From an uncultured Nitrospira sp. (GTDB lineage Bacteria; Nitrospirota; Nitrospiria; Nitrospirales; Nitrospiraceae), in contig CABVRZ010000002.1 of NCBI GenBank assembly GCA_902500775.1, positions 62,001 through 126,000 on the forward strand: a stretch of 64,000 nucleotides of DNA, written 5' to 3'. The position numbers were made by a program, and so were the translations under genes. How positions within the stretch are numbered: the first letter of the stretch is position 1; every line of letters begins with the position of its first letter. Positions 1-64,000 of the stretch are shown one piece after another. The notes under the pieces were generated by a model. That model was not told the DNA's origin. It ran no database searches and saw only the letters and a list, made by a program, of their open reading frames with translations.

Positions 1-885
1 CACAATCGTCTCGCCTGGGAAGTCCGGAGCATCAGCAGGCGTGGCCGATCGTTCCAGTGATGCGCTGATATTGTCATGAACCAAATATCGCCAGTGGAAC
101 TGACCCGTCAGTACCAACCACGGCGCCTGTTCGAATGGGACGCCACTCGCACCGAGATTGAGGTTGTACTCATCCCCAAACTGATACCCATCGTTATTCC
201 GGAACGTATGCCGATAGCTGCCGTAGAAAAATTGATTGAGCCGGTGAGGGATCAATTCGTACGTCTGATAGAGCGATCCTATGAGCCCCACATTGCCCCG
301 CCCCAATTGGGTCGGTGACTCCATCAACTCACCGGCATCGTCTCTGGCGCTGGTGCTACCAGTCGGCACTTGCACACCAAATCCCAGGACAATCATGCTT
401 CGGAGCGTAGGAAGCACATTGTACTTGGTCGTAATGATCATATCGCCGATCCCGTTATCTCGAAATGGGACCAGTTCTCCTCGCCCATTGTCTCCATCTT
501 CCCCCAACCCATCGATATGCTTATGGGTCCTCCAGAGATACGGAATCGTCACCTGGACACCCAGCCGATCCGTGATACCGTAATTCAGGTCGAAGTTGAC
601 GGTCTGGGTGATGGTGCGAACCTCTTGGTGGTGATCCAGAATCAGTCGACGGTTCGCCTGATCAATGGCGGGAATCACCCCACTGGTCCCATCAAGGAGG
701 CGCATCGGGGTGTAGTTGTACATCGTGTTAAATGTCAGGAGCCCTGCTTGCGGCACCTGTTGCTGGGAGCCGACTACGACAAAACAGGTGACCGACCCAC
801 ACGCTGCTTGAGCGTGCTGAACAACCGGCCCAGACAGATGGACTAAGCTGAGTCCTAACAGATATGTGAACAGTAAGCGTTTCAT
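1..885 (-). CDS. Putative outer-membrane beta-barrel transporter (partial, 3' end missing)
   Basis: The frame is open from an ATG at 885 to the window edge, 295 codons with no stop, so the C-terminus lies outside. A GAGGTGG ribosome site sits about 11 nt upstream of the ATG. The N-terminus MKRLLFTYLLGLSLVHLSG, followed by a QAQAAC-like region, reads as a Sec signal peptide. The mature part has alternating aromatic/polar strands and phrases such as NFDLNYGITDRLGVQVTIPY and FGVQVPTGS. These are typical of Phenol_MetA_deg or transporter-type outer-membrane barrels. The small secreted His-rich gene at 994-1299 lies just upstream on the same strand and may be co-transcribed. The substrate cannot be told from the sequence. 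The barrel assignment is by resemblance only. Confidence 0.6.
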   Translation of the reverse strand, partial: MKRLLFTYLLGLSLVHLSGPVVQHAQAACGSVTCFVVVGSQQQVPQAGLLTFNTMYNYTPMRLLDGTSGVIPAIDQANRRLILDHHQEVRTITQTVNFDLNYGITDRLGVQVTIPYLWRTHKHIDGLGEDGDNGRGELVPFRDNGIGDMIITTKYNVLPTLRSMIVLGFGVQVPTGSTSARDDAGELMESPTQLGRGNVGLIGSLYQTYELIPHRLNQFFYGSYRHTFRNNDGYQFGDEYNLNLGASGVPFEQAPWLVLTGQFHWRYLVHDNISASLERSATPADAPDFPGETIV

Positions 886-993
886 TGATATTTCAACCAC
901 CTCAGCTTCTCGGAAAACGATCTTGAACCACCTGCGACCGGACCCTTCACGAGGGCACCTGCCACAAGACCGTTCAGATGAGAACGACGAAGA

Positions 994-1299
994 TTACGAG
1001 AAGAAACTCGGGGGGGCTCGGCTGCAGCTGATGCGAGACGGCTCAGAGATGATGTCCGCTGAGTGAGAAAAAGACAGAAGCGCGACAGGACTGCGCTCCA
1101 TTTGAATGACGACGATATCACTGTCAAGCACGGTCCCGGCAGCACACATCCAAGAACAGAGGACTGTTCCGTGTGTCGCCGTTTGATGCTGAGCATGGTG
1201 CCCAGCATGTTCGGCGGATTGCGCCTGAGCTAACCCGCCAACTGCAAGTATGCAGAGAATCAGTGCGATGGAAAAGAGCTTGTGGAGATCGTAACGCAT
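994..1299 (-). CDS. Small secreted His-rich protein of unknown function
   Basis: A 101-aa product begins with a clear signal peptide (MRYDLHKLFSIALILCILAV...AQAQ). After cleavage comes a His-rich stretch (AEHAGHHAQHQTATHG) and a CSWMC motif around residues 48-52. That composition suggests periplasmic metal binding, but no family was recognised. It lies 108 bp upstream of, and on the same strand as, the outer-membrane barrel gene ending at the window edge. The pair could form a small export or metal-handling unit. The 5' region 1315-1332 contains a tandem 9-bp repeat (two AATAAACCT-type units), which could be an operator. Function is not established. Confidence 0.5.
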   Translation of the reverse strand: MRYDLHKLFSIALILCILAVGGLAQAQSAEHAGHHAQHQTATHGTVLCSWMCAAGTVLDSDIVVIQMERSPVALLSFSHSADIISEPSRISCSRAPPSFFS

Positions 1300-1477
1300 G
1301 ACACGTGCTACTAAATAAACCTAATAAACCTAAAGTCTCGAACTTGGCTTACATTAAAAATCTGCACCCAGCTACTACGGAATATAACAATTTTAAATAC
1401 TAGGTGACTGCGACAAGGTCTGTCAAGACGTCCGAAGGCTGCCGGAGGATCGAGTAGGATTCACCGAAAAGATGCTG

Positions 1478-1483
1478 TATACT
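1478..1483 (+). promoter_or_regulatory. Candidate -10 box for secA
   Basis: TATACT (5 of 6 to the sigma-70 consensus) lies about 50 nt before the secA ATG. No good -35 hexamer is visible at the usual distance, so this is only a candidate. Confidence 0.3.
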
Positions 1484-1532
1484 GCACGATCTATTTTCCA
1501 ACATTTACCCACATCCAACACAACATCACCTT

Positions 1533-4256
1533 ATGGTTACGCAAGTACTCAATCTCATCTTTGGCAGCAAAAACGAACGTGAAATCAAGGCCCTGCGGCC
1601 GATCGTGACTCAGGTCAATGGACTAGAGGCCGGACTCACTCCCCTGTCCGATGAGGCGCTCGCCGACAAGACCCAGGACTTCAAGAAGCGACTTGAAGCA
1701 GGTCAAACGCTCGACGACATTTTGCCCGAAGCGTTTGCCGTCTGCCGGGAGATGTCACGCCGGAAGCTCAACATGCGGCATTTCGACGTACAGCTGATCG
1801 GTGGCATGATCCTCCATCGCGGGCGGATCGCTGAGATGAAGACCGGCGAAGGGAAAACCCTCGTCGCAACCTTGCCTGTCTATCTTAATGCCTTGGAAGG
1901 CAAAGGCGTCCACCTCATCACCGTCAACGATTACCTGGCAAAGCGTGACGCCCAGTGGATGGCGCAGCTCTACCATGCGCTGGGACTCTCCACGGGCATC
2001 ATCCAACACGATGCTTCATTTATGTACGACCCGACCTACGAGGCATCGGACAAACGGCTGCAGCACCTCCGTCCCTGCACAAGACCTGAAGCCTATCGCG
2101 CCGATATTACCTATGGGACGAACAACGAATATGGCTTCGACTACCTTCGCGACAACCTCGTCGTCACGGCCTTGAACCAATGCGTCCAACGTGAGCTGAA
2201 CTTTGCAATCGTGGACGAGGTCGACAGCATTTTGATCGATGAGGCTCGTACCCCGCTGATCATTTCCGGTCAAACCGATCAGACCACGGACCTGTATTAC
2301 CGGATTAATGCGATCATCCCTCAGCTGAAGACCGAAACAGACTACACCATTGAAGAGAAAACTAAGACGGCGGCCTTGACCGAAGACGGCAACGCCCGCG
2401 TCGAAAAGCTGCTGGGCGTGGACAATCTGTACGATCCGGCCAACATGGACATGGTCCATCACGTAGTCAAGGCCCTGCAGGCCTACACGCTCTACAAACG
2501 CGACGTGGACTATGTGGTGAAGGACGGCGAAGTCATTATTGTGGATGAATTCACGGGACGATTGATGCCGGGTCGGCGCTGGAGCGACGGGTTACATCAA
2601 GCCGTCGAGGCCAAAGAAGGGGTGAAGATTGCCAACGAGAATCAAACCCTCGCCTCCGTGACCTTCCAGAACTATTTCCGCATGTACAACAAACTGAGCG
2701 GCATGACCGGGACCGCCGACACCGAAGCCGCCGAGTTTGCCAAGATTTACAACCTCGACGTCAATGTCGTGCCGACCAATCGCCAGATGATCCGCCAAGA
2801 TTACGCCGACGTCGTGTATCGCACCGAGAAGGAAAAGTTCTTGGCAATCGTCGAAGAGATCAAAGAATGCCATGAACGCGGGCAACCAGTGCTCGTCGGC
2901 ACCATTTCGATCGAAAAATCAGAGAAACTTGCCGGACTCCTGAATCGCAATGGCGTGAAACACAACGTGCTCAACGCCAAGCAGCATGAACGGGAAGCCG
3001 AAATCGTCGCACAGGCCGGACGCAAGGGTGCCGTCACGATTGCTACGAACATGGCAGGCCGCGGAACCGACATCTTGCTGGGCGGTAACCCGGACTTCAT
3101 GTACAAGCAGGTGTTGTATCGTGAAGAAAACATCTCTGAGAGCCGCAAGCTTGAAGTCTATGAGGATATTCGATCCGACTGCGAAAAGAACAAGCAGGAA
3201 GTCATCGGGGTGGGGGGACTGCATATTCTCGGGACGGAGCGCCATGAGAGCCGCCGCATCGACAACCAGCTTCGTGGACGAGCCGGTCGCCAGGGCGATC
3301 CCGGTACGTCACGGTTCTACCTCTCGCTGGAAGACGACCTGATGCGAATCTTCGCGTCCGAACGGGTGTCTCAGTTGATGCTCAAGCTCGGCATGGAGGA
3401 AGGTGTCCCCATCGAACATGGCATGGTCACCCGGGCGATCGCGAACGCACAAAAGAAGGTAGAGGCCCATAACTTCGAAATCCGGAAACAGTTGCTTGAA
3501 TACGACGATGTCATGAACAAGCAACGTGAGGTGATCTACCGTCACCGTCGGGCTGTATTGAGTGGAGAAAACCTGACCACCGATCTCCACGACATGATGG
3601 GCAGCTCGGTGGAGTCGTCCCTCACTGTGTATTGTCCACCGGATCAATACCCGGAGGATTGGGACGTCAAAGGGTTGACCGAGGTCGTGCATGCTCAGTT
3701 CGGTCTCGACATCACCCAGGGCAAGCACGATGGTGGAGACTCATTGCGCGATGTGGGGCGTGACGCCTTGCTGGAGGATCTTAAGACCCAAGTACAGGAA
3801 GCCTACACGAAAAAGGAAGCAGAACTGGGACCGGAGTTGATGCGTTTCCTGGAAAAGACATTCATGCTCCAGGTCATCGATCACCATTGGAAGGACCATC
3901 TGTTGGGGATGGACCATCTGCGAGACGGCATCGGACTTCGTGGCTATGGCCAGAAAGACCCCTTAATCGAATATAAGCGGGAGGGGTTTGATCTGTTCGC
4001 AGGCATGATGGAACGGGTCAAGTCCGACACACTGGAACGGCTGTTCCATGTGCAGGCCGTCCGCCATGAAGGGGAACAACCCGCCACCACACCTGAACCC
4101 GTCCCCCAACGCTCACAACCCAAACTGACCCTCAACCGCGGCGAGGAGCCAGTCTCGGCACCTGTTCCGGCTCAACGGACTGAGAATAAGGTCGGTCGCA
4201 ACGACCCCTGCCCCTGCGGCAGTGGGAAAAAATACAAGAAGTGCCACGGAACGTGA
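1533..4256 (+). CDS. secA: Preprotein translocase ATPase SecA
   Basis: The 907-aa product is full length for SecA, the cytosolic motor that drives unfolded preproteins through SecYEG. Visible signatures are Walker A MKTGEGKT (about residues 102-109), the Walker B/DEAD-like segment [19 protein letters not shown], the helicase-type motif [10 protein letters not shown], and [13 protein letters not shown]. The C-terminus carries the SEC-C zinc-binding motif ([13 protein letters not shown]), which binds SecB and ribosomes. The gene stands alone between the minus-strand secreted-protein pair and the midA-nuo region. The ATG at 1533 gives the normal N-terminus. Nothing in the motifs looks degraded. 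Confidence 0.98.
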
Positions 4257-4422
4257 GGGAAAGGCTGTGGCCGTCGCACTGACTTCGTTCCATACCCCTT
4301 CGACCCTTTGAGGATCCGGCTGGATAAACCATAAATATAGGATCGAGCCCCGGGGTCACCGATTGTATACAAATCTGATTCGATTGTTTGCCATGAAACC
4401 GGCAATTCTCCCTGATCTCACC

Positions 4423-4452
4423 TTGACTTAACGCAGTTCAAGAGGCTACCCT
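4423..4452 (+). promoter_or_regulatory. Candidate promoter ahead of midA/nuo
   Basis: TTGACT at 4423-4428 is followed after 18 nt by TACCCT at 4447-4452. The -35 is good and the -10 weak. It is the best promoter-like pair in the 288-bp gap between secA and midA. No convincing secA terminator was seen in that gap. Confidence 0.3.
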
Positions 4453-4544
4453 ATCCCCCTTTCAACACCAGGAGATGGGTACATTTGGCCCATGCTCTCG
4501 GGGTGTCCTTTTTCCCATAGTGACTGTAAATTTTGGAGCTCTTC

Positions 4545-5720
4545 GTGAGTGCTGGACATCCAGAACTCGTTGCTGCCATTGCATCGGAGGTGATCGCCTC
4601 CGGTCCAATTCCGTTTGCGCGGTTCATGGAATTAGCCTTGTACCATCCACAGTTCGGCTACTACATGCGCTCGTCGAAACCGGCGGCTGAACGCATCGGC
4701 AGAAAAGGTGATTTCTATACAAGCTCAGATGTCCACCCGATTCTTGGGCAAGCACTCGCCAAACAAGCCGAGCAAATGGACCGGCTGCTCGGGCAACCCA
4801 GTCCCTTCACCATCGTGGAGATGGGGCCTGGTAAGGGGCTGTTGGCGCGACATATCTTATCGACCGCTCGGCGCGACTATCCTTCGCTGTTCAACCACCT
4901 GCGTTATGTCTTGATTGAACGAAGCCCCGCCATGCGTGAGGCACAACGTACCAATCTGGCTCCATGGCTCGATCGACCTGAACGCATGACCTGGGTTGAC
5001 GGTCTCGCGCAGATCCCCCCGCACAGTCTCACCGGTCTGTGCCTCAGCAATGAACTTGTGGACTCGTTTCCGATTCATCGCATTCAGATGACAGCGCGTG
5101 GCCTTGAAGAACTGTGGGTGGACTATCGGGATGGACGGTTTGTTGAATGTCTCAAACCGCTGTCATCTGACCGGCTCGCATCTCATCTTCGGCGTATCCC
5201 TTCGGACTGGCCGGAAGGGTATCGCACGGAGATCAATCTCCAGGCCTTAGATTGGATGACTCAAGTGGCTCAACGTCTCAATCGTGGTTTTGTACTCACC
5301 ATCGATTACGGCCACACCGCACAGGACCTGTACAGCGTTGACCGAACACGCGGGACGTTTCTCTGTTACCGGCAACACAAGGTTCATGAGGATCCGTTCC
5401 TTGACCTGGGTGAACAGGACATGACGTCTCATGTAGATTTCTCGAGTCTGGCGACTGCCGGTGAAGAGCAAGGTCTCCAGACGACCGGCTATACCAACCA
5501 GATGAGTTTTCTGATGGGGCTCGGTATTGAGCAGATGCTGGCAGGGCTAGCCCAGGATAGCCCGGAACTCACAGCGGCCATTCAGTTATTGAAACCAAAC
5601 GGGATGGGTACGACATTCAAAGTGCTCGTTCAGCATAAAGCCGTGCCGAGTCCAAAACTCGATGGATTGCGGTTCAAGCCGTTCTTCCGTTCAGTGCTTG
5701 CAACACAATCAGCCGCATGA
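4545..5720 (+). CDS. SAM-dependent methyltransferase, MidA/NDUFAF7 family (complex I assembly)
   Basis: The 391-aa product belongs to the DUF185/MidA family. GDFYTSSDVHPILGQALAKQ and the SAM loop IVEMGPGKGLLARHIL are hallmark segments, and LCLSNELVDSFPIHR and FVLTIDYGH match later family motifs. The human homologue NDUFAF7 symmetrically dimethylates an arginine of NDUFS2, the NuoD counterpart, early in complex I assembly. Here the gene sits 74 bp upstream of nuoA, so a role in modifying NuoCD is a reasonable inference. GTG at 4545 is preferred because GGAG lies 6 nt before it; an in-frame TTG at 4533 overlaps that ribosome site. No eukaryote-type targeting sequence is expected or seen. Confidence 0.85.
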   Translation: MSAGHPELVAAIASEVIASGPIPFARFMELALYHPQFGYYMRSSKPAAERIGRKGDFYTSSDVHPILGQALAKQAEQMDRLLGQPSPFTIVEMGPGKGLLARHILSTARRDYPSLFNHLRYVLIERSPAMREAQRTNLAPWLDRPERMTWVDGLAQIPPHSLTGLCLSNELVDSFPIHRIQMTARGLEELWVDYRDGRFVECLKPLSSDRLASHLRRIPSDWPEGYRTEINLQALDWMTQVAQRLNRGFVLTIDYGHTAQDLYSVDRTRGTFLCYRQHKVHEDPFLDLGEQDMTSHVDFSSLATAGEEQGLQTTGYTNQMSFLMGLGIEQMLAGLAQDSPELTAAIQLLKPNGMGTTFKVLVQHKAVPSPKLDGLRFKPFFRSVLATQSAA

Positions 5721-5757
5721 CGGAACTAGAGTCATGGTTACTTTGATATTCAGCAGG

Positions 5758-5786
5758 ATTTCACATTTCGCACTTCACGTGTCACG
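5758..5786 (+). repeat. Heptad repeat array (single arm) before nuoA
   Basis: Four consecutive degenerate 7-bp units of YTTCACR type (for example TTCACAT, TTCGCAC, TTCACGT, GTCACGG) fill the end of the midA-nuoA gap. No clear opposite arm is present. It belongs to the same family as the arrays at 6170, 6709, 8548, 9163, 51358, 59809 and 63781. Confidence 0.6.
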
Positions 5787-5794
5787 GTGTTGCT

Positions 5795-6166
5795 ATGAGT
5801 AACGCACCCGTTCCAGAAAACTATTTGCCCATCCTCATTTTCATTGCCGTGGGGATTGTGCTTGGGACGTTGACCCTCTTTGTCGGGAAGTTCGTCCGCC
5901 CCAACCAACCCTATCGAGCCAAGTTGGCGCCGTACGAAAGTGGGAGTCCCCTCTTCCAGGACGCCCGCGTGCAGTTTCCGATGCGCTATTACGTCATCGC
6001 GATGCTGTTCGTCATTTTCGATATCGAAATCGTCTTCATGTTTCCCTGGGCCGTTGCCTTCACCAGTCTTGGCCTGGTTGGATTAGTAGAAATGATTGTC
6101 TTCATCGCCATTTTGGTCGTGGGGTTTTGGTACGCGTGGAAAAAAGGCGCGTTGGAATGGGATTAA
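5795..6166 (+). CDS. nuoA: NADH-quinone oxidoreductase subunit A
   Basis: The 123-aa product is a membrane subunit of respiratory complex I and the first gene of the nuo operon here. It has three hydrophobic segments (about residues 10-32, 65-88 and 92-113). The conserved loop after helix 1 (KLAPYESGSP) matches the family's YECG-like region, which contributes to the quinone-site access loop; Ser replaces the usual Cys. MRYYVIAMLFVIFDIEIVF is the typical second-helix signature with its acidic pair. Length and topology are normal. The ATG at 5795 follows a heptad array and has only a weak ribosome site. Confidence 0.95.
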   Translation: MSNAPVPENYLPILIFIAVGIVLGTLTLFVGKFVRPNQPYRAKLAPYESGSPLFQDARVQFPMRYYVIAMLFVIFDIEIVFMFPWAVAFTSLGLVGLVEMIVFIAILVVGFWYAWKKGALEWD

Positions 6167-6169
6167 CAA

Positions 6170-6228
6170 ACGTTAGACGTGAAGAGTAGAAGCAGCCGTC
6201 TTTTGTTTCACGGTTCACTGGGTCACGC
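6170..6228. repeat. Heptad inverted array between nuoA and nuoB
   Basis: The left arm (about 6170-6191) is built from ACGTGAA-like heptads and the right arm (about 6205-6227) from TTTCACG, GTTCACT and GGGTCAC. The arms are imperfectly complementary and could fold into a hairpin in the nuo transcript immediately before nuoB. Confidence 0.6.
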
Positions 6229-6708
6229 ATGAGTTTACTTGAACGACAATTCGACGCCAACATTGTGACGACCAATCTGGATGCGGTCGTCAATTGGGCG
6301 AGAAAATCCGCACTCTGGCCCATGACGTTCGGGCTGGCATGCTGCGCGATTGAAATGATTGCCAGTGTCTCCTCCCGCTACGACCTCGACCGCTTCGGTG
6401 CCGGCGTCTTTCGCGCATCTCCCCGACAATCTGACCTCATGATCGTCGCGGGAACAGTCTCGCGCAAGATGGCGCCGGTGATTCGACGGATCTATGACCA
6501 AATGCCCGAGCCGCGCTACGTCATTTGTATGGGCTCCTGTGCGACCTCCGGCAACCACTACAATAGCTATGCGGTCGTACAAGGCGTGGACCAGATCGTG
6601 CCGGTTGATGTCTATGTACCTGGATGCCCGCCGAGACCAGAGGCCCTGCTGGACGGACTGTTGAAGTTACAGGAAAAAATCCAGCGTGAACGGGTATTCG
6701 TGAAATAA
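6229..6708 (+). CDS. nuoB: NADH-quinone oxidoreductase subunit B
   Basis: The 159-aa product is the peripheral-arm subunit that carries cluster N2, the last iron-sulfur centre before quinone. The four cluster ligands are visible: the tandem cysteines in [10 protein letters not shown], the cysteine in [10 protein letters not shown], and the one in [11 protein letters not shown]. Length is normal for the short bacterial form. It lies between two heptad arrays, and its last codons (RERVFVK) run into GTGAA-like repeat sequence. It is the partner of NuoCD at the quinone site. Confidence 0.97.
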
Positions 6709-6791
6709 CACGGTGACGCCTCTTCCGTCACGCGTCAGACGGATTACGAGAGGAGTCGATGTCATGGCGGATGACACCTGACGCGTGATGG
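6709..6791. repeat. Heptad inverted array between nuoB and nuoCD
   Basis: This is the clearest inverted pair of the family inside the nuo operon. CGTCACGCGTCAG at 6726-6738 and CTGACGCGTGATG at 6778-6790 are complementary at 12 of 13 positions across a 39-nt loop. Flanking sequence keeps the 7-bp periodicity (CGGATTA, ATGACAC). The right arm ends 5 nt before the nuoCD start codon. Confidence 0.7.
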
Positions 6792-6795
6792 ACTC

Positions 6796-8547
6796 ATGCA
6801 AGCTCTCACTGAAACACTGCTGAGTAAATTCCCGGAGGCTGTGCTCTCCGTTGACGTCGACCCTGCGCACTCGGAAACGACCGTACATGTCGCAGCACCT
6901 CGAATCTTGGAAGTGATGCGTTTCCTGCATGACGCACCGGAAGCCTGTTTCGACCACATTACGGATATCTGCTCCGCTGACTACCCGTCCGACCAGCAGC
7001 GGTTCGAGGTTATCTATCAGTTACTCTCCCTCCCGTACGGGAAACGAATTCGGCTCAAAGCTAGAGTTACAGAAGAGAATCCCTCGCTCGATTCCGTCAC
7101 AAGCATCTGGCGCGGCGCAGATTTTCTGGAACGTGAAGTGTACGACATGATGGGGATCCGATTTACTGGTCATCCGGATCTTCGTCGTATTCTCCTCCCA
7201 GAAGACTATGCCGAAGGCTATCCCTTGCGGAAAGACTTCCCTGCCGAGGGACGTGGCTGGCGCAGTCAGTTCGACTTTATCCCACGACTTGATGAGCCGC
7301 CAGTGGAGCACGTTGAGAGCGAGGTCCCAGAGGCTGAAAAGAAGTTGTTCCTGGCAAACCCTGATGCCCCGCCTTCCAAGCGACGGGAAGAACTCTTGTT
7401 GAACATGGGCCCGCAACATCCGAGCACACATGGCGTCGTGCGGGTCATTCTCGAGCTGGATGGTGAGCGGATCGTCAAGGCCACGCCGGATCTCGGCTAT
7501 CTTCATCGAGGCGTGGAAAAGCTGGCCGAAGGTCTCGCATACATGCAGATCATTCCGCACACGGATCGACTGGATTATGTCTGTGCGATGGCGAACAACT
7601 ACGCCTATGTCCGAGCCGTCGAAAAACTGCTCGGGATCACCGTTCCCGAACGCGCGGAATATATCCGCACCATTGTTGCGGAGATGCAGCGTATTCTCGG
7701 TCACCTCTTCTGGTTGGGCGCCCAAGCCTTGGATATCGGTGCGATGACGGTGTTCTTCTGGACATTTCGCGAGCGGGAAATCTTGCTTGATATGTTCGAG
7801 CAACTCTGCGGAGCCAGACTGACCCTGAATTACTATCGGATCGGCGGAGTCGATAGCGACTTTACTCCGGAATTGGTGACCAGACTGAGGACTTTCTTGG
7901 AAACGTTCCCGCAGAAGGTCGACGAGTATGATTCGCTCCTCGCCGGCAACCGTATTTGGCTGGGACGGACCAAAGATATCGCCGTGATCTCAGGAAAAGA
8001 CGCCATCAATTTCGGCATGACTGGTCCGGCCCTGCGAGGATCCGGCGTGGCGTACGATGTCCGCAAGCTCGAGCCCTACGGGGTCTACCATAAGGTGGAC
8101 TGGGAGGTTCCGGTCGGAAAAAACGGCGACACGTATGACCGATATTGGATACGCGTGGAAGAAATGCGCCAGAGCGCGCGGATCATCGCGCAATGTCTCG
8201 ATAAGATGCCGTCAGGCGCAATCATCGCAGACATGCCGCAATACATTCCACCACCGAAGCCGCTCGTGATGCGGGATATGGAGAGCTTGATTCACCATTT
8301 CATTATCTTTACGCAAGGGTTCAAGCCACCGAAAGGCGAAACCTATTGCCCGACTGAAGCGCCAAAGGGGGAACTGGGATTTTTCATCATTAGCGACGGG
8401 AGCCCCCGTCCCTATAGGCTGAAAATTCGCTCGCCCTCGTTCATCCACATGGGCGCGTTCGACCATATGGCGCGGGGCTATTTGATTTCCGACATCATCA
8501 CGATTTTCGGGACCTACGATGTCGTCATGGGGGAATGCGATAGATAG
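6796..8547 (+). CDS. nuoCD: NADH-quinone oxidoreductase fused subunits C/D
   Basis: The 583-aa product joins NuoC (about residues 1-165) and NuoD (about 195-583), which form the quinone-proximal part of the peripheral arm. The NuoC signature is EREVYDMMGIRFTGHPDLRR. NuoD opens with LLNMGPQHPSTHGVVRVILE and carries GYLHRGVEKL. The arginine of the HRGVEK motif (R238) corresponds to the region of mitochondrial NDUFS2 that NDUFAF7 methylates, and a MidA gene lies just upstream of the operon. The fusion occurs in E. coli and in some other phyla. The ATG at 6796 gives a normal NuoC start. Confidence 0.97.
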   Translation: MQALTETLLSKFPEAVLSVDVDPAHSETTVHVAAPRILEVMRFLHDAPEACFDHITDICSADYPSDQQRFEVIYQLLSLPYGKRIRLKARVTEENPSLDSVTSIWRGADFLEREVYDMMGIRFTGHPDLRRILLPEDYAEGYPLRKDFPAEGRGWRSQFDFIPRLDEPPVEHVESEVPEAEKKLFLANPDAPPSKRREELLLNMGPQHPSTHGVVRVILELDGERIVKATPDLGYLHRGVEKLAEGLAYMQIIPHTDRLDYVCAMANNYAYVRAVEKLLGITVPERAEYIRTIVAEMQRILGHLFWLGAQALDIGAMTVFFWTFREREILLDMFEQLCGARLTLNYYRIGGVDSDFTPELVTRLRTFLETFPQKVDEYDSLLAGNRIWLGRTKDIAVISGKDAINFGMTGPALRGSGVAYDVRKLEPYGVYHKVDWEVPVGKNGDTYDRYWIRVEEMRQSARIIAQCLDKMPSGAIIADMPQYIPPPKPLVMRDMESLIHHFIIFTQGFKPPKGETYCPTEAPKGELGFFIISDGSPRPYRLKIRSPSFIHMGAFDHMARGYLISDIITIFGTYDVVMGECDR

Positions 8548-8632
8548 GAGTGAACGATAAGAAGTGAAAAGTACAAGGTTGTTTCAACTGGGGACATCAA
8601 CTTCTCGTTTTTCACCGCTCACTTTTCACAAG
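8548..8632. repeat. Heptad inverted array between nuoCD and nuoE
   Basis: The left arm begins directly after the nuoCD stop (units GAGTGAA, CGATAAG, AAGTGAA, AAGTACA at 8548-8575). The right arm (about 8599-8631) has CTTCTC, TTTTCAC, GCTCAC and TTTTCAC units. The arms contain GTGAAAAGT and its complement ACTTTTCAC. Confidence 0.65.
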
Positions 8633-8649
8633 AGATAAACCAGGCTTAC

Positions 8650-9180
8650 ATGTTGCGCGACAAGTACCAGAAAGAAATCGATGAGATCCTGAGTCGCTAT
8701 CCGGTCAGACGCTCGGCGTTGATCCCGCTGCTCTATGTTGCCCAGCGTGATCAGGGATATGTGAGCGAGTCGGCGATGCAAGAAATCGCAAAGCTGCTGA
8801 GGCTGACACCGCCGCAGGTCTATGAAACCGTCACGTTTTACACCATGTTTAACCTGAAGCCGGTGGGCAAGTTCCATATTCAAGTCTGTAAGTCGCTCAT
8901 GTGCGCACTCGTCGGTTCAGACACTGTCATTGAATGGATCAAAATGAAACTGGGGATTGCTCCTGGAGAATCAACAGCCGATGGCCTCTTTACCCTCAGC
9001 GCGGTGGAATGCCTGGCGGGCTGCGGAACCGCTCCCATGATGCAGATCAATGAGGACTACTACGAGCGCCTGACAGAGGACAAACTCGACCACATTTTGG
9101 CCGATTTGCGATCGACCGGAACCAGCTCATTAAAGACCGGGCCCTTTATGTGGCCGGAACCTGTGAACGGTAAGGGGTAA
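8650..9180 (+). CDS. nuoE: NADH-quinone oxidoreductase subunit E
   Basis: The 176-aa product is the thioredoxin-like [2Fe-2S] subunit (cluster N1a) of the NADH-input module. The four ligands are the cysteines of VCKSLMCALVG and VECLAGCGTAP. The N-terminal helical part (YPVRRSALIPLLYVAQRDQG, VYETVTFYTMF) is typical. The final residues VNGKG are encoded by sequence that already has the 7-bp periodicity of the downstream repeat array, so the native end of the gene may have been replaced by the repeat. Its presence with nuoF shows that this complex can use NADH. Confidence 0.96.
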   Translation: MLRDKYQKEIDEILSRYPVRRSALIPLLYVAQRDQGYVSESAMQEIAKLLRLTPPQVYETVTFYTMFNLKPVGKFHIQVCKSLMCALVGSDTVIEWIKMKLGIAPGESTADGLFTLSAVECLAGCGTAPMMQINEDYYERLTEDKLDHILADLRSTGTSSLKTGPFMWPEPVNGKG

Positions 9181-9257
9181 AGCGGTGAGGAGTAAGGGGA
9201 TGTCTAGCAGACTAGTCTTTCCAGCAACCTCTTACTCCTTACCCCTCACTCCTCACC
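9163..9257. repeat. Heptad inverted array overlapping the 3' end of nuoE
   Basis: The left arm runs from inside nuoE (9163) to about 9199, in units GTGAACG, GTAAGGG, GTAAAGC, GGTGAGG, AGTAAGG. The right arm at 9229-9257 has CTCTTAC, TCCTTAC, CCCTCAC, TCCTCAC. GGTGAGGAGT and its complement ACTCCTCACC occur in the two arms. The last five codons of nuoE and its stop codon lie in the left arm. Confidence 0.75.
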
Positions 9258-9270
9258 TGTGGGATTAAAG

Positions 9271-10575
9271 ATGCCGCAACACGAACTGATCTTATTGAAG
9301 AACATGATGCAGCCCAGTTATACCGGATCGCTGCAGGACTATGAGAAGGCGGGAGGCTACCAAGCTGTTCGCAACACCCTGGGGAAGGTTGCTCCGGCAG
9401 ATGTGACTACCATCGTGCGCAAATCCGGTCTCCGTGGACGCGGTGGTGCCGGCTTTCCGACTGGTGTAAAATGGGGATTTTTACCCAAGGATTATCACGG
9501 GCCTCGATATCTCTGTTGCAACGCCGACGAGAGCGAGCCCGGCACGTTCAAGGACCGACAGCTGATGGAGCGCGATCCGCATCAAGTCTTAGAAGGGATC
9601 GTCTTGGCTTGTTATGCCATTGGAGCGGAGACGGCATACATCTATATCCGCGGAGAAATGGTCCTTGGATCAAGGATTTTGGAACAGGCAATCAATGAAG
9701 CCAGGGCTGCCGGATACATAGGAAAGAACATTCTCGGTACTGGCATTAACGCAGACGTGTGGGTGCATCGTGGAGCAGGCGCCTACATCTGTGGTGAAGA
9801 AACGGCCCTCCTGGAATCCCTCGAAGGCAAACGAGGACTCCCACGCATTAAACCGCCGTTTCCCGCCACGCATGGGCTCTACAATAAACCGACGGTAGTG
9901 AATAACGTTGAAACCTTGGCCAACCTTCCCCACATCATGAACCGCGGCGCCGAATGGTTCGCGGCGATCGGGTCCCCGCCGAAAAGCACTGGGACCAGGG
10001 TGTTCTGTGTAAGCGGACATGTCAAACGACCGGGTAATTATGAAGTGCCGATGGGGATCACGATCCGAGAGTTGGTCTACGAACATGCCGGCGGTATGCG
10101 ATTCGATAAACCCCTGAAAGCGATTATTCCCGGTGGAGCCTCGGCGCCCTTTTTAACACCGGGGCATCTCGACGTGAAGCTGGATTTTGAGCACGTGGCC
10201 ACGGCGGGATCGATGCTGGGATCCGGTGGCGTCACCGTCATGGAAGAAGGCACCAGTATGGTCTGGGCGGCACTCCGACTGATGGAATTCTTCTACCACG
10301 AGTCTTGCGGAAAATGCAGTCCTTGTCGGGAAGGCAGCTCATGGCTTGTTCAGACATTGCGCAGGATTTTGGCAAAGCGTGGCCGGATGGAAGACCTTGA
10401 AACCTTGTTGGATCTATGTAAGAACATCGCAGGTCGGACGGTCTGTGCGTTCGGTGATGCGGAAGTCGCTCCGATTCAGAGCACTCTGAAGCACTGGCGG
10501 CAGGAGTATGTGGACCTCATCCACGAAGCAGAGACCGCCAATCTGATCAAACCTGAGCCGGTGGCACGACACTGA
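9271..10575 (+). CDS. nuoF: NADH-quinone oxidoreductase subunit F
   Basis: The 434-aa product binds FMN, NADH and cluster N3, and is the electron entry point of complex I. The FMN/NADH loop GLRGRGGAGFPTGVKW, CNADESEPGTFKDR and GAGAYICGEETALLESLEG are intact. The [4Fe-4S] motif ESCGKCSPCREGS and the fourth cysteine in GRTVCAFGDA are present. The ATG at 9271 is preferred over an in-frame GTG at 9259, because the GTG has no ribosome site and sits at the end of a repeat arm. Length is normal. Confidence 0.97.
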   Translation: MPQHELILLKNMMQPSYTGSLQDYEKAGGYQAVRNTLGKVAPADVTTIVRKSGLRGRGGAGFPTGVKWGFLPKDYHGPRYLCCNADESEPGTFKDRQLMERDPHQVLEGIVLACYAIGAETAYIYIRGEMVLGSRILEQAINEARAAGYIGKNILGTGINADVWVHRGAGAYICGEETALLESLEGKRGLPRIKPPFPATHGLYNKPTVVNNVETLANLPHIMNRGAEWFAAIGSPPKSTGTRVFCVSGHVKRPGNYEVPMGITIRELVYEHAGGMRFDKPLKAIIPGGASAPFLTPGHLDVKLDFEHVATAGSMLGSGGVTVMEEGTSMVWAALRLMEFFYHESCGKCSPCREGSSWLVQTLRRILAKRGRMEDLETLLDLCKNIAGRTVCAFGDAEVAPIQSTLKHWRQEYVDLIHEAETANLIKPEPVARH

Positions 10576-10613
10576 GCGCCCGGCGGCGCTCGTTGAGTGA
10601 GCAGCATTAAACA

Positions 10614-13280
10614 ATGTCTGACACGACAACCCCAATGGTTCGCATGACAATCGATGGAATGACCGTCAAGGTCCCGAAAGGCACCTTGGTGATCGAAGCC
10701 GCCCGTCGTGTCGGGGTTATGATTCCACATTTCTGCTACCACCCAAAGCTCAAACCGGATGCCAACTGCCGAATGTGCCTAGTCGAAGTCGAAAAAATGC
10801 CGAAGCTCCAAACCGCCTGCAGTACCCCAGTTGATGAGGGGATGAGCGTGCGCACTGCCACGACCGTGGTCAACGATGCCCATAAATCCGTGCTCGAGTT
10901 TATCCTGGCCAATCATCCACTGGATTGTCCGGTTTGCGATCAAGGTGGGAAGTGCGACCTTCAAGATTTTTCCCACCAGTACACGGCCACCAGCCGATTC
11001 GTTGAGACCAAGCGCATCTTCCCAAAAGAGTATTTCAGTCCGCTGATCGAAACGCAGATGAATCGCTGCGTGCAATGTCTCCGCTGCGTCCGATATTGCG
11101 ACGAAGTGATGGACGTCAAGGCATTGGCACCGGTCGGTCGCGGCACCATGACTGAAATCAAGCACTTTGGCCCACACCCATTGGACTGCGAGTTCTGCGG
11201 AGGTTGCGTGCAAATCTGCCCGGTGGGAGCCATTACCAGCCGTCTGTCCATGTATGAATATCGCCCGTGGATGCTGAAGCGAGCCGACACGATCTGCGGC
11301 TACTGTGGAGACGGATGCCAGATGACCGTGCACACGAAGGAGAAGGAGTTGATCGAAGTTAACTCGGCCCATGGAGCCGGACGTAACAATGGCGACCTCT
11401 GTGCTCGAGGATTTTTTGGCTTCCATGCGGCCAGCCATCCGGAGCGTCTGACACACCCGCTCATCCGCCGAAACGGCATGTTGGTCCAGACCACATGGGA
11501 AGAGGCGTTGGAATATATTGCCGGTCGTGTCAGTGAGATTAAAACGATGCATGGAGGATCGAGCTTCGGCGGTTTAATTTCAGGTCGATGCACGAATGAA
11601 GAGCTGTACCTGTTCCAAAAATTTCTGCGTGTCGCCATCGGCACCAACCACATCGATAGCAGCGCCCGCTATGGCCACGTGAACGGCCTCCATGCCATGC
11701 GACTCGTCCAGGGCACTCATCGGTGGACCGTCACGTTTGATGACATTCTGGATGCCGACGTCTTGCTTCTCGTTGGAACGAACATTACCGAAACCAACCC
11801 GATCACTGGACTCAAAGTCAAAGAGGCGGTCAAGAAGCGCCGGGCGACCTTGATCACGATTGAATCCCTGGAGCCGGTGATTGGGACGACGAGCAACATT
11901 GCAACACTCTCGCACTATCACTTCCGCACCGCGCCAAGCGACATCCCTAGCACCGTCCTTGGCTTGCTCAAGGCTGTCGTCGAACACAACCTGACCCAGC
12001 CAAACCTGGCACAACAGTACCCCACCTATGTCGGTGCGATCACGCACGCGTTGCAGCAAGTTTCCTGGCAAGATCTCCGGACGACGACGGGAATAGAGCC
12101 CGAGGCCTTCGCACAGGCTGCTAAGGTCTTCGCGGCTGGACGGCGCGTGGTCGTGCTCGCCGGCCAACTTCTCTTACGTAACGAACGAGGATATGGCAGC
12201 TCCCTTACTCTGCTTGATCTGTTGCTGCTGACCGGAAAGCTCGATCAACCGGGCTGTGGATTTGCGCCGCTTGCCGAAGAAAATAATGACCAAGGGGCTG
12301 TGGAGATGGGTGCCGTGGCCGAATTTTTGCCCGGCGTCTGTTCCCTGACAAGCCATACCGACCACGATCGAATCGTGAAGCAGTGGAGTAGAGACTTTCC
12401 GGCCGACGCAGGCGCTTCCCTTGTAGAAATGCTGGATCGCGCAAAGACGGGATCGCTGAAGGCCATGTTCATCGTCGGAGAAAATCCGGTTGGAAGCCTT
12501 CCCGCTTCGGTGCGCGCGGAGGACGCCTTGCGCAAGCTCGACCTGCTGGTCTGCCAAGAGCTCTTTTTGACTGAAACTGCAGCGCTTGCTCACGTCGTAC
12601 TGCCAGCTGCATCATCCCTGGAAAAAAGCGGGACGTTTACAAATACCGAAGGGCATGTGCAAGCCGTTCGTCCCTCGATAGACCCAATCGGAGAGAGCCG
12701 ACCGGACTGGGAAGTCTTTTCGGCACTTTCCATTTTATTGGACTCACCGATGGAATACGCCGAGAGCAAGGAGATCCTCAAAGAGATTCGGAGCCTGATT
12801 CCCGGCTATGGATCCCTGGGACCTACCCCGTTGCCGCCCAAAGTCGATCGCGTGATCATGGATCGCTATCTCACTGATGACTATCAGCGGGATATTGCGA
12901 CGCGATATCGACTTGTCATACCGAAATCCCGCCCGGATGGAACATTGCGGCTTGATTTAGTCCAGAGCTTGTTTCATTCCGGAAAGTTATCGACTCGCTC
13001 CAAGGGCTTATTACAGGTTGAAGATAAAGGATGGCTTCGAATCAATCCGATTGACGCGTCCCGTTTTGCCTTAGTGGACGGAGACCGCGTTCGCCTTTCC
13101 AGCACGGTCGGAGAAATGACGACCGAAGTAAAACTTGTGGAGCGGGTTCCACAGGGAACAGCCTGGTTCCCCGACCACTTTGGCCAAGCTGCCGTCCGGC
13201 TATTTGATTGCGCTATTGATCCCATCACGCATGCGCCATCCCTCCGAACAGCAACGGTGTCCATGATGCGGGTGGCTTGA
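10614..13280 (+). CDS. nuoG: NADH-quinone oxidoreductase subunit G
   Basis: The 888-aa product is the largest peripheral subunit. The N-terminal [2Fe-2S] ferredoxin domain has CYHPKLKPDANCRMC and its distal Cys. The His/Cys cluster HPLDCPVCDQGGKCDLQD and the paired ferredoxin motifs CVQCLRCVRYC and CEFCGGCVQICP follow. At about residue 225 begins a molybdopterin-oxidoreductase-like domain with CGYCGDGC and a later LCARG, which would hold the extra N7-type [4Fe-4S] cluster found in some bacterial NuoG. The C-terminus resembles a molydopterin dinucleotide-binding domain. No evidence of a functional molybdenum site is claimed. It follows nuoF by 38 bp. Confidence 0.96.
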   Translation: MSDTTTPMVRMTIDGMTVKVPKGTLVIEAARRVGVMIPHFCYHPKLKPDANCRMCLVEVEKMPKLQTACSTPVDEGMSVRTATTVVNDAHKSVLEFILANHPLDCPVCDQGGKCDLQDFSHQYTATSRFVETKRIFPKEYFSPLIETQMNRCVQCLRCVRYCDEVMDVKALAPVGRGTMTEIKHFGPHPLDCEFCGGCVQICPVGAITSRLSMYEYRPWMLKRADTICGYCGDGCQMTVHTKEKELIEVNSAHGAGRNNGDLCARGFFGFHAASHPERLTHPLIRRNGMLVQTTWEEALEYIAGRVSEIKTMHGGSSFGGLISGRCTNEELYLFQKFLRVAIGTNHIDSSARYGHVNGLHAMRLVQGTHRWTVTFDDILDADVLLLVGTNITETNPITGLKVKEAVKKRRATLITIESLEPVIGTTSNIATLSHYHFRTAPSDIPSTVLGLLKAVVEHNLTQPNLAQQYPTYVGAITHALQQVSWQDLRTTTGIEPEAFAQAAKVFAAGRRVVVLAGQLLLRNERGYGSSLTLLDLLLLTGKLDQPGCGFAPLAEENNDQGAVEMGAVAEFLPGVCSLTSHTDHDRIVKQWSRDFPADAGASLVEMLDRAKTGSLKAMFIVGENPVGSLPASVRAEDALRKLDLLVCQELFLTETAALAHVVLPAASSLEKSGTFTNTEGHVQAVRPSIDPIGESRPDWEVFSALSILLDSPMEYAESKEILKEIRSLIPGYGSLGPTPLPPKVDRVIMDRYLTDDYQRDIATRYRLVIPKSRPDGTLRLDLVQSLFHSGKLSTRSKGLLQVEDKGWLRINPIDASRFALVDGDRVRLSSTVGEMTTEVKLVERVPQGTAWFPDHFGQAAVRLFDCAIDPITHAPSLRTATVSMMRVA

Positions 13281-13322
13281 GGATCGGCTGAGCGCTGCGA
13301 CTTATGTGAATTGAGGAGTCTC

Positions 13323-14402
13323 ATGGTGACTGAATTTGGATTACGTCTGGCTATCTCCCTTACGCAAATCGGCGCGGTCATGGGCATCGTGGTCATTACG
13401 GTGCTCATCCTCACCCTCGCGGAACGAAAGGTCCTCGGCTGGATGCAGGATCGCATGGGCCCAATGGAAGTCGGTCCGTACGGCATTCTTCAACCCTTTG
13501 CAGATGCCATCAAACTGTTCTTCAAGGAAGACATTGTTCCCGCTGGGGCCAACAAATTCATCTTTACCATGGCGCCGATTCTCTGTCTGATTCCGACATT
13601 CATCGGATTCGCCGTGATTCCCTGGGGACCGAATTGGACGTTTGAGATCAATGGTATCTCCGTGAAGCCGTTCGTCATCAGCGATATTAATATCGGTATC
13701 CTCTATGTCCTAGCCTTCGCCTCACTCGCTGCCTATGGCATCATCCTCGGAGGATGGGCCTCCAACAGCAAATACTCCTTGTTGGGAGGCCTCCGATCAG
13801 CGGCACAGGTTATTAGCTACGAGCTCAACGTCGGATTGTCGATTGTCGGTGTGTTGATTCTAGCCGGCTCGCTCAGCTTGGTTAAAATTACTGATGCCCA
13901 GGCCGGCTGGTTTTGGAATTGGTACATCTTTGCCCTGCCGGCCCCACAAATCTTTGCCTTCGTCATCTACGTGATTTCGGTCGTCGCTGAAACCAACCGA
14001 GTACCGTTCGACTTGCCTGAAGCGGAGAGCGAGCTGGTAGCAGGGTTTTTCACCGAATACAGCGGTCTACGGTTCGCATTCTTCTTTCTTGCCGAATACG
14101 CCAATATGGTACTCGTGTCCTGTGTGGCTTCCGCGTTGTTTCTTGGCGGCTGGCACGCACCCTATCCTGGAACGTTGATGGACCTGGTTGGCTTGTCATC
14201 CTGGTCATGGATCGAAAGCACCATGTGGTTTGCAGTGAAAACCTATTCGCTCTTGTTCCTGTTTTTCTGGCTCAGAGCGACGTTACCAAGACTGCGCTAC
14301 GACCAGCTGATGCGATTCGGGTGGAAGGTGATGCTGCCCATCGCGCTGGCCAATATCGTGGTGACGGCCATCGCCGTGTTTATCTATCAACAGATCAACT
14401 AG
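13323..14402 (+). CDS. nuoH: NADH-quinone oxidoreductase subunit H
   Basis: The 359-aa product is the membrane subunit that connects the peripheral arm to the proton-pumping antiporter-like subunits and forms part of the quinone chamber. Signatures include ERKVLGWMQDRMGP and FADAIKLFFKED in the first loop, and AETNRVPFDLPEAESELVAG, the acidic loop of the E-channel. About eight hydrophobic helices are visible. The ATG at 13323 has an AGGAG site 4 nt upstream; an upstream in-frame TTG is less likely. Confidence 0.96.
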   Translation: MVTEFGLRLAISLTQIGAVMGIVVITVLILTLAERKVLGWMQDRMGPMEVGPYGILQPFADAIKLFFKEDIVPAGANKFIFTMAPILCLIPTFIGFAVIPWGPNWTFEINGISVKPFVISDINIGILYVLAFASLAAYGIILGGWASNSKYSLLGGLRSAAQVISYELNVGLSIVGVLILAGSLSLVKITDAQAGWFWNWYIFALPAPQIFAFVIYVISVVAETNRVPFDLPEAESELVAGFFTEYSGLRFAFFFLAEYANMVLVSCVASALFLGGWHAPYPGTLMDLVGLSSWSWIESTMWFAVKTYSLLFLFFWLRATLPRLRYDQLMRFGWKVMLPIALANIVVTAIAVFIYQQIN

Positions 14403-14416
14403 CGTACGGAACCACT

Positions 14417-14983
14417 ATGAGATCCGCGCCTACGACCAAACGTTTGAGCCTGTCCGAATGGTTCAAGACAATTACGTTTTACGAAATTCTCGTCGGTATG
14501 AAGGCCACCCTGTCACACCTGCTCAATTATCGTCCGGTGACGTTGCAATATCCTCACGAGAAACGCACGTTGCCGGACAACTATCGAGGCATGCTCGCCC
14601 TGCTGCGTTACGACGACGGAACGGAGAAGTGCGTCGGGTGCGATCTCTGCGAAGCGGCTTGTCCGTCGCGTGTCATTCGGGTGGTCAGCGCGGAAGTGCC
14701 GGGCGAACCGACCAAGCGCTATTCAAAAGAATATTACATGGACATGACCCGGTGCTTGTTCTGTGGGATGTGCGTGGATGCCTGTCCCGTCGATGCACTG
14801 GGGATGACTCGAGAATTTGAGTGGGCGGTGTACGATAAGCGCCAACTTCATCTGAACAAACAACAGTTGCTCGCCATCGGAGACCGTTCGTTTCCGGTTC
14901 GTGAGAAACGCTTGGAACTTCAGCATCCAAACGTGGCGTTCTTTAACATAGCGTTCAGCCACGTACCGCCAAAGCCGAACTGA
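14417..14983 (+). CDS. nuoI: NADH-quinone oxidoreductase subunit I
   Basis: The 188-aa product is the 8Fe ferredoxin-like subunit with clusters N6a and N6b. Both motifs are complete: CVGCDLCEAACP and CLFCGMCVDACP. The amphipathic N-terminal helix that lies on the membrane (SLSEWFKTITFYEILVGMK) is visible. The reading frame stays open far into nuoH, but the ATG at 14417, 14 nt after the nuoH stop, is the natural start. The gap to nuoJ (14984-15070) contains a near-direct repeat of ACCAAGGG-type words. Confidence 0.96.
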   Translation: MRSAPTTKRLSLSEWFKTITFYEILVGMKATLSHLLNYRPVTLQYPHEKRTLPDNYRGMLALLRYDDGTEKCVGCDLCEAACPSRVIRVVSAEVPGEPTKRYSKEYYMDMTRCLFCGMCVDACPVDALGMTREFEWAVYDKRQLHLNKQQLLAIGDRSFPVREKRLELQHPNVAFFNIAFSHVPPKPN

Positions 14984-15070
14984 ACCAAGGGATTACGTAT
15001 CGGCAGACCAAGGGTTACAGCATCCGTGTACTAGTCCGGTCCGATCGACCTCGAACACAGGAACTGTCAG

Positions 15071-15628
15071 ATGTCGCAACTCATTTTTGTATATTTTGCC
15101 GGCATGATTGTCGCGACATCCATTCTCGTTGTCGCGTTGAAAAATCCCGTCTACAGCGCTCTGTCTCTCCTCGTCATGTTTTTCCACGTCGCTGGGCTGT
15201 TTGTCACTCTTCATGCCGAGTTTTTGGCCGCCGTGCAAATTATCGTCTATGCCGGCGCGATTCTTGTGCTGTATTTGTTCGTTGTCATGATCTTGAACGT
15301 CAAACAAGACGACCGTTACCACAGTCAATGGCGGATCGCAGGATTCGTCTGCGTTCCCTTGCTGATCGAGGCCATAGTCCTTCTGTCCAGTGGTAGAGGG
15401 GCACGTGCGATCGATACTCAGGCCATGTTCGTTCCGTCACAGGAGGCCATCGCTTCCGATAATACGCTGGCCATTGGACAAACACTGTTTTCAACCTATC
15501 TCTTTCCTTTCGAGGTCGCTTCCTTGGTGCTCTTGGTTGCCATGATCGGCGCCATCGTCCTCGCGAAGCCAGAGATCGGTGAACAAGACAATCCAGGCCC
15601 CCTGGTTCAAACGAAGGCCGCAGAATGA
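15071..15628 (+). CDS. nuoJ: NADH-quinone oxidoreductase subunit J
   Basis: The 185-aa product is a five-helix membrane subunit of complex I. The pi-bulge helix region [20 protein letters not shown] is highly typical. [21 protein letters not shown] marks the second helix. The stop codon overlaps the nuoK start in ATGA, which implies translational coupling. Length is normal. Confidence 0.95.
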
Positions 15629-15930
15629 CCATCCCCATCTCCTACTATCTTATTTTGAGTGGAATCGTCTTCTTGACGGGAATCGCCGGCGTCCTCATCC
15701 GCCGCAACATTATCGCGATTCTTCTCTCGGTTGAGCTGATGCTAAACGCGACGAATATCAACTTTGTCGCATTTTCTGATTACTTTCGCGATCTGGGAGG
15801 GCAGGTATTCGTCTTCTTTGCCCTGACCGTTGCCGCTGCAGAGGTGGCCGTGGGACTTGCGATCATCATCGCGCTGCACCGTTCACGATCGACCATCAAT
15901 ATCGAAGAATTCAATTTACTGAAATGGTAA
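15625..15930 (+). CDS. nuoK: NADH-quinone oxidoreductase subunit K
   Basis: The 101-aa, three-helix subunit is homologous to MrpC. The two membrane glutamates of the family appear in [18 protein letters not shown] and in the third helix ([12 protein letters not shown]). The start overlaps the nuoJ stop by 4 nt. The following 112-bp gap to nuoL has weak 7-bp periodicity (CGTCACT, CATCAAG, CGTGAAT), perhaps a degraded heptad array. Confidence 0.96.
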
Positions 15931-16042
15931 GAGAATCGTCACTCATCAAGCGTGAATCGTCTTTCGCAGGGAATTTCAGAGCCTTGCAGCCATGCATCCC
16001 TCTTGCACTTCACGAACGAGGAAGAGCGAAGAACGGACACTG

Positions 16043-17938
16043 ATGCTCTACGCGCTGATTCCATTCCTTCCCCTTGCCGCGTTCCTGGTGCTTGGACTGG
16101 CCGGCTCACGGTTCAGGGAGAATGCCCATGTGGTGGCGGTTCCAGCGGTGCTGTTGTCGTTGGTACTGGCGCTGGCGGCTTTTATCCAAGTGGCATCGGG
16201 CTCGGTCATTTCCGTCCCCCTCTATACGTGGCTGACTTCGGGCCAACTCGACATCCATATGGGCCTCTACATCGACAGACTGACCGCCGTCATGCTGCTG
16301 CTGGTAACCGGTGTCAGTTCACTGGTGCACATCTATACGATCGGCTACATGCATGGGGAGCCCGGCTATGCCCGCTTCTTCAGCTACATTGCACTGTTTA
16401 CCTTCTCAATGCTGATGCTGGTGTTGGCCGACAACCTCCTACAGTTGTTTGTATTTTGGGAAGCCGTCGGCCTGTGCTCCTACCTGCTGATCGGCCATTG
16501 GTATGAACGGGCGTCCGCCTGTGCGGCGGCGACCAAAGCCTTCCTCGTGAATCGTGTTGGAGACTTTGGGTTCCTGCTCGGCCTACTCCTGGTCTGGTAT
16601 CAGTTCGGCTCACTGAACTACCTTGAAATCTTTCCGTCACTTCATGAGGCGAATGGTATCACAGTCAATCTCCTCAGCCTGTTGGGAGGCACCTGGGAGG
16701 TTTCTGTGTTCACGCTGATCGCACTCTTGCTGTTCACAGGAGCGGTGGGTAAATCAGCCCAAGTGCCTCTTCATGTCTGGTTGCCTGATGCAATGGAAGG
16801 TCCGACCCCGATCTCAGCACTCATACATGCCGCGACCATGGTCACGGCCGGCGTATTTATGGTTGCTCGTCTGGCCCCCATCTATAACCTTTCCCCAACT
16901 GCCATGAGCGTCGTGGCCGTTACCGGAGGCGTCACTATGCTCCTCGGAGCAACCATCGCGCTGACGCAAACCGATATCAAACGTGTCGTCGCTTATTCGA
17001 CCGTCAGTCAGCTCGGGTACATGGTCATGGCCTGCGGACTCGGAGCGTACGCTTCCGGTATGTATCACCTCCTTACACATGGAGCATTTAAGGCGCTCCT
17101 GTTTCTCGGCTGTGGATCGGTCATTATCGCGCTCCATCACGAGCAGGACATCCGCCATATGGGCGGACTGAAAAATAAGTTACCGACTACCTACTGGACC
17201 TTTGTGGTGGGCTCATTGGCGCTCGCAGGATTCCCGCTGACAGCTGGATTCTTTAGCAAGGATGAGATCTTGGTCTCTGCATGGTCCTCCGGCAGTCTTG
17301 GGCAGGGACTGGCCATTGCTGGCCTGCTGACCGCTCTCCTGACCGCGTTCTACAGCTTCAGGCTGGTGTTTGTGACCTTTTGGGGCGAATCCCATGTCGA
17401 CCCTCATCACGCCGGCCATATCCATGAACCTTCTAAAACGATGACGACCCCACTTCTAATTCTGGCATTTTTTAGTATCGTCACCGGCTACCTAGGCATT
17501 CCGTCATTTCTTGAGCCCGTCTTTGCGACTGGGCAAGAATCGGTTGCACACCATGGTGAAGCTGGCATAGCCATCATGATCGCAGCCACACTGCTTGGGC
17601 TGACCGGGATTGCCGCAGCCTACTATGCCTACGTGCTCAAACCGGAGCTCCCAGAGCGCCTGGCCCAACAGTGGAGCCATCTATACCAAGGTTCGTTGAA
17701 TAAGTGGTATGTCGATGAAGCCTACGACCGTCTGTTCGTGCGCCCCACCTGTGCGGTCGCTGCGGCACTCTGGAAACGAGTCGACGTCGCCGTCATCGAC
17801 GGCGCGGTCAACGGTGTCGGCCGAACGATTAGGTGGGGGGGATGGATCTTGAGATTGATCCAGAGCGGGCAAACTCAACATTATGCCTTGGCCATGGCGA
17901 TGGGCATCGTGATTATCACGGCCTATCTGTTGCTCTGA
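16043..17938 (+). CDS. nuoL: NADH-quinone oxidoreductase subunit L
   Basis: The 631-aa product is the distal antiporter-like proton pump. Family motifs include FFSYIALFTFSMLMLVLADN, FWEAVGLCSYLLIG, the channel segment KSAQVPLHVWLPDAMEGPTP and VAYSTVSQLGYMVMACG. A long amphipathic lateral helix and a last transmembrane helix follow at the C-terminus. ATG 16043 is chosen because it gives the usual N-terminus (MLYALIPFLPLAAF); an in-frame ATG at 15992 would add 17 polar residues. Length is within the usual range. Confidence 0.95.
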   Translation: MLYALIPFLPLAAFLVLGLAGSRFRENAHVVAVPAVLLSLVLALAAFIQVASGSVISVPLYTWLTSGQLDIHMGLYIDRLTAVMLLLVTGVSSLVHIYTIGYMHGEPGYARFFSYIALFTFSMLMLVLADNLLQLFVFWEAVGLCSYLLIGHWYERASACAAATKAFLVNRVGDFGFLLGLLLVWYQFGSLNYLEIFPSLHEANGITVNLLSLLGGTWEVSVFTLIALLLFTGAVGKSAQVPLHVWLPDAMEGPTPISALIHAATMVTAGVFMVARLAPIYNLSPTAMSVVAVTGGVTMLLGATIALTQTDIKRVVAYSTVSQLGYMVMACGLGAYASGMYHLLTHGAFKALLFLGCGSVIIALHHEQDIRHMGGLKNKLPTTYWTFVVGSLALAGFPLTAGFFSKDEILVSAWSSGSLGQGLAIAGLLTALLTAFYSFRLVFVTFWGESHVDPHHAGHIHEPSKTMTTPLLILAFFSIVTGYLGIPSFLEPVFATGQESVAHHGEAGIAIMIAATLLGLTGIAAAYYAYVLKPELPERLAQQWSHLYQGSLNKWYVDEAYDRLFVRPTCAVAAALWKRVDVAVIDGAVNGVGRTIRWGGWILRLIQSGQTQHYALAMAMGIVIITAYLLL

Positions 17939-18002
17939 GAGAGACCACGAGAACCTGTAGGTTTGAATTACTGTGCACAGAATGTAATGGATTGAGCGCT
18001 CA

Positions 18003-19616
18003 ATGACTGGCTTTCCTTGGTTAACCCTATTGATCGTTCTTCCCTTGTTGGGAGCCGTGGTGGTGTTTCTCGTCAATGAGGCCTCGGTTCGGTCTACCGC
18101 TCTCGCCGTCACTATCGCCGATCTCCTGATCTCGCTTCCGCTGTGGTGGCTATTCGATGCCAGCTCCGGTCAGATGCAATTCCTCGAATCAGCAGCATGG
18201 ATCCCATCACTATCGATCAACTACCGTCTCGGTCTGGATGGAATCAGCCTCCCGCTAGTCATCATGACGACGATTCTCATGCCGCTCTGTGTCTTAATTT
18301 CATGGCACGCCATTGAGACAAGGCTCCGGAGTTTCATGGCCATGTTGCTGATCATGGAGGGCGCCATGATCGGCGTGTTTGCGGCGCTCGACTTCGTCTT
18401 GTTCTACGTGTTTTGGGAGGCGATGCTGATCCCGATGTACCTCTTGATCGGAGTGTGGGGGGGGCCAAATCGTCTCTACGCCGCGATCAAGTTCTTTCTC
18501 TATACCCTTGCCGGAAGCGTGTTGCTGTTGGTCGCAATCTTAGTGTTGTATTTCCAGGGTGGCCATACCTTCGATATTCTTGCGCTCAGCCGGCAGACCT
18601 ATCCGCTCTCTCTTCAGACATGGCTGTTCTTTGCCTTTTTTGCCGCGTTTGCCGTAAAGGTCCCGATGTTCCCATTCCATACCTGGCTGCCTGACGCACA
18701 TGTGGAGGCTCCCACAGCCGGCAGTGTGATCCTCGCCAGTGTCCTGCTCAAAATGGGCACCTATGGCTTTATACGCTTTAGCCTGCCGATGCTACCCGAT
18801 GCCTCGCGCCTCTTCACCCCTCTGATAGTCGTCCTCTCGATTGTGGCCATCATCTACGGAGCCTATATGGCATTGGCTCAATCTGATCTTAAAAAACTGA
18901 TTGCCTATTCGAGCGTTAGCCACATGGGATTCGTCACCCTCGGCCTGTTCATGTTCAACATCCAGGGGATCGAGGGTGCCGTCCTGCAGATGGTAAATCA
19001 TGGCATCACAACCGGCGGGCTTTTTCTCTGCGTCGGTGTAATTTACGAGCGTACCCATAGCCGGCAAATCGCCGATAACATCGGCTTGACCAAACCGATG
19101 CCTCGGTATGCGACGTTTCTGGTGATTTTTGCCCTCTCGTCACTGGGTCTTCCCGGAACCAACAGTTTCGTTGGGGAGTTTATGGTTCTGGCCGGTACGT
19201 TCCTCTGGAGCAAGGTCGCCACGGCTTTTGCCTCACTGGGTATTATCCTGGCCGCCGCGTACCTGCTTTGGATGGTTCAACGAGTCGCCTTCGGGACACC
19301 AGCTCCTCACATGCTCCCAAAACTGTCTGACTTGAACCAACGCGAACTGGTGATGCTCCTCCCCCTGGCGATCCTGATCTTTGGGATCGGCCTCTTTCCC
19401 AACCCGCTCCTCAGTCGGATGCACACCAGTGTCGAACAGGTCATCGCTCGCGTCGTTCCCTCCTCCCATCAACAGACTTCCACTCGGTCTGTTCCGGGCC
19501 GGCCAACTCCGTTACCGGAAAACAACCTCGGAGCGACGATCAACGTGGTCCATCCTCCATCCGCCAAGCCTCATAGCAACCTGCCGCTCACAGAACAGCA
19601 GAGGGAACGGCCATGA
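18003..19616 (+). CDS. nuoM: NADH-quinone oxidoreductase subunit M
   Basis: The 537-aa product is the middle antiporter-like pump. FYVFWEAMLIPMYLLIGVWG, VKVPMFPFHTWLPDAHVEAP and KKLIAYSSVSHMGFVTLG carry the conserved glutamate, lysine and histidine channel residues. The C-terminus has a hydrophilic, Pro/Ser-rich tail of about 45 residues after the last helix, longer than usual for NuoM and without a recognised role. It overlaps nuoN by 4 nt (ATGA). Only one nuoM is present in this cluster. Confidence 0.95.
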   Translation: MTGFPWLTLLIVLPLLGAVVVFLVNEASVRSTALAVTIADLLISLPLWWLFDASSGQMQFLESAAWIPSLSINYRLGLDGISLPLVIMTTILMPLCVLISWHAIETRLRSFMAMLLIMEGAMIGVFAALDFVLFYVFWEAMLIPMYLLIGVWGGPNRLYAAIKFFLYTLAGSVLLLVAILVLYFQGGHTFDILALSRQTYPLSLQTWLFFAFFAAFAVKVPMFPFHTWLPDAHVEAPTAGSVILASVLLKMGTYGFIRFSLPMLPDASRLFTPLIVVLSIVAIIYGAYMALAQSDLKKLIAYSSVSHMGFVTLGLFMFNIQGIEGAVLQMVNHGITTGGLFLCVGVIYERTHSRQIADNIGLTKPMPRYATFLVIFALSSLGLPGTNSFVGEFMVLAGTFLWSKVATAFASLGIILAAAYLLWMVQRVAFGTPAPHMLPKLSDLNQRELVMLLPLAILIFGIGLFPNPLLSRMHTSVEQVIARVVPSSHQQTSTRSVPGRPTPLPENNLGATINVVHPPSAKPHSNLPLTEQQRERP

Positions 19617-21079
19617 CCTTTTCTGCCGCAGACCTCTTCTTCGTCCTGCCGGAGTTACTGGTCATTACCGCCGCCTGTGTCGTGCTGGTGCTCGACCCCG
19701 TGCTTCGCCCATCCGATAAGGATAGCCTGGTGTGGCTCAGCCTGGGAACGCTCGCTATCTGTATGGGCCTGACAGCGTCCCAAATGGGAACGCAGGCGTC
19801 AATCTTTAGTGGTCTAGTCGTCACCGACTCCTATGGAGCCTTCTGGAAACTGCTGTTGTACTTCGTGACAGGACTTACAGTCCTCCTGTCCTACTCCTAT
19901 TTAAAAGAGGAACGGTTGTATTTCGGAGAGTATTACGGCTTCATGTTGCTCTCGCTATCCGGCATGATGGTCATGGTCTCTGCCTCCGACTTATTGACGA
20001 TCTACCTAGGCACGGAATTGATGTCGCTGTCCCTATACATCATGGCTGGTCTCAGGCGGAAGGAACCTCGGTCCCTCGAAGCGTCGGCAAAATACTTTGT
20101 CTTGGGCGCATTTTCCTCCGGCATCCTTCTCTACGGCATCTCTTTGCTTTACGGAGCGACCGGCAGTACGAGACTGCCGGCTATCGCCTCGGCAATTGCG
20201 ACCCAGGGGTTCACTGACCCGTTGCTATTGTTTTCAACGATCCTGTTGGCAGTGGGATTCGGATTCAAACTGGCGGTGGTCCCGTTTCATATGTGGACAC
20301 CAGACGTCTACCAAGGGGCCCCAACTTCCGTCACCGCGTTCATGGCCGTGGCATCGAAAGCTGCGAGCTTCGGCGCGTTCCTCCGGGTGTTTGTGGAGGG
20401 TTTGGGAGGAGTCAGGGCCGATTGGTCGGCCATCTTCCTCTTACTTTGTCTTGCCACCCTTGTCGTGGGTAACATCGTTGCCCTGGTCCAGACAAATATC
20501 AAGCGGATGCTGGCCTATTCGAGCATTGCGCATGCTGGCTACGCACTCGTCGGTGTCGTCGCTGCCGGACGCGTTGAGCATTCATCCGGTATCGCGAGCG
20601 TGCTGCTCTATATCGCCCTGTACACATTCATGACATTCGGTGCGTTCGCCATTGTCGCAATGCTGCGAAAAGGAGCGATTGAAGGTGAAGAAATCGAGGA
20701 CTTCACCGGCCTGGCAAAGCGCCACCCGCTCCCAGCACTTCTCATGCTGGTCTTCATGGTTTCTTTGGCGGGTCTTCCTCCGACTGCGGGTTTTATCGGC
20801 AAACTCTACGTCTTCAGATCAGCCGTGGAAGCCGGCATGGCCTGGTTGGCGGCCATTGCCCTCATTTTTGCAGCGATTTCAGCCTATTATTATCTCCGGG
20901 TCGTCATGGTGATGTACATGCGAGAGCCACTCGACGGACCAGACCCTGTTCCTCGGCTGGTGATGTCCCCGACCCTTTCCATTGTTCTCGCCTGCACTGT
21001 CGCAGGAGTGGTGATCCTCGGAATCTACCCCAACCCGCTTGTCAATCTTGCGGTACAGGCCGTATTGACGCTGAAGTAG
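19613..21079 (+). CDS. nuoN: NADH-quinone oxidoreductase subunit N
   Basis: The 488-aa product is the third antiporter-like pump and the last gene of the nuo operon. Typical segments are YLGTELMSLSLYIMAGL, KLAVVPFHMWTPDVYQGAP and KRMLAYSSIAHAGYALVG. About 14 helices are expected and are consistent with the hydrophobic profile. The start codon overlaps the nuoM stop. No clear terminator follows; the YihY-family gene starts 25 bp downstream and may share the transcript. Confidence 0.95.
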   Translation: MTFSAADLFFVLPELLVITAACVVLVLDPVLRPSDKDSLVWLSLGTLAICMGLTASQMGTQASIFSGLVVTDSYGAFWKLLLYFVTGLTVLLSYSYLKEERLYFGEYYGFMLLSLSGMMVMVSASDLLTIYLGTELMSLSLYIMAGLRRKEPRSLEASAKYFVLGAFSSGILLYGISLLYGATGSTRLPAIASAIATQGFTDPLLLFSTILLAVGFGFKLAVVPFHMWTPDVYQGAPTSVTAFMAVASKAASFGAFLRVFVEGLGGVRADWSAIFLLLCLATLVVGNIVALVQTNIKRMLAYSSIAHAGYALVGVVAAGRVEHSSGIASVLLYIALYTFMTFGAFAIVAMLRKGAIEGEEIEDFTGLAKRHPLPALLMLVFMVSLAGLPPTAGFIGKLYVFRSAVEAGMAWLAAIALIFAAISAYYYLRVVMVMYMREPLDGPDPVPRLVMSPTLSIVLACTVAGVVILGIYPNPLVNLAVQAVLTLK

Positions 21080-21104
21080 GCCCATCCGTGTTCTATCAAT
21101 TGGC

Positions 21105-21965
21105 ATGCGGGGCCTCATGAATATTCTCCGCTTCCTAGCTGAAGCTGTCACATCGTTTTTACGCCATGGGTGCCCCAGTCTCGCTGCGTCGTTGGCGTTT
21201 TTCTCCCTGCTCTCATTGTTCCCCCTCGTGTTTCTGCTCTTGTACGGAGTCGGTTTCCTCGTGAGTCAGAATGTGATCGGCGAGCAATTCATGCTCAGTT
21301 TCCTGAAAGGATTTCTTCCTTCGTTAGGTGAGCGGTTAGCTCAAGAGCTCCATCGGATCAGTTCATTGGAGAGTGTCCGGTGGATTGTTCTGCTATCATT
21401 CTTCTGGTTCGGGGGACTGGTGTTCTATGAGCTCGACTATGCCCTTAATGTCGTGTTTCAGAGCACACAAAAGCGCCACCCACTTATTTCCACCGCGATT
21501 TCCGTCGCACTGCTGGGATCCACTGGCCTGTTACTGTTCACATCCTACGTGGCCACCCAAACCATTACCCTCTTAACCGCCTATGCGCCTCGACTCTGGG
21601 GATTGGATCTTGTGGCCTTAGCCGCACACGACTTTCATCTGACCTACACGCTGCCCTTTGCCCTCGCATTCCTGACGGTCAGCCTGCTCTACCGTCTTGT
21701 CCCTCGACGTCGTCCACGATGGAGAGACGCTATGGCTGGCGCCCTCACGTTTAGTCTCCTCTGGGTCTCGGCCAAGCTCTTGTTCGTCAATTATGGAGAT
21801 TTTTCGACGGTCTACGCGCAGCTCTATGGATCCTTACTCGAGGTCGTGCTCTTGTTACTCTGGGTCTATTATTCTACCGGACTTCTCCTCTTTGGTGGTA
21901 TCGTCGCACACAACCTCAAGCAGATCTCCTGGCCATCCCCTTCCGCACCGGTTGACGGCCCCTAG
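21105..21965 (+). CDS. YihY/virulence factor BrkB family membrane protein
   Basis: The 286-aa product has about six transmembrane segments. It carries the family features PSLAASLAFFSLLSLFPLVFLLL near the N-terminus (positions about 25-47) and VLLLLWVYYSTGLLLFGG near the end. The biochemical role of the family is unsettled. An in-frame ATG at 21117 with GGGG just upstream is an equally possible start. The stop codon TAG at 21963-21965 lies inside the left end of the MITE-like element at 21962-22100, so the insertion may have trimmed or replaced the original C-terminus (now ...SAPVDGP). Confidence 0.85.
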   Translation: MRGLMNILRFLAEAVTSFLRHGCPSLAASLAFFSLLSLFPLVFLLLYGVGFLVSQNVIGEQFMLSFLKGFLPSLGERLAQELHRISSLESVRWIVLLSFFWFGGLVFYELDYALNVVFQSTQKRHPLISTAISVALLGSTGLLLFTSYVATQTITLLTAYAPRLWGLDLVALAAHDFHLTYTLPFALAFLTVSLLYRLVPRRRPRWRDAMAGALTFSLLWVSAKLLFVNYGDFSTVYAQLYGSLLEVVLLLLWVYYSTGLLLFGGIVAHNLKQISWPSPSAPVDGP

Positions 21966-22100
21966 CAGTCCGCTGAAAAACTCAAGCTGTGTGCTTCAAC
22001 AAGCTCAGCACGAACGGAAAAGCTCAATAGTTTCAATGGCTGCCCCGTTCGTCCTGAGGCGCTCGAAGGATGAACGAAGGATTTTTCAGCAGACTGCTAG
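21962..22100 (+). mobile_element. MITE-like element, copy 1 (139 bp)
   Basis: The element is bounded by near-perfect inverted ends of CTAGCAGTCTGCTGAAAAA type (the left end has C for T at one position). Inside is a second inverted pair built around ACGAACGG and CCGTTCGTCCTGAG. Copy 2 at 46133-46271 is also 139 bp, very similar and in the opposite orientation. It encodes no transposase, so it is a non-autonomous element. The ends could fit TA target duplication (Tc1/mariner or IS630 style), since CTAG is palindromic, but this is not proven. Confidence 0.85.
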
Positions 22101-22139
22101 CAGAAATGTTGTAGCAAGTCACGACGGCAAGATCACAAT

Positions 22140-23300
22140 TCAACGGACGGGACGGCTGCGAAGCTGCAAAAAATGGACAAGGGCCGAGTGCGTCACGAGT
22201 CCGACGATTTCTCCATCCTGCACGACGACGAGTCGATCCCATCCTTCACGAGCCATGCGCCCCATCGCCTGAATCGCTGAGACATCTGGTGAGATGATCA
22301 TCGCGTCTGAAAAGGGACGCATCACCTGATCAACCCGACGCCTGGACCACGCGTCTGCCGACACAGCCTGAATATCAGGCACCGTGACCAGTCCGATGAG
22401 ACGGCGCTCGTCTACGACAGGAAATCCCCCATAACCATAGGCCTGAAAATATCGGTTCACGGCCTCATCGAGCGTCGTGTGGGAAGGAATCGACACCACT
22501 GTGGTCACCATCATGTCCTGAATTTTTACCGCCGAGATAGCATGCCGCAACGCCGCTTGGCGACGGCTCGCCAACGCCGCGACATAAAGAAAGATTCCGA
22601 TCAGCGCCAGCCATCCCCCCGTCCAGATCATTGATGAATCGAGCTCACCGGTTGCCGCTTGCCGGATTCGCAGCAACCCCCATAGCACAAAGAGCAGGCC
22701 AAACCCGAGGCCCGCCATCGCCGCTTGTTTCGTCGCGCGATAAAAGTCTTTTCCCAAGGCCCACAGACCTGCGCGCAGAATTCGCCCCCCATCCAGCGGA
22801 AACCCGGGGATCAGGTTGAAGATCCCGAGTTGGAGGTTCCCCATTCCCAACAAGAGGCCGAGCATGATTACCCCACGAAGCGCCTGCTCCTGTTGAATCG
22901 CCTCCGCCAGCACGACAAACGCTAAACAGATTCCGCTGATCACAAAACTGACGATCGGTCCTGCGATCGCGATGAGAAACTCGGCCTTCGGTGACGGAGC
23001 TTCTTGACGCATGTGTGCGACACCGCCGAAGAGAAACAGCGTGATCTGTTCAATCGGAATACGGTAGTACAGCGCCACGTAAGAATGTCCCAATTCATGC
23101 AGGAGGACGGAGAGAAAGAGGAGCACCGCCGCAACGGCTCCCATCACCCAATAGCGACCTGGACTGAGTCCTGGCAGAGTCTCCGGTAGATAATCGGTCG
23201 AGAGGGTCCAGGTCGCGAGGAAAAAAACGACGAACCAGGACGCATGGATTCGAATGGGAATGCCCAAGGCACGTCCGATTTCCCAGGAACGAATCTGCAT
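22140..23300 (-). CDS. Site-2-protease-type M50 metalloprotease with CBS domains
   Basis: The 386-aa membrane protein has a zinc motif HELGH at about residues 68-72 and the third ligand in FNLIPGFPLDGGR (Asp about 170), both in the expected arrangement for M50B intramembrane proteases. The C-terminal third (about 250-385) has two CBS modules (IQDMMVTTVVSIPSH...FPVVDERRLIGLVT and VDQVMRPFSDAMIISPD...LVVVQDGEIVGLVTH), which usually bind adenine nucleotides. This SpoIVFB-like architecture is common, but the substrate is unknown. ATG 23300 is preferred over a GTG three codons upstream. The gene is divergent from the deacetylase gene at 23370. Confidence 0.9.
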   Translation of the reverse strand: MQIRSWEIGRALGIPIRIHASWFVVFFLATWTLSTDYLPETLPGLSPGRYWVMGAVAAVLLFLSVLLHELGHSYVALYYRIPIEQITLFLFGGVAHMRQEAPSPKAEFLIAIAGPIVSFVISGICLAFVVLAEAIQQEQALRGVIMLGLLLGMGNLQLGIFNLIPGFPLDGGRILRAGLWALGKDFYRATKQAAMAGLGFGLLFVLWGLLRIRQAATGELDSSMIWTGGWLALIGIFLYVAALASRRQAALRHAISAVKIQDMMVTTVVSIPSHTTLDEAVNRYFQAYGYGGFPVVDERRLIGLVTVPDIQAVSADAWSRRRVDQVMRPFSDAMIISPDVSAIQAMGRMAREGWDRLVVVQDGEIVGLVTHSALVHFLQLRSRPVR

Positions 23301-23369
23301 ACCACACACGGTACCAGCGGGACGGGGAGGGGGTCAATCTTCTCGGTGCGTTCATGTATACTAATCCCC

Positions 23370-24086
23370 ATGAGACGACTGATTCAGCCACGTGCATTGC
23401 TGGGCCTGCTCTTTCTCCTGGCTATCGCGCTTGTGCCTTCGCCCCACAGTGTTGCCCAAGTCATCACGGCTGGCTCACCGACCTGTCCCGGTGTGGCTCT
23501 GACGTTTGATCTCTGCCCCGTTCGCAAGGGATCCGGCTACGATCAGCCTTTAATGGACTATCTGATCACACACCGTATTCCCGCCACGTTCTTTATGTCC
23601 GGCAAATGGATGGCGAAACATGAAGCGGATGTGGAGCATCTCTTGGGTCTGGACTTTTTTGAAGTGGGAACTCATGGTGAGGTCCACGCCCACCTCCCCA
23701 TGCACGACGCGGACGAGCAGCGTACAGAGATCCTAGGACCCGTGAAACATCTACAAGAATACTACGGTCATGAAACCACACTCTTTCGTCCACCGTACGG
23801 AGAATATAATGATGAGACGGTCAGTGTAGTCAAGCTACTCGGTCTCCAATTTATTCAATGGAATATCGAATCAGGCGATCCAGACCCGACTCTTTCCGCC
23901 GACAGCATTTTGGCGAGAGTCACCAGGCGTACGAAGCCCGGAAGCATCATCGTGTTTCACGCCAATGGAAAGGGCAAACAAACTCGACGAGTGATCGAGC
24001 AACTCACGAGCAAGATTCTCCCAGCCAAGAGGTTGCGCCCGATGACCGTGACTGAGCTCTTGGATTGCCAATCCCAGACTCCATGA
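23370..24086 (+). CDS. Secreted polysaccharide deacetylase family protein (NodB/CE4)
   Basis: The 238-aa product starts with a signal peptide (residues 1-30, MRRLIQPRALLGLLFLLAIA...VAQ). The NodB motifs are recognisable: LTFDLCPV replaces the usual TFDDG, then TFFMSGKWM, THGEVHAH (His pair) and RPPYGEYN. The TFDLCP variant occurs in a subset of the family, so the metal site may be altered. It probably acts on cell-wall or exopolysaccharide N-acetyl groups. A TATACT hexamer lies at 23357-23362, only about 8 nt before the ATG, which would fit a leaderless transcript. The stop overlaps the next gene in ATGA. Confidence 0.85.
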   Translation: MRRLIQPRALLGLLFLLAIALVPSPHSVAQVITAGSPTCPGVALTFDLCPVRKGSGYDQPLMDYLITHRIPATFFMSGKWMAKHEADVEHLLGLDFFEVGTHGEVHAHLPMHDADEQRTEILGPVKHLQEYYGHETTLFRPPYGEYNDETVSVVKLLGLQFIQWNIESGDPDPTLSADSILARVTRRTKPGSIIVFHANGKGKQTRRVIEQLTSKILPAKRLRPMTVTELLDCQSQTP

Positions 24087-24559
24087 CGATCTCGGCCATC
24101 AGAACCATGGTATCGGATGATCGGAAAGGAGTCATTCAATTGTTGAGCGATTCTGAACCCTGGAACTCCCTTGGCTATGGAGCAGCTGATTGGAGCCGTA
24201 TTTTTGATCCTCTACCGCAAGGACGGGATTGCTATATCGCGGAACTTGATGGACAAGTGGCGGGCGTCGCGATCGTAAAACAGAAATTTCTTCTTGGCGA
24301 CTATCTCGAGCTCTTGGGGGTGGCCGCATGGGCTCGCCAAAAAGGAGTCGGTGGTCACCTGTTGACGTACATCGAACGGCTCGTCTTTGACCGAGCGAAG
24401 AATCTTTTCGCCTGCGTGTCGGATTTTAATGAGCCGGCGCGTGCCTTCTACAAGAAGCACGGCTACCAGGAAATCGGTCCGATGCCCAACTTTCTGATTC
24501 CAGGCAGCTCAGAGATACTCCTGAGAAAGACCGCTGGACCAGTACGACAGAACAGATAG
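24083..24559 (+). CDS. GNAT family N-acetyltransferase
   Basis: The 158-aa product has the acetyl-CoA-binding motif ARQKGVGGHLLTYIE (R-x-x-G-x-G pattern) and the following FYKKHGYQEIG, both diagnostic of GNAT enzymes. The acceptor is not identifiable. The ATG at 24083 overlaps the deacetylase stop by 4 nt, so the two are probably translated as a unit. A TTG further upstream in frame is less likely. Confidence 0.85.
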   Translation: MTISAIRTMVSDDRKGVIQLLSDSEPWNSLGYGAADWSRIFDPLPQGRDCYIAELDGQVAGVAIVKQKFLLGDYLELLGVAAWARQKGVGGHLLTYIERLVFDRAKNLFACVSDFNEPARAFYKKHGYQEIGPMPNFLIPGSSEILLRKTAGPVRQNR

Positions 24560-24567
24560 TTCCTCTC

Positions 24568-24966
24568 ATGAAAGTCAAAAAACTTCTCCACACTCGCATG
24601 CGTGTCAGTAATCTGGATGAAACCATTCGGTTTTACACGACTGTATTAGGGCTCGACGTCATCGAACGAAAGACCTCTCCTCGCGGATCAGAGCTCGCCT
24701 TCTTGAAAGTTCCCGACAGTGATGAGCTGATTGAACTGACGAGCTTTCCTCCAAGCGGACCGGTGAAGGTCCAGGAAGACCTGGTTCATCTGGCTTTTCA
24801 AGTCGAGAGTCTTGACGAAACAATCGCCTCGCTTACATCCCAAGGGGTCAAAATCACCGACGGACCTACACAATCTTCATCTGGAAGCCGATTCATCTTT
24901 ATCGATGCCCCGGATGGTTACGAAATCGAGCTGATCGAACGGCCGGCTAGCGTTCCCATTGTGTGA
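24568..24966 (+). CDS. Glyoxalase I-like VOC family protein
   Basis: The 132-aa product resembles lactoylglutathione lyase. LLHTRMRVSNLDETIRFY, LIELT, LVHLAFQV and GYEIELIE place the metal ligands His, Glu, His and Glu as in GloA. The substrate could be methylglyoxal-thiol adduct, but glutathione use in this organism is not shown, so another VOC activity (for example, an epimerase) is possible. It is 8 bp after the acetyltransferase gene and likely in the same transcript. Confidence 0.8.
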   Translation: MKVKKLLHTRMRVSNLDETIRFYTTVLGLDVIERKTSPRGSELAFLKVPDSDELIELTSFPPSGPVKVQEDLVHLAFQVESLDETIASLTSQGVKITDGPTQSSSGSRFIFIDAPDGYEIELIERPASVPIV

Positions 24967-25110
24967 CCTACCTCGTCTATCACGTACTCAGCTTTTTCTC
25001 TGTCCTTATCGACTCTTTCCATTGACGATCAGTCCCCGTCCGCAGTACCTTTCCCCTCTGTCCGCCGAATGGTTCACATGTCACGATCGAATATCCTGGA
25101 GGTTTTTTGA

Positions 25111-25980
25111 ATGAAGAACGGATTTTTCCGCGGTCATGGGCTCGGCAATGACTATCTCGTGATGGACCCCAAGGAACTGACATTCACGCTCACCCCGAAG
25201 AATATCAAGTCAATTTGCGACCGGAACTGGGGGTTGGGCAGCGATGGAATTCTTGCGCTCGTCCCATCAAAGAAAGCTGATTTTGGCCTGCGTATCTTCA
25301 ACCCGGACGGCAGCGAGGCGGAAAAGTCAGGGAACGGCCTTCGTATCTTCGCCCGATATCTCCATGCGACCGGGAGGACCAAGAAGAAACAATTCACGGT
25401 CGATACGAAAGGTGGACTGGTGACAATTGCGCTGCACATAGACCGGCATGGCGATGCAGCTGCCGCAACTGTTGAGATGGGAATCGCCACCTTCAGGCCG
25501 GATGCCCTCCCCTGCTCATTGGATGTGCCAGAGTTGATTCAACAGCCGATTGACGTGGCTGGAAGGCCTCTGATGTTTACTGGCGTGAGTGTCGGGAATC
25601 CTCATTGTGTTGTCTTCAAACCGATGGGAGCATCCTGGTCGCGGGAAGAGCTCTTATCCCTTGGGCCAGCCCTGGAAAACCACAAACTGTTTCCCAAACG
25701 GACAAATGTACAACTGGCCGTTCCAATCGGACCAAAGGAGATCTTCATTCTGATTTGGGAACGTGGGGCCGGAGAAACACAAGCGTCCGGTTCCTCATCC
25801 TGCGCAGCCGCAAGTGCTGCCGTGCGCCTCGGCCTCGTGAAGAGCCCCGTGCGGGTGAACATGCCAGGAGGAGCGCTGAACATTGAGGTGGCATCAGACT
25901 TCAGCCTGACCATGAAGGGTCCCGTCGCCGAAGTCGCACGAGGCACCGTGAGTCTATCGTTCGTACGCACGCTGAAGTAG
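25111..25980 (+). CDS. Diaminopimelate epimerase family protein with both catalytic Cys replaced by Ser
   Basis: The 289-aa product has the DapF fold signatures HGLGNDYLVMD, NPDGSEAEKSGNGLRIF, SVGNPHCVVF and ERGAGETQASGSSSCAA. In canonical DapF the two proton-shuttling residues are cysteines in CGNG and ACGSG; here they are Ser73 (TCA codon) and Ser226 (TCC codon). A cysteine at 231 is kept next to the second site. The enzyme may therefore not be a standard LL/meso-DAP epimerase. A GGAGG site 8 nt upstream supports the ATG at 25111. The normal role would be lysine and peptidoglycan synthesis. The gene symbol is withheld because of the substitutions. Confidence 0.8.
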   Translation: MKNGFFRGHGLGNDYLVMDPKELTFTLTPKNIKSICDRNWGLGSDGILALVPSKKADFGLRIFNPDGSEAEKSGNGLRIFARYLHATGRTKKKQFTVDTKGGLVTIALHIDRHGDAAAATVEMGIATFRPDALPCSLDVPELIQQPIDVAGRPLMFTGVSVGNPHCVVFKPMGASWSREELLSLGPALENHKLFPKRTNVQLAVPIGPKEIFILIWERGAGETQASGSSSCAAASAAVRLGLVKSPVRVNMPGGALNIEVASDFSLTMKGPVAEVARGTVSLSFVRTLK

Positions 25981-26097
25981 TCAGCGCTCAGTAAACAGTT
26001 GCCAGCCATCAACTTGATGAATCTCAAGATTGCTCACGCCTCCTTCGCACCGTACAATATCCGGTATCACCCTATCGTTTCTCTTACCTGAAGACTG

Positions 26098-27906
26098 ATG
26101 GCTGCCTTAGCAGATTTACAATCCAAGCTTGCACACCTACCTGATCAACCTGGCGTGTACCTGTTCAAGAACACTCAAGGAGAGATCCTCTATATCGGAA
26201 AAGCTGCGGTCCTGGCGAACCGCGTCCGTTCGTACTTTCAGAAGAGTGTTGACCATAGCCCCAAAACCAGTCTGCTCGTTGGCCAGATTACTGACCTGGA
26301 AACCATGGTAACCCGATCGGAGCTTGAAGCGCTGATCCTCGAGAGCAACCTGGTGAAACGGCATAAACCACGGTTCAACATCGTGCTACGGGACGACAAG
26401 CAGTATCCCTATTTGCGACTACCTATTAAAGATGATTTCCCACGGCTTTCGATCGTCCGTCGGGTTCAAAAGGACGGAGCGCTCTACTACGGCCCCTATA
26501 CACCGGCGAATGCCCTGCGAGAAACCTTGAAGCTCATTAAACATGTCTTTCCCCTCGCGACCTGTTCCATCGACATCGATGGAACGGCGGAGCGCGCCTG
26601 TATCGAGTTTGAGATCAAACGTTGTATGGCCCCCTGTACCGGGAACCAGTCACGGGAGGAGTACCATCAGATCGTCAAACAGGTTCGCCAGTTTCTCGAG
26701 GGACGCGATCATGAGTTACTGGATACGCTTCGCCTGAAGATGGAGGCCGCCGCCGAGCAAGAGGAATTTGAAGAAGCTGCCCGTCTCCGAGACCGGCTCT
26801 TCACAATCCAGCGCATGTTGGAAAAGCAACGCATCACCCAGACGTCGGCCACCGATCAAGATGTGATCGGTCTGGCTCGCCAAGGGTCCGCCGTCGACCT
26901 TCAGATTCTCTTCGTGCGGGGTGGATTGCTGATCGGTCGCAAAGATTTCTTCTGGCCTCACTCGGCGGACGTCTCCGACGAGGAACTCGTACGGTCCGTC
27001 ATGGAACAGTTTTACAATAAAGACGGACAACCTCCGAAGGAGATGCTGCTTCCCGCTCAATTGGATGATGTGGCCATAATCGAACAATGGCTTTCTGACA
27101 AACGAGGGGATTCCGTCTCTGTTCGTTCGCCAGAGCGAGGGGCGAAACACCAGCTAGTTCTCTTGGCTGAGGAGAACGCAGCTGCAGCGGTGGCCGATCA
27201 TCTACGTGACGAAGAACTTGACCGGCAAGCCGGTGAGGAACTCAAACGACTACTGCGGCTGGACGAAGCTCCACGTCGGATTGAAGGATTTGATATCTCG
27301 AACACGATGGGAAACCACTCGGTCGCTTCCATGGTCGTTTGGGAAAACGGCCACATGAAGAAGGCTGATTACCGGCGCTTCACCATTCAAACAGTCGTGG
27401 GAGCCAATGATTTCGCGAGCATGAAGGAAGTCGTGACTCGTCGCTATCGGCGAGAGGAGAACCTGGCCAAACCGGATCTGGTCTTGATCGACGGGGGATT
27501 AGGTCAACTGGCTGCTGCGCTCGAGGGGCTCAAAGAAGCCGGACAACAGGGATTGCCGATTCTTGGGCTGGCCAAGGCCCGTGGTGAAAAAGAGGAACGC
27601 GTCTTCTTGGCAGGACGGAAAAATCCGATCCCGCTCAAACCACAGGCTCCGTCCACCCATCTCCTCCAGCAGATTCGCGATGAAGCCCATCGCTTTGCGA
27701 TCACCTTTCATCGTAAGTTGCGAGGCAAAGCCCTCATCAGTTCAAAACTCGACCAGGTGATCGGCATCGGTGAGATTCGGCGCAATCGGCTATTGAGTCA
27801 ATTCGGGAGTCTCGAGAAGCTTGCATCAGCCAGCGACGACGCACTCCGAGAAACCGGCCTCAGTCCAGAGATGATTGTGAATCTTCGTCAGACACTCAAG
27901 CCATGA
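26098..27906 (+). CDS. uvrC: Excinuclease ABC subunit C
   Basis: The 602-aa product is the dual-incision nuclease of nucleotide excision repair. The N-terminal GIY-YIG domain has QPGVYLFKNTQGEILYIGKA and the conserved Arg/Glu region up to about residue 95. A UVR motif (EQEEFEEAARLRDRLFTIQ) lies near 220-240. The RNase H-like second nuclease has IEGFDISNTMG and LVLIDGGLGQL. The C-terminus carries the helix-hairpin-helix pair (about 545-600). Length and motifs are normal. UvrA is encoded elsewhere in this window (54663-57170). Confidence 0.97.
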   Translation: MAALADLQSKLAHLPDQPGVYLFKNTQGEILYIGKAAVLANRVRSYFQKSVDHSPKTSLLVGQITDLETMVTRSELEALILESNLVKRHKPRFNIVLRDDKQYPYLRLPIKDDFPRLSIVRRVQKDGALYYGPYTPANALRETLKLIKHVFPLATCSIDIDGTAERACIEFEIKRCMAPCTGNQSREEYHQIVKQVRQFLEGRDHELLDTLRLKMEAAAEQEEFEEAARLRDRLFTIQRMLEKQRITQTSATDQDVIGLARQGSAVDLQILFVRGGLLIGRKDFFWPHSADVSDEELVRSVMEQFYNKDGQPPKEMLLPAQLDDVAIIEQWLSDKRGDSVSVRSPERGAKHQLVLLAEENAAAAVADHLRDEELDRQAGEELKRLLRLDEAPRRIEGFDISNTMGNHSVASMVVWENGHMKKADYRRFTIQTVVGANDFASMKEVVTRRYRREENLAKPDLVLIDGGLGQLAAALEGLKEAGQQGLPILGLAKARGEKEERVFLAGRKNPIPLKPQAPSTHLLQQIRDEAHRFAITFHRKLRGKALISSKLDQVIGIGEIRRNRLLSQFGSLEKLASASDDALRETGLSPEMIVNLRQTLKP

Positions 27907-27932
27907 TCCCTGCACCAGCTTTCTCAGTACTG

Positions 27933-29324
27933 CTAATACAGATAGCGAATACTAAATGTGCCTAAATGCACGAAAGCATGATATGTTCCGTTCACGATCG
28001 GATTCAGGTTATCCACAATTGTTCGGGATTCATAAAACCATTCCTGATAGGCCAGGTCGAACCCAATCCCTTTGGGCCATAAAACCGACTCCCTCGCACA
28101 GGGAATCAGGCCAAAAAGTCGCCCGGCTCCCTTGCAGAGAAAACCCACTCCAAGCGAGAGTGTATGGGCTGGCAACGAAATAATTCCAGGATTGAACGTC
28201 CGATCAGGAACAGGATCTCCCGTGTAGGTATACCCGGCCCGCGCGGCAACCTCCCAATGTGACAGCCCCTGCGGACTCAGCCATTTATATTCTGTTCCCA
28301 CTGCGATGACCGGAACATTCTTCCACTGTTGCGGCTGAGGGATCATTGCGCCATTCGACAATCGGACATCGAGATTTCTATTCGAACTCCATCCGACATA
28401 CTCGAGGTCGAGCTCCACTTTCCATTCGTTCTCTCGAGTCCGCACAGGCCATAGGGCTATGGCTCCCTTGAATCTTTGTGGCAACACAAGGTCGGTGGAG
28501 GCATCTGCGATTTTGGCTCCGTTGACCAACAACACCCCGTCCAGCGGTACAACGGCCTGACTGCGATAAACAACACCAAATGAAACGATCGGTTTACCAG
28601 CATTATTCTTGACCGGGGCATAGAGCATACTTACCGTCACACCTGCGCCTGTTCCAGCCCCGTTCAGCTCGATGAAGCCTCCTGCAGGTATTCCAGCGAG
28701 TCCTCCACTGACTTGTTGCTGCTCGACATGCCCCTCACCAAGGAAACTAGCAAACGTGTAGACATTTGCGGCCACTCCCACTGAAAGGCTGTCGCTGATC
28801 TTGTACGCGAGTGTCGGCATGATGTTGATCAGCGGCAGCTCCGCCGAAGTCACAGCGGTCTTCAAGGGGCCATCGAGGGGATACCGTGTCCGTAGACCGA
28901 ATGGTGAGGTCAAACCCAAACCAACCGTGACTGCGGAGAACTGACGCAGACCAAGGGATCCGAGGTTCGCACTCAGATAGCTGTGGCCGGGAGGAGGGAA
29001 GCTGACACTGCCACCATAATCTCCACGTGTATCCAGCCCTTCCGACGTTTTTGCCTTAATGGAGCCACCCAATAAGGCCAAACCAAAGACCGCTTGTATA
29101 TGAGGTACTTGGGTCAGTCCCGCAGGATTATAATGGATGGCAGACGCATCGTTGGCTTGAGCTGTGAATGCATTCCCCTGACCTGCGGCAGCTGCTCCCT
29201 GTGGTTGAAACCGTAGGGCTTGTGCCTTCGTGATGACTGGAAAGAGAAGCAAAATTCCGCCCATGAAACATCCTGCTGCCAACGTGGCAGAGGTGGGGAA
29301 ATTAGCTAGAGTAGCCCCCCACAT
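27933..29324 (-). CDS. Outer-membrane protein, OmpP1/FadL/TodX family
   Basis: The 463-aa product has a signal peptide (cleavage probably after ...ITKAQA). The FadL N-terminal hatch signature is present: GAAAAGQGNAFTAQANDASA, followed by IHYNPAGLTQ. Many amphipathic strands and a terminal aromatic (IRYLY) follow, as expected for a beta-barrel that takes up hydrophobic compounds. It lies convergent to uvrC and divergent from luxR, with a shared 176-bp upstream region that holds a palindrome at 29401-29422. Whether the barrel is quorum-regulated or carries acyl-homoserine lactone is unknown. Confidence 0.9.
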   Translation of the reverse strand: MWGATLANFPTSATLAAGCFMGGILLLFPVITKAQALRFQPQGAAAAGQGNAFTAQANDASAIHYNPAGLTQVPHIQAVFGLALLGGSIKAKTSEGLDTRGDYGGSVSFPPPGHSYLSANLGSLGLRQFSAVTVGLGLTSPFGLRTRYPLDGPLKTAVTSAELPLINIMPTLAYKISDSLSVGVAANVYTFASFLGEGHVEQQQVSGGLAGIPAGGFIELNGAGTGAGVTVSMLYAPVKNNAGKPIVSFGVVYRSQAVVPLDGVLLVNGAKIADASTDLVLPQRFKGAIALWPVRTRENEWKVELDLEYVGWSSNRNLDVRLSNGAMIPQPQQWKNVPVIAVGTEYKWLSPQGLSHWEVAARAGYTYTGDPVPDRTFNPGIISLPAHTLSLGVGFLCKGAGRLFGLIPCARESVLWPKGIGFDLAYQEWFYESRTIVDNLNPIVNGTYHAFVHLGTFSIRYLY

Positions 29325-29400
29325 GTAGTGACCTCATATCCTTCTTTCACCTTCGATATTGCGCCAAGCGCTACGTCAATAGCCGATTGCACCACGCAAG

Positions 29401-29422
29401 CATAGGACCATATGGCCCTATG
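29401..29422. promoter_or_regulatory. 22-bp palindrome between the FadL-type gene and luxR
   Basis: CATAGG and CCTATG arms flank a central CCATATGG; 20 of 22 positions are symmetric. It is centred about 56 nt before the putative luxR transcription start, so it could be an activator site. Its sequence is unlike a lux box. Confidence 0.5.
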
Positions 29423-29455
29423 TATTTGCCTCTATCAAACTCGTAATCGCTTCTA

Positions 29456-29461
29456 TATAAT
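29456..29461 (+). promoter_or_regulatory. -10 box of the luxR promoter
   Basis: A perfect TATAAT lies 40 nt before the luxR start. No good -35 is visible, which fits a promoter that needs an activator, perhaps at the palindrome at 29401-29422. Confidence 0.5.
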
Positions 29462-29500
29462 TACTGGCCATTCTGTTATCGTCTCAATATGGAGGCATCC

Positions 29501-30301
29501 ATGGGACAGGCTGAAGGAAAGCGTCCATTCCCTCATCAAATCTTCGAACAGCTTTCAAAATCGGAATGTGCTTCTTTTATCGAGGCTCTTCATTACATCA
29601 CCGAATCGAGCACGACGGCTGACGTCAAAGAGGCGCTCGTGCGCTTTCAAAATCTGTTTCATTTTTCACGAGTCATTGGCGGTCTTGCACGCCTGACACC
29701 AGGGGGAACTTTTGACGGGTTTACCAATGTCGTCAATGTGAGCTATCCAGATGAATGGATTAAGCTCTACTGGCAAAACGGCTACTTTGAGGTTGACCCA
29801 GTTTTCCAGACCGCCCTGAATAAAGCAGGAACCCAACACTGGGGAACGACATATCGTGAGGCAACCTCTCCGAAACAACTGGAATTTATGGCTGCAGCCA
29901 AGGAATTTGGACTTGGAGATGGAATTACTACAGGATCCTCCGATCCAGCTTGTCGAGTCGCAACATTCTGTTCCTTTGCCTCAGCCGACAGGGTGGACGC
30001 CGCACGGTATGTCCCTCTCATCGAGTATTTTGGGTACTATGTCCATTTAGCGCTCCTCCGAACTGCACCCCCGAAGGCCCAGTCCATGGACCGCTGTGTC
30101 AAGAAGTTAACGCTGCGGGAGTTAACAATCCTGAACTGGGTCAAAAATGGTAAGACCAACTGGGAAATCGCCCAGATTATGGGAGTGACTGAACGCACAA
30201 TCAGGTTCCACGTTGAAAGCATTTTTTCTAAGCTGGATGTCACCTCACGATCTCAGGCCGTTGCCACAGCCATTGAACATGGGTTACCCAATGTCGTCTA
30301 A
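29501..30301 (+). CDS. LuxR-family quorum-sensing transcription factor
   Basis: The 266-aa product has an N-terminal autoinducer-binding domain and a C-terminal LuxR helix-turn-helix (KLTLRELTILNWVKNGKTNW...TERTIRFHVESIFSKLDV). In the first domain Trp, Tyr, Asp-Pro and Trp (in YPDEWIKLYW, EVDPVF, HWGT) have the same spacing as W57, Y61, D70-P71 and W85 of LuxR, so acyl-homoserine lactone binding is likely. The ATG at 29501 is supported by GGAGG 5 nt upstream; an earlier ATG at 29489 overlaps that site. It is convergent with the luxI-type gene, 42 bp away. A weak hairpin (GTGAG/CTCAC) lies in the gap. Confidence 0.93.
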   Translation: MGQAEGKRPFPHQIFEQLSKSECASFIEALHYITESSTTADVKEALVRFQNLFHFSRVIGGLARLTPGGTFDGFTNVVNVSYPDEWIKLYWQNGYFEVDPVFQTALNKAGTQHWGTTYREATSPKQLEFMAAAKEFGLGDGITTGSSDPACRVATFCSFASADRVDAARYVPLIEYFGYYVHLALLRTAPPKAQSMDRCVKKLTLRELTILNWVKNGKTNWEIAQIMGVTERTIRFHVESIFSKLDVTSRSQAVATAIEHGLPNVV

Positions 30302-30343
30302 ATTGTGAGGCCGTTCTCACTGCGATTTCACCATCCCAACACC

Positions 30344-31066
30344 TCACGCCATGGCGAGTGATGTCGTCTTCTTCTCATAAGACGATGTCCGACCCGATAC
30401 CACTTCACCAGTGAGTGTCGTAATCACCGATATCCATTCAAGGAAGCTCGGTCGCTTTTCTGAGTTTTCGGCGTCAAATTGAACCATATCGTAGAGTGCC
30501 GCAACTGCCGCCGCTCCCGCAGGTGGCAGTTGCACCACAGGACCAATCGGCTCACACGGAAATCCCAGCATGCGCAGCGCTCGTAAGAATCGGTGTTCGA
30601 CTTCAAGGTAGTAGTAGCGAATCTGGTTCTCAACCGCCCACTGATAGATTCCCTTCAACACGCTTAGCATCACTCGACTCGAAAGCTTTGGATCTTTGAT
30701 ATCGGGATTTACGGTAAGCCGTGTGATCTCCGCCGTATCGTGCTCTCGTCTGATCACGTAGTCGCTCGGTAGTAATGCCCCAAACTCATTTCCCAACATA
30801 AATTCTCCGGAGGGGGGCAAAAGGCGCGCCATTCCAAGCAACACCCCATCCACGGCAAAAACTCCAACTGTCACTCCCCAGAGATCATACATATCCATTT
30901 CCAGGCGATCTTCACTTTTGGGTACCCACTTCAGCTGTTCCGCAAAAACGCGATGTCGGAGCTCGTAGGCCTGCGTTAGTTCCTCCTTGGTCTCAAGGGT
31001 CTTGATAAAGAAATCCTCTTCACAGAAATGAACATGCCTCACCGCATGATCGGTTAGGACTGACAT
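30344..31066 (-). CDS. Acyl-homoserine-lactone synthase, LuxI family
   Basis: The 240-aa product makes acyl-homoserine lactones from S-adenosylmethionine and acyl donors. All key residues of the family are present: Arg37, Phe41 and Trp47 (YELRHRVFAEQLKWVP), Glu56, Asp58 and Asp61 (EMDMYD), Arg81 (GMARLLP), Glu113 and Arg116 (AEITRLTV). It is about 30 residues longer than LuxI of Vibrio, with a C-terminal extension. AAGGAGG-like sequence (GAGGAGG) is 6 nt before the ATG at 31066. A lux box lies 93 bp upstream. AHL production has been reported for Nitrospira moscoviensis; the acyl chain made here cannot be read from sequence. Confidence 0.95.
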   Translation of the reverse strand: MSVLTDHAVRHVHFCEEDFFIKTLETKEELTQAYELRHRVFAEQLKWVPKSEDRLEMDMYDLWGVTVGVFAVDGVLLGMARLLPPSGEFMLGNEFGALLPSDYVIRREHDTAEITRLTVNPDIKDPKLSSRVMLSVLKGIYQWAVENQIRYYYLEVEHRFLRALRMLGFPCEPIGPVVQLPPAGAAAVAALYDMVQFDAENSEKRPSFLEWISVITTLTGEVVSGRTSSYEKKTTSLAMA

Positions 31067-31158
31067 AATAGCCTCCTCTCAGGCTTGGCTTTTTATGAAA
31101 ATTGGGGCCGAACGTTTATCGAAGGATGCGGATGGTTCCATCTACTGCAGCAAACGTC

Positions 31159-31178
31159 ACCTGGCGGACCCGCCAGGT
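31159..31178. promoter_or_regulatory. Candidate lux box between luxI and the divergent kinase gene
   Basis: ACCTGGCGGACCCGCCAGGT is a 20-bp perfect dyad with a 2-nt spacer (10-bp arms if one flanking base is added on each side, 31158-31179). It has the ACCTG...CAGGT half-sites and exact 20-bp length of the Vibrio fischeri lux box. It lies 93 bp before the luxI start on one strand and 103 bp before the kinase start on the other, so it may control both. Confidence 0.75.
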
Positions 31179-31280
31179 GCTTTTCTTGACTTGACGGCGT
31201 AAATAGTGGAGCCGTTAGTGCGATGTTTTCTGTGAACAGACCAGTCGGATAGGGAATTGAGCTACAAAGGAGGATGTATC

Positions 31281-32087
31281 GTGACAGAAGGCAGAGCTAG
31301 GCTTCAGCTATTGGAAGGTGGGTTCCGGTCAACCTCAACATTCTCTGTTGCTCCGTCTGTGAAAACCTCGATACAGTCCTTTGGTTTTCAGCAGTTAGAG
31401 CCCTGTTCAGGAGAGTTGACAACAGCCTTCAAAGCAACCCAGCAGCGCTTACACAAGCTATTGGAAGATCGTTCGCGTATCGGTCGTGATTTGCATGACT
31501 CTGTGCTGCAATCCCTCTATGCCATCGGCCTTAGCCTTGAAACTTCATCGCGAATCAGGCATGCTTACAATGATAAGGAATGCAGATCATTTGATATGAG
31601 AACTATATTGCAGATCAATCAATTGATCCATGAGGTTCGAGGAATGATCCGCGAATTAGAATCCGGTATGGTGCAGGAATTTGATCTCTCCTCTGAGCTC
31701 AACACCTTGCGTACGACCTATGGGCAAACGGGACGGCTGAACGTGAAGCTAGATATCCAACGAAACGCTATTGAGGTGCTGACGCACGAAGAAGAACGGG
31801 AGATCCTGAATATCGTACGGGAAGCGCTCAGCAACTGTGCCCGCCATGCCAGCGCAACTCAGGCGGTCGTGTCAATTCGTATGAGAGATGCGAGGATTCG
31901 GGTGAGCATCAGCGACAACGGCGTTGGGTTTTCACCGACGGGTGGACAACCACAGGGATATGGGCTTGCCAATATGGAGGCACGGGCTAAACGGCTCGGA
32001 GGGGCCTTGCGAGTCCTGGCCAAAGCGGGAGAGGGCACACAAGTCATTGTTGAATTTTCTTTGGAACCTGTACTGACATCTATATGA
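31281..32087 (+). CDS. Soluble NarL-type sensor histidine kinase (HisKA_3)
   Basis: The 268-aa product lacks transmembrane helices and a recognised sensory domain. The dimerisation/phosphoacceptor motif is RIGRDLHDSVLQSLYAIGL, with the His in DLHD. The ATPase has NIVREALSNCARHA (N box), SDNGVGFSP (G1) and GYGLANMEARAK (G2). GTG at 31281 has AAAGGAGG 7 nt upstream. It overlaps the response regulator by 4 nt. The lux box upstream suggests quorum control. It is paralogous to the end of the nine-PAS kinase at 32942-37135. Confidence 0.9.
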   Translation: MTEGRARLQLLEGGFRSTSTFSVAPSVKTSIQSFGFQQLEPCSGELTTAFKATQQRLHKLLEDRSRIGRDLHDSVLQSLYAIGLSLETSSRIRHAYNDKECRSFDMRTILQINQLIHEVRGMIRELESGMVQEFDLSSELNTLRTTYGQTGRLNVKLDIQRNAIEVLTHEEEREILNIVREALSNCARHASATQAVVSIRMRDARIRVSISDNGVGFSPTGGQPQGYGLANMEARAKRLGGALRVLAKAGEGTQVIVEFSLEPVLTSI

Positions 32088-32764
32088 AACCAACACAAAC
32101 CAGCATCGTACTTATCGATGATCATGAAATGGTCCGCCGAGGGCTCCGCGCCTTGCTTCACCTCGAAGCAGATCTGGTGATCTTGGGAGAGGCAGCCACC
32201 GTTGCCAGCGGTGTCAGCCTTGTCGAGCGACTGACGCCTCAGATGGTCCTGCTCGACGTCAAACTTCCCGATGCCACGGTCACCGAAGCCATCCGCCGTT
32301 TGCTGGCCGTTTCGCCAAAACTGCGAATTCTCATCCTCACCAGCTATGCTGAAGATACGACCGTCATGGCTGCTGTCCAAAATGGTGCCCATGGCTATGT
32401 ACTCAAAGACGTTCGCATGGATGACTTGATTCGGGCTATTCGTACCGTTGCCTCAGGTCAAGGCTATCTTGATCCTCGAGTAACACAGCAAGCGCTGCAT
32501 TGGATTCGGACCAGCTCACACCTGGGAGTCCCTTCACAAGGCGTCTCCCGTCTCTCCCCGCAAGAACGCTTGATCTTGCCGCTTCTTGCTGAAGGCAAAA
32601 CCAACAAGGAGATTGCTGTTCAACTACGGTTGAGCGACAAGACCATCAAGAACTATCTGGCGAATATTTTTGACAAGCTCCATGTGAAACGACGTACCGA
32701 AGCTGTGGCCTGGTTCATGAAAGAATCTCATATGCCTAGTGTGAGCCAAAGTCCGAAACTCTGA
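32084..32764 (+). CDS. NarL/FixJ-type response regulator
   Basis: The 226-aa product has a receiver with Asp12-Asp13 (LIDDHE), the phosphorylation site Asp58 (VLLDVKLPD) and Lys108 (YVLKDV), all intact. The LuxR-type helix-turn-helix is at about 160-220 (LSPQERLILPLLAEGKTNKE...SDKTIKNYLANIFDKLHV). It starts in the stop codon of the kinase at 31281, so the pair is a cognate two-component system. Target genes are unknown. Confidence 0.93.
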   Translation: MKPTQTSIVLIDDHEMVRRGLRALLHLEADLVILGEAATVASGVSLVERLTPQMVLLDVKLPDATVTEAIRRLLAVSPKLRILILTSYAEDTTVMAAVQNGAHGYVLKDVRMDDLIRAIRTVASGQGYLDPRVTQQALHWIRTSSHLGVPSQGVSRLSPQERLILPLLAEGKTNKEIAVQLRLSDKTIKNYLANIFDKLHVKRRTEAVAWFMKESHMPSVSQSPKL

Positions 32765-32941
32765 CGCTCCCGCGACCACCAGAGTCCTCTCATTCATCGC
32801 TTACCACCAACCCCTCTGCCTCCATCCCCCTCTGGTTTTGTCAGATCACCGGGTCCTATACTATTCTCCGAATTCTTCGACCATTGATTGCAACGATACT
32901 GACACTAGGGTTTCGTCTGGACGACCCAAAGGGTTCTGTTT

Positions 32942-35900
32942 ATGAGTTCACCGCTGGAGACCGACCCATCAACAATCAGCGAGCTCACCCAACTGCGCCA
33001 CCAGATCCTTGAGCTGCAACAGGCGCTCGTTCATGCGAAACAAGACCATCATTCAACACAGACCACGGCGCTCGAGGCTGCCCAAGTAGGGACATGGGAG
33101 TGGGACAGCCGGACAAATCGGATGATATGGTCAGAGGAAACGGAACGGATCTTCGGCCTTACTCCCGGTACGTTTGATGACTCATATGAAGGATTCTTGG
33201 CTCTCGTACATCCGGATGACCGCCATTATCTCAGTGCAGCTATTACAAAGGCCGCTACTGATCACTCTCCTTACAGAATAGAACATCGCATCCTCACTTC
33301 TTCTGGAGCCACGCGATGGGTAGCCTGTCGTGGTCGTGCTACATGCAGTGAGAAGGAACCGACGTCGGGCGTGGTGGGCACGGTCGAAGATATCACTGTC
33401 CGTAAAAAAGTCGAACTGGCCCAGCGTGCTACCAGAGAAACCCTAGAAACACTTGTCCGAGAACGAACAGCCGGATTGGAACAGGCTGTCCATGAACTGA
33501 AGACTGAAATCGCGCGAAGACAACAGGCTGAATCGGCACTCAAGACAAGCGAGCAGCGCTACCAATTGCTGTATGAACAGAACCCGTTCATATATTTTAC
33601 GCTGCTCCCTGACGGGACCGTGGTATCCGTCAATCAGTTCGGGGCTGATCAGCTTGGCTACCGGGTAGAAGATCTGATCGGCCAATCCATTCTGAAGGTA
33701 TTCGGTTCGACCGAACACCGAATCGTATTGCGGCAGTTGGCCGCTTGCTCCGCGAATCTGTACACCGTCTTTCAGTGGGAGATTCAAAAAACCAGGCGGG
33801 ATGGGACTCGCCTGTGGGTCAAGGAGCACGCTCGGGCGGTTCACGACCACACCAACCAAATTCTTGTCCTTGTGACCTGTGAAGATATCACGGAGCGAAA
33901 GCGCACAGAAAAGCAGCTCCACGAGACGTCTCGCCTCCTCACAACACTCGTAGAAGAGTCCGCACTGCCGATTGTCAGCCTCGATCGCGAAGCGCGCGTG
34001 GTCAGCTGGAACCACGCTGCAACTCGTCTGTTCGGATGGTCCGCAGAAGAAGTGCTCGGACGTGAACTGCCATATGTTCAGCCGGAAGAAGAAGGCCACG
34101 CGGATGCCCTCTGGCAAGCAGGAACCCGCAGGGAGTTGACCGGTCCAATCGAACTACGGCGCCAGCACAAAGATGGAACGATGCTGAATCTTCTTCTCTG
34201 GCCTGTGTTCGTCTATGACGAGTTTGACCAGCTTTCCCTGGCTGTTGGTCTCTATGTAGATCAGTCTGAGCTCAAGCGGGCTGAGGAGGCTACACTGAGG
34301 GGCGAAACTCGACTTCGCTCGTTTTTGAACGCGCTGGACGACCTCGCCTTTGAGTTTGACCAGGATGGGCGATACCTCAATGTCTGGACCCACAGCGACG
34401 ACAAGCTTCTGGTACCCAAACAGGAACTCATCGGCCGACGCCTCCCCGACCTGTTTGGGGAAGAAGCGGGTTCCCACTATCTCGAAGCGATCCGCCAGGT
34501 GTTTACGACCGGTAAACCTGCGACGATTAATTATGCCGTTCAATTGCATCGTGTCATGCGTTATTTTTCTGGGGTCCTGACCTTGATTCCAGGGAGCCAA
34601 ACGTGTCCGGCGACTGTTGGCTGTCTCGTACGCGATATCACCGAGAGCCGCCTCATCGAGGCGCAGGTTCGAGAAAGCGAGACTCGATGGAGAGCGCTCT
34701 ATGAACATGCGGGGGTCGGCATTGCCCAACTGAACCTCGACGGACGATTTCTTCGAGTCAATCCGCACTTCTGCGAGCTGCTGGGCTACTCATCGGAAGC
34801 CATGCTCCAGCGAAGGTTTCAAGATCTCACGCACCCGGATGACCTCAAAACGAATCTGGTCTACCTCGACGAACTGCTCAAGGACAAGCGTCATTCCTTC
34901 TCCATGGAGAAACGGTATCGTAAAAGCAACGACACGTGGATGTGGGTTGATTTGACCGTATCGCTTGTCCATCGTGGCTCTTCCGATGAGGCCTATTTGA
35001 TAGCCATTGTCCAAAACATTGATGATCGCAAACAGGCGGAACAGGCCCTCCAAGAGCAAGAAGCACTGCTGCGATCCGTCATTGATACGGCACCCGACAT
35101 CATTTTCATGAAGGACCTAGACGGCCACTATCGATTTGTCAATTCGGCATTTGCGCAGACGCTCGGCACACTCCCCGAAGATATCATCGGAAAGACCGAT
35201 GCCGAACTTTTTCCTCCTGAAGTTGCTGATCGCTGGATAGCCGGAGATCGTGATGTTTTTTCCGGCGCGATCGAACGGGAATTTGAGGAAATTGTACCCA
35301 TTAAAGACACACCGCGCATCTTCCATCTGATCAAGACGCCGCACCGAGACCAGAACGGAAGCGTGATCGGGTTGGTCGGGGTTGCCCGCGACATGACCGA
35401 CCTGAAGCAAGCCGAACGAACCCGCCGGCTGACTCAGCTGGCCATTGATCGATCTGCAGACTTTGTATTCTGGGTCGATCGGTCAGCTCGTTTTCTCTAT
35501 GTCAATGACGCCGCCTGTAAACGACTTGGGTACTCTCATGACGAGTTGCTGCGAATGTCTGTGAGTGACATTGATACCGAGTACCAAGCGGAACGGTGGC
35601 CCGAACATTGGGCGGAATTAAGTCGGGCAGGGCGCCTCCGATTTGAATCGCGTCATCGCACCAAATCTGGTGAAACATACCCTGTGGAAATTGTTGCTAA
35701 TTTTATTGCCATCGAAGGGGAGGAGTACGACTTCGCCTTCGTTCGTGACATTTCTGATCGGAAACGATCGTACTCACTCCTGCAAGCTGCGATCAATTCA
35801 GTGGCCGATGGACTACTAGTCATTGACCGACAAGGGAAGGTCACCAGTACAAATCAGCGCTTCCTGCATCTCTGGAACATTCCCCAGACGCTCGCGGACG

Positions 35901-37135
35901 AGGGGGACGACGAAGCATTATTGAACTTTGTCGTGGATCAAACCGAGGAACCGGAGGAGTTTTTGCGCAAAGTCCATGAACTGTGTGCTCATCCGGCAAG
36001 GGAAAGTTTTGATGTCGTCCTTTTCAAGGATGGGCGAGTATTTGAGCGATATTCACGACCACAGGTCCTTGACAACAAAATTGTCGGGCGTGTCTGGAGT
36101 TTCCGGGATACCACGGAACACAAACGTGCCGAGCGGGCATTACGGGAGAGTGAATTAAGGCTTCAGCGGTTTGTGGCTGAAGCTCCGGTTGGACTCGGCA
36201 TCCTCGACGAAAACTGGCGAGTGATCAGTGCCAACCGAGCCTTGTGTGAGCTCACCGGGTATGACGAGCACGAAATGGTCGGAAGCACCTATGCCTTGTA
36301 CACACATCCGGAAGATCTTCCGGCGAATATCGCGTTGATGGACGAGTTTTTTCAGGGAGTTCGATCGAGCTATTCTTTCGAAAAACGCTATATCAGAAAG
36401 TCGGGTGACATCATCTGGGTCTTAGTCAAAGCCACGCGCATCGAACTGTCAGGCCACCAAGGGCCGCTCCTTCTCGCAGCGGTTCAAGATATTACCGAAC
36501 GTAAGCTGGCACTGGAAGAACGAGAGCAACTCAGTCGGGACCTTCACGATAACCTCTTGCAAGCCCTGTATGCAGTCGGACTGCAGCTCGAAGCTGGCAA
36601 GCTTGCAATGGGACGATCACTCCGCCGCTCAAAGACACATCTATCCCAAGCCATCCGTCAGCTGAACGGTCTCATGGTCGATGTTCGACGGTTTATTGCC
36701 CTCTTATCAGAACGTACTCCGGTCCAGATGGACTTCGGACAGTCACTTCGAGAACTGATTGACTCCACGGCAGACGCCGACTGCATCGCCGCGGAGCTGG
36801 ACATCACGAGCCCCGTTCTCTCCTTCATTACCCCTCAGATCGGAGGGCAGTTGTTGAATATTGTCCGCGAGGCCCTGAGCAATAGTTTGCGCCATGCGCG
36901 TGCCTCCCGCCGCTGGGTACATCTGAGTCTAGCCCATAACTCGATCCGGTTACTCATCGGGGACAATGGTATCGGCTTTTCTCCTGCGCGCAAGCGCCGC
37001 GCTGGCCGAGGGCTTGCGAATATGGCCGCTCGCGCTCAGCACATGACCGCCTCGTATACTCTCGAAAGTGTACCAGGACGTGGAACCACGATCACCGTCG
37101 ACGTGCCACTGAAAAAGGATGCCCTGTATGAGTAA
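32942..37135 (+). CDS. Nine-PAS-domain sensor histidine kinase (HisKA_3)
   Basis: The 1397-aa product contains nine PAS domains in tandem between about residues 50 and 1190. Most end in a PAC-type phrase (VEDITVRKK, CEDITERKR, VRDITESRL, VQNIDDRKQ, VARDMTDLK, VRDISDRKR, FRDTTEHKR, VQDITERKL). A coiled-coil lies at about 155-200. The kinase core has QLSRDLHDNLLQALYAVGL and the ATPase motifs NIVREALSNSLRHARA, GDNGIGFSP and GRGLANMAARA. No membrane segment is seen, so sensing should be cytoplasmic. It overlaps the downstream regulator gene by 8 nt. The core is similar to the smaller kinase at 31281. Confidence 0.93.
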   Translation: MSSPLETDPSTISELTQLRHQILELQQALVHAKQDHHSTQTTALEAAQVGTWEWDSRTNRMIWSEETERIFGLTPGTFDDSYEGFLALVHPDDRHYLSAAITKAATDHSPYRIEHRILTSSGATRWVACRGRATCSEKEPTSGVVGTVEDITVRKKVELAQRATRETLETLVRERTAGLEQAVHELKTEIARRQQAESALKTSEQRYQLLYEQNPFIYFTLLPDGTVVSVNQFGADQLGYRVEDLIGQSILKVFGSTEHRIVLRQLAACSANLYTVFQWEIQKTRRDGTRLWVKEHARAVHDHTNQILVLVTCEDITERKRTEKQLHETSRLLTTLVEESALPIVSLDREARVVSWNHAATRLFGWSAEEVLGRELPYVQPEEEGHADALWQAGTRRELTGPIELRRQHKDGTMLNLLLWPVFVYDEFDQLSLAVGLYVDQSELKRAEEATLRGETRLRSFLNALDDLAFEFDQDGRYLNVWTHSDDKLLVPKQELIGRRLPDLFGEEAGSHYLEAIRQVFTTGKPATINYAVQLHRVMRYFSGVLTLIPGSQTCPATVGCLVRDITESRLIEAQVRESETRWRALYEHAGVGIAQLNLDGRFLRVNPHFCELLGYSSEAMLQRRFQDLTHPDDLKTNLVYLDELLKDKRHSFSMEKRYRKSNDTWMWVDLTVSLVHRGSSDEAYLIAIVQNIDDRKQAEQALQEQEALLRSVIDTAPDIIFMKDLDGHYRFVNSAFAQTLGTLPEDIIGKTDAELFPPEVADRWIAGDRDVFSGAIEREFEEIVPIKDTPRIFHLIKTPHRDQNGSVIGLVGVARDMTDLKQAERTRRLTQLAIDRSADFVFWVDRSARFLYVNDAACKRLGYSHDELLRMSVSDIDTEYQAERWPEHWAELSRAGRLRFESRHRTKSGETYPVEIVANFIAIEGEEYDFAFVRDISDRKRSYSLLQAAINSVADGLLVIDRQGKVTSTNQRFLHLWNIPQTLADEGDDEALLNFVVDQTEEPEEFLRKVHELCAHPARESFDVVLFKDGRVFERYSRPQVLDNKIVGRVWSFRDTTEHKRAERALRESELRLQRFVAEAPVGLGILDENWRVISANRALCELTGYDEHEMVGSTYALYTHPEDLPANIALMDEFFQGVRSSYSFEKRYIRKSGDIIWVLVKATRIELSGHQGPLLLAAVQDITERKLALEEREQLSRDLHDNLLQALYAVGLQLEAGKLAMGRSLRRSKTHLSQAIRQLNGLMVDVRRFIALLSERTPVQMDFGQSLRELIDSTADADCIAAELDITSPVLSFITPQIGGQLLNIVREALSNSLRHARASRRWVHLSLAHNSIRLLIGDNGIGFSPARKRRAGRGLANMAARAQHMTASYTLESVPGRGTTITVDVPLKKDALYE

Positions 37136-37811
37136 GTCACCAACGATTCGACTCGTCATCGTCGATGACCACGAAGTCGTACGGATCGGGCTCTGTGCCG
37201 TCCTTGCCCTCACACCTGGGTTTAAGGTCATCGGTGAGGGGAAACGGATGGCAGAGGCCAAGAAGCTTTGCTTTCGCCTGAAGCCAGATCTCGTCTTGCT
37301 TGATATCCGATTACCGGATGGAAGCGGTGTGGAGGCGGCCCGCGACATTCTTGCTCGATGTCCGAACACCCGGGTCTTGTTCCTCACGAGCTTTGCTGAC
37401 GACCATACGGTGGCCGAAGCAGTTCTCGCCGGCGCTCATGGGTATCTTCTCAAAGACATCGCTTCCCAGACTCTTGTGCGTGCGATTCGAACGGTTGCCG
37501 CTGGACAGACACTTATGGACCCTCGCTTGGCCCAACACACGTTGAACTGGTTGAGGCAGGTCCCCACCGAGCCAGGGCCATCCAAGCGCTCCTTCCTCTC
37601 ACCCCAGGAACAGCGCCTCCTTCCTTTGGTTACCAAAGGCCTTACGAACAAAGAAATCGCTCATTGTTTGCGACTCAGCGAAAAAACCGTCAAGAATTAC
37701 CTCGCCAATATCTACACCAAACTCAATATCGGCCGCCGCTCACAGATCGCTGCCTTCTATGCCGGCAGCTTCAAAGGTTCGAGTACCCGCCTACCTTCAG
37801 GACGCAGCTAA
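37128..37811 (+). CDS. NarL/FixJ-type response regulator
   Basis: The 227-aa product has an intact receiver (IVDDHE, Asp59 in LVLLDIRLPD, Lys109 in YLLKD) and a LuxR-type helix-turn-helix (LSPQEQRLLPLVTKGLTNKE...SEKTVKNYLANIYTKLNI). The ATG at 37128 overlaps the end of the nine-PAS kinase, which is its likely partner. It closely resembles the regulator at 32084, so the two systems appear to be a tandem duplication with a much larger sensor in the second. Confidence 0.93.
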   Translation: MSKSPTIRLVIVDDHEVVRIGLCAVLALTPGFKVIGEGKRMAEAKKLCFRLKPDLVLLDIRLPDGSGVEAARDILARCPNTRVLFLTSFADDHTVAEAVLAGAHGYLLKDIASQTLVRAIRTVAAGQTLMDPRLAQHTLNWLRQVPTEPGPSKRSFLSPQEQRLLPLVTKGLTNKEIAHCLRLSEKTVKNYLANIYTKLNIGRRSQIAAFYAGSFKGSSTRLPSGRS

Positions 37812-37962
37812 ACGAATCCGGATAGTAGATTCGTGGAAGATCCCGGTGTAAAGAACTTGCCCTCGTATTCCGATAAGAACAGAGTCATCCTAGACGATGA
37901 CTGCAGGCTCGGATGCGACGCCATCTACAAACACCGCGTACCAACACAGTGCCATCGTGATC

Positions 37963-38649
37963 ATGTCCACACAGTTGCCATCGTCCAGTGCGGCTCTTCT
38001 GATCGAACCAGATCCAGACCTTGTCAGGATGTTCCGAGAGCTGATCGCCTTTGCCTACCATTCAGCTGTTCCACTGGATGTCGTCTCCTCTCTCCACGAA
38101 GGTCTCACGTATCTGCAAACCCATCGCGTGCCGCTGATTCTCATGAACCTCTCTCTGCCGGACAATGCAGGACGATCGGCAGTGGAGTTGGTGCGGCAGA
38201 CAGCCGGGTCCAGTGCGATCATTGGGTTTCACCATGCCACTGATACGACAATGCTGTCCAACGCCATCCGTGCTGGAGCCCATGAGGTATTACCTGTCAT
38301 CCCACCAACAGCAGAAACACTCCGGCTGTCTATTACCAATGCCTTGATCAGAGCGACCCGCCTTCTGACGACGACCGAGCCGGCACCGTCGACTGGAGTG
38401 CCCCCTCCCTTGTCCGCCCCTCTCGCGAAAGTTGTGCACGACTTAAACAACTGCCTGACATCCATCAACGGATTTGCCGATATTTTGTTCGCACGACTGC
38501 CCGCAGAAGATCCATCGCGATATTGTGCTGCACAGATCAAACAGGCATGTACACGAGCTCAGGACTTTGTCCGGCAGCTCCCACGTATGACCAACACATC
38601 CTCCTCTTCTCAGCCTCCAAAGCCAGTCGATAGTGCTCCAGCGGCCTAA
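37963..38649 (+). CDS. Degenerate receiver fused to a HisKA-like phosphoacceptor domain, no ATPase
   Basis: The 228-aa product begins with a receiver-like domain (ALLIEPDPDLVRMF). The phospho-Asp position holds Asn62 (LILMNLSLPDN) and the usual Lys is missing (VLPVIPP). After a Pro-rich linker, VVHDLNNCLTSINGFADIL resembles the HisKA helix, with His159. No HATPase domain follows. The protein could serve as an alternative phosphoacceptor or as a scaffold for other kinases. An in-frame ATG at 37897 would add 22 residues; neither start has a strong ribosome site. It follows the regulator gene by 151 bp. Confidence 0.65.
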   Translation: MSTQLPSSSAALLIEPDPDLVRMFRELIAFAYHSAVPLDVVSSLHEGLTYLQTHRVPLILMNLSLPDNAGRSAVELVRQTAGSSAIIGFHHATDTTMLSNAIRAGAHEVLPVIPPTAETLRLSITNALIRATRLLTTTEPAPSTGVPPPLSAPLAKVVHDLNNCLTSINGFADILFARLPAEDPSRYCAAQIKQACTRAQDFVRQLPRMTNTSSSSQPPKPVDSAPAA

Positions 38650-38670
38650 CCGTTCCACCGCTCGACCGAA

Positions 38671-38699
38671 TTGACAGGCCTCCATCCTCTGACTAGGAT
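38671..38699 (+). promoter_or_regulatory. Sigma-70-like promoter of the YqhA-family gene
   Basis: TTGACA at 38671-38676 (perfect) and TAGGAT at 38694-38699 (4 of 6) are separated by 17 nt. The ATG at 38761 follows with an AAAGGAG ribosome site. Confidence 0.6.
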
Positions 38700-38760
38700 A
38701 CGGGCGATTCTAGATTAAGCCCATTGACCCCGTTGTCATTTCTTCTGAAAGGAGTTTGTA

Positions 38761-39336
38761 ATGTCCGACTCTGGTTTACCCGATAACCGGGAAACCCACC
38801 GCTCGCCCAAACCCGCTCACTCCGCCAGCAATCAGATCGAAGCCGTCTTCGAATCGGTCGTCTTTGCCAGCCGATGGATTCAAGCACCCCTCTATGCGGG
38901 ATTGATCGTGGCGGAATTGCTCTACGCCTACAAGTTTCTGCACGAACTCTGGCATATGGTAACTCATATCAATAATGTGGAAGAGACTACCTTCATGCTC
39001 GGCGTCTTAGGTCTAATAGATGTCACCATGGTGGCCAATCTGCTGACCATGGTCGTGATTGGAGGGTACGCCACGTTTGTGAGCAAGCTGGACTTAGAAC
39101 ACCATCCAGATCGCCCCGATTGGCTGACGCACGTGGATCCCGGCACGATCAAGATCAAATTGGCCGCATCCTTGATTGGCATCTCCAGTATTCACCTGTT
39201 GAAGGGATTTGTAGACGTGGCCAATGAAAATCCAGAACACTTGAAGTGGAAGATTTTCATCCATATGACGTTCCTCGCGTCTGCCATCTTACTGGCCTGG
39301 ACAGACAAAATTATGCAGAAGGACAAGAAGCATTGA
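38761..39336 (+). CDS. YqhA/UPF0114 family membrane protein
   Basis: The 191-aa product has about four transmembrane segments and closely follows E. coli YqhA in FASRWIQAPLYAGL, GLIDVTMVANLLTMVVIGGY, FVSKLDLEHHPDRPDWL and LAASLIGISSIHLLKGFVD. The N-terminal 25 residues are hydrophilic and extra. The function of the family is unknown. It has its own strong promoter and appears monocistronic, between two signalling clusters on opposite strands. Confidence 0.88.
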   Translation: MSDSGLPDNRETHRSPKPAHSASNQIEAVFESVVFASRWIQAPLYAGLIVAELLYAYKFLHELWHMVTHINNVEETTFMLGVLGLIDVTMVANLLTMVVIGGYATFVSKLDLEHHPDRPDWLTHVDPGTIKIKLAASLIGISSIHLLKGFVDVANENPEHLKWKIFIHMTFLASAILLAWTDKIMQKDKKH

Positions 39337-39426
39337 GCTGTGAAGTTTTGCCTGATAGGTGCAGGCACGGGCAGGCGGTTTAATACGATTCAGCATGCTG
39401 TGGTATCAGCAGTTGAGGAGAAACGC

Positions 39427-40614
39427 TTATGACGCATGCGGGTAAGAGACCAGGTCTCCTGCTGCAGCCTTGATCGATTCAACTGTGAGTGGTTTTTTGA
39501 GATGTCCGTCCACGAAGAAGGGAAGATTGGAGGGAATCTCGCCACAAGATGCGTCGTGCGCTAGGCCAAGAATGCGTAAGTGAGCAAATCGCTGTTTCAA
39601 CCGTTGCACGTGGGCACGCTCTGCCTCCGAGGTCAATAGACTGAACTCCACCACCAATAAACCTGGTGAGAGATCGGGACTAACCTGGTCTAGATCGGCT
39701 GCGTTTATCAGGCTACAAACCTGGTAACCCAGCTTTTCTAACGTCCTTCTGATAATCGCCTGACTGACCGCTTCCTTCACGTACATGACGGCGTTCCGAT
39801 GTTTCACCACCTGTGAGGAACTCGCACTTGCCGTGGGAAAAGGGAGATCGAACCAGAATCGGCTTCCCCTTCCCCGCTCACTCTCAAATTCAATGGTTCC
39901 TCCCATCAATTCGACGAGCTGCTTTGCGAGAGCCAATCCCAATCCCATTCCTCCGTATTTCCTACGATTGGACCCATCTGCCTGTACAAAGGGCTGAAAC
40001 AATCGATTCGCATCTGCCTTATCAATACCAATTCCTGTATCAGTGACGGTAAATCGTATCCAGTTTGCCCTCTCGGATGAGTGCCCTTCCATACCCCCGA
40101 CCACACCCGGAATCGAGGTTACCTCTAGGGAGATCTCACCCCGCTCGGTGAACTTGACGGCATTATTGAGAAACCCAGACAGTAATCGACCAAGACGAAC
40201 CCGATCGCCCCAGACTTTCGCAGGGACCGTCGATACGATGTTAGAGCGTAGCAGGACCTGTTTCTCCTCAGCTCGCTCTCGCAATGGTGCCAGGAGCTCC
40301 TGCACCACCGTCTGGATTTCAAACTCCTCCCGACTGAGTGTCACGTGGCCAGACTCCAACTTGGAGAAATCCAAAATGTCATTAACGATGTCCAGTAGGA
40401 CCTTGGCAGAAGTCTTGATCGTTTCTGCACAATCGCGTTGTTCTGCTGTCAGGTCTGTATCGAGCAGCAAGTCATCCATCCCAATGATGCCGTTCATCGG
40501 TGTCCGGATTTCATGACTGATTGTAGCCAAGAACTCCGATTTCAACCGCGCCCCTTCCAGCGCCGCGTCACGGGCCTGCACCAGCGTCTCTTGGCTGTCA
40601 CGCAACTCTCGCAT
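39427..40614 (-). CDS. Sensor histidine kinase with C-terminal degenerate receiver
   Basis: The 395-aa product begins at an ATG that overlaps the end of the receiver gene 40598-41002. [20 protein letters not shown] is the HisKA box. The ATPase has [19 protein letters not shown] and [12 protein letters not shown]. The C-terminal 115 residues resemble a receiver that has lost its acidic residues, with only the LKKP end retained. The receiver frame ends in [16 protein letters not shown]. Removing one T at about 40626 would join it as [15 protein letters not shown] to this kinase, so a REC-kinase fusion split by a one-base change is likely. Translational coupling may still link them. Confidence 0.8.
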
Positions 40615-41002
40615 GGCTTGGCCATGCCCGCAACATGTAGCGCACTCGGTGACTGAGCAAAAGCCCATTGATCGGCTTGACAATAAAATCGGTAGCCCCG
40701 GCATCGTACGCCTGCGTAATCGATTGATAGTCCTCCAACCCTGTCATCATGAGTACCGGCGTATGCGTTCCTTTTGACGATCGGCGCACCTCAGCACAGA
40801 CGGCAAACCCATCCATCTCCGGCATCATAATATCCAATAGTACCAAGTCGGGATAATGGCGTACGAACGCCTCGATTCCCAGACGCCCGTTTTCTGCTTC
40901 TTCCACGAGCCACCCGGACTGTTCAAGCGCTTCGCGCGCGAGCATGCGGGCGATGGTATCATCATCAATAATCAGGACTGTCGGACGACGTTCGGTGGTC
41001 AT
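40598..41002 (-). CDS. Receiver-domain protein, probably the split N-terminus of the following kinase
   Basis: The 134-aa product is a single receiver domain: IIDDDTIAR, Asp in [14 protein letters not shown], and Lys in FIVKPI. It overlaps the hybrid kinase upstream by 4 nt (ATGA) and the kinase downstream by 17 nt. The last residues (WPSHARVA) look out of frame compared with the usual RAGQAMREL linker. It may act as a stand-alone phosphorelay receiver (CheY-like) for the hybrid kinase, whose HPt domain can donate phosphate. Confidence 0.85.
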
Positions 41003-44000
41003 GCTGCAATTCTTCCTTTTTTCATCTCGTCTCGAAGCGCCGCACAGGCCACCGCATAATGCTGCTTTAGCCGACCTAGCGCCTCATCGACATGCATCAA
41101 ATCTTTGCGCTCCCCCATCAGTTCTAATTCACGACAATCAGCGGAGACCGCCAAGGCTCCAAGCTGGGCACTGCTGGACTTAAGACGATGCGCAGCTGCG
41201 CGAAGTTCCGTCGGATTCTGTGACTGCACGGCTGAGTATATTCGATCGAGAATATCCGGCGACGTTTCGAGATAGGATGATACGACACGTACCACAATAT
41301 CTGGCTGCCCTGAACGTTGCAGCGCGCGAATTCCAGCGAGGGCTGTTTGATCAAGGACTGCTCTTGATGGTTGCCCTACCACATCCGATACGGGATGAGG
41401 TTCTTGCTGCAGTTTCCCTACCACCTTTTGCTCAATAGAACCTGAGCGAGGCACGTGGTCACCAGACCCAGCTCTCGACCAGAGCGGCACCCAACGTGAA
41501 AGAGCCTGCTCAAGTAGCGCGAGGGTAAATGGTTTGGTGAGGTAATCATCCATGCCGACGGCGAGGCACTGTTCCCTGTCACCCTGCATCGCATGCGCCG
41601 TCAAAGCAATAATCGGGATTCGCCGCTTGGAACTACTCCCAGAACTTCCGCCAGGTCCAGCTCGCTCTGCTTCACGTGCCCGAATCAGTTTGGTCGCAGT
41701 CAGCCCATCCATCTCCGGCATCTGACAGTCCATAAAGATGAGGGCATATTCCGTCTTTGCGATCGCAGCAATGGCTTCCCGCCCATTCTCAGTCGTATCG
41801 GTCTGACAATTGAGCATGTCCAGCATGCCGCACGCCACTTCGCGATTCACGGGATTATCCTCGACTAGGAGAATGCGAACCTTACCGACATTCACCGAAA
41901 GTTGGTCATTGGCCATCTCACCACGCTCCGCCGACGCGGTAAACATTTCCACTGGCTTCTGAACCTGCAGATCAGAGCGCGTGCAATAGATCCTGAACTG
42001 AAAGCACGTCCCTTGTCCCAGGCGACTCTGCAACTCAATCGTCCCGCCCATCAGGGTCACCAGTTGCTTGACAATCGCAAGGCCCAACCCTGTTCCACCA
42101 TATCTTCTGGTCGTGGACCCATCCGCTTGGGAAAAAGCGTCAAAAATGTGTGCCTGGGCATTAGGAGAGATCCCAATACCCGTATCCGTCACACTGATGG
42201 ACAGTCCGTACCGCTCGTTACAGATCTCATTCAGCTCGGCACTGACGGCAATCGTTCCCTGCTCAGTAAATTTGACCGCGTTGCTGACCAGATTCACGAC
42301 GATCTGCCTCAGCCGTGTCGGATCACCAATAAGGAAAGACGGAATTTCAGGGTCAATATGACAGGACAGTCGCAAGCCCTTCTGCTCCGCAATAGGGGCA
42401 GAGACGGCAACAGCCTCCTCAATGGTGCGTCGGGCCTCAAAGGAGATAGCCTCCAATCGTAACTTTCCCGCCTCGATTTTTGAGAAATCGAGAATATCGT
42501 TGATGATCGAGAGGAGTACCGATCCAGATTGATGAATCGATTGGGTCAAATGACGCTCTTTCTTATTGAGAGGATAGCGAAGCAGCAACTCCGTCAACCC
42601 CAGCACGCCGTTCATCGGAGTCCGAATCTCATGGCTCATGTTGGCGAGAAATTGACTTTTTGCCAGGTTCGCCGCTTCTGCCGCGTCTTTGGCTTGACGA
42701 AGTACCTCCTCAACCAGTTTTCGATCCGTCACATCGATATTGATACCGACCATTCGGGCCGACAGTTCATCGGCATTTTTAATCGATGTTCCCCGAGTGA
42801 GAATCCACCGGTAGGAGCCATCCTTATGGCGAAGCCGATGTTCCAACTCAAACTGAGCGGTCTGAGCAAGCAAGTGATTCTCAATGGTGCTCCACGTCTG
42901 ATCACGGTCGTCTGGATGGAGCCGGCTTTTCCACTCTTCGAATGAATTGGCTAACTCATAATCCTCATGGCCCAATTGCCGTTTCCATTCAGTAGAGAGG
43001 TACACCTCATTTGTCGCCAGATCCCAGTCCCAAATCCCAATATTCGTGCTCTGGACCGTTGTCGTCAGGCGCCCTTCGCTCGTACGCAAAGCCTGCTCAG
43101 CTTTTTTCCTATCCGCCGCCTCAATCGCGAGCGCGAGCGTATTCGCTACAGACACAGCAAAATGCTGTTCTTCCAAGGTCCAATGTCGTATGGCACCAAC
43201 GTGCTCATGGCAGATCACCCCCACCATCCGACCGTTTGACCGGATAGGCACATCGAGCATAGAAGTAATCCTGAGTGGAGCCAAATACTTTTCTGTAAAC
43301 TCAGCAGTCCTTGAGTCTCGCTGGGCATCATCTGCCACCACGAGTTGTCCCGTCTCCAACTCCTCGAAATATCGGGGATATGCTGAAGCCGTCAATACCA
43401 TTCCCTGAGAATACTCCTTCGCGGTGAGTTGATAGAGTTTGGCACATTGGATAACGGTATGATCTGCCGTATAAAACCAGATGCTGACACGCTCAATACA
43501 GAGAAAAACCGCGGCTACCCGCGTGATGGTTTGAAATGCGCGTTCGAGATTTCCACCGTAAATTTCAGGACTTTCTGCTAGTTCAGACAACCCGGTCTGA
43601 ATTCGACGAAGCAGGTCCTCTGTTTGTTGGCGTTCCCGTTCGACATGTTTCTGAATGGTGATATCTCTGAACACGAGCACCGCTCCAACTACTGCCCCCT
43701 CCACTACCATGGGTGTGACAACCAGAGAAATGGGCAGGAGCCGGCCATCGTCGGTTACCAGCAGTCCATCATCTGTCCTGTAGGGCTCACCGGACGCAAG
43801 TGGAGGAAATGTGGCATCGGTGATGAGACATTCGTCTCGATATTCTTTGGGTCCAGGTGAAATCATCCGATACACAGATCGACCAAGCAGGGCCTGCGCC
43901 GTGTTCCCGAACAACACCTCGGCCTCATGATTCACCATCTGAATCTTCCATGTTCCATCCACGACACACAGTCCATCGCCCAACGAATGCAACACCGTCT

Positions 44001-44241
44001 CGAGTTTGCTCCGCTCTTGCGCTAATTGAGTTTCACTCGTCTGTTTGAGTTGGACATAAAGATCTTGCATCTCCGTCGACGAAAGGGCGAGTGATCGTTC
44101 CAACAGTGCATGACCTTGATCAGCCTCGAGATAGCTCTGACTCACTCGCATCAAGATCTCACTCCACGCCTCCAAGGTCGATGGGAGCTGTCGCGAGTCA
44201 AGATCCAATCGCTTGAGCTGTCTCACTAATAGGGGATGCAT
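40999..44241 (-). CDS. Hybrid sensor kinase: PAS-GAF-PAS-HisKA-HATPase-REC-HPt
   Basis: The 1080-aa product has, in order: an N-terminal helical region, PAS (about 80-200), GAF (about 230-375), PAS (about 385-510), HisKA with [15 protein letters not shown] (His about 536), HATPase (YGGTGLGLAIVKQLV), receiver (ILLVEDNPVNRE, Asp in LIFMDCQMPEMDG) and HPt (AAHRLKSSSAQLGA). All phosphorelay residues are intact. It begins 6 nt after the FIST gene and overlaps the downstream receiver gene, so FIST, hybrid kinase, receiver and second kinase form one transcript. The arrangement resembles NosP-NahK modules, where a FIST sensor regulates a kinase. Confidence 0.93.
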   Translation of the reverse strand: MHPLLVRQLKRLDLDSRQLPSTLEAWSEILMRVSQSYLEADQGHALLERSLALSSTEMQDLYVQLKQTSETQLAQERSKLETVLHSLGDGLCVVDGTWKIQMVNHEAEVLFGNTAQALLGRSVYRMISPGPKEYRDECLITDATFPPLASGEPYRTDDGLLVTDDGRLLPISLVVTPMVVEGAVVGAVLVFRDITIQKHVERERQQTEDLLRRIQTGLSELAESPEIYGGNLERAFQTITRVAAVFLCIERVSIWFYTADHTVIQCAKLYQLTAKEYSQGMVLTASAYPRYFEELETGQLVVADDAQRDSRTAEFTEKYLAPLRITSMLDVPIRSNGRMVGVICHEHVGAIRHWTLEEQHFAVSVANTLALAIEAADRKKAEQALRTSEGRLTTTVQSTNIGIWDWDLATNEVYLSTEWKRQLGHEDYELANSFEEWKSRLHPDDRDQTWSTIENHLLAQTAQFELEHRLRHKDGSYRWILTRGTSIKNADELSARMVGINIDVTDRKLVEEVLRQAKDAAEAANLAKSQFLANMSHEIRTPMNGVLGLTELLLRYPLNKKERHLTQSIHQSGSVLLSIINDILDFSKIEAGKLRLEAISFEARRTIEEAVAVSAPIAEQKGLRLSCHIDPEIPSFLIGDPTRLRQIVVNLVSNAVKFTEQGTIAVSAELNEICNERYGLSISVTDTGIGISPNAQAHIFDAFSQADGSTTRRYGGTGLGLAIVKQLVTLMGGTIELQSRLGQGTCFQFRIYCTRSDLQVQKPVEMFTASAERGEMANDQLSVNVGKVRILLVEDNPVNREVACGMLDMLNCQTDTTENGREAIAAIAKTEYALIFMDCQMPEMDGLTATKLIRAREAERAGPGGSSGSSSKRRIPIIALTAHAMQGDREQCLAVGMDDYLTKPFTLALLEQALSRWVPLWSRAGSGDHVPRSGSIEQKVVGKLQQEPHPVSDVVGQPSRAVLDQTALAGIRALQRSGQPDIVVRVVSSYLETSPDILDRIYSAVQSQNPTELRAAAHRLKSSSAQLGALAVSADCRELELMGERKDLMHVDEALGRLKQHYAVACAALRDEMKKGRIAA

Positions 44242-44247
44242 ATCGAT

Positions 44248-45390
44248 TCACGCGGCTTCGCTGAAGGTCGTCAACGTCATCGTCTGGTTATGGAGGTCAC
44301 AAGTTCCTGTCGCATACGGCGAGATTTCTCCATACGAGTAAAAACCTACCTGTTGCGTCCCAGGAGGCAGCACATCCAGCGTCGCCTCCGTCTCCTCTTC
44401 AGTTCGCTCCCCAAGCACCAATCGCCGTCCGACACAGCTGATCGCAACCGCAAGGGTGCTCGAGCATTCCTGCCCCGATAATTTGATCGTCGTAGCCGCC
44501 TCCGAAGCCCCTTGAACCAACCGATCAAAGTTTGCTTTCATCAACTGCGCCAGGGTTCCCTCAGGAATATCACCAGCAAAGGTGAGTGATTGGTCCCGCT
44601 CATTGACCGCAAGAATGGTTCGCACCAGGCTTTTGGTATCCTCTTGGTCAGCGCGTAGCGCAAGGGGGAACAAGAGCCCTGTCGCTGGCAAGCCCGATGC
44701 TCGGTCACCAAGATATTCCTTATACAGTTGAAGCGCCGGACGGTCATCCAGCTCAAAGAGGACGTTCCCCTTTGACTTGGTCACCCGGCGCTCCGGACCG
44801 AATCGATCCCAGCCCCCTTTTGATCCATGCCCGATTCGGATATGATCGCCATAGAAGCCAACAGCTGTGACTACCCCAGCCTGAGGACGTCCTCGATGCA
44901 AGACCCACGTCCGACGAAACCTATCGCCATCTCCTGCCAGCCCTCCCGTCACGACCACTGATGAAGACACCTGCGTATTGAGGCCTCGCACCAGCTCACT
45001 CCCGTTCACCTGCAGCCCATCCGACAGCACAAAAATACCTTTCAGACGAGCATCATTCAGCTGACGAGCAATATTTTGCCCTGCCGCAAATGACTCGTCG
45101 GCTGACTGTACAGGAGCACTGGCCATCCGGAGATCAGTACGATCAAATCGTACGACCGCCGCGCTCACACTCTCATCGCAAATTCGTGTTCCCAGAATTT
45201 CTCCTGCCGTCGAACAGCCGATGGCGAGCGAGCCAGGATAGTCGTTGAGCAATTCAGCGATCGGGCCATCGGCGTCGAGAAGGCTTGACGATCCAAACAG
45301 CACCACGAGTGTTCGAGACGAGTCAATCTTTGGTCGATGGTTGACTGACCAGCGCTTCTGCTGATTGAACCCAAACGTATGGACTTCCAT
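44248..45390 (-). CDS. FIST-domain sensor protein (NosP-like)
   Basis: The 380-aa soluble product has an N-terminal FIST domain (about 30-210) and a C-terminal FIST_C domain (about 220-365). Characteristic stretches are LAIGCSTAGEI, GIFVLSDGLQVNGSELVRGL, VVTGGLAGDG and ELDDRPALQLYKEYLG. Some FIST proteins (NosP of Pseudomonas and Vibrio) bind haem and nitric oxide and control a partner kinase encoded next to them. The ATG at 45390 has AAAGGAGG 7 nt upstream. It precedes the hybrid kinase by 6 nt. Haem binding is inferred from context only. Confidence 0.85.
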   Translation of the reverse strand: MEVHTFGFNQQKRWSVNHRPKIDSSRTLVVLFGSSSLLDADGPIAELLNDYPGSLAIGCSTAGEILGTRICDESVSAAVVRFDRTDLRMASAPVQSADESFAAGQNIARQLNDARLKGIFVLSDGLQVNGSELVRGLNTQVSSSVVVTGGLAGDGDRFRRTWVLHRGRPQAGVVTAVGFYGDHIRIGHGSKGGWDRFGPERRVTKSKGNVLFELDDRPALQLYKEYLGDRASGLPATGLLFPLALRADQEDTKSLVRTILAVNERDQSLTFAGDIPEGTLAQLMKANFDRLVQGASEAATTIKLSGQECSSTLAVAISCVGRRLVLGERTEEETEATLDVLPPGTQQVGFYSYGEISPYATGTCDLHNQTMTLTTFSEAA

Positions 45391-45827
45391 TTGACAGCCT
45401 CCTTTGTGCCCTGCCCTACGCGGCGATTTCTCCTGAACCCGAATCATGATCCATCAGCGAGCCGTCTATTCCTTCTTCATCAAACTGCACCGTAAACCAA
45501 GCCTCATCTCGACAAGTCGTTTGGAGATTGCCAGATCTAACCCCGTGCCATCATGGTGTCACCGCTTATCCCATCTCACAACTTCATGATACTGCAGAAT
45601 TTTCGACAAACCGATGCGGTACTTTTTCGGTCTGAAGAACAGAAAACTTGATAGAGACTGCAAGGAAGGTATGAAAGCAGGAATAATGCCTCACCCCAGG
45701 ATGGCCTTACGCTAAATAGAGAGGACCACGCATCTGCAGTGGGACATCATGAACGGGTAGCCATGTGACTGTTTCCCCTGTCCTGAACGAAACATCCGAT
45801 GCGGACCAGCGGATTCCCTATCAGGGA
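45391..45827. other. Intergenic region upstream of the FIST operon
   Basis: This 437-bp stretch has no convincing gene; short frames overlap without family features. It contains the AAAGGAGG ribosome site of the FIST gene and a small dyad (TCCCT/AGGGA) near 45810-45825. The FIST operon promoter must be here but was not identified with confidence. Confidence 0.5.
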
Positions 45828-46330
45828 TTAGGGATGAGAAAGTAGCGCCTCGACATGGCACAAGAAGGTCTCCGCATCGAACGGCTTGGTCAGGGCATCG
45901 TGAGCCCCGAGAACTCTTGCGGTTTGACACATCCTATAACCGATGAACTGGTTGCCGGAAATGGCCAGAATCTTTGTAGATTGAATGCACGATCGAATGG
46001 AACAAATGACTTCTATGCCATCCATATCGCCCATAAAGATATCCAGTACAACCAGAACAGGCCTCGCCTCTTCAATGGAAGTCAATGCTTCTTTGCCATT
46101 GCAAGCTTCTTCAATCTGATATCCCTTGACTTCTAGCAGTCTGCTGAAAAACCCTTCGTTCATCCTTCGAGAGCCTCAGGACGAACGGAGCAGCCATTGA
46201 AACCACTGGGGTTTTCCGTTCGTACTGAGCTTGTCGAAGCACATATATTGAGTTTTTCAGCAGACTGCTAGGGTCGCCGTAACCACGCCCAAACCTGTTG
46301 GTCGTCATCCACGATAAGAATCGTCGCCAT
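45828..46330 (-). pseudogene. Response regulator (receiver only) split by a MITE
   Basis: An ATG at 46330 with GGAG 6 nt upstream opens MATILIVDDDQQVWAWLRR, a typical receiver start with the acidic pocket. After 20 codons the frame meets TAG in the MITE end. On the other side of the 139-bp insertion the frame continues as LLEVKGYQIEEACNGKEAL, VLDIFMGDMDG (phospho-Asp) and LTKPFDAE (Lys). The two halves differ by one frame even after exact excision. The distal half could be translated from an ATG inside the MITE (46163) but would lack the Asp pair, so it is probably inactive. Confidence 0.85.
46133..46271 (-). mobile_element. MITE-like element, copy 2 (139 bp)
   Basis: Perfect CTAGCAGTCTGCTGAAAAA inverted ends bound the element. 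It has the same length as copy 1 at 21962-22100 and is very similar in sequence when reverse-complemented. It is inserted in a response-regulator gene (45828-46330) and supplies a stop to the upstream half and an ATG to the downstream half. Confidence 0.88.
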
Positions 46331-46471
46331 GACCAGCTCCGATCTTGGGCGAAAATCCCCTCTACCATCGGCACATGGGTACTGGCGTCTTTAGATGGAA
46401 CGTCCCCTTGGGAGCGCGGTCCTCTATTCTCCAATTGGTAGTCGCCGACTCTGAACACGACACGTAAGATA

Positions 46472-47755
46472 CTATTTGACTGTGAGTACGTATCCGCTCA
46501 ATTTGGTAGAGAGCAGTGCCGCTTTCACCCGCTCCGGGAGTGTTTTAGGGTCTAGGCTTTTTTCGACCGCAAGCGACCGCTCTCTGGTTAAATCGATGAT
46601 GGCCGCTTGGTCATGCGAGGATTCCCGCTCATACAGCATGATCACGGGACGAAGGCGCTCCTGCCCGCTACTCTTCAAAACCACCCCAAAACTTCCATCA
46701 TTCAACTCGACGAAGGAACCCGGAGGAAACACCGTCACCGTTGCAATAAACGGCTCAATCACATCGGGACCATATTTGTTCTTCAACTTCGTGAACATAT
46801 AGCTCAAGGCCGGGCCTGGTCCGAGATAACCCCGCGATCGCTGGTCGCTGGCCAGAGTATTGTATTCAACGATCGTCCCCACCAACCGCGCCAGTTTGGA
46901 GATATCTCCATTGATCAACCGCTTCGGATATCCCGTCCCGTCGAGATATTCACGATGTTGATGAACGATCTCGACAACGTCGGGGGCGATGCCCGGAATG
47001 GTTTCCAATATCTCTTTGCCGAACTGGGGGTACATCCGAAGAAGCTTCGCTTCCGTAGGGGACAGGTCATCTTCCTGCTTGACGCGCACAGCCAAGGGCA
47101 CTCGATTCATCCCGATATTATGGAGCAGTCCCCCTATCCCTATATGATGGGATTCCTCTGGAGTGAGGTGAAGGGTCTTGGCCGTGAGTAGAGCCAACGT
47201 ACTCACATTGATGGCTTGCATTGCCAGCTCCTGACCTGGTACCGGATGACTCTCCGCGCACACCAGACTGAGCGTGACCGCCTGCTGCTCGAGCACTCCA
47301 GTCATGGCGGTCATGATCTTATCGGCCGAGCGCAAGGCATCAGGCTGCCCTGCATTGACCATCGCCAGTAAAACCGAGACCTCATTCGTCGCGTCGGTAT
47401 AGGTGCGGAGGTTGTCTTCGATGGCCTTTCGGTGATCCAGAACGGTCTGGATCTGCCGATGCTTTTCCTTCAGGATCGACTGCTCATCGGCTTCGGCGTC
47501 CTGTAACGTGTCGGCATCGAGTTCGACGGCATGAACGGGAAGAGATGGATCAGCCAGAGCCGCGACGACATCGGCGTGGGAACGGTCCGGATCGTAGAAT
47601 AGCTTTGTCAGCCGGTGTTTCCAAAGGATCGCGATTTCGGTCGGCGAAGAGACGGTGAAGGTATTCCGGACGAAGGGGTGCTCCATCCAGGAATGGTCGA
47701 TCCGAATATAGAGTCCGACACGCAACGACTGGGGGTCCAACGGGAGCCAAGCCAT
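46472..47755 (-). CDS. HD-GYP-like protein with degraded metal site
   Basis: The 427-aa product has an N-terminal DUF3391-like region (about 1-130) and an HD-GYP-like domain (about 170-340). The HD pair is His212-Asn213 (LLHNIGM in place of LLHDIGK). The next family His is Tyr242 (MYPQFG), and the HHE motif reads QHREYLDGTGYP, with Arg at the second His. DGTGYP itself is kept. Catalytic hydrolysis of cyclic di-GMP is therefore doubtful; it may be a binding or regulatory protein. It follows the degenerate regulator gene by 57 bp on the same strand. Confidence 0.8.
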   Translation of the reverse strand: MAWLPLDPQSLRVGLYIRIDHSWMEHPFVRNTFTVSSPTEIAILWKHRLTKLFYDPDRSHADVVAALADPSLPVHAVELDADTLQDAEADEQSILKEKHRQIQTVLDHRKAIEDNLRTYTDATNEVSVLLAMVNAGQPDALRSADKIMTAMTGVLEQQAVTLSLVCAESHPVPGQELAMQAINVSTLALLTAKTLHLTPEESHHIGIGGLLHNIGMNRVPLAVRVKQEDDLSPTEAKLLRMYPQFGKEILETIPGIAPDVVEIVHQHREYLDGTGYPKRLINGDISKLARLVGTIVEYNTLASDQRSRGYLGPGPALSYMFTKLKNKYGPDVIEPFIATVTVFPPGSFVELNDGSFGVVLKSSGQERLRPVIMLYERESSHDQAAIIDLTRERSLAVEKSLDPKTLPERVKAALLSTKLSGYVLTVK

Positions 47756-47812
47756 ACCGTAGTCCCTACAGCCGATGCCACCCTCTGAACAGCAAGTGGC
47801 TATCGACCATCT

Positions 47813-48622
47813 CTATCCTCTGGAAACGGAAAAGGCCGTTTCTGCCAGTGGGTTGATACACCGGCTTCGAGAGCCTGACTGACTTTCCAGACGAAGCGAT
47901 TGGGCTTTGAGATAGAGCGCCACCGCTTGGGTTCGGTGATTGATTTCCAGTTTCACGAACATATTGGCGATATAATTCTTGACCGTCTTGTCGGACAGAA
48001 CCATTTTTGCGGCAATCTTTTTATTGGTGTACCCCTCGGCAATGCACGAGATAATTCGGTGTTCCTGCGGGGACAAAATCCTCAACTCCGAAGGAGAAGC
48101 AGCTTCTGTTTGCACCTTGAGTAGGCGAAACGTCTCCCCGAAAGCTTCTGGATCCAGATAGGAGTCTCTCTTTCCGAGGGCACGAACCACCTTAATCAGT
48201 TCGTCACGACCGAGAGTCCCCAACAGAAAACCCTGCACTCCCACTTCGATGGCACGGCGAAAGCCGATCGTGTCATTATCCTCGATCAAGGCGATGATCT
48301 GGACGGCGGGAAGGGCCTGGGATAGTCGCTGGCACATTTCCCTCTCTGTACTACCGGGCAGGCCATACGCCAGCAGTAGGACATCCGGCTTGGTTCGCTG
48401 AGACTCGATAAGGAGATCTTTCGCATGGTCCGCCTGACCGACGACTTCAAGGTCTCGCTCTCCCTTCAGCAGGGCACAGAGCCCGGCTCTGACGACTTCG
48501 TACCCATCGGCGATGAAAATGCAGATCGGGCGCGAGCGGACGGCGGTTCGAGCCGAGAGATCAGGACAAGGTTCCTTCTGGTTCTGTCGCACTCGTCTCT
48601 GATAGGGAGTCTTCCCTGCCAA
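47813..48622 (-). CDS. NarL-type regulator with pseudo-receiver
   Basis: The 269-aa product has a receiver fold (ICIFIADGYEVVRAGL), but the phospho-Asp position is Ala85 (VLLLAYGLPG) and the Lys is Gly (FLLGTLG), so it cannot be phosphorylated in the usual way. The LuxR-type helix-turn-helix is intact (LSPQEHRIISCIAEGYTNKK...SDKTVKNYIANMFVKLEI). A TTG at 48622 begins the longest frame; a GTG at 48592 is an alternative. It lies just upstream of the degenerate HD-GYP gene, so the two may work together. Confidence 0.8.
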   Translation of the reverse strand: MAGKTPYQRRVRQNQKEPCPDLSARTAVRSRPICIFIADGYEVVRAGLCALLKGERDLEVVGQADHAKDLLIESQRTKPDVLLLAYGLPGSTEREMCQRLSQALPAVQIIALIEDNDTIGFRRAIEVGVQGFLLGTLGRDELIKVVRALGKRDSYLDPEAFGETFRLLKVQTEAASPSELRILSPQEHRIISCIAEGYTNKKIAAKMVLSDKTVKNYIANMFVKLEINHRTQAVALYLKAQSLRLESQSGSRSRCINPLAETAFSVSRG

Positions 48623-48745
48623 TAGAACGGCCGCCTTTCATGATGTTGATACGAGGCTACCAGGAACTACAAAGGCTAGGTATCAGAATGAAGTCCGTTC
48701 TGGTGTCAGGCTTCGTCCTACATGCAGCGTGCGAGCGGCCCGATG

Positions 48746-49111
48746 CTACGGCACCAGTCGAGGATAGACGGCGTAGCGGATGAGGTCGGCGGTCGTCCGA
48801 AGACACAGCTTTTCGAGCAGTCTCGTTCGATAGGTACTCACAGTCTTCACGCTCAGCCGTAAGTACTGCGCCACCTGTGAAACGGTGCGGCCTCTTGCCA
48901 ATAGGGACAACACTCCCAGCTCGTACACAGACAGTGCGTGGTGGGACCATGTCGCATCGGACTGCTTGGAGTACGAGGTCAACATTTCACGGAACGGCTC
49001 CGTGATCGCCCGGCCTCCGGACAACAACTGCTGGACGGCATCGTACAACTGGGGAGTTCGCTCCTTTTGTGAGATAACAGGTGGCCTCATGGGCCATCTC
49101 AAATTGGGCAT
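48746..49111 (-). CDS. Stand-alone LuxR-type helix-turn-helix protein
   Basis: The 121-aa product has a short N-terminal helical part and a full LuxR/NarL DNA-binding domain (LSVYELGVLSLLARGRTVSQ, LSVKTVSTYRTRLLEKL, ADLIRYAV). No receiver or ligand domain is present. ATG 49111 is favoured by GAGGGG 7 nt upstream; an ATG at 49126 adds five residues. It could be a truncated response regulator or a GerE-like small regulator. It is the first gene of the minus-strand signalling group, next to the IS3 remnant. Confidence 0.75.
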   Translation of the reverse strand: MPNLRWPMRPPVISQKERTPQLYDAVQQLLSGGRAITEPFREMLTSYSKQSDATWSHHALSVYELGVLSLLARGRTVSQVAQYLRLSVKTVSTYRTRLLEKLCLRTTADLIRYAVYPRLVP

Positions 49112-49272
49112 ATTGACGCCCCTCATGCATCGTCAAGACTAAACACTTGACGGTCGGACGCAATTGTTTGAGTCGTCTCGACAGAGGGGCTCAGGAAATT
49201 CTGACAGTGTGCTAAGTGGTAGCCTGACTTCCCCCATGCCGCTGTACAGCGGTCAACGAGAGGAGCGAGGCA

Positions 49273-49572
49273 ATGAAGCGCACGAGACGGAATCACGGAG
49301 CCGTCTTTAAGGCCCAGGTAGTCTTCACCGCGGTCAAAGGCGATACAACGCTAGCGGAGTTGGTCGAGCAGTTTCAGGTCCATCCCACGAAGATCACCGA
49401 ATGGAAGCAGCAGTTGCTCGCACGGGCCGCAGACGTGTTTGCTGGCGCCACCCCAGCGGAGAACACGCCGGATCTCAAGACCCTCCATGCCAAGATCGGG
49501 CAACTGACGCTGGAGAATGATTGTTTAGAAGGGGCGTTCATCAAGGCCGGCTTGCTGAGCGCAACGCGATGA
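49273..49572 (+). CDS. IS3-family transposase OrfA
   Basis: The 99-aa product is a typical OrfA with a helix-turn-helix (FKAQVVFTAVKGDTTLAELV, VHPTKITEWKQQLLARAADV) followed by a leucine-zipper-like region (LHAKIGQLTLENDCLEGAF). The normal -1 frameshift partner OrfB is damaged (see next entry), so transposition is not expected. Confidence 0.85.
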   Translation: MKRTRRNHGAVFKAQVVFTAVKGDTTLAELVEQFQVHPTKITEWKQQLLARAADVFAGATPAENTPDLKTLHAKIGQLTLENDCLEGAFIKAGLLSATR

Positions 49573-50086
49573 TCGATCGCACCATTCTCACGCCCCAATC
49601 AGGGTTGAGCCACCGATATCATCTATATTCCGATGCGGCGGGGCTTTCTGTATCTCTTCGCGATGCTCGACCGGGCAAGTCGCCGCGTGTTGGCCGGGCG
49701 GCTGTCCAATATGCTGAGGATGGATTCCTGTCTGGCGGCCATGTGGGAGGCACTTACGTAGTGGCTGCCCGGAGATCTTCAATACCGATCAAGGGTGTCA
49801 GTTCACCAGCCAGGAATTCACGAGGCTCTTGAAAGCCCAGAGGATTCAGGTCAGCATGGACGGCAAAGGCTGCTGGCGGGATAACGTGTTTGTGGAGCGA
49901 CTCTGGAAGAGTATCAAGTACGAGGAGGTGTGTGTGTATGCCTATGAGAGGGTTGGGGCTGCGCAGCAGAGCTTGGCACGCTATCTGACCTTCTACAACC
50001 AGACCCGGCCGCATCAGGCCCTTGACGGCCAGACGCCTGACCAGGTCTATGATGACCATCTGACAGTATGGCAGGCCGCCGCGTAG
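49573..50086 (+). pseudogene. IS3-family transposase OrfB remnant
   Basis: The start of OrfB is missing. From about 49609 the frame ATDIIYIPMRRGFLYLF has the first catalytic Asp, and it ends at an in-frame TAG near 49759. The next frame continues with CPEIFNTDQGCQF (second Asp) and VERLWKSIKYEEV (Glu) to the stop at 50086. An N-terminal deletion of roughly 100 codons and at least one frameshift make it non-functional. Confidence 0.85.
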
Positions 50087-50398
50087 TCAGTCATCCGCCA
50101 GGCGCCACTTAAGAATGGGCAGAAACTGTGCAATCAACCGAAGCCCCCTCTGAGCGCAACTCCGACCCCGATTGGTCAAACATGTCGGTGAGCAGTTGTT
50201 CCACAATCCCAGGCGCGCGAGTACCAGCAGACGGTTGTAAGGGGGATCCTCAGCACTCAGGTGTTGGGTCATGACCGTCCCCCCAACCGCCAGGTAGGAA
50301 AACAAACGGGACCTGACTAAGTCGCGGCATGCTACGCCGCACAGCACAGGAAACGCGAGTGGTTCCCTGTGACAGCCACCAGCCGGGGTGTTCTCGTT

Positions 50399-52915
50399 CT
50401 AGCACCAGGCCGATGAGAGGACTCCCTTAGCGTCCCGCCAATGCGGGGTCCAGGCAAGCGCCACAAGTTTTACGACAATGTTCGCCTTGGTCGGCTTGAG
50501 CGCAATGGTTTCGAGCTTCTCGTTCAGCGGATCCGTCGCCGCAGCCAAGGCATCGCTCTCCGACTTGAACTGGGCCTCGAGATCAGCCAATTGCTGTTGG
50601 AGCGCTGCGACATTTTCTTCCGCGACTCCGACATCTTTGGACTCTTTCACCACGCGACCCGCAGTCCGGATTGCAGTCGTGGCTCGACCGATATTCGCAG
50701 CGCTGATCGCTTTTCTTCCCATAAAGGCCCCGAGTATCGAAGCGCCGACGGAAATCGCCGCCTGGACCTGGCTGGAACGCGATTCGGCTTGCTGCTTTTC
50801 CTTTGCCAGCTCCGCTCGTCTGATGCGATCTTGAAGGGTGGCAATCTTCGACGCATATTTTTGACGAAGCGCATCCGCACCTCTATCACGCTGCTCCCGG
50901 CCTGTCTGCTGTAACCGCACGCGGAAATCCCGTTCCGATTCCCCTGGTTTCGACACGTCCTTGGAACTGGGACTTTTGAACAACTCGACTTTCTGGGTCC
51001 GAAAGAGCCAGCCCCCGAAGTCCTTATTCCAATCCGTATAATTTTTGGCCTTGCCTGCGCTGGCCGGTAGCGGCAAGAATTGGGCGCCATCCTCAGGCGA
51101 TGATTCAAGATCTCCCACAGCTAGATCCGTTGCTGTCGCTTTATCCCAATCGACAGCAACCGGGCCTTCTATAATTGGCGCCAACGCCGTTGCATCTTGT
51201 GTGGTATCGACGCCACTCTTTGAGTCGGAGAAGCGGATCTGTGATGAGCCCAGTAACATGGGCGCGTAAACCAGTTCACTGCCATCCGGCTTGGAACCGC
51301 GCAGCGGGACAAAATGTTGCGGGATATCAGGCGGCAACATAGGCCTTGAAGCCAGTGTTGAGGACTGAGGAGTGAGGGCTGGGTGCCCTCCTGGCATTTC
51401 ACCTTTCACGCTTAACGTTTCACGTCTCACCGGATCCATGAGCTGCTTGATCTGCGTTCTGGTCAGTGGTCCACGGAGGTAGGACAGACACCACCGTGTC
51501 TCGAACACGGTCGGCTCATCCTCATGCACGTTGTTCATCAAGAAGATCCGATTCCCAAGACCGGCCAACGTCTGCTCCATGCGACCTCGGTCGAACTTCT
51601 TTCCTGAACTGGTTGAGGCCCCTTCTAGTCCTTCCAGCACGCGGGCCTTATCCCGTTCCGTCTGCAATCGTCCAATAAACCAGGTGCCGGTGTTGGCCAG
51701 GCCTTTATAGTCGAGATCGACCGGGTTTTGAGTCGCCAGTACCACTCCGAGGCCGAATGCCCGCGCCTGCTTGAGCAACGTCATCAAGGGCAGCTTCGAC
51801 GGTGGATTGGAGACCGGCGGGAAATATCCGAAGATCTCGTCCATGTACAGAAGCGCGCGCAGACTGGTCGTGCCCGATTGCCCTCGCATCCATCCGACCA
51901 TTTGACTCAAGAGCAAGGTCACGAAGAACATCCGTTCAGCATCGTTCAAATGCGCAATGGAGAAAATCGCCAGGCGCGGCTTGCCGGTCGAGGTATAGAG
52001 CAACGATTGAATATCGAGTGCCTCCCCTTCGAGCCAAGCTTGAAAACCTGGCGCGGCGAGCAAATTATTCAATTTCATGGCGAGCGCAAACCGATCCTTT
52101 GACGGGAAGAAGGAATCCACATCCATCACGCCGATCTTCGAGACCGGCGGCGATTGAATCGCCTGAATCAACGCAGCCAAGTCGAGATCTTTCCCTTGCT
52201 TCCACGTCTGATCGAGAATCGTCGAGAGGAGAATATGCTCGCGGCTTTGAATCGGGTCAGCCTCGATGCCGAGCAGGCCCAGCAAGCTCGTCACGGTCGT
52301 GCTGATACGCTCGCGCAGCAACTCTGGGTCGTTGAGCACATCGGCAGCCGGTGCGGAAAATGATTTGAGGATGGATACCGGCAATCCAGCGCTGCTCCCC
52401 GGCGTGTAGATCGCAATGTCCACTGCGTCTCGGAATCGCTGGATACGGGCGCCGTCTTGTTGCCAACCGGCCAAACCTTTCGCCCATAACTCAGCTTGGG
52501 CCTGGGCGTAATCCGCAGCGGACAGGCCTTTCTTACGCGCGTCATCCTCATTGACCCACGGCTGAAAGTCTTTCCCTTGCAGGGACGGAAAGGTCAGCAT
52601 CAGATTGCCCAGATCGCCCTTCGGATCGATGATAATGGCAGGAATATTGTCGATCGCCGCCTCCTCCAACAGAGAGAGGCAGAGTCCCGTCTTGCCGCTG
52701 CCGGTCATGCCGACGCAGACCGCGTGCGTGACGAGATCCTTCGAGTCGTACAGCAGCCAACCGGGCTTCGCTTGCTTGGCGGCAAGATCATAGGGACGTC
52801 CGAGATAAAACACGCCGAGCTTTTCAAAATCTTCTGCAGTGGATGGAGTAGGCGCAGACTTCTTCGGAGCCTCGTCTGCTTTTGCACTCGAATCGGTCTT
52901 CTTCGCTTTCGGCAT
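50399..52915 (-). CDS. HerA-like/DUF853 P-loop ATPase
   Basis: The 838-aa product has Walker A GMTGSGKT (about 69-76), PAIIIDPKGDLGNLM, Walker B LLYMDEIFGYFP and a later arginine-rich region FIGRLQTERDKARVL, all typical of HerA/FtsK-type helicase or translocase families. The C-terminal 250 residues form a coiled-coil with Ala/Gln-rich helices around a short Gly-rich hydrophobic stretch (ISVGASILGAFMGRKA). Residues about 495-520 are encoded by a heptad repeat array (51358-51431). GGAGAG lies 6 nt before the ATG. It may act in DNA processing or phage defence, but no NurA partner is adjacent. Confidence 0.8.
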   Translation of the reverse strand: MPKAKKTDSSAKADEAPKKSAPTPSTAEDFEKLGVFYLGRPYDLAAKQAKPGWLLYDSKDLVTHAVCVGMTGSGKTGLCLSLLEEAAIDNIPAIIIDPKGDLGNLMLTFPSLQGKDFQPWVNEDDARKKGLSAADYAQAQAELWAKGLAGWQQDGARIQRFRDAVDIAIYTPGSSAGLPVSILKSFSAPAADVLNDPELLRERISTTVTSLLGLLGIEADPIQSREHILLSTILDQTWKQGKDLDLAALIQAIQSPPVSKIGVMDVDSFFPSKDRFALAMKLNNLLAAPGFQAWLEGEALDIQSLLYTSTGKPRLAIFSIAHLNDAERMFFVTLLLSQMVGWMRGQSGTTSLRALLYMDEIFGYFPPVSNPPSKLPLMTLLKQARAFGLGVVLATQNPVDLDYKGLANTGTWFIGRLQTERDKARVLEGLEGASTSSGKKFDRGRMEQTLAGLGNRIFLMNNVHEDEPTVFETRWCLSYLRGPLTRTQIKQLMDPVRRETLSVKGEMPGGHPALTPQSSTLASRPMLPPDIPQHFVPLRGSKPDGSELVYAPMLLGSSQIRFSDSKSGVDTTQDATALAPIIEGPVAVDWDKATATDLAVGDLESSPEDGAQFLPLPASAGKAKNYTDWNKDFGGWLFRTQKVELFKSPSSKDVSKPGESERDFRVRLQQTGREQRDRGADALRQKYASKIATLQDRIRRAELAKEKQQAESRSSQVQAAISVGASILGAFMGRKAISAANIGRATTAIRTAGRVVKESKDVGVAEENVAALQQQLADLEAQFKSESDALAAATDPLNEKLETIALKPTKANIVVKLVALAWTPHWRDAKGVLSSAWC
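51358..51431. repeat. Heptad inverted array inside the HerA-like gene
   Basis: On the plus strand, four left-arm units (TTGAGGA, CTGAGGA, GTGAGGG, CTGGGTG; 51358-51385) and five right-arm units (TTTCACC, TTTCACG, CTTAACG, TTTCACG, TCTCACC; 51397-51431) keep exact 7-bp phase. The gene's frame reads through without a stop. This is the only array of the set found entirely inside a coding region. Confidence 0.8.
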
Positions 52916-53065
52916 GCCAATCTCTCCCTTCGCTCAAGAGCCGGGATGAAGTTCGTGGCATTGTAGTGGTCTACTGGATATGCTGCAAGCGGGAGTGGAC
53001 GATGTTGGTCTACCGGAGGAGCAACGAATCTATGATTGCGGCTGAGTCGCATGGCACTACGCTCA

Positions 53066-53395
53066 TCACCATTCCTTGAAGATAATAAACACCGCGACAA
53101 CGATCAGCGCGAATCCCACGATATAGTTCCACTTGAGCGCTTCTTTCAAGTATACGACTGAGAAAATCGAGAACACGACCAGTGTAATGACCTCCTGAAT
53201 CGTCTTGAGCTGCGCCGCGCTGAACTGCCCATGACCGATCCGATTGGCTGGCACTTGAAAGCAATATTCGACGAAGGCGATCCCCCAACTCGCCAGAATT
53301 ACCGTGAACAAGGGATAGTCCTTGTACTTCAGATGGCCATACCAGGCGATGGTCATGAAGATGTTTGAAATCGTCAGCAACGCGATCGTCTGCAT
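53066..53395 (-). CDS. DUF486/DMT superfamily membrane protein
   Basis: The 109-aa product has four predicted transmembrane segments and matches the DUF486 pattern (NIFMTIAWYGHLKY, WGIAFVEYCFQVPANRIGH, EVITLVVFSIFSVVYLKE). The family resembles small multidrug-resistance proteins, but no transport activity is known. AAAGGAG precedes the ATG at 53395 by about 8 nt. It probably stands alone. Confidence 0.88.
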   Translation of the reverse strand: MQTIALLTISNIFMTIAWYGHLKYKDYPLFTVILASWGIAFVEYCFQVPANRIGHGQFSAAQLKTIQEVITLVVFSIFSVVYLKEALKWNYIVGFALIVVAVFIIFKEW

Positions 53396-53545
53396 CGTGC
53401 AGGCTCCTTTTTTAAGAAATATTGACGTATTGTCCTTTGAATCCGTGCGGCAGGAAAGAAAATGGCCGATTATAGGAAAAGCTTTGAGGACCGCTGTCGA
53501 GACATCAATGATGTTGTTAAGCAGATAGAACTTCGACGCTGCGAT

Positions 53546-54295
53546 TTACCTCCCGGAATAGTCTGCTCCAGAAGCAGATTCAAAGCGGTCACAGTATTGC
53601 CGAAGGCTTTCGAACATACTTCTCTCGCCGAAGGCTTTTGCTGCAAGCCCAAAAACAAGGATTCCGCGATAGAAAAAGTTCCACATGTCTCTTTCGTGCT
53701 CTTTGATCCTCGGCGTCCCAAGCAGTCCTCGAACATGAAACTTTACGGGATTCCCGCCATACATCTCCATAATATGAGGTGAGGCACCATGAACATAACC
53801 TGAATAGGCTTTACTGATTGTGCGTGACGACAAAATACTTTGGGTGGTCTCCATTCCAGCCACTTCACACTTTGCAATGTAGGCTTGGATTTTCTGGCGA
53901 GGTATCATTGGGCGATCTTGTGCGGAATTTATCGGGTCGTCAGGCTCGTCGAATTCTTCCTGATAAAAAGCTTCAAGATAACGAGTGTGTAACTCTGTAT
54001 TGCCGTAAATGACCCCGAGGCTCAAGAAGGTAACATCTTCCCGAAATTCGTCTATCATCCTTTGAAGAGCTCCGTGTTCCTGCACAAAGCCATGAGTCAG
54101 CAGAAGCAGAGCTGCTCGCAATCCACTGATAAGGCGGGCGAGCTTTTGAACAATAGCTTGAGGGGTTGTTTTTTCGGTGTACCGGAAAGCCGAGTGTTCA
54201 CCAATAGGCCCTAGCTTGGGAGGTGGCACACGGTTCTCGAAAATACGAAAACATTCTTCCATCCTCTCTAGCGCTTCCAGGTATAGGTGGTTCAT
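53546..54295 (-). CDS. Unrecognised cytoplasmic protein
   Basis: The 249-aa product has no signal peptide or membrane helix. It is mostly helical, with a Leu/Ala-rich stretch (IVQKLARLISGLRAALLLLTHG), a YVHGASPHIMEMYGG motif and EHERDMWNFFYRGILVFGLA. No family was identified. Codon use and base composition look more AT-rich than the neighbours, which suggests acquisition. A 12-bp perfect inverted repeat lies 45 bp upstream (54340-54374). The YVHG...HIME phrase recalls HEPN/DUF5677-like helical proteins, but that is only an impression. Confidence 0.6.
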   Translation of the reverse strand: MNHLYLEALERMEECFRIFENRVPPPKLGPIGEHSAFRYTEKTTPQAIVQKLARLISGLRAALLLLTHGFVQEHGALQRMIDEFREDVTFLSLGVIYGNTELHTRYLEAFYQEEFDEPDDPINSAQDRPMIPRQKIQAYIAKCEVAGMETTQSILSSRTISKAYSGYVHGASPHIMEMYGGNPVKFHVRGLLGTPRIKEHERDMWNFFYRGILVFGLAAKAFGERSMFESLRQYCDRFESASGADYSGR

Positions 54296-54662
54296 TCGTT
54301 TAGACTCGAAGGGTCAGATAGCTGTGCTATTTTTTACATTAATGGCTGATGACTATAAGCACCATCAGCCATTATCCCCTTCCCTTTAGCGGGGTGGAAG
54401 GGATGGATCTTTCGGAATAGCCATAGCAGGAGCGGCAAGATGCGGCTGATGAAGATGTCGTGTGCGACGACATCCGATGCATTATCGCGCCTCACAGACG
54501 CATGCGGCCATAGGCCAGCTCTCCCTTTCCTTATCCCATAGAGCGGACCGGCTGGATTGTCCTTCGCTGCGCGCATGCAACGAGCACCGACCACTTCAAT
54601 AAAAATTCGATTGGCATTGTGTGCGCGTTGCGCGAGCACGAAGGATAACCAGTCGGCCCGCT
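54296..54662. other. Intergenic region between uvrA and the unrecognised gene
   Basis: This 367-bp stretch holds the inverted repeat at 54340-54374 and, at about 54540-54640, GC-rich sequence with GCGCG and GTTGCGCGAG words that looks like another dispersed repeat. A minus-strand frame of 101 codons crosses it but has no family features. No terminator with a T-run was seen after uvrA. Confidence 0.5.
54340..54374. repeat. Perfect 12-bp inverted repeat upstream of the unrecognised gene
   Basis: TAATGGCTGATG (54340-54351) and CATCAGCCATTA (54363-54374) are fully complementary, with an 11-nt loop. Neither strand has a T-run after it, so it is more likely an operator than a terminator. Confidence 0.6.
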
Positions 54663-57170
54663 CTACAACCCTGCCTCTTTCAACACCTGCCCCGTGTAGG
54701 ATCGCTTTGCTTTGGCAATTTCTTTCGGCGGCCCTTCGGCCACAATCTCACCACCTCGATCGCCGCCTTCCGGCCCGAGATCGATGATCCAGTCGGCGTT
54801 CTTGATCATGTCGAGATTGTGCTCAATGACGAGCACCGTGTTGCCGGCTTCCACGAGTCGATCCAGTACATCCAGCAATCGTTGCACATCGGCGAAGTGC
54901 AGGCCGGTCGTCGGTTCATCCAAGATATACATCGTCCGTCCCGTTGCGCGTTTTGACAGTTCGCGCGACAGCTTCACCCGCTGCGCTTCGCCGCCGGACA
55001 AGGTCGTTGCTGACTGCCCCAGCTTCACATAATGCAGGCCGACATCGTGCAGGGTCTGGAGCTTCGTTTTGATCAGCGGAATATGCTCGAAGAATTCCAG
55101 CGCGTCGTCCACGGTCATATTCAGGACATCAGCGATGCTCTTGCCCTTATGCAAGATTTCGAGCGTCTCCCGATTGTAACGTTGCCCTTTGCACACCTCG
55201 CAGGTGACATACACATCGGGCAAGAAATGCATTTCGATCTTGATGAGACCGTCGCCCTGGCAGGCCTCGCAGCGCCCGCCTTTCACGTTGAAACTGTATC
55301 GGCCTGGTTTATATCCACGGACACGGGATTCCGGCAAATTGGAATAGAGATCGCGAATGTAGCCGAACAAACCCGTATAGGTAGCAGGATTCGATCGAGG
55401 CGTCCGGCCGATCGGCGATTGATCGATGTCGATAACCTTGTCGAGTACATCCACGCCTCTTAAGGCTTTACACCCGTCGATCTTGGGTTTCTTGTGATAC
55501 AGCAGTTGCGAGAGTGAATGAAACAACACTTCCAGCACGAGCGTGCTCTTCCCTGATCCGGACACCCCCGTCACACAGGTGAAAAGCCCCAGCGGAATTT
55601 TTGCTGTCACGTTTTTCAGGTTATGCTTCTGTGCCTCCACCACCATGAGCGTTCCTCTCGGCTTCCGCTGCCGCTGTGGCACGGACACCGTCTGCGTGCC
55701 ACGCAAATACTGCCCCGTGAGTGAATTGGAATCACTCATGATCTGCTGCGGCGTCCCCTGCGCGATCACATGTCCGCCCTGCGAACCGGCACCAGGCCCC
55801 ATATCCAGCACATGATCGGCCGCCATCATCGTTTCGGTATCATGCTCAACAACCACGACCGTGTTACCGAGATCCCGCAATCGCAGTAACGTTTGCAGCA
55901 ACCGACGATTGTCCCGCTGGTGCAAACCGATCGATGGTTCATCGAGAATGTACAACACGCCAACCAGACCGGACCCTATCTGCGTCGCCAACCGGATACG
56001 CTGTCCCTCGCCACCTGAAAGAGTTGCCGCTGCCCGATCGAGCGTCAAGTAATCCAAGCCCACATTGACGAGAAAGCCCAACCGTTCTCGAATCTCTTTC
56101 AGAATGCGATGCGCGATGACTAACTCGCGGTCGGTGAACTTGAGCGACAGAAAGAAATCAGCCGCCGCACGAACGGATAGCTTGGTCACCTCGGCAATCG
56201 ATTTCTTGGCAAGTTTGATGGACAAGCTTTCCGGTCTGAGTCGTGCCCCATGGCAGACCTCGCAGGGTTCAAGCAGCGTGAAATCTTCTTCTTCCTCACC
56301 TCCCGGCGTCACCGCATAGCCGATCCCGTCACAGGCAGGACAGGCGCCGTGCGGACTATTAAAGGAAAAGACACGTGGCGTGACCTCCGGATAACTCACG
56401 CCGCACTTGATGCAGGCAAGCCGGTCACTGTAGAGCCTTGTCTGGCCGTCTCCGGTCAGCACACCAACCAGCCCGCCGGTCAACTTAACGGACGTTTCAA
56501 CAGAATCCGCAAGCCGGCGCATCAGCGCATCACCAGCCTTCATCACCAATCGATCGACGATGATTTCAATCGTATGCTTCTTCTGTTTATCGAGCGAGAT
56601 GTCCTCACCCAGGTCTACAATCTTCTCGTCGATCCTGGCCCGCACATACCCAGCCTTGCGCATCTCGAGCAGCTCTTTTCGATATTCCCCCTTGCGCCCA
56701 CGGACGATCGGCGCCAGGATCTGGAACTTCATCCCTTCTGGTTGCCCAGCGATGGCATCGACCATTTGCTGGACAGTCTGAGCGGTAATCTCCTCACCAC
56801 ATTGATAACAGTAAGGTCGCCCCACGCGGGCAAAGAGGAGCCGGAGATAATCATAGATCTCCGTAACGGTGCCCACGGTGGAACGAGGATTGTGGCTGGT
56901 ACTTTTCTGCTCGATAGAGATCGCGGGAGACAGGCCTTCGATCGAATCCACGTCCGGCTTCCCCATCTGTTCAAGAAACTGCCGGGCATAGGCCGAGAGC
57001 GATTCGACGTATCGCCGCTGCCCTTCAGCATAGATCGTGTCGAATGCGAGCGACGACTTACCGGACCCACTCAAGCCGGTGATCACCACCAGCTTGTCGC
57101 GCGGAATCTCTACATCGATGTTCTTGAGATTGTGCTCCCGCGCACCCTTGATAACGATAGAGTGGCCCAT
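54663..57170 (-). CDS. uvrA: Excinuclease ABC subunit A, short form
   Basis: The 835-aa product is the damage-recognition ATPase of nucleotide excision repair. Both ATPase halves are intact: [20 protein letters not shown] with [20 protein letters not shown], and [10 protein letters not shown] with [15 protein letters not shown]. The zinc motifs CPACDGIG and CEVCHGARL, and CEACQGDG and [10 protein letters not shown], are present. Only 18 residues lie between CPACDGIG and CEVCHGARL, against roughly 115 in E. coli UvrA, so a segment of about 95-100 residues is absent. The ATG at 57170 gives the family N-terminus ([17 protein letters not shown]); longer frames are not needed. Confidence 0.97.
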
Positions 57171-57313
57171 ACTGGGCGGGATTATAGCATCTCTGTTTTG
57201 TTCGATGACACTTCGCCCGACTCGACTGACACAACCCACTTCAGTTTTTTGGATTTGCACCGATACATGAAGGCCGGTCCAATCTCCCCACACACTGTCA
57301 TCCTCTTGGCCCC

Positions 57314-58120
57314 ATGCTTGACGCGTTAGGTCTCTTCAAACGGAATATCAATCAGCTTTTTGGAATCTGCGTTGATATCATGAACACCGGACGCTCGCTC
57401 CAGCTGCTGTCGTCATCCATGCAGACGCTCGCCAATAATGGCGTCATCCAAGCCGCGAAGATTGGAGGCGGTAAAGGCCGCCCCATCTTGGCGCTCGTTG
57501 AGAGCCTTAACCAGACGCCTCGAGAAATTAAACCCGAGGTGGAAGCCATCGAACAGCTCTGTGCTGAACTGGCTCGACTCACCGCCCAAAGCTCAAATAT
57601 CGTGTGGCGATACTACCAACTGATCGCCAGTGTGCTTGTGGCTATGCCCCAGGGCCGCCAGGCGTCTTGTCTGATGGACAGGGACCTGCCTTCTCGTCTG
57701 CGCTTCACAACCACAGCAGACATCAGCCGGTTGATGTCGCACCCATCGTTCCAGTTTGGTGAACCGCTGGAACGGGACAACCGAAGTTCCATCGCGGCGA
57801 TCTGTCAGGCCAACCTGACTGAACTGCATGCACGATTGAGCGAAGCCTTACGCTGCCTCAATGACACACGCCGCGCATTGCACGGCCTGAAGATGATCGG
57901 CCTCACCGCCCGCTATATGGCTTTTTGCATTGCCTCCGAAGCCGCGGCATTGGATGAGGGCGGCATGAACTTCAAGACGCTTGCGGCAGAGATCGGCCAT
58001 GTGGTCGACGAACTGGACGCCAGAACTCATGCCATGAAGAGCTCAATCGACGAGGGTCAGAGCTTGGTGGAGTTGCTGCTGAAAGGGGATAGTTATGCAA
58101 AGCAAGACACTCTTCAATGA
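57314..58120 (+). CDS. Cytoplasmic protein with a chemoreceptor-tip-like helical hairpin
   Basis: The 268-aa helical product has no signal or membrane segment. Residues 35-66 ([20 protein letters not shown], then [11 protein letters not shown]) resemble the MCP hairpin tip (NLLALNAAIEAARAG...GRGFAVVA...EVR). The remainder is helical without further recognised domains. It overlaps the ODP-type diiron protein gene by 26 nt. Known oxygen-binding ODP proteins work with chemotaxis proteins, so this may be the transmitter partner of that sensor. The assignment is by motif resemblance. Confidence 0.6.
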
Positions 58121-58874
58121 AAACGGTCACCAATGGATCGTGATCGGTCGCGACCCTCACAAAGACGCTCACGTCATTGACACGAACGAGTATGTCATCA
58201 TCAGTCGCGGCCAAGCCATGTTACTGGACCCCGGAGGCATCCAAATATTCCCTCAGGTTCTGGCCGAACTGGCCAAATATGTGCGCGTCCAGGATATCCG
58301 CGTCATCTTTGCCAGCCATCAAGACCCCGATATTTCGTCGTCGCTTGCCATGTGGCTCGATCTCAACCCGGACATCAAGACCTATTGTTCGTGGCTGTGG
58401 ACCGGATTCATCAGTCATTTCAGCACGGGTACTGCCATTGAACTCAACGCGATTCCCGACGAGGGTATGCGTATCAAGATCGGTGATCTCGGCGTAGAAG
58501 TCGAAGCCGTCCCTGCCCATTACTGTCATTCCTCAGGCAACTTTTCGCTCTACGACCCTCTCGCCGGCATCTTGTTTTCTGGCGATATCGGCTCCGCCTT
58601 GGTCCCCAGTCATGAGGCCGGCTTGATCGTGACGGACTTCGATCAGCACATCCAATACATGAGAGGATTTCATCTGAGATGGATGCCCTCGACCACGGCC
58701 TTACGGAGCTGGACCCAACGGATTCGTGCCCTGAAGCCCAGGATGATCTGCCCACAGCACGGCTCCGTCTTTCAGGGCGATATGGTCACCAGATTGCTCG
58801 ACTGGCTCGACAGTCTTGAAGTGGGACAATGGAAAGGCTCGACTCCACCGCGTGAGAGTGCAAAGGCCGCTTAA
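58095..58874 (+). CDS. ODP/flavo-diiron-like metallo-beta-lactamase-fold protein
   Basis: The 259-aa product carries diiron ligands in the arrangement of flavodiiron and ODP proteins: His75-x-Asp77-x-Asp79 (SHQDPDI; Asp replaces Glu in the middle), His145 (HYCHSSGNF), Asp164 (LFSGDIGS) and His222 (CPQHGSVF). No flavodoxin or rubredoxin domain is fused. In Treponema the ODP protein binds O2 reversibly and signals to the chemotaxis kinase. The start overlaps the receptor-tip-like gene, with AAGGGGA upstream, so the two are probably one unit. Confidence 0.8.
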   Translation: MQSKTLFNENGHQWIVIGRDPHKDAHVIDTNEYVIISRGQAMLLDPGGIQIFPQVLAELAKYVRVQDIRVIFASHQDPDISSSLAMWLDLNPDIKTYCSWLWTGFISHFSTGTAIELNAIPDEGMRIKIGDLGVEVEAVPAHYCHSSGNFSLYDPLAGILFSGDIGSALVPSHEAGLIVTDFDQHIQYMRGFHLRWMPSTTALRSWTQRIRALKPRMICPQHGSVFQGDMVTRLLDWLDSLEVGQWKGSTPPRESAKAA

Positions 58875-58981
58875 GACCTGCTCCGCTTGCACAACTTCTC
58901 TTGGCACCCTGAGGACAATCAGGAACCAATACGTTTGCGAAGCCAGACAATGGTTTCGATCATCCCTGCGGCCATCTCACC

Positions 58982-59011
58982 TTGACAAAGCTTAAAACCG
59001 GATGCTACCAC
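58982..59011 (+). promoter_or_regulatory. Candidate promoter for ubiE/menG
   Basis: A perfect TTGACA at 58982-58987 is followed after 17-18 nt by CTACCA/TACCAC, a weak -10. A start of transcription near 59018 would favour the ATG at 59042 as the first codon. Confidence 0.35.
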
Positions 59012-59041
59012 CGTGATATGGTGGGAGCCGAGCCTCATTCT

Positions 59042-59794
59042 ATGACTCAGGATCCGCAAACTCCGGCAAAGGTGGTGTCAACTTGGTCCGGCCAGGCCCG
59101 AGAGGACGCCGTCCAGAGGATGTTCACATCCATTGCCGGAGCCTATGACTTGAACAACACGCTCTTGAGCTTCGGACTCCATTACTATTGGAAGAAGATC
59201 ACCGCCTCCTTCATTACTCCGGTTGGCCGAGGAACCGCCCTTGATGTCGGATCAGGCACAGCCGACCTTGCACTACTGATCGAGTCTCGCATGGGACCGA
59301 AGGGCCGTGTGATTGCCTCAGACCTGAACCATGCCATGCTCGCTGAAGGCCTCAAGAAGATCGGCGACAAGGGCCTCAGCGACAAAATCACCTGCCTGCA
59401 GGCCAGCGCGGAACATCTCGGGTTTGGTGACAATACCTTCGATGCGGTCACCACCGGGTTCTGCATGCGAAACGTCGGAGATCTGCCGCAAGCCGTACGG
59501 GAAATTCGTCGAGTAATGAAGCCCGGTGGCCGTTTCGTGTGCCTGGAGTTTTCCCGTCCGATCTTTGGCTGGTTGCGAACCCTCTACGATTGGTATTCAT
59601 TCAAGCTCTTGCCCTTCGTCGGCACGATAGTCGCCCGAGACCGTACCGGCGTCTACGAATACCTTCCTGCCTCGATCCGGACGTTTCCTGATCAAGAGCG
59701 GTTGTGCCAGATCCTCCGCGATGCTGGATTTCGTCAAGTCTCGTATAAGAACCTCAGTGGTGGCATTGTCGCCATCCATATCGCGACGAAATAG
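59042..59794 (+). CDS. ubiE: Demethylmenaquinone/2-methoxy-6-polyprenyl-1,4-benzoquinol methylase
   Basis: The 250-aa product matches the UbiE/MenG length and motifs: FTSIAGAYDLNNTLLSFGLH, TALDVGSGTADLAL (SAM motif I), FDAVTTGFCMRNV and MKPGGRFVCLEFS. It methylates the last aromatic precursor of menaquinone (or ubiquinone); in a Nitrospirota cell menaquinone is the likely product. Earlier in-frame starts (59018, 58982) exist, but the ATG at 59042 gives the family length. It provides the quinone that complex I reduces. Confidence 0.93.
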   Translation: MTQDPQTPAKVVSTWSGQAREDAVQRMFTSIAGAYDLNNTLLSFGLHYYWKKITASFITPVGRGTALDVGSGTADLALLIESRMGPKGRVIASDLNHAMLAEGLKKIGDKGLSDKITCLQASAEHLGFGDNTFDAVTTGFCMRNVGDLPQAVREIRRVMKPGGRFVCLEFSRPIFGWLRTLYDWYSFKLLPFVGTIVARDRTGVYEYLPASIRTFPDQERLCQILRDAGFRQVSYKNLSGGIVAIHIATK

Positions 59795-59808
59795 CCGAGA
59801 AACATTAG

Positions 59809-59873
59809 GCGTGAAAGGTACGGCGACAAGAAGACTTTCACTACCCCTCACCCCTTGCGCTTTACCACTCACG
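59809..59873. repeat. Heptad inverted array between ubiE and the radical SAM gene
   Basis: A short left arm (GCGTGAA, AGGTACG; about 59809-59825) and a longer right arm (ACTTTCA, CTACCCC, TCACCCC, TTACCAC, TCACGAA; about 59835-59873) follow the 7-bp phase of the family, with more mismatches than other copies. Confidence 0.55.
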
Positions 59874-59884
59874 AAGCCATCATC

Positions 59885-61510
59885 ATGAATTCCATTCTTT
59901 ACATTTTTCTCCCTTGTAAGAAGGTCTATCCGATTGGGATCACCTACTTGGCAGACTTCGTCCATCGGCGGAAGCCGGACGTGCGTCAGCGCATCCTTGA
60001 CTTATCCCTCTTTCCGGTCAACCAGCGTAGCCAGGCCATTCGCGATGCTGCGACGGAGTTCAAACCGGATCTGGTCTGCTTTTCATGGCGGGACATACAG
60101 ATTTTCTCACCGCACGAAGGCGATTCGTCGCTGGAACATGCGTTCAACTTCTATTTCGCCAGTAACCCAATCAAGCGTGTCGCCGCCTCGTTCGCCGGCA
60201 TCAAGCAGCTGTATCGGTACTACAGCCATATCTATACGATCCTGTCCTACCCAGCCCTCGTTCGCAAAGAGTTCCCCAAGGCTCAGATTATGATCGGAGG
60301 CGGGGCGTTCACCGCGTTTGCCGATCAGCTCATCGAAAAGCTTCCCGAAGGCACGATCGGTATCCTGGGTGAAGGCGAGGATGCGATCCTCAAGCTCCTC
60401 GAAGGTCGTTCGATCAATGACGAGCGCTATATCGTCAAAGAAGGAGGCCGGATCAGAAAGGGCTCCCAAGGTTCACCCCCGCTGCTCGATGCACCGGCCG
60501 TTGACCTCCCCTATCTGACTTCCATCTTCCCGCAATGGCGGGAGTTCACGAACGAATCGATCGGGGTGCAGTCGAAACGAGGCTGCCCCTATGATTGTGC
60601 CTTCTGCCTCTATCCCTACATCGAGGGTAAGCGGGTGCGCTACCGGCCGGCGGAAATGGTCGTCAAAGACATCTCTCAACACTATCATCAGTGGGGGGCC
60701 CGCCGGTTCTGGTTTACTGATGCCCAATTCATTACGGGCAAGGAAGCCTATCCGCAATGTACGGAAATCATGGAGCGCATCATCAGTGAGAAGCTGGAGA
60801 TTGAATGGTCCGGCTATATCCGCACCTCATTGATCACCCCCGATTTCGCCAAGCTGATGGTTCGCTCTGGCGTCGGCGATTTGGAAGTCGCCATCACCTC
60901 CGGTTCGCAAGAGGTATTGAACAATCTCCACATGGGCTTCAAGTTAGAGCGGCTCTATGACGGCTGCCGCTATCTGGCGGAGGCGGGCTTTAAAGGCAAA
61001 GTGATCCTCAACTATTCACTGAACAGCCCCAAGGAAACGGAGGAAACCCTACTCCAAAGTGTCGAGTCTTACAAAGTGGTGGCATCAATCCTCGGCGAGG
61101 AGAGGGTCTTCCCCCTGATGTTCTTCTTGGGCATCCAGCCCAATACCGACCTTGAACAACGGTTGTTGGAAGAGGGCTATCTGTCAGCCGGCTATAACCC
61201 CTTGATGTTGACGCCGACCAGCATCCGAAAGCTCCTCTATAACCCAGCACCATTGAATTCATTTATCGCCAAGGCATGCCTTCGTGCCTGGGAACGAAAG
61301 CAAGGAAGCCGTGATCCACGCAAATGGACAGGCTCTCTCTCGCAGACGACCGACCAGTCACACGCATATGCCGATAAAAGCTTGAGCAAAGGGATTGAAG
61401 GTAATTCCGGACGAGATGCCCTCCTATCACTCGAGGAAATTCTTCGTTCCCGCCGTCCAGCACCAACCCCTTCCCACCCCATAGAGCAAGGGACCACATC
61501 CGCCGGATAA
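59885..61510 (+). CDS. Radical SAM protein of the B12-binding-domain class
   Basis: The 541-aa product has an N-terminal Rossmann-like part (about 1-190: PIGITYLADFV, KPDLVCFSWRD, IMIGGGAF, GILGEGEDAILKLL) and a radical SAM core with the [4Fe-4S] motif RGCPYDCAFC (Cys234, Cys238, Cys241). The core continues with FWFTDAQFITG and EWSGYIRT. The cobalamin His motif (DxHxxG) is not visible, so B12 may not be bound. The C-terminal 60 residues are low complexity. The substrate is unknown. The ATG at 59885 is the natural start. It follows ubiE by 90 bp. Confidence 0.82.
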   Translation: MNSILYIFLPCKKVYPIGITYLADFVHRRKPDVRQRILDLSLFPVNQRSQAIRDAATEFKPDLVCFSWRDIQIFSPHEGDSSLEHAFNFYFASNPIKRVAASFAGIKQLYRYYSHIYTILSYPALVRKEFPKAQIMIGGGAFTAFADQLIEKLPEGTIGILGEGEDAILKLLEGRSINDERYIVKEGGRIRKGSQGSPPLLDAPAVDLPYLTSIFPQWREFTNESIGVQSKRGCPYDCAFCLYPYIEGKRVRYRPAEMVVKDISQHYHQWGARRFWFTDAQFITGKEAYPQCTEIMERIISEKLEIEWSGYIRTSLITPDFAKLMVRSGVGDLEVAITSGSQEVLNNLHMGFKLERLYDGCRYLAEAGFKGKVILNYSLNSPKETEETLLQSVESYKVVASILGEERVFPLMFFLGIQPNTDLEQRLLEEGYLSAGYNPLMLTPTSIRKLLYNPAPLNSFIAKACLRAWERKQGSRDPRKWTGSLSQTTDQSHAYADKSLSKGIEGNSGRDALLSLEEILRSRRPAPTPSHPIEQGTTSAG

Positions 61511-61590
61511 CCGGCATTGCCCCCTCTGTCGTGGCGTCATTTCCCGTTTTCCGCTTGCTGTAAAGAGGCCTCGCGTTCCTTGCTCACGCC

Positions 61591-61620
61591 TTGCATTCCA
61601 GTTTCAGCCGATGCTATCAT
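61591..61620 (+). promoter_or_regulatory. Promoter of the UspA/PCP_red gene
   Basis: TTGCAT at 61591-61596 and TATCAT at 61615-61620 (5 of 6) are spaced 18 nt. TGC just before the -10 gives an extended -10 (TGnTATCAT). Confidence 0.55.
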
Positions 61621-61701
61621 TCCTCCTCTCTAGCAGTTGGGGTAGCGCGTCAATCATCTGGTTTTTCAGACCATTACGCCCCCAGAATCTCTGTTGAACT
61701 T

Positions 61702-61718
61702 GCGCCTTAAGGAGGCGC
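61702..61718 (+). promoter_or_regulatory. Hairpin that contains the ribosome-binding site of the UspA gene
   Basis: GCGCCT (61702-61707) and AGGCGC (61713-61718) pair around TAAGG. The Shine-Dalgarno AAGGAGG (61709-61715) is partly in the loop and partly in the stem, 7 nt before the ATG. Folding would restrict ribosome access. Confidence 0.5.
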
Positions 61719-61722
61719 CTCC

Positions 61723-63789
61723 ATGTACAAGACGATCTATATTCCGGTCGATAATTCCGACCACTCGAATACAGCGGTAGATGTCGGGGTCCACCTCGCG
61801 AAAACGTTTGGATCCAAGATCGTGGGAAGCCATGTCTACGCGGCGAAGATGCATGATAAACGCTTCAAGCAGATGGAAGCCGGCCTCCCCGAGGAATACC
61901 ACGATGAGAAGGAACTCGACCGTCAACGCCAGATCCACGATTCTCTGATTACCCGTGGGCTGCAAATCATTACCGATTCCTACCTCGACTACGTCGACAA
62001 GAAGTGTAACGAAGCAAACCTTCCCATCGAACGGCGGTCGTTGGAAGGGCGCAACTGGAAGGTCTTGTCCGAAGATATCAATACCAACGGCTATGATCTC
62101 GTCATCATGGGCGCGCTGGGCGTCGGAGCGGTGAAAGACAGCGTGATCGGCAGCAACACCGAGCGGGTCATCCGCCGCGTTCGTAATTCCGACATGCTCA
62201 TTATCAAGAACATCCAACCCATGACCAGCGGGAAGATCGTCGTGGCCGTGGACGGCAGCCCCTATTCTTTTGGCGGCTTAATGACGGGCCTGCAACTTGG
62301 CAAAGCACTCAATATGCCGGTCGAAGCCATCTCCGCCTTTGATCCCTACTTCCACTATGCCGCGTTCCACAGCATTTCTGGGGTCTTGAACGAAGAGGCG
62401 GGCAAGGTCTTCCGCTTCAAGGAACAGGAGAAACTCCACGAAGAAATCATCGACAGCGGTTTGGCCAAGATCTATCAATCGCATTTGGACATCTCGCGTG
62501 AAATTGCTCAAGCCGAACAGACTGACGTGAAGACCACGCTGCTTGACGGCAAAGCCTTTGAAAAGATTATTCAGTACGTGCGTAAGGATGTCCCCACCCT
62601 CCTGATCGTGGGCCGCATCGGTGTACACAGCGACGAGGATATGGACGTGGGCAGCAATACGGAAAATCTGCTGCGAAGTGCGCCCTGCAACATTCTGGTC
62701 TCGAACCGTAAATACGTCCCGCCCATCGATACGCAAGCCGAGTACACGATTGCTTGGACCGAAGAAGCCTTGCGGCGGATGGAAAAGATTCCGGTCTTTG
62801 CACGCGGCGTTGCCAAGACAGCCATTCACCGCTACGCGATCGAAAAGGGTCACACGATCATCAGTAACACCGTGGTGGATACCGCAGTAGGACACATTCT
62901 TCCAAAAGGTGCCATGGACGCGATGCGGGCGCTGGGCGGAAGCTTGGACGCCGCCGGTATCGATCGTGACAAGATGCAAGCCGACGAAGGTGTGACGAAG
63001 GACCTCATGGGTCCAACCTTGAGCGGAATCATGACCCAGATCGTGGAAGAGAAGCCCAAGGAAATTAGCGCATCGACACAGGCCTACCTGGACCGGATGG
63101 CGCAAACCTATTTCGTCTGTGACGGATGTGGGTACATCGGGAAGGGGGATGCCCCCGTTAAATGTCCCGTCTGCAGCGCCGATGGGACCAAGTTTAAGCA
63201 GGTCGACAAGAAGATTTTTGAGGTCGCGGCCACTGCGGAAGGTGAGCTGGAAACAGATGTGGCCTACGACGACGTGCCGATGCAGTGGACCAAGGATGCG
63301 AAAGAAGCGATCCGTGCCGTACCGGCCGGGTTCCAACGACGCCGGGCCAAGGCGAGGATTGAAAAAACCGCGCGCAAATTGGGGATGACGACCATCACCC
63401 TCGAATACGCGGCCCCGATGATCAAAGAAGCGGCATCTGAAGACTACACACCGATTTTTTCCAATAAGGGTACCGGGACTGCCCCGGCAGCGGAAGGGAT
63501 GGTAGCCGCAGCCAATGGGAATGAGACGAACGGTCATGCTGAGAATGCATCACCCTATACCTGGACAAGTGACGCACAGGCCAGATTGGATCGGGCGCCG
63601 GAAGGCTTCATGCGTGATTGCACTAAAGCCCTGATTCTGAAACATGCCGAGAAAATCGGTGCGACCGTGATCACCATCGAAGTCGCAAATGAAGGTATCG
63701 AACAGGCGAAGGGCTATATGGCAGATGCGATGAAAACCGGGAACCTCAAAGACATGATCGCCAACCTGACCGGCAAGGGAAGTGCCTAG
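61723..63789 (+). CDS. Tandem UspA, three PCP_red domains and a rubredoxin-like zinc ribbon
   Basis: The 688-aa product starts with two universal stress protein domains (about 1-160 and 168-325). Each has the ATP-binding pattern G-2x-G-9x-GS (GALGVGAVKDSVIGSNTE and GRIGVHSDEDMDVGSNTE). Three repeats of a PCP_red-type domain follow at about 340-395, 520-570 and 612-665; they share the W(T)xxAxxRxxxxPxxFxR pattern. Between repeats 1 and 2 a Cys4 ribbon is present (YFVCDGCGYIGKG and VKCPVC, about 463-485), like rubredoxin. The role is unknown; stress sensing coupled to redox or metal binding is possible. No membrane part is seen. The last codons are in a heptad array. Confidence 0.8.
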   Translation: MYKTIYIPVDNSDHSNTAVDVGVHLAKTFGSKIVGSHVYAAKMHDKRFKQMEAGLPEEYHDEKELDRQRQIHDSLITRGLQIITDSYLDYVDKKCNEANLPIERRSLEGRNWKVLSEDINTNGYDLVIMGALGVGAVKDSVIGSNTERVIRRVRNSDMLIIKNIQPMTSGKIVVAVDGSPYSFGGLMTGLQLGKALNMPVEAISAFDPYFHYAAFHSISGVLNEEAGKVFRFKEQEKLHEEIIDSGLAKIYQSHLDISREIAQAEQTDVKTTLLDGKAFEKIIQYVRKDVPTLLIVGRIGVHSDEDMDVGSNTENLLRSAPCNILVSNRKYVPPIDTQAEYTIAWTEEALRRMEKIPVFARGVAKTAIHRYAIEKGHTIISNTVVDTAVGHILPKGAMDAMRALGGSLDAAGIDRDKMQADEGVTKDLMGPTLSGIMTQIVEEKPKEISASTQAYLDRMAQTYFVCDGCGYIGKGDAPVKCPVCSADGTKFKQVDKKIFEVAATAEGELETDVAYDDVPMQWTKDAKEAIRAVPAGFQRRRAKARIEKTARKLGMTTITLEYAAPMIKEAASEDYTPIFSNKGTGTAPAAEGMVAAANGNETNGHAENASPYTWTSDAQARLDRAPEGFMRDCTKALILKHAEKIGATVITIEVANEGIEQAKGYMADAMKTGNLKDMIANLTGKGSA

Positions 63790-63877
63790 TGCTGGGTGCT
63801 GAGTCCTGAGTGGGTCGGCCCTTGGTCATGGTGCTTTCCATTACTCAGCCCTCAATTCTCAGCCCTCAGTACTAACA
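63781..63877. repeat. Heptad inverted array overlapping the 3' end of the UspA gene
   Basis: Left arm 63781-63815: AGTGCCT, AGTGCTG, GGTGCTG, AGTCCTG, AGTGGGT, which includes the gene's last codons and stop. Right arm 63843-63877: ACTCAGC, CCTCAAT, TCTCAGC, CCTCAGT, ACTAACA. The arms are roughly 70 per cent complementary and could serve as a terminator-like hairpin. Confidence 0.75.
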
Positions 63878-63881
63878 CATC

Positions 63882-64000
63882 ATGGGTAAATCGCTTCCCA
63901 TCTTTAACGGAATTTCCGGAACTCTGGGCTCCCTGCAACAACAAGACTCCCAGTTTTTTCCTCCGACTCCCAACAAAAATGACGGGCCCTTTGACGGACG
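63882..64000 (+). CDS. Start of an unidentified ORF (partial)
   Basis: An ATG follows the heptad array and an open frame of 39 codons (MGKSLPIFNGISGTLGSLQQ...) reaches the window end. There is no stop, no strong ribosome site and no recognised family. It may be a real gene start, but too little is visible. Confidence 0.3.
   Translation, partial: MGKSLPIFNGISGTLGSLQQQDSQFFPPTPNKNDGPFDG

Follow-up and report, generated by a model that had tools for sequence, protein, structure and literature searches.

A probable comammox Nitrospira quorum-sensing circuit with a lux box shared by luxI and a two-component operon, and with sequence signs of luxR-luxI cassette exchange

A luxR gene, a luxI gene and a candidate lux box lie together in the window analyzed here, a 64,000-nucleotide stretch of a contig from an uncultured Nitrospira sp. 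The locus raises the question of whether these elements form a working AHL circuit, what such a circuit would control and how it relates to its counterparts in other Nitrospira. The reading that we favor, with a probability of about 0.87, is that of a single, complete AHL circuit in a comammox organism, in which luxI would be autoinduced, a divergent histidine kinase-response regulator (HK-RR) operon would be activated from the same site and the luxR-luxI segment would be an exchangeable cassette lying between a FadL gene and the box.

Both genes are intact and are arranged convergently, tail to tail, with 42 bp between them. The luxR gene (29501 to 30301, + strand) encodes a receptor of 266 aa; a longer open reading frame begins at 29489, but the start at 29501 is preferable because a GGAGG motif is present just 5′ of it and because the LuxR of several relatives is likewise 266 aa long. 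The Pfam cut-offs were exceeded by both the Autoind_bind domain (73 bits; cut-off, 23) and a C-terminal GerE domain (68 bits; cut-off, 23.5). The luxI gene (30344 to 31066, − strand) encodes a synthase of 240 aa with an Autoind_synth score of 44.4 bits against a cut-off of 24, and its nearest solved structure is LasI (E = 2e-7). A sequence-only reading of this DNA had described a complete LuxR/LuxI pair, a full set of synthase catalytic residues and an exact W-Y-DP-W spacing in the receptor, and all three descriptions were borne out. Residues W57, Y61, D70, P71, W85 and G113 (TraR numbering) were all found in the receptor and are invariant in 85 Nitrospira LuxRs, while the eight signature residues of the synthase (R37, F41, W47, D58, D61, R81, E113 and R116) were all found and are near-invariant in 90 relatives. 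Profile searches of the whole 4.5-Mb genome detected one Autoind_synth gene and one Autoind_bind gene, indicative of a single closed quorum-sensing circuit. As AHL production has been observed in relatives (PMC8553950, PMC5767232), the LuxI of the window would be expected to make an AHL as well; the identity of this AHL is a matter of inference and, with only 41 to 55% identity to most other Nitrospira LuxIs, is not deducible from theirs.

The genome containing the window has a completeness of 99.7% and a contamination of 0.29%, and it carries an amoA gene (L179:3-842, at the edge of a 56-kb contig) that passes the NCBIfam cut-off for bacterial AmoA. This combination points to comammox Nitrospira, and the label of nitrite oxidizer given in the sequence-only reading is, hence, probably incomplete, with the proviso that the 56-kb contig may be a binning error. 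That reading was silent on amoA, on the convergence of luxR and luxI and on the divergent HK-RR operon facing the box. Its statement that quorum sensing is unusual in such organisms did not hold: LuxI of the window's kind was detected in 93 of the 175 genomes searched in the family, and published figures are 36% of Nitrospirales genomes for LuxI homologues and 67% of lineage II for quorum-sensing genes (PMC12342949).

The lux box, ACCTGGCGGACCCGCCAGGT, occupies positions 31159 to 31178 (31158 to 31179 with full arms) and lies upstream of both luxI (by 92 bp) and the HK start (by 102 bp). The perfect 20-bp dyad previously claimed here is real and does lie upstream of luxI, but its perfect arms of 10 bp are at 31158 to 31167 and 31170 to 31179, and its AC center is nonpalindromic. 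Nowhere else in the 4.5-Mb genome was there a site with at most two mismatches; three sites with three mismatches were weak, and the one on contig C1 is inside an apparent coding sequence. A box with two or fewer mismatches was present at 90 of 92 luxI loci; of the two loci without it, one is at a contig end. At a threshold of one mismatch to the pattern, a box was found in 90 of 172 genomes of the family, namely, 86 of 92 with luxI versus 4 of 80 without it. Three of the six luxI genomes below this threshold carry a two-mismatch box adjoining luxI, two have a luxI that is fragmented or cut at a contig end, and the sixth (G066) has neither the box nor the adjacent HK-RR genes. The locus of this last genome (L086) has retained luxI and luxR, with luxI now abutting a multi-PAS kinase, and is a natural deletion of the output side. 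Among the luxI-less genomes, the box of G138 adjoins an HK gene close to the end of a contig, that of G050 is two mismatches off the consensus and similar to the site found in an apparent coding sequence of the window's genome, and a box with at most one mismatch to the pattern is also present in G140 and G142. An alignment of 108 boxes indicated essentially no variation in the outer CCTGGC and CAGG (ACCTGGC and GCCAGGT being nearly invariant), while the four central bases vary. The consensus dyad in relatives reaches past 20 bp, to approximately GTCACCTGGCG-N4-CGCCAGGTGAC, and is stronger on the luxI side (GACG). Conservation of the dyad at luxI in relatives, together with its uniqueness in the genome, is far beyond chance. 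One other genome (G008) has two additional near-consensus boxes far from luxI (L161:4854 and L162:5246), a possible larger regulon.

On its other side, the box faces the divergent HK-RR operon (31281 to 32764, + strand). The kinase has HisKA_3 and HATPase_c domains and is of 268 aa when read from a GTG at 31281 (31281 to 32087); a longer open reading frame starts from a TTG at 31257, and the ribosome-binding site and GTGAC at 31281 are conserved in aligned relatives. No sensor domain was found in the kinase with Pfam. The NarL-family response regulator (Response_reg and GerE; 32084 to 32764, + strand) overlaps the HK stop by 4 bp and exhibits 81 to 96% identity in many relatives. An HK or RR homologue was present within the next three box-side open reading frames at 83 of 92 luxI loci, with three of the nine exceptions being at contig ends; no GGDEF motif was detected among the box-side frames inspected at these loci. 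Further neighbors kept in relatives are a multi-PAS HisKA_3 histidine kinase of 1,397 aa (32942 to 37135, + strand) and a second NarL-family response regulator (37119 to 37811, + strand). A simple promoter scan did not detect a sigma-70 site, so that promoter positions come from the alignment alone. On the HK side, a putative −10 element, TAAATA (31200 to 31205, + strand), is located 21 nt past the box, and a TA at offsets 22 and 23 was observed in 64 to 67% of the 108 aligned boxes; a TA-rich element at this distance fits an activator overlapping the −35 position. On the luxI side, the alignment contained a conserved stretch 19 to 27 nt past the box but no recognizable −10 element.

How such a site may function is suggested by a box from a related Nitrospira clone, ACCTGGCGGTTCCGCCAGGT, which is located between nspI and a divergent gene and is unlike ACCTGGCGGACCCGCCAGGT in only two central bases (PMC8553950). 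With C8-HSL and NspR1, this box gave reporter inductions of 14-fold for nspI and 197-fold for the divergent gene, and NspR1 bound to it in an EMSA when RNA polymerase was added (PMC8553950). By analogy, the AHL-bound LuxR of the window would bind the box at 31159 to 31178, with RNA polymerase needed, and would activate luxI, generating the positive feedback that the sequence-only reading had proposed and that is well supported by this precedent. The same binding event would activate the HK-RR operon divergently, a step that we infer for this locus, and the HK-RR pair would then relay the signal to downstream genes. No second box of this quality was found in the genome, which makes the pair the likeliest relay, and quorum sensing may feed into a two-component system encoded next to it.

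Two readings would deprive this circuit of its operator or of its signal. In one, the dyad at 31158 to 31179 is an intrinsic terminator on the + strand rather than an operator. The stem of 9 to 10 pairs, followed by CTTTTCTT, does attain a terminator-like score, with 7 G-C pairs and then a T-rich stretch, and it folds well as RNA (−17.8 kcal/mol; z, −3.2). No + strand gene ends at the dyad, however, and of 108 related boxes, a T tract accompanies only 18 toward the HK gene and 6 toward luxI. Moreover, the outer bases are kept as sequence, while the bases of inner pair 9-12 can pair in just 59 and those of inner pair 10-11 in just 45 of 108 boxes, a conservation pattern on which the terminator identity was rejected; a near-identical site has, in addition, already been proven to be an operator (PMC8553950). 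We consider the terminator reading extremely unlikely. Scarcely more probable is a synthase making some other N-acyl product and no AHL, either as an exosortase-associated acyltransferase or as an N-acyl amino acid synthase of the FeeM type. This possibility arises because the top NCBIfam match of LuxI is to the former family (TIGR03694, 60.7 bits), slightly above TraI (56.8 bits, under a cut-off of 292), and FeeM scores 35.9 bits. The TIGR03694 score is well under the cut-off of 111.95, so that an exosortase-acyltransferase identity was rejected, whereas the Autoind_synth score is above its own. The LuxI signature residues are in place, the partner LuxR has an intact AHL pocket and AHLs are made by the Nitrospira synthase NspI and, as judged from cultures, by NjpI (PMC8553950, PMC5767232).

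The history of the locus was investigated by comparing LuxR and LuxI with the flanking proteins UvrC, FadL, HK, RR and UPF0114 in about 90 relatives. For identity to the window proteins, LuxI and LuxR co-varied (Spearman, 0.74), while correlations of these two proteins with the flanks were 0.11 to 0.30 as compared to 0.59 to 0.86 among the flanks. In full pairwise matrices, the Mantel r was 0.68 for LuxR and LuxI but −0.06 to 0.21 for the cassette versus the flanks; flank-flank values were mostly 0.6 to 0.86, with two lower values (0.36 and 0.46) coming from the small UPF0114 set. The LuxIs fell into groups of 40, 32 and 17 loci, named A, B and C by size and with the window in B, plus one singleton. 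There were 107 locus pairs with alike flanks and yet less than 55% LuxI identity. Between loci L038 and L146, for example, identities were 99% for UvrC, 94% for FadL, 91% for HK and 96% for RR but 42% for LuxR and 45% for LuxI. On the UvrC tree, the LuxI groups need at least 22 changes (minimum possible, 2), as compared to 2 on the LuxI tree and 3 on the LuxR tree; for one group alone, around ten changes on the UvrC tree are imposed by branches with strong support. AU tests rejected both a seven-member UvrC clade imposed on the LuxI data (P = 1.4e-44) and the 17-locus LuxI group as a single UvrC clade (P = 2e-5); as these groupings were picked after seeing the data, the P values have nominal meaning only, but the size of the effect is very large.

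Edges of the replaced segment could be located by aligning individual loci. Between L039 and L149, an identity of 93% stops approximately 100 bp into FadL from its 5′ end (27933 to 29324, − strand, in the window; a FadL/TodX outer-membrane protein by domain match, forming the left edge of the exchanged cassette), and an identity of 92% returns a few bases short of the box. L038 and L146 share this left edge, but their identity on the right returns within the 5′ part of luxI and not at the box. For L121 and L147, the box itself is marked by a 29-bp perfect block, and a deletion in FadL hides the break on that side. A faster evolution of LuxI and LuxR, without any exchange, could be invoked for the conflict with their neighbors, as LuxI is generally less conserved than RR or UvrC. 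Such an acceleration would reduce identity but leave the topology unchanged, whereas flank sisters with 96 to 99% UvrC identity hold LuxIs of different groups and alike LuxIs sit in more-distant flanks; the AU result for the seven-member clade and the sharp drop in identity at the cassette edges also speak against it, making this explanation exceedingly improbable. Chimeric assembly is unlikely as a general cause of the mixed loci since many of them are on contigs of hundreds of kilobases. A plasmid origin of the cassette was discarded, as none of 72,556 plasmids contained a match to the luxR-luxI pair. These comparisons demonstrate, at the level of sequence, that luxR and luxI have been swapped in place as a unit, repeatedly and across Nitrospira: the segment from FadL to the box has been replaced by diverged allele groups while the box and HK-RR were retained. 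Four loci (L043, L046, L047 and L048) combine a LuxI of the window's group with a LuxR that is only about 51% identical to that of the window and are possible luxI/luxR recombinants; one extra change is needed on the LuxR tree.

Between groups, the AHL-binding domain of LuxR exhibits 40 to 56% identity versus 68 to 77% for the DNA-binding domain, and the lux boxes are alike in all three LuxI groups, as would be expected of different signals acting through a common operator. The allele groups may use different signals. The AHLs published for the genus do differ (C8 and C12). Diverged synthase-receptor cassettes exchanged at one locus, the mark of a pherotype system, were found here. We give an even chance to the fuller proposal of an AHL pherotype system in which homologous recombination swaps luxR-luxI cassettes of differing signal specificity into a single chromosomal slot bounded at or near the invariant lux box, with all of them plugged into the resident HK-RR pair. 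Within this proposal, the swap was read from the alignments and trees, whereas the different specificities and the HK-RR relay are proposed. The genes, residues, box, layout and in-place exchange were, likewise, established by sequence comparison, and AHL-dependent activation of and binding to the window box would be as seen elsewhere for the near-identical box.

Five luxI-less relatives (G075, G120, G071, G103 and G091) have kept HK-RR and a degenerate box, e.g., CCCTGGCGCATGCGCCAGGT. In four of these, a called open reading frame adjoining the box encodes a protein of 180 to 184 aa, which retains the LuxR DNA-binding domain (∼61 to 70% identity over 60 to 74 aa) and is missing the AHL-binding domain; in G071, a similar sequence is visible in the DNA. 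At these loci (L173, L174, L175, L176 and L177, ∼5 to 6 kb in), the receptor has apparently come to be used at the same site independently of AHL. Genes next to it encode another LuxR-like protein, which matches Autoind_bind weakly, a conserved protein of ∼440 aa without a Pfam match, which is absent from the window's genome, and a ketoacyl synthase, with a P450 also present in at least one locus. Clusters with a beta-ketoacyl synthase and sometimes a P450 were located at L173:211-5238, L175:1560-5325 and L151:6966-9793; a cluster of this type adjoining the quorum-sensing locus possibly makes another signal or a secondary metabolite.

If cassette exchange is real, nitrifiers that share a reactor or soil may fail to perceive one another's AHLs even when their genomes are almost identical, and such deafness would bear on every attempt at steering nitrification with added AHLs or quenchers. 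The locus would also lend itself to work on the evolution of AHL specificity, as the receptor-synthase pairs vary naturally while operator and output stay constant, and the conserved HK-RR operon is a tangible candidate for the output through which Nitrospira quorum sensing acts.

The gene pair itself is a further member of a known Nitrospira system. As in the window, NspI/NspR1 is one cognate LuxI/LuxR pair with an AHL-autoinduced luxI and a box common to luxI and a divergent gene, differing from that of the window in the two central bases (PMC8553950); that divergent gene is described as GGDEF/EAL (PMC8553950), in contrast to the HK-RR pair in the window and most relatives. The AHLs measured for N. 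japonica are C10 to C14, with C12 dominant (PMC5767232), and a C8 AHL is reported for N. moscoviensis in PMC8553950; the synthases of these two species, including NjpI (PMC5767232, and Mellbye 2017 as cited there), belong to the same genus-wide family as the LuxI of the window. Outside the genus, the nearest solved structure to the window LuxR is CviR of Chromobacterium (E = 8e-31, with a nearly full-length alignment), although the similarity is moderate and the species, synthase and targets are not alike. No earlier report of AHL pherotype exchange was found in the literature searched, which was mostly without subscription journals, and, as far as this literature extends, cassette exchange at a fixed, operator-bounded slot is undescribed for AHL systems. 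Diverged versions of a signaling module at one locus are likewise present in the comQXPA pherotypes of Bacillus (PMC4008528), a peptide system as opposed to the AHL synthase-receptor cassette of the window, and in ExpI quorum-sensing classes I and II of Pectobacterium (PMC6934387), where the two clades occur within one subspecies, whereas the Nitrospira cassette has been exchanged across many species with the operator remaining constant.
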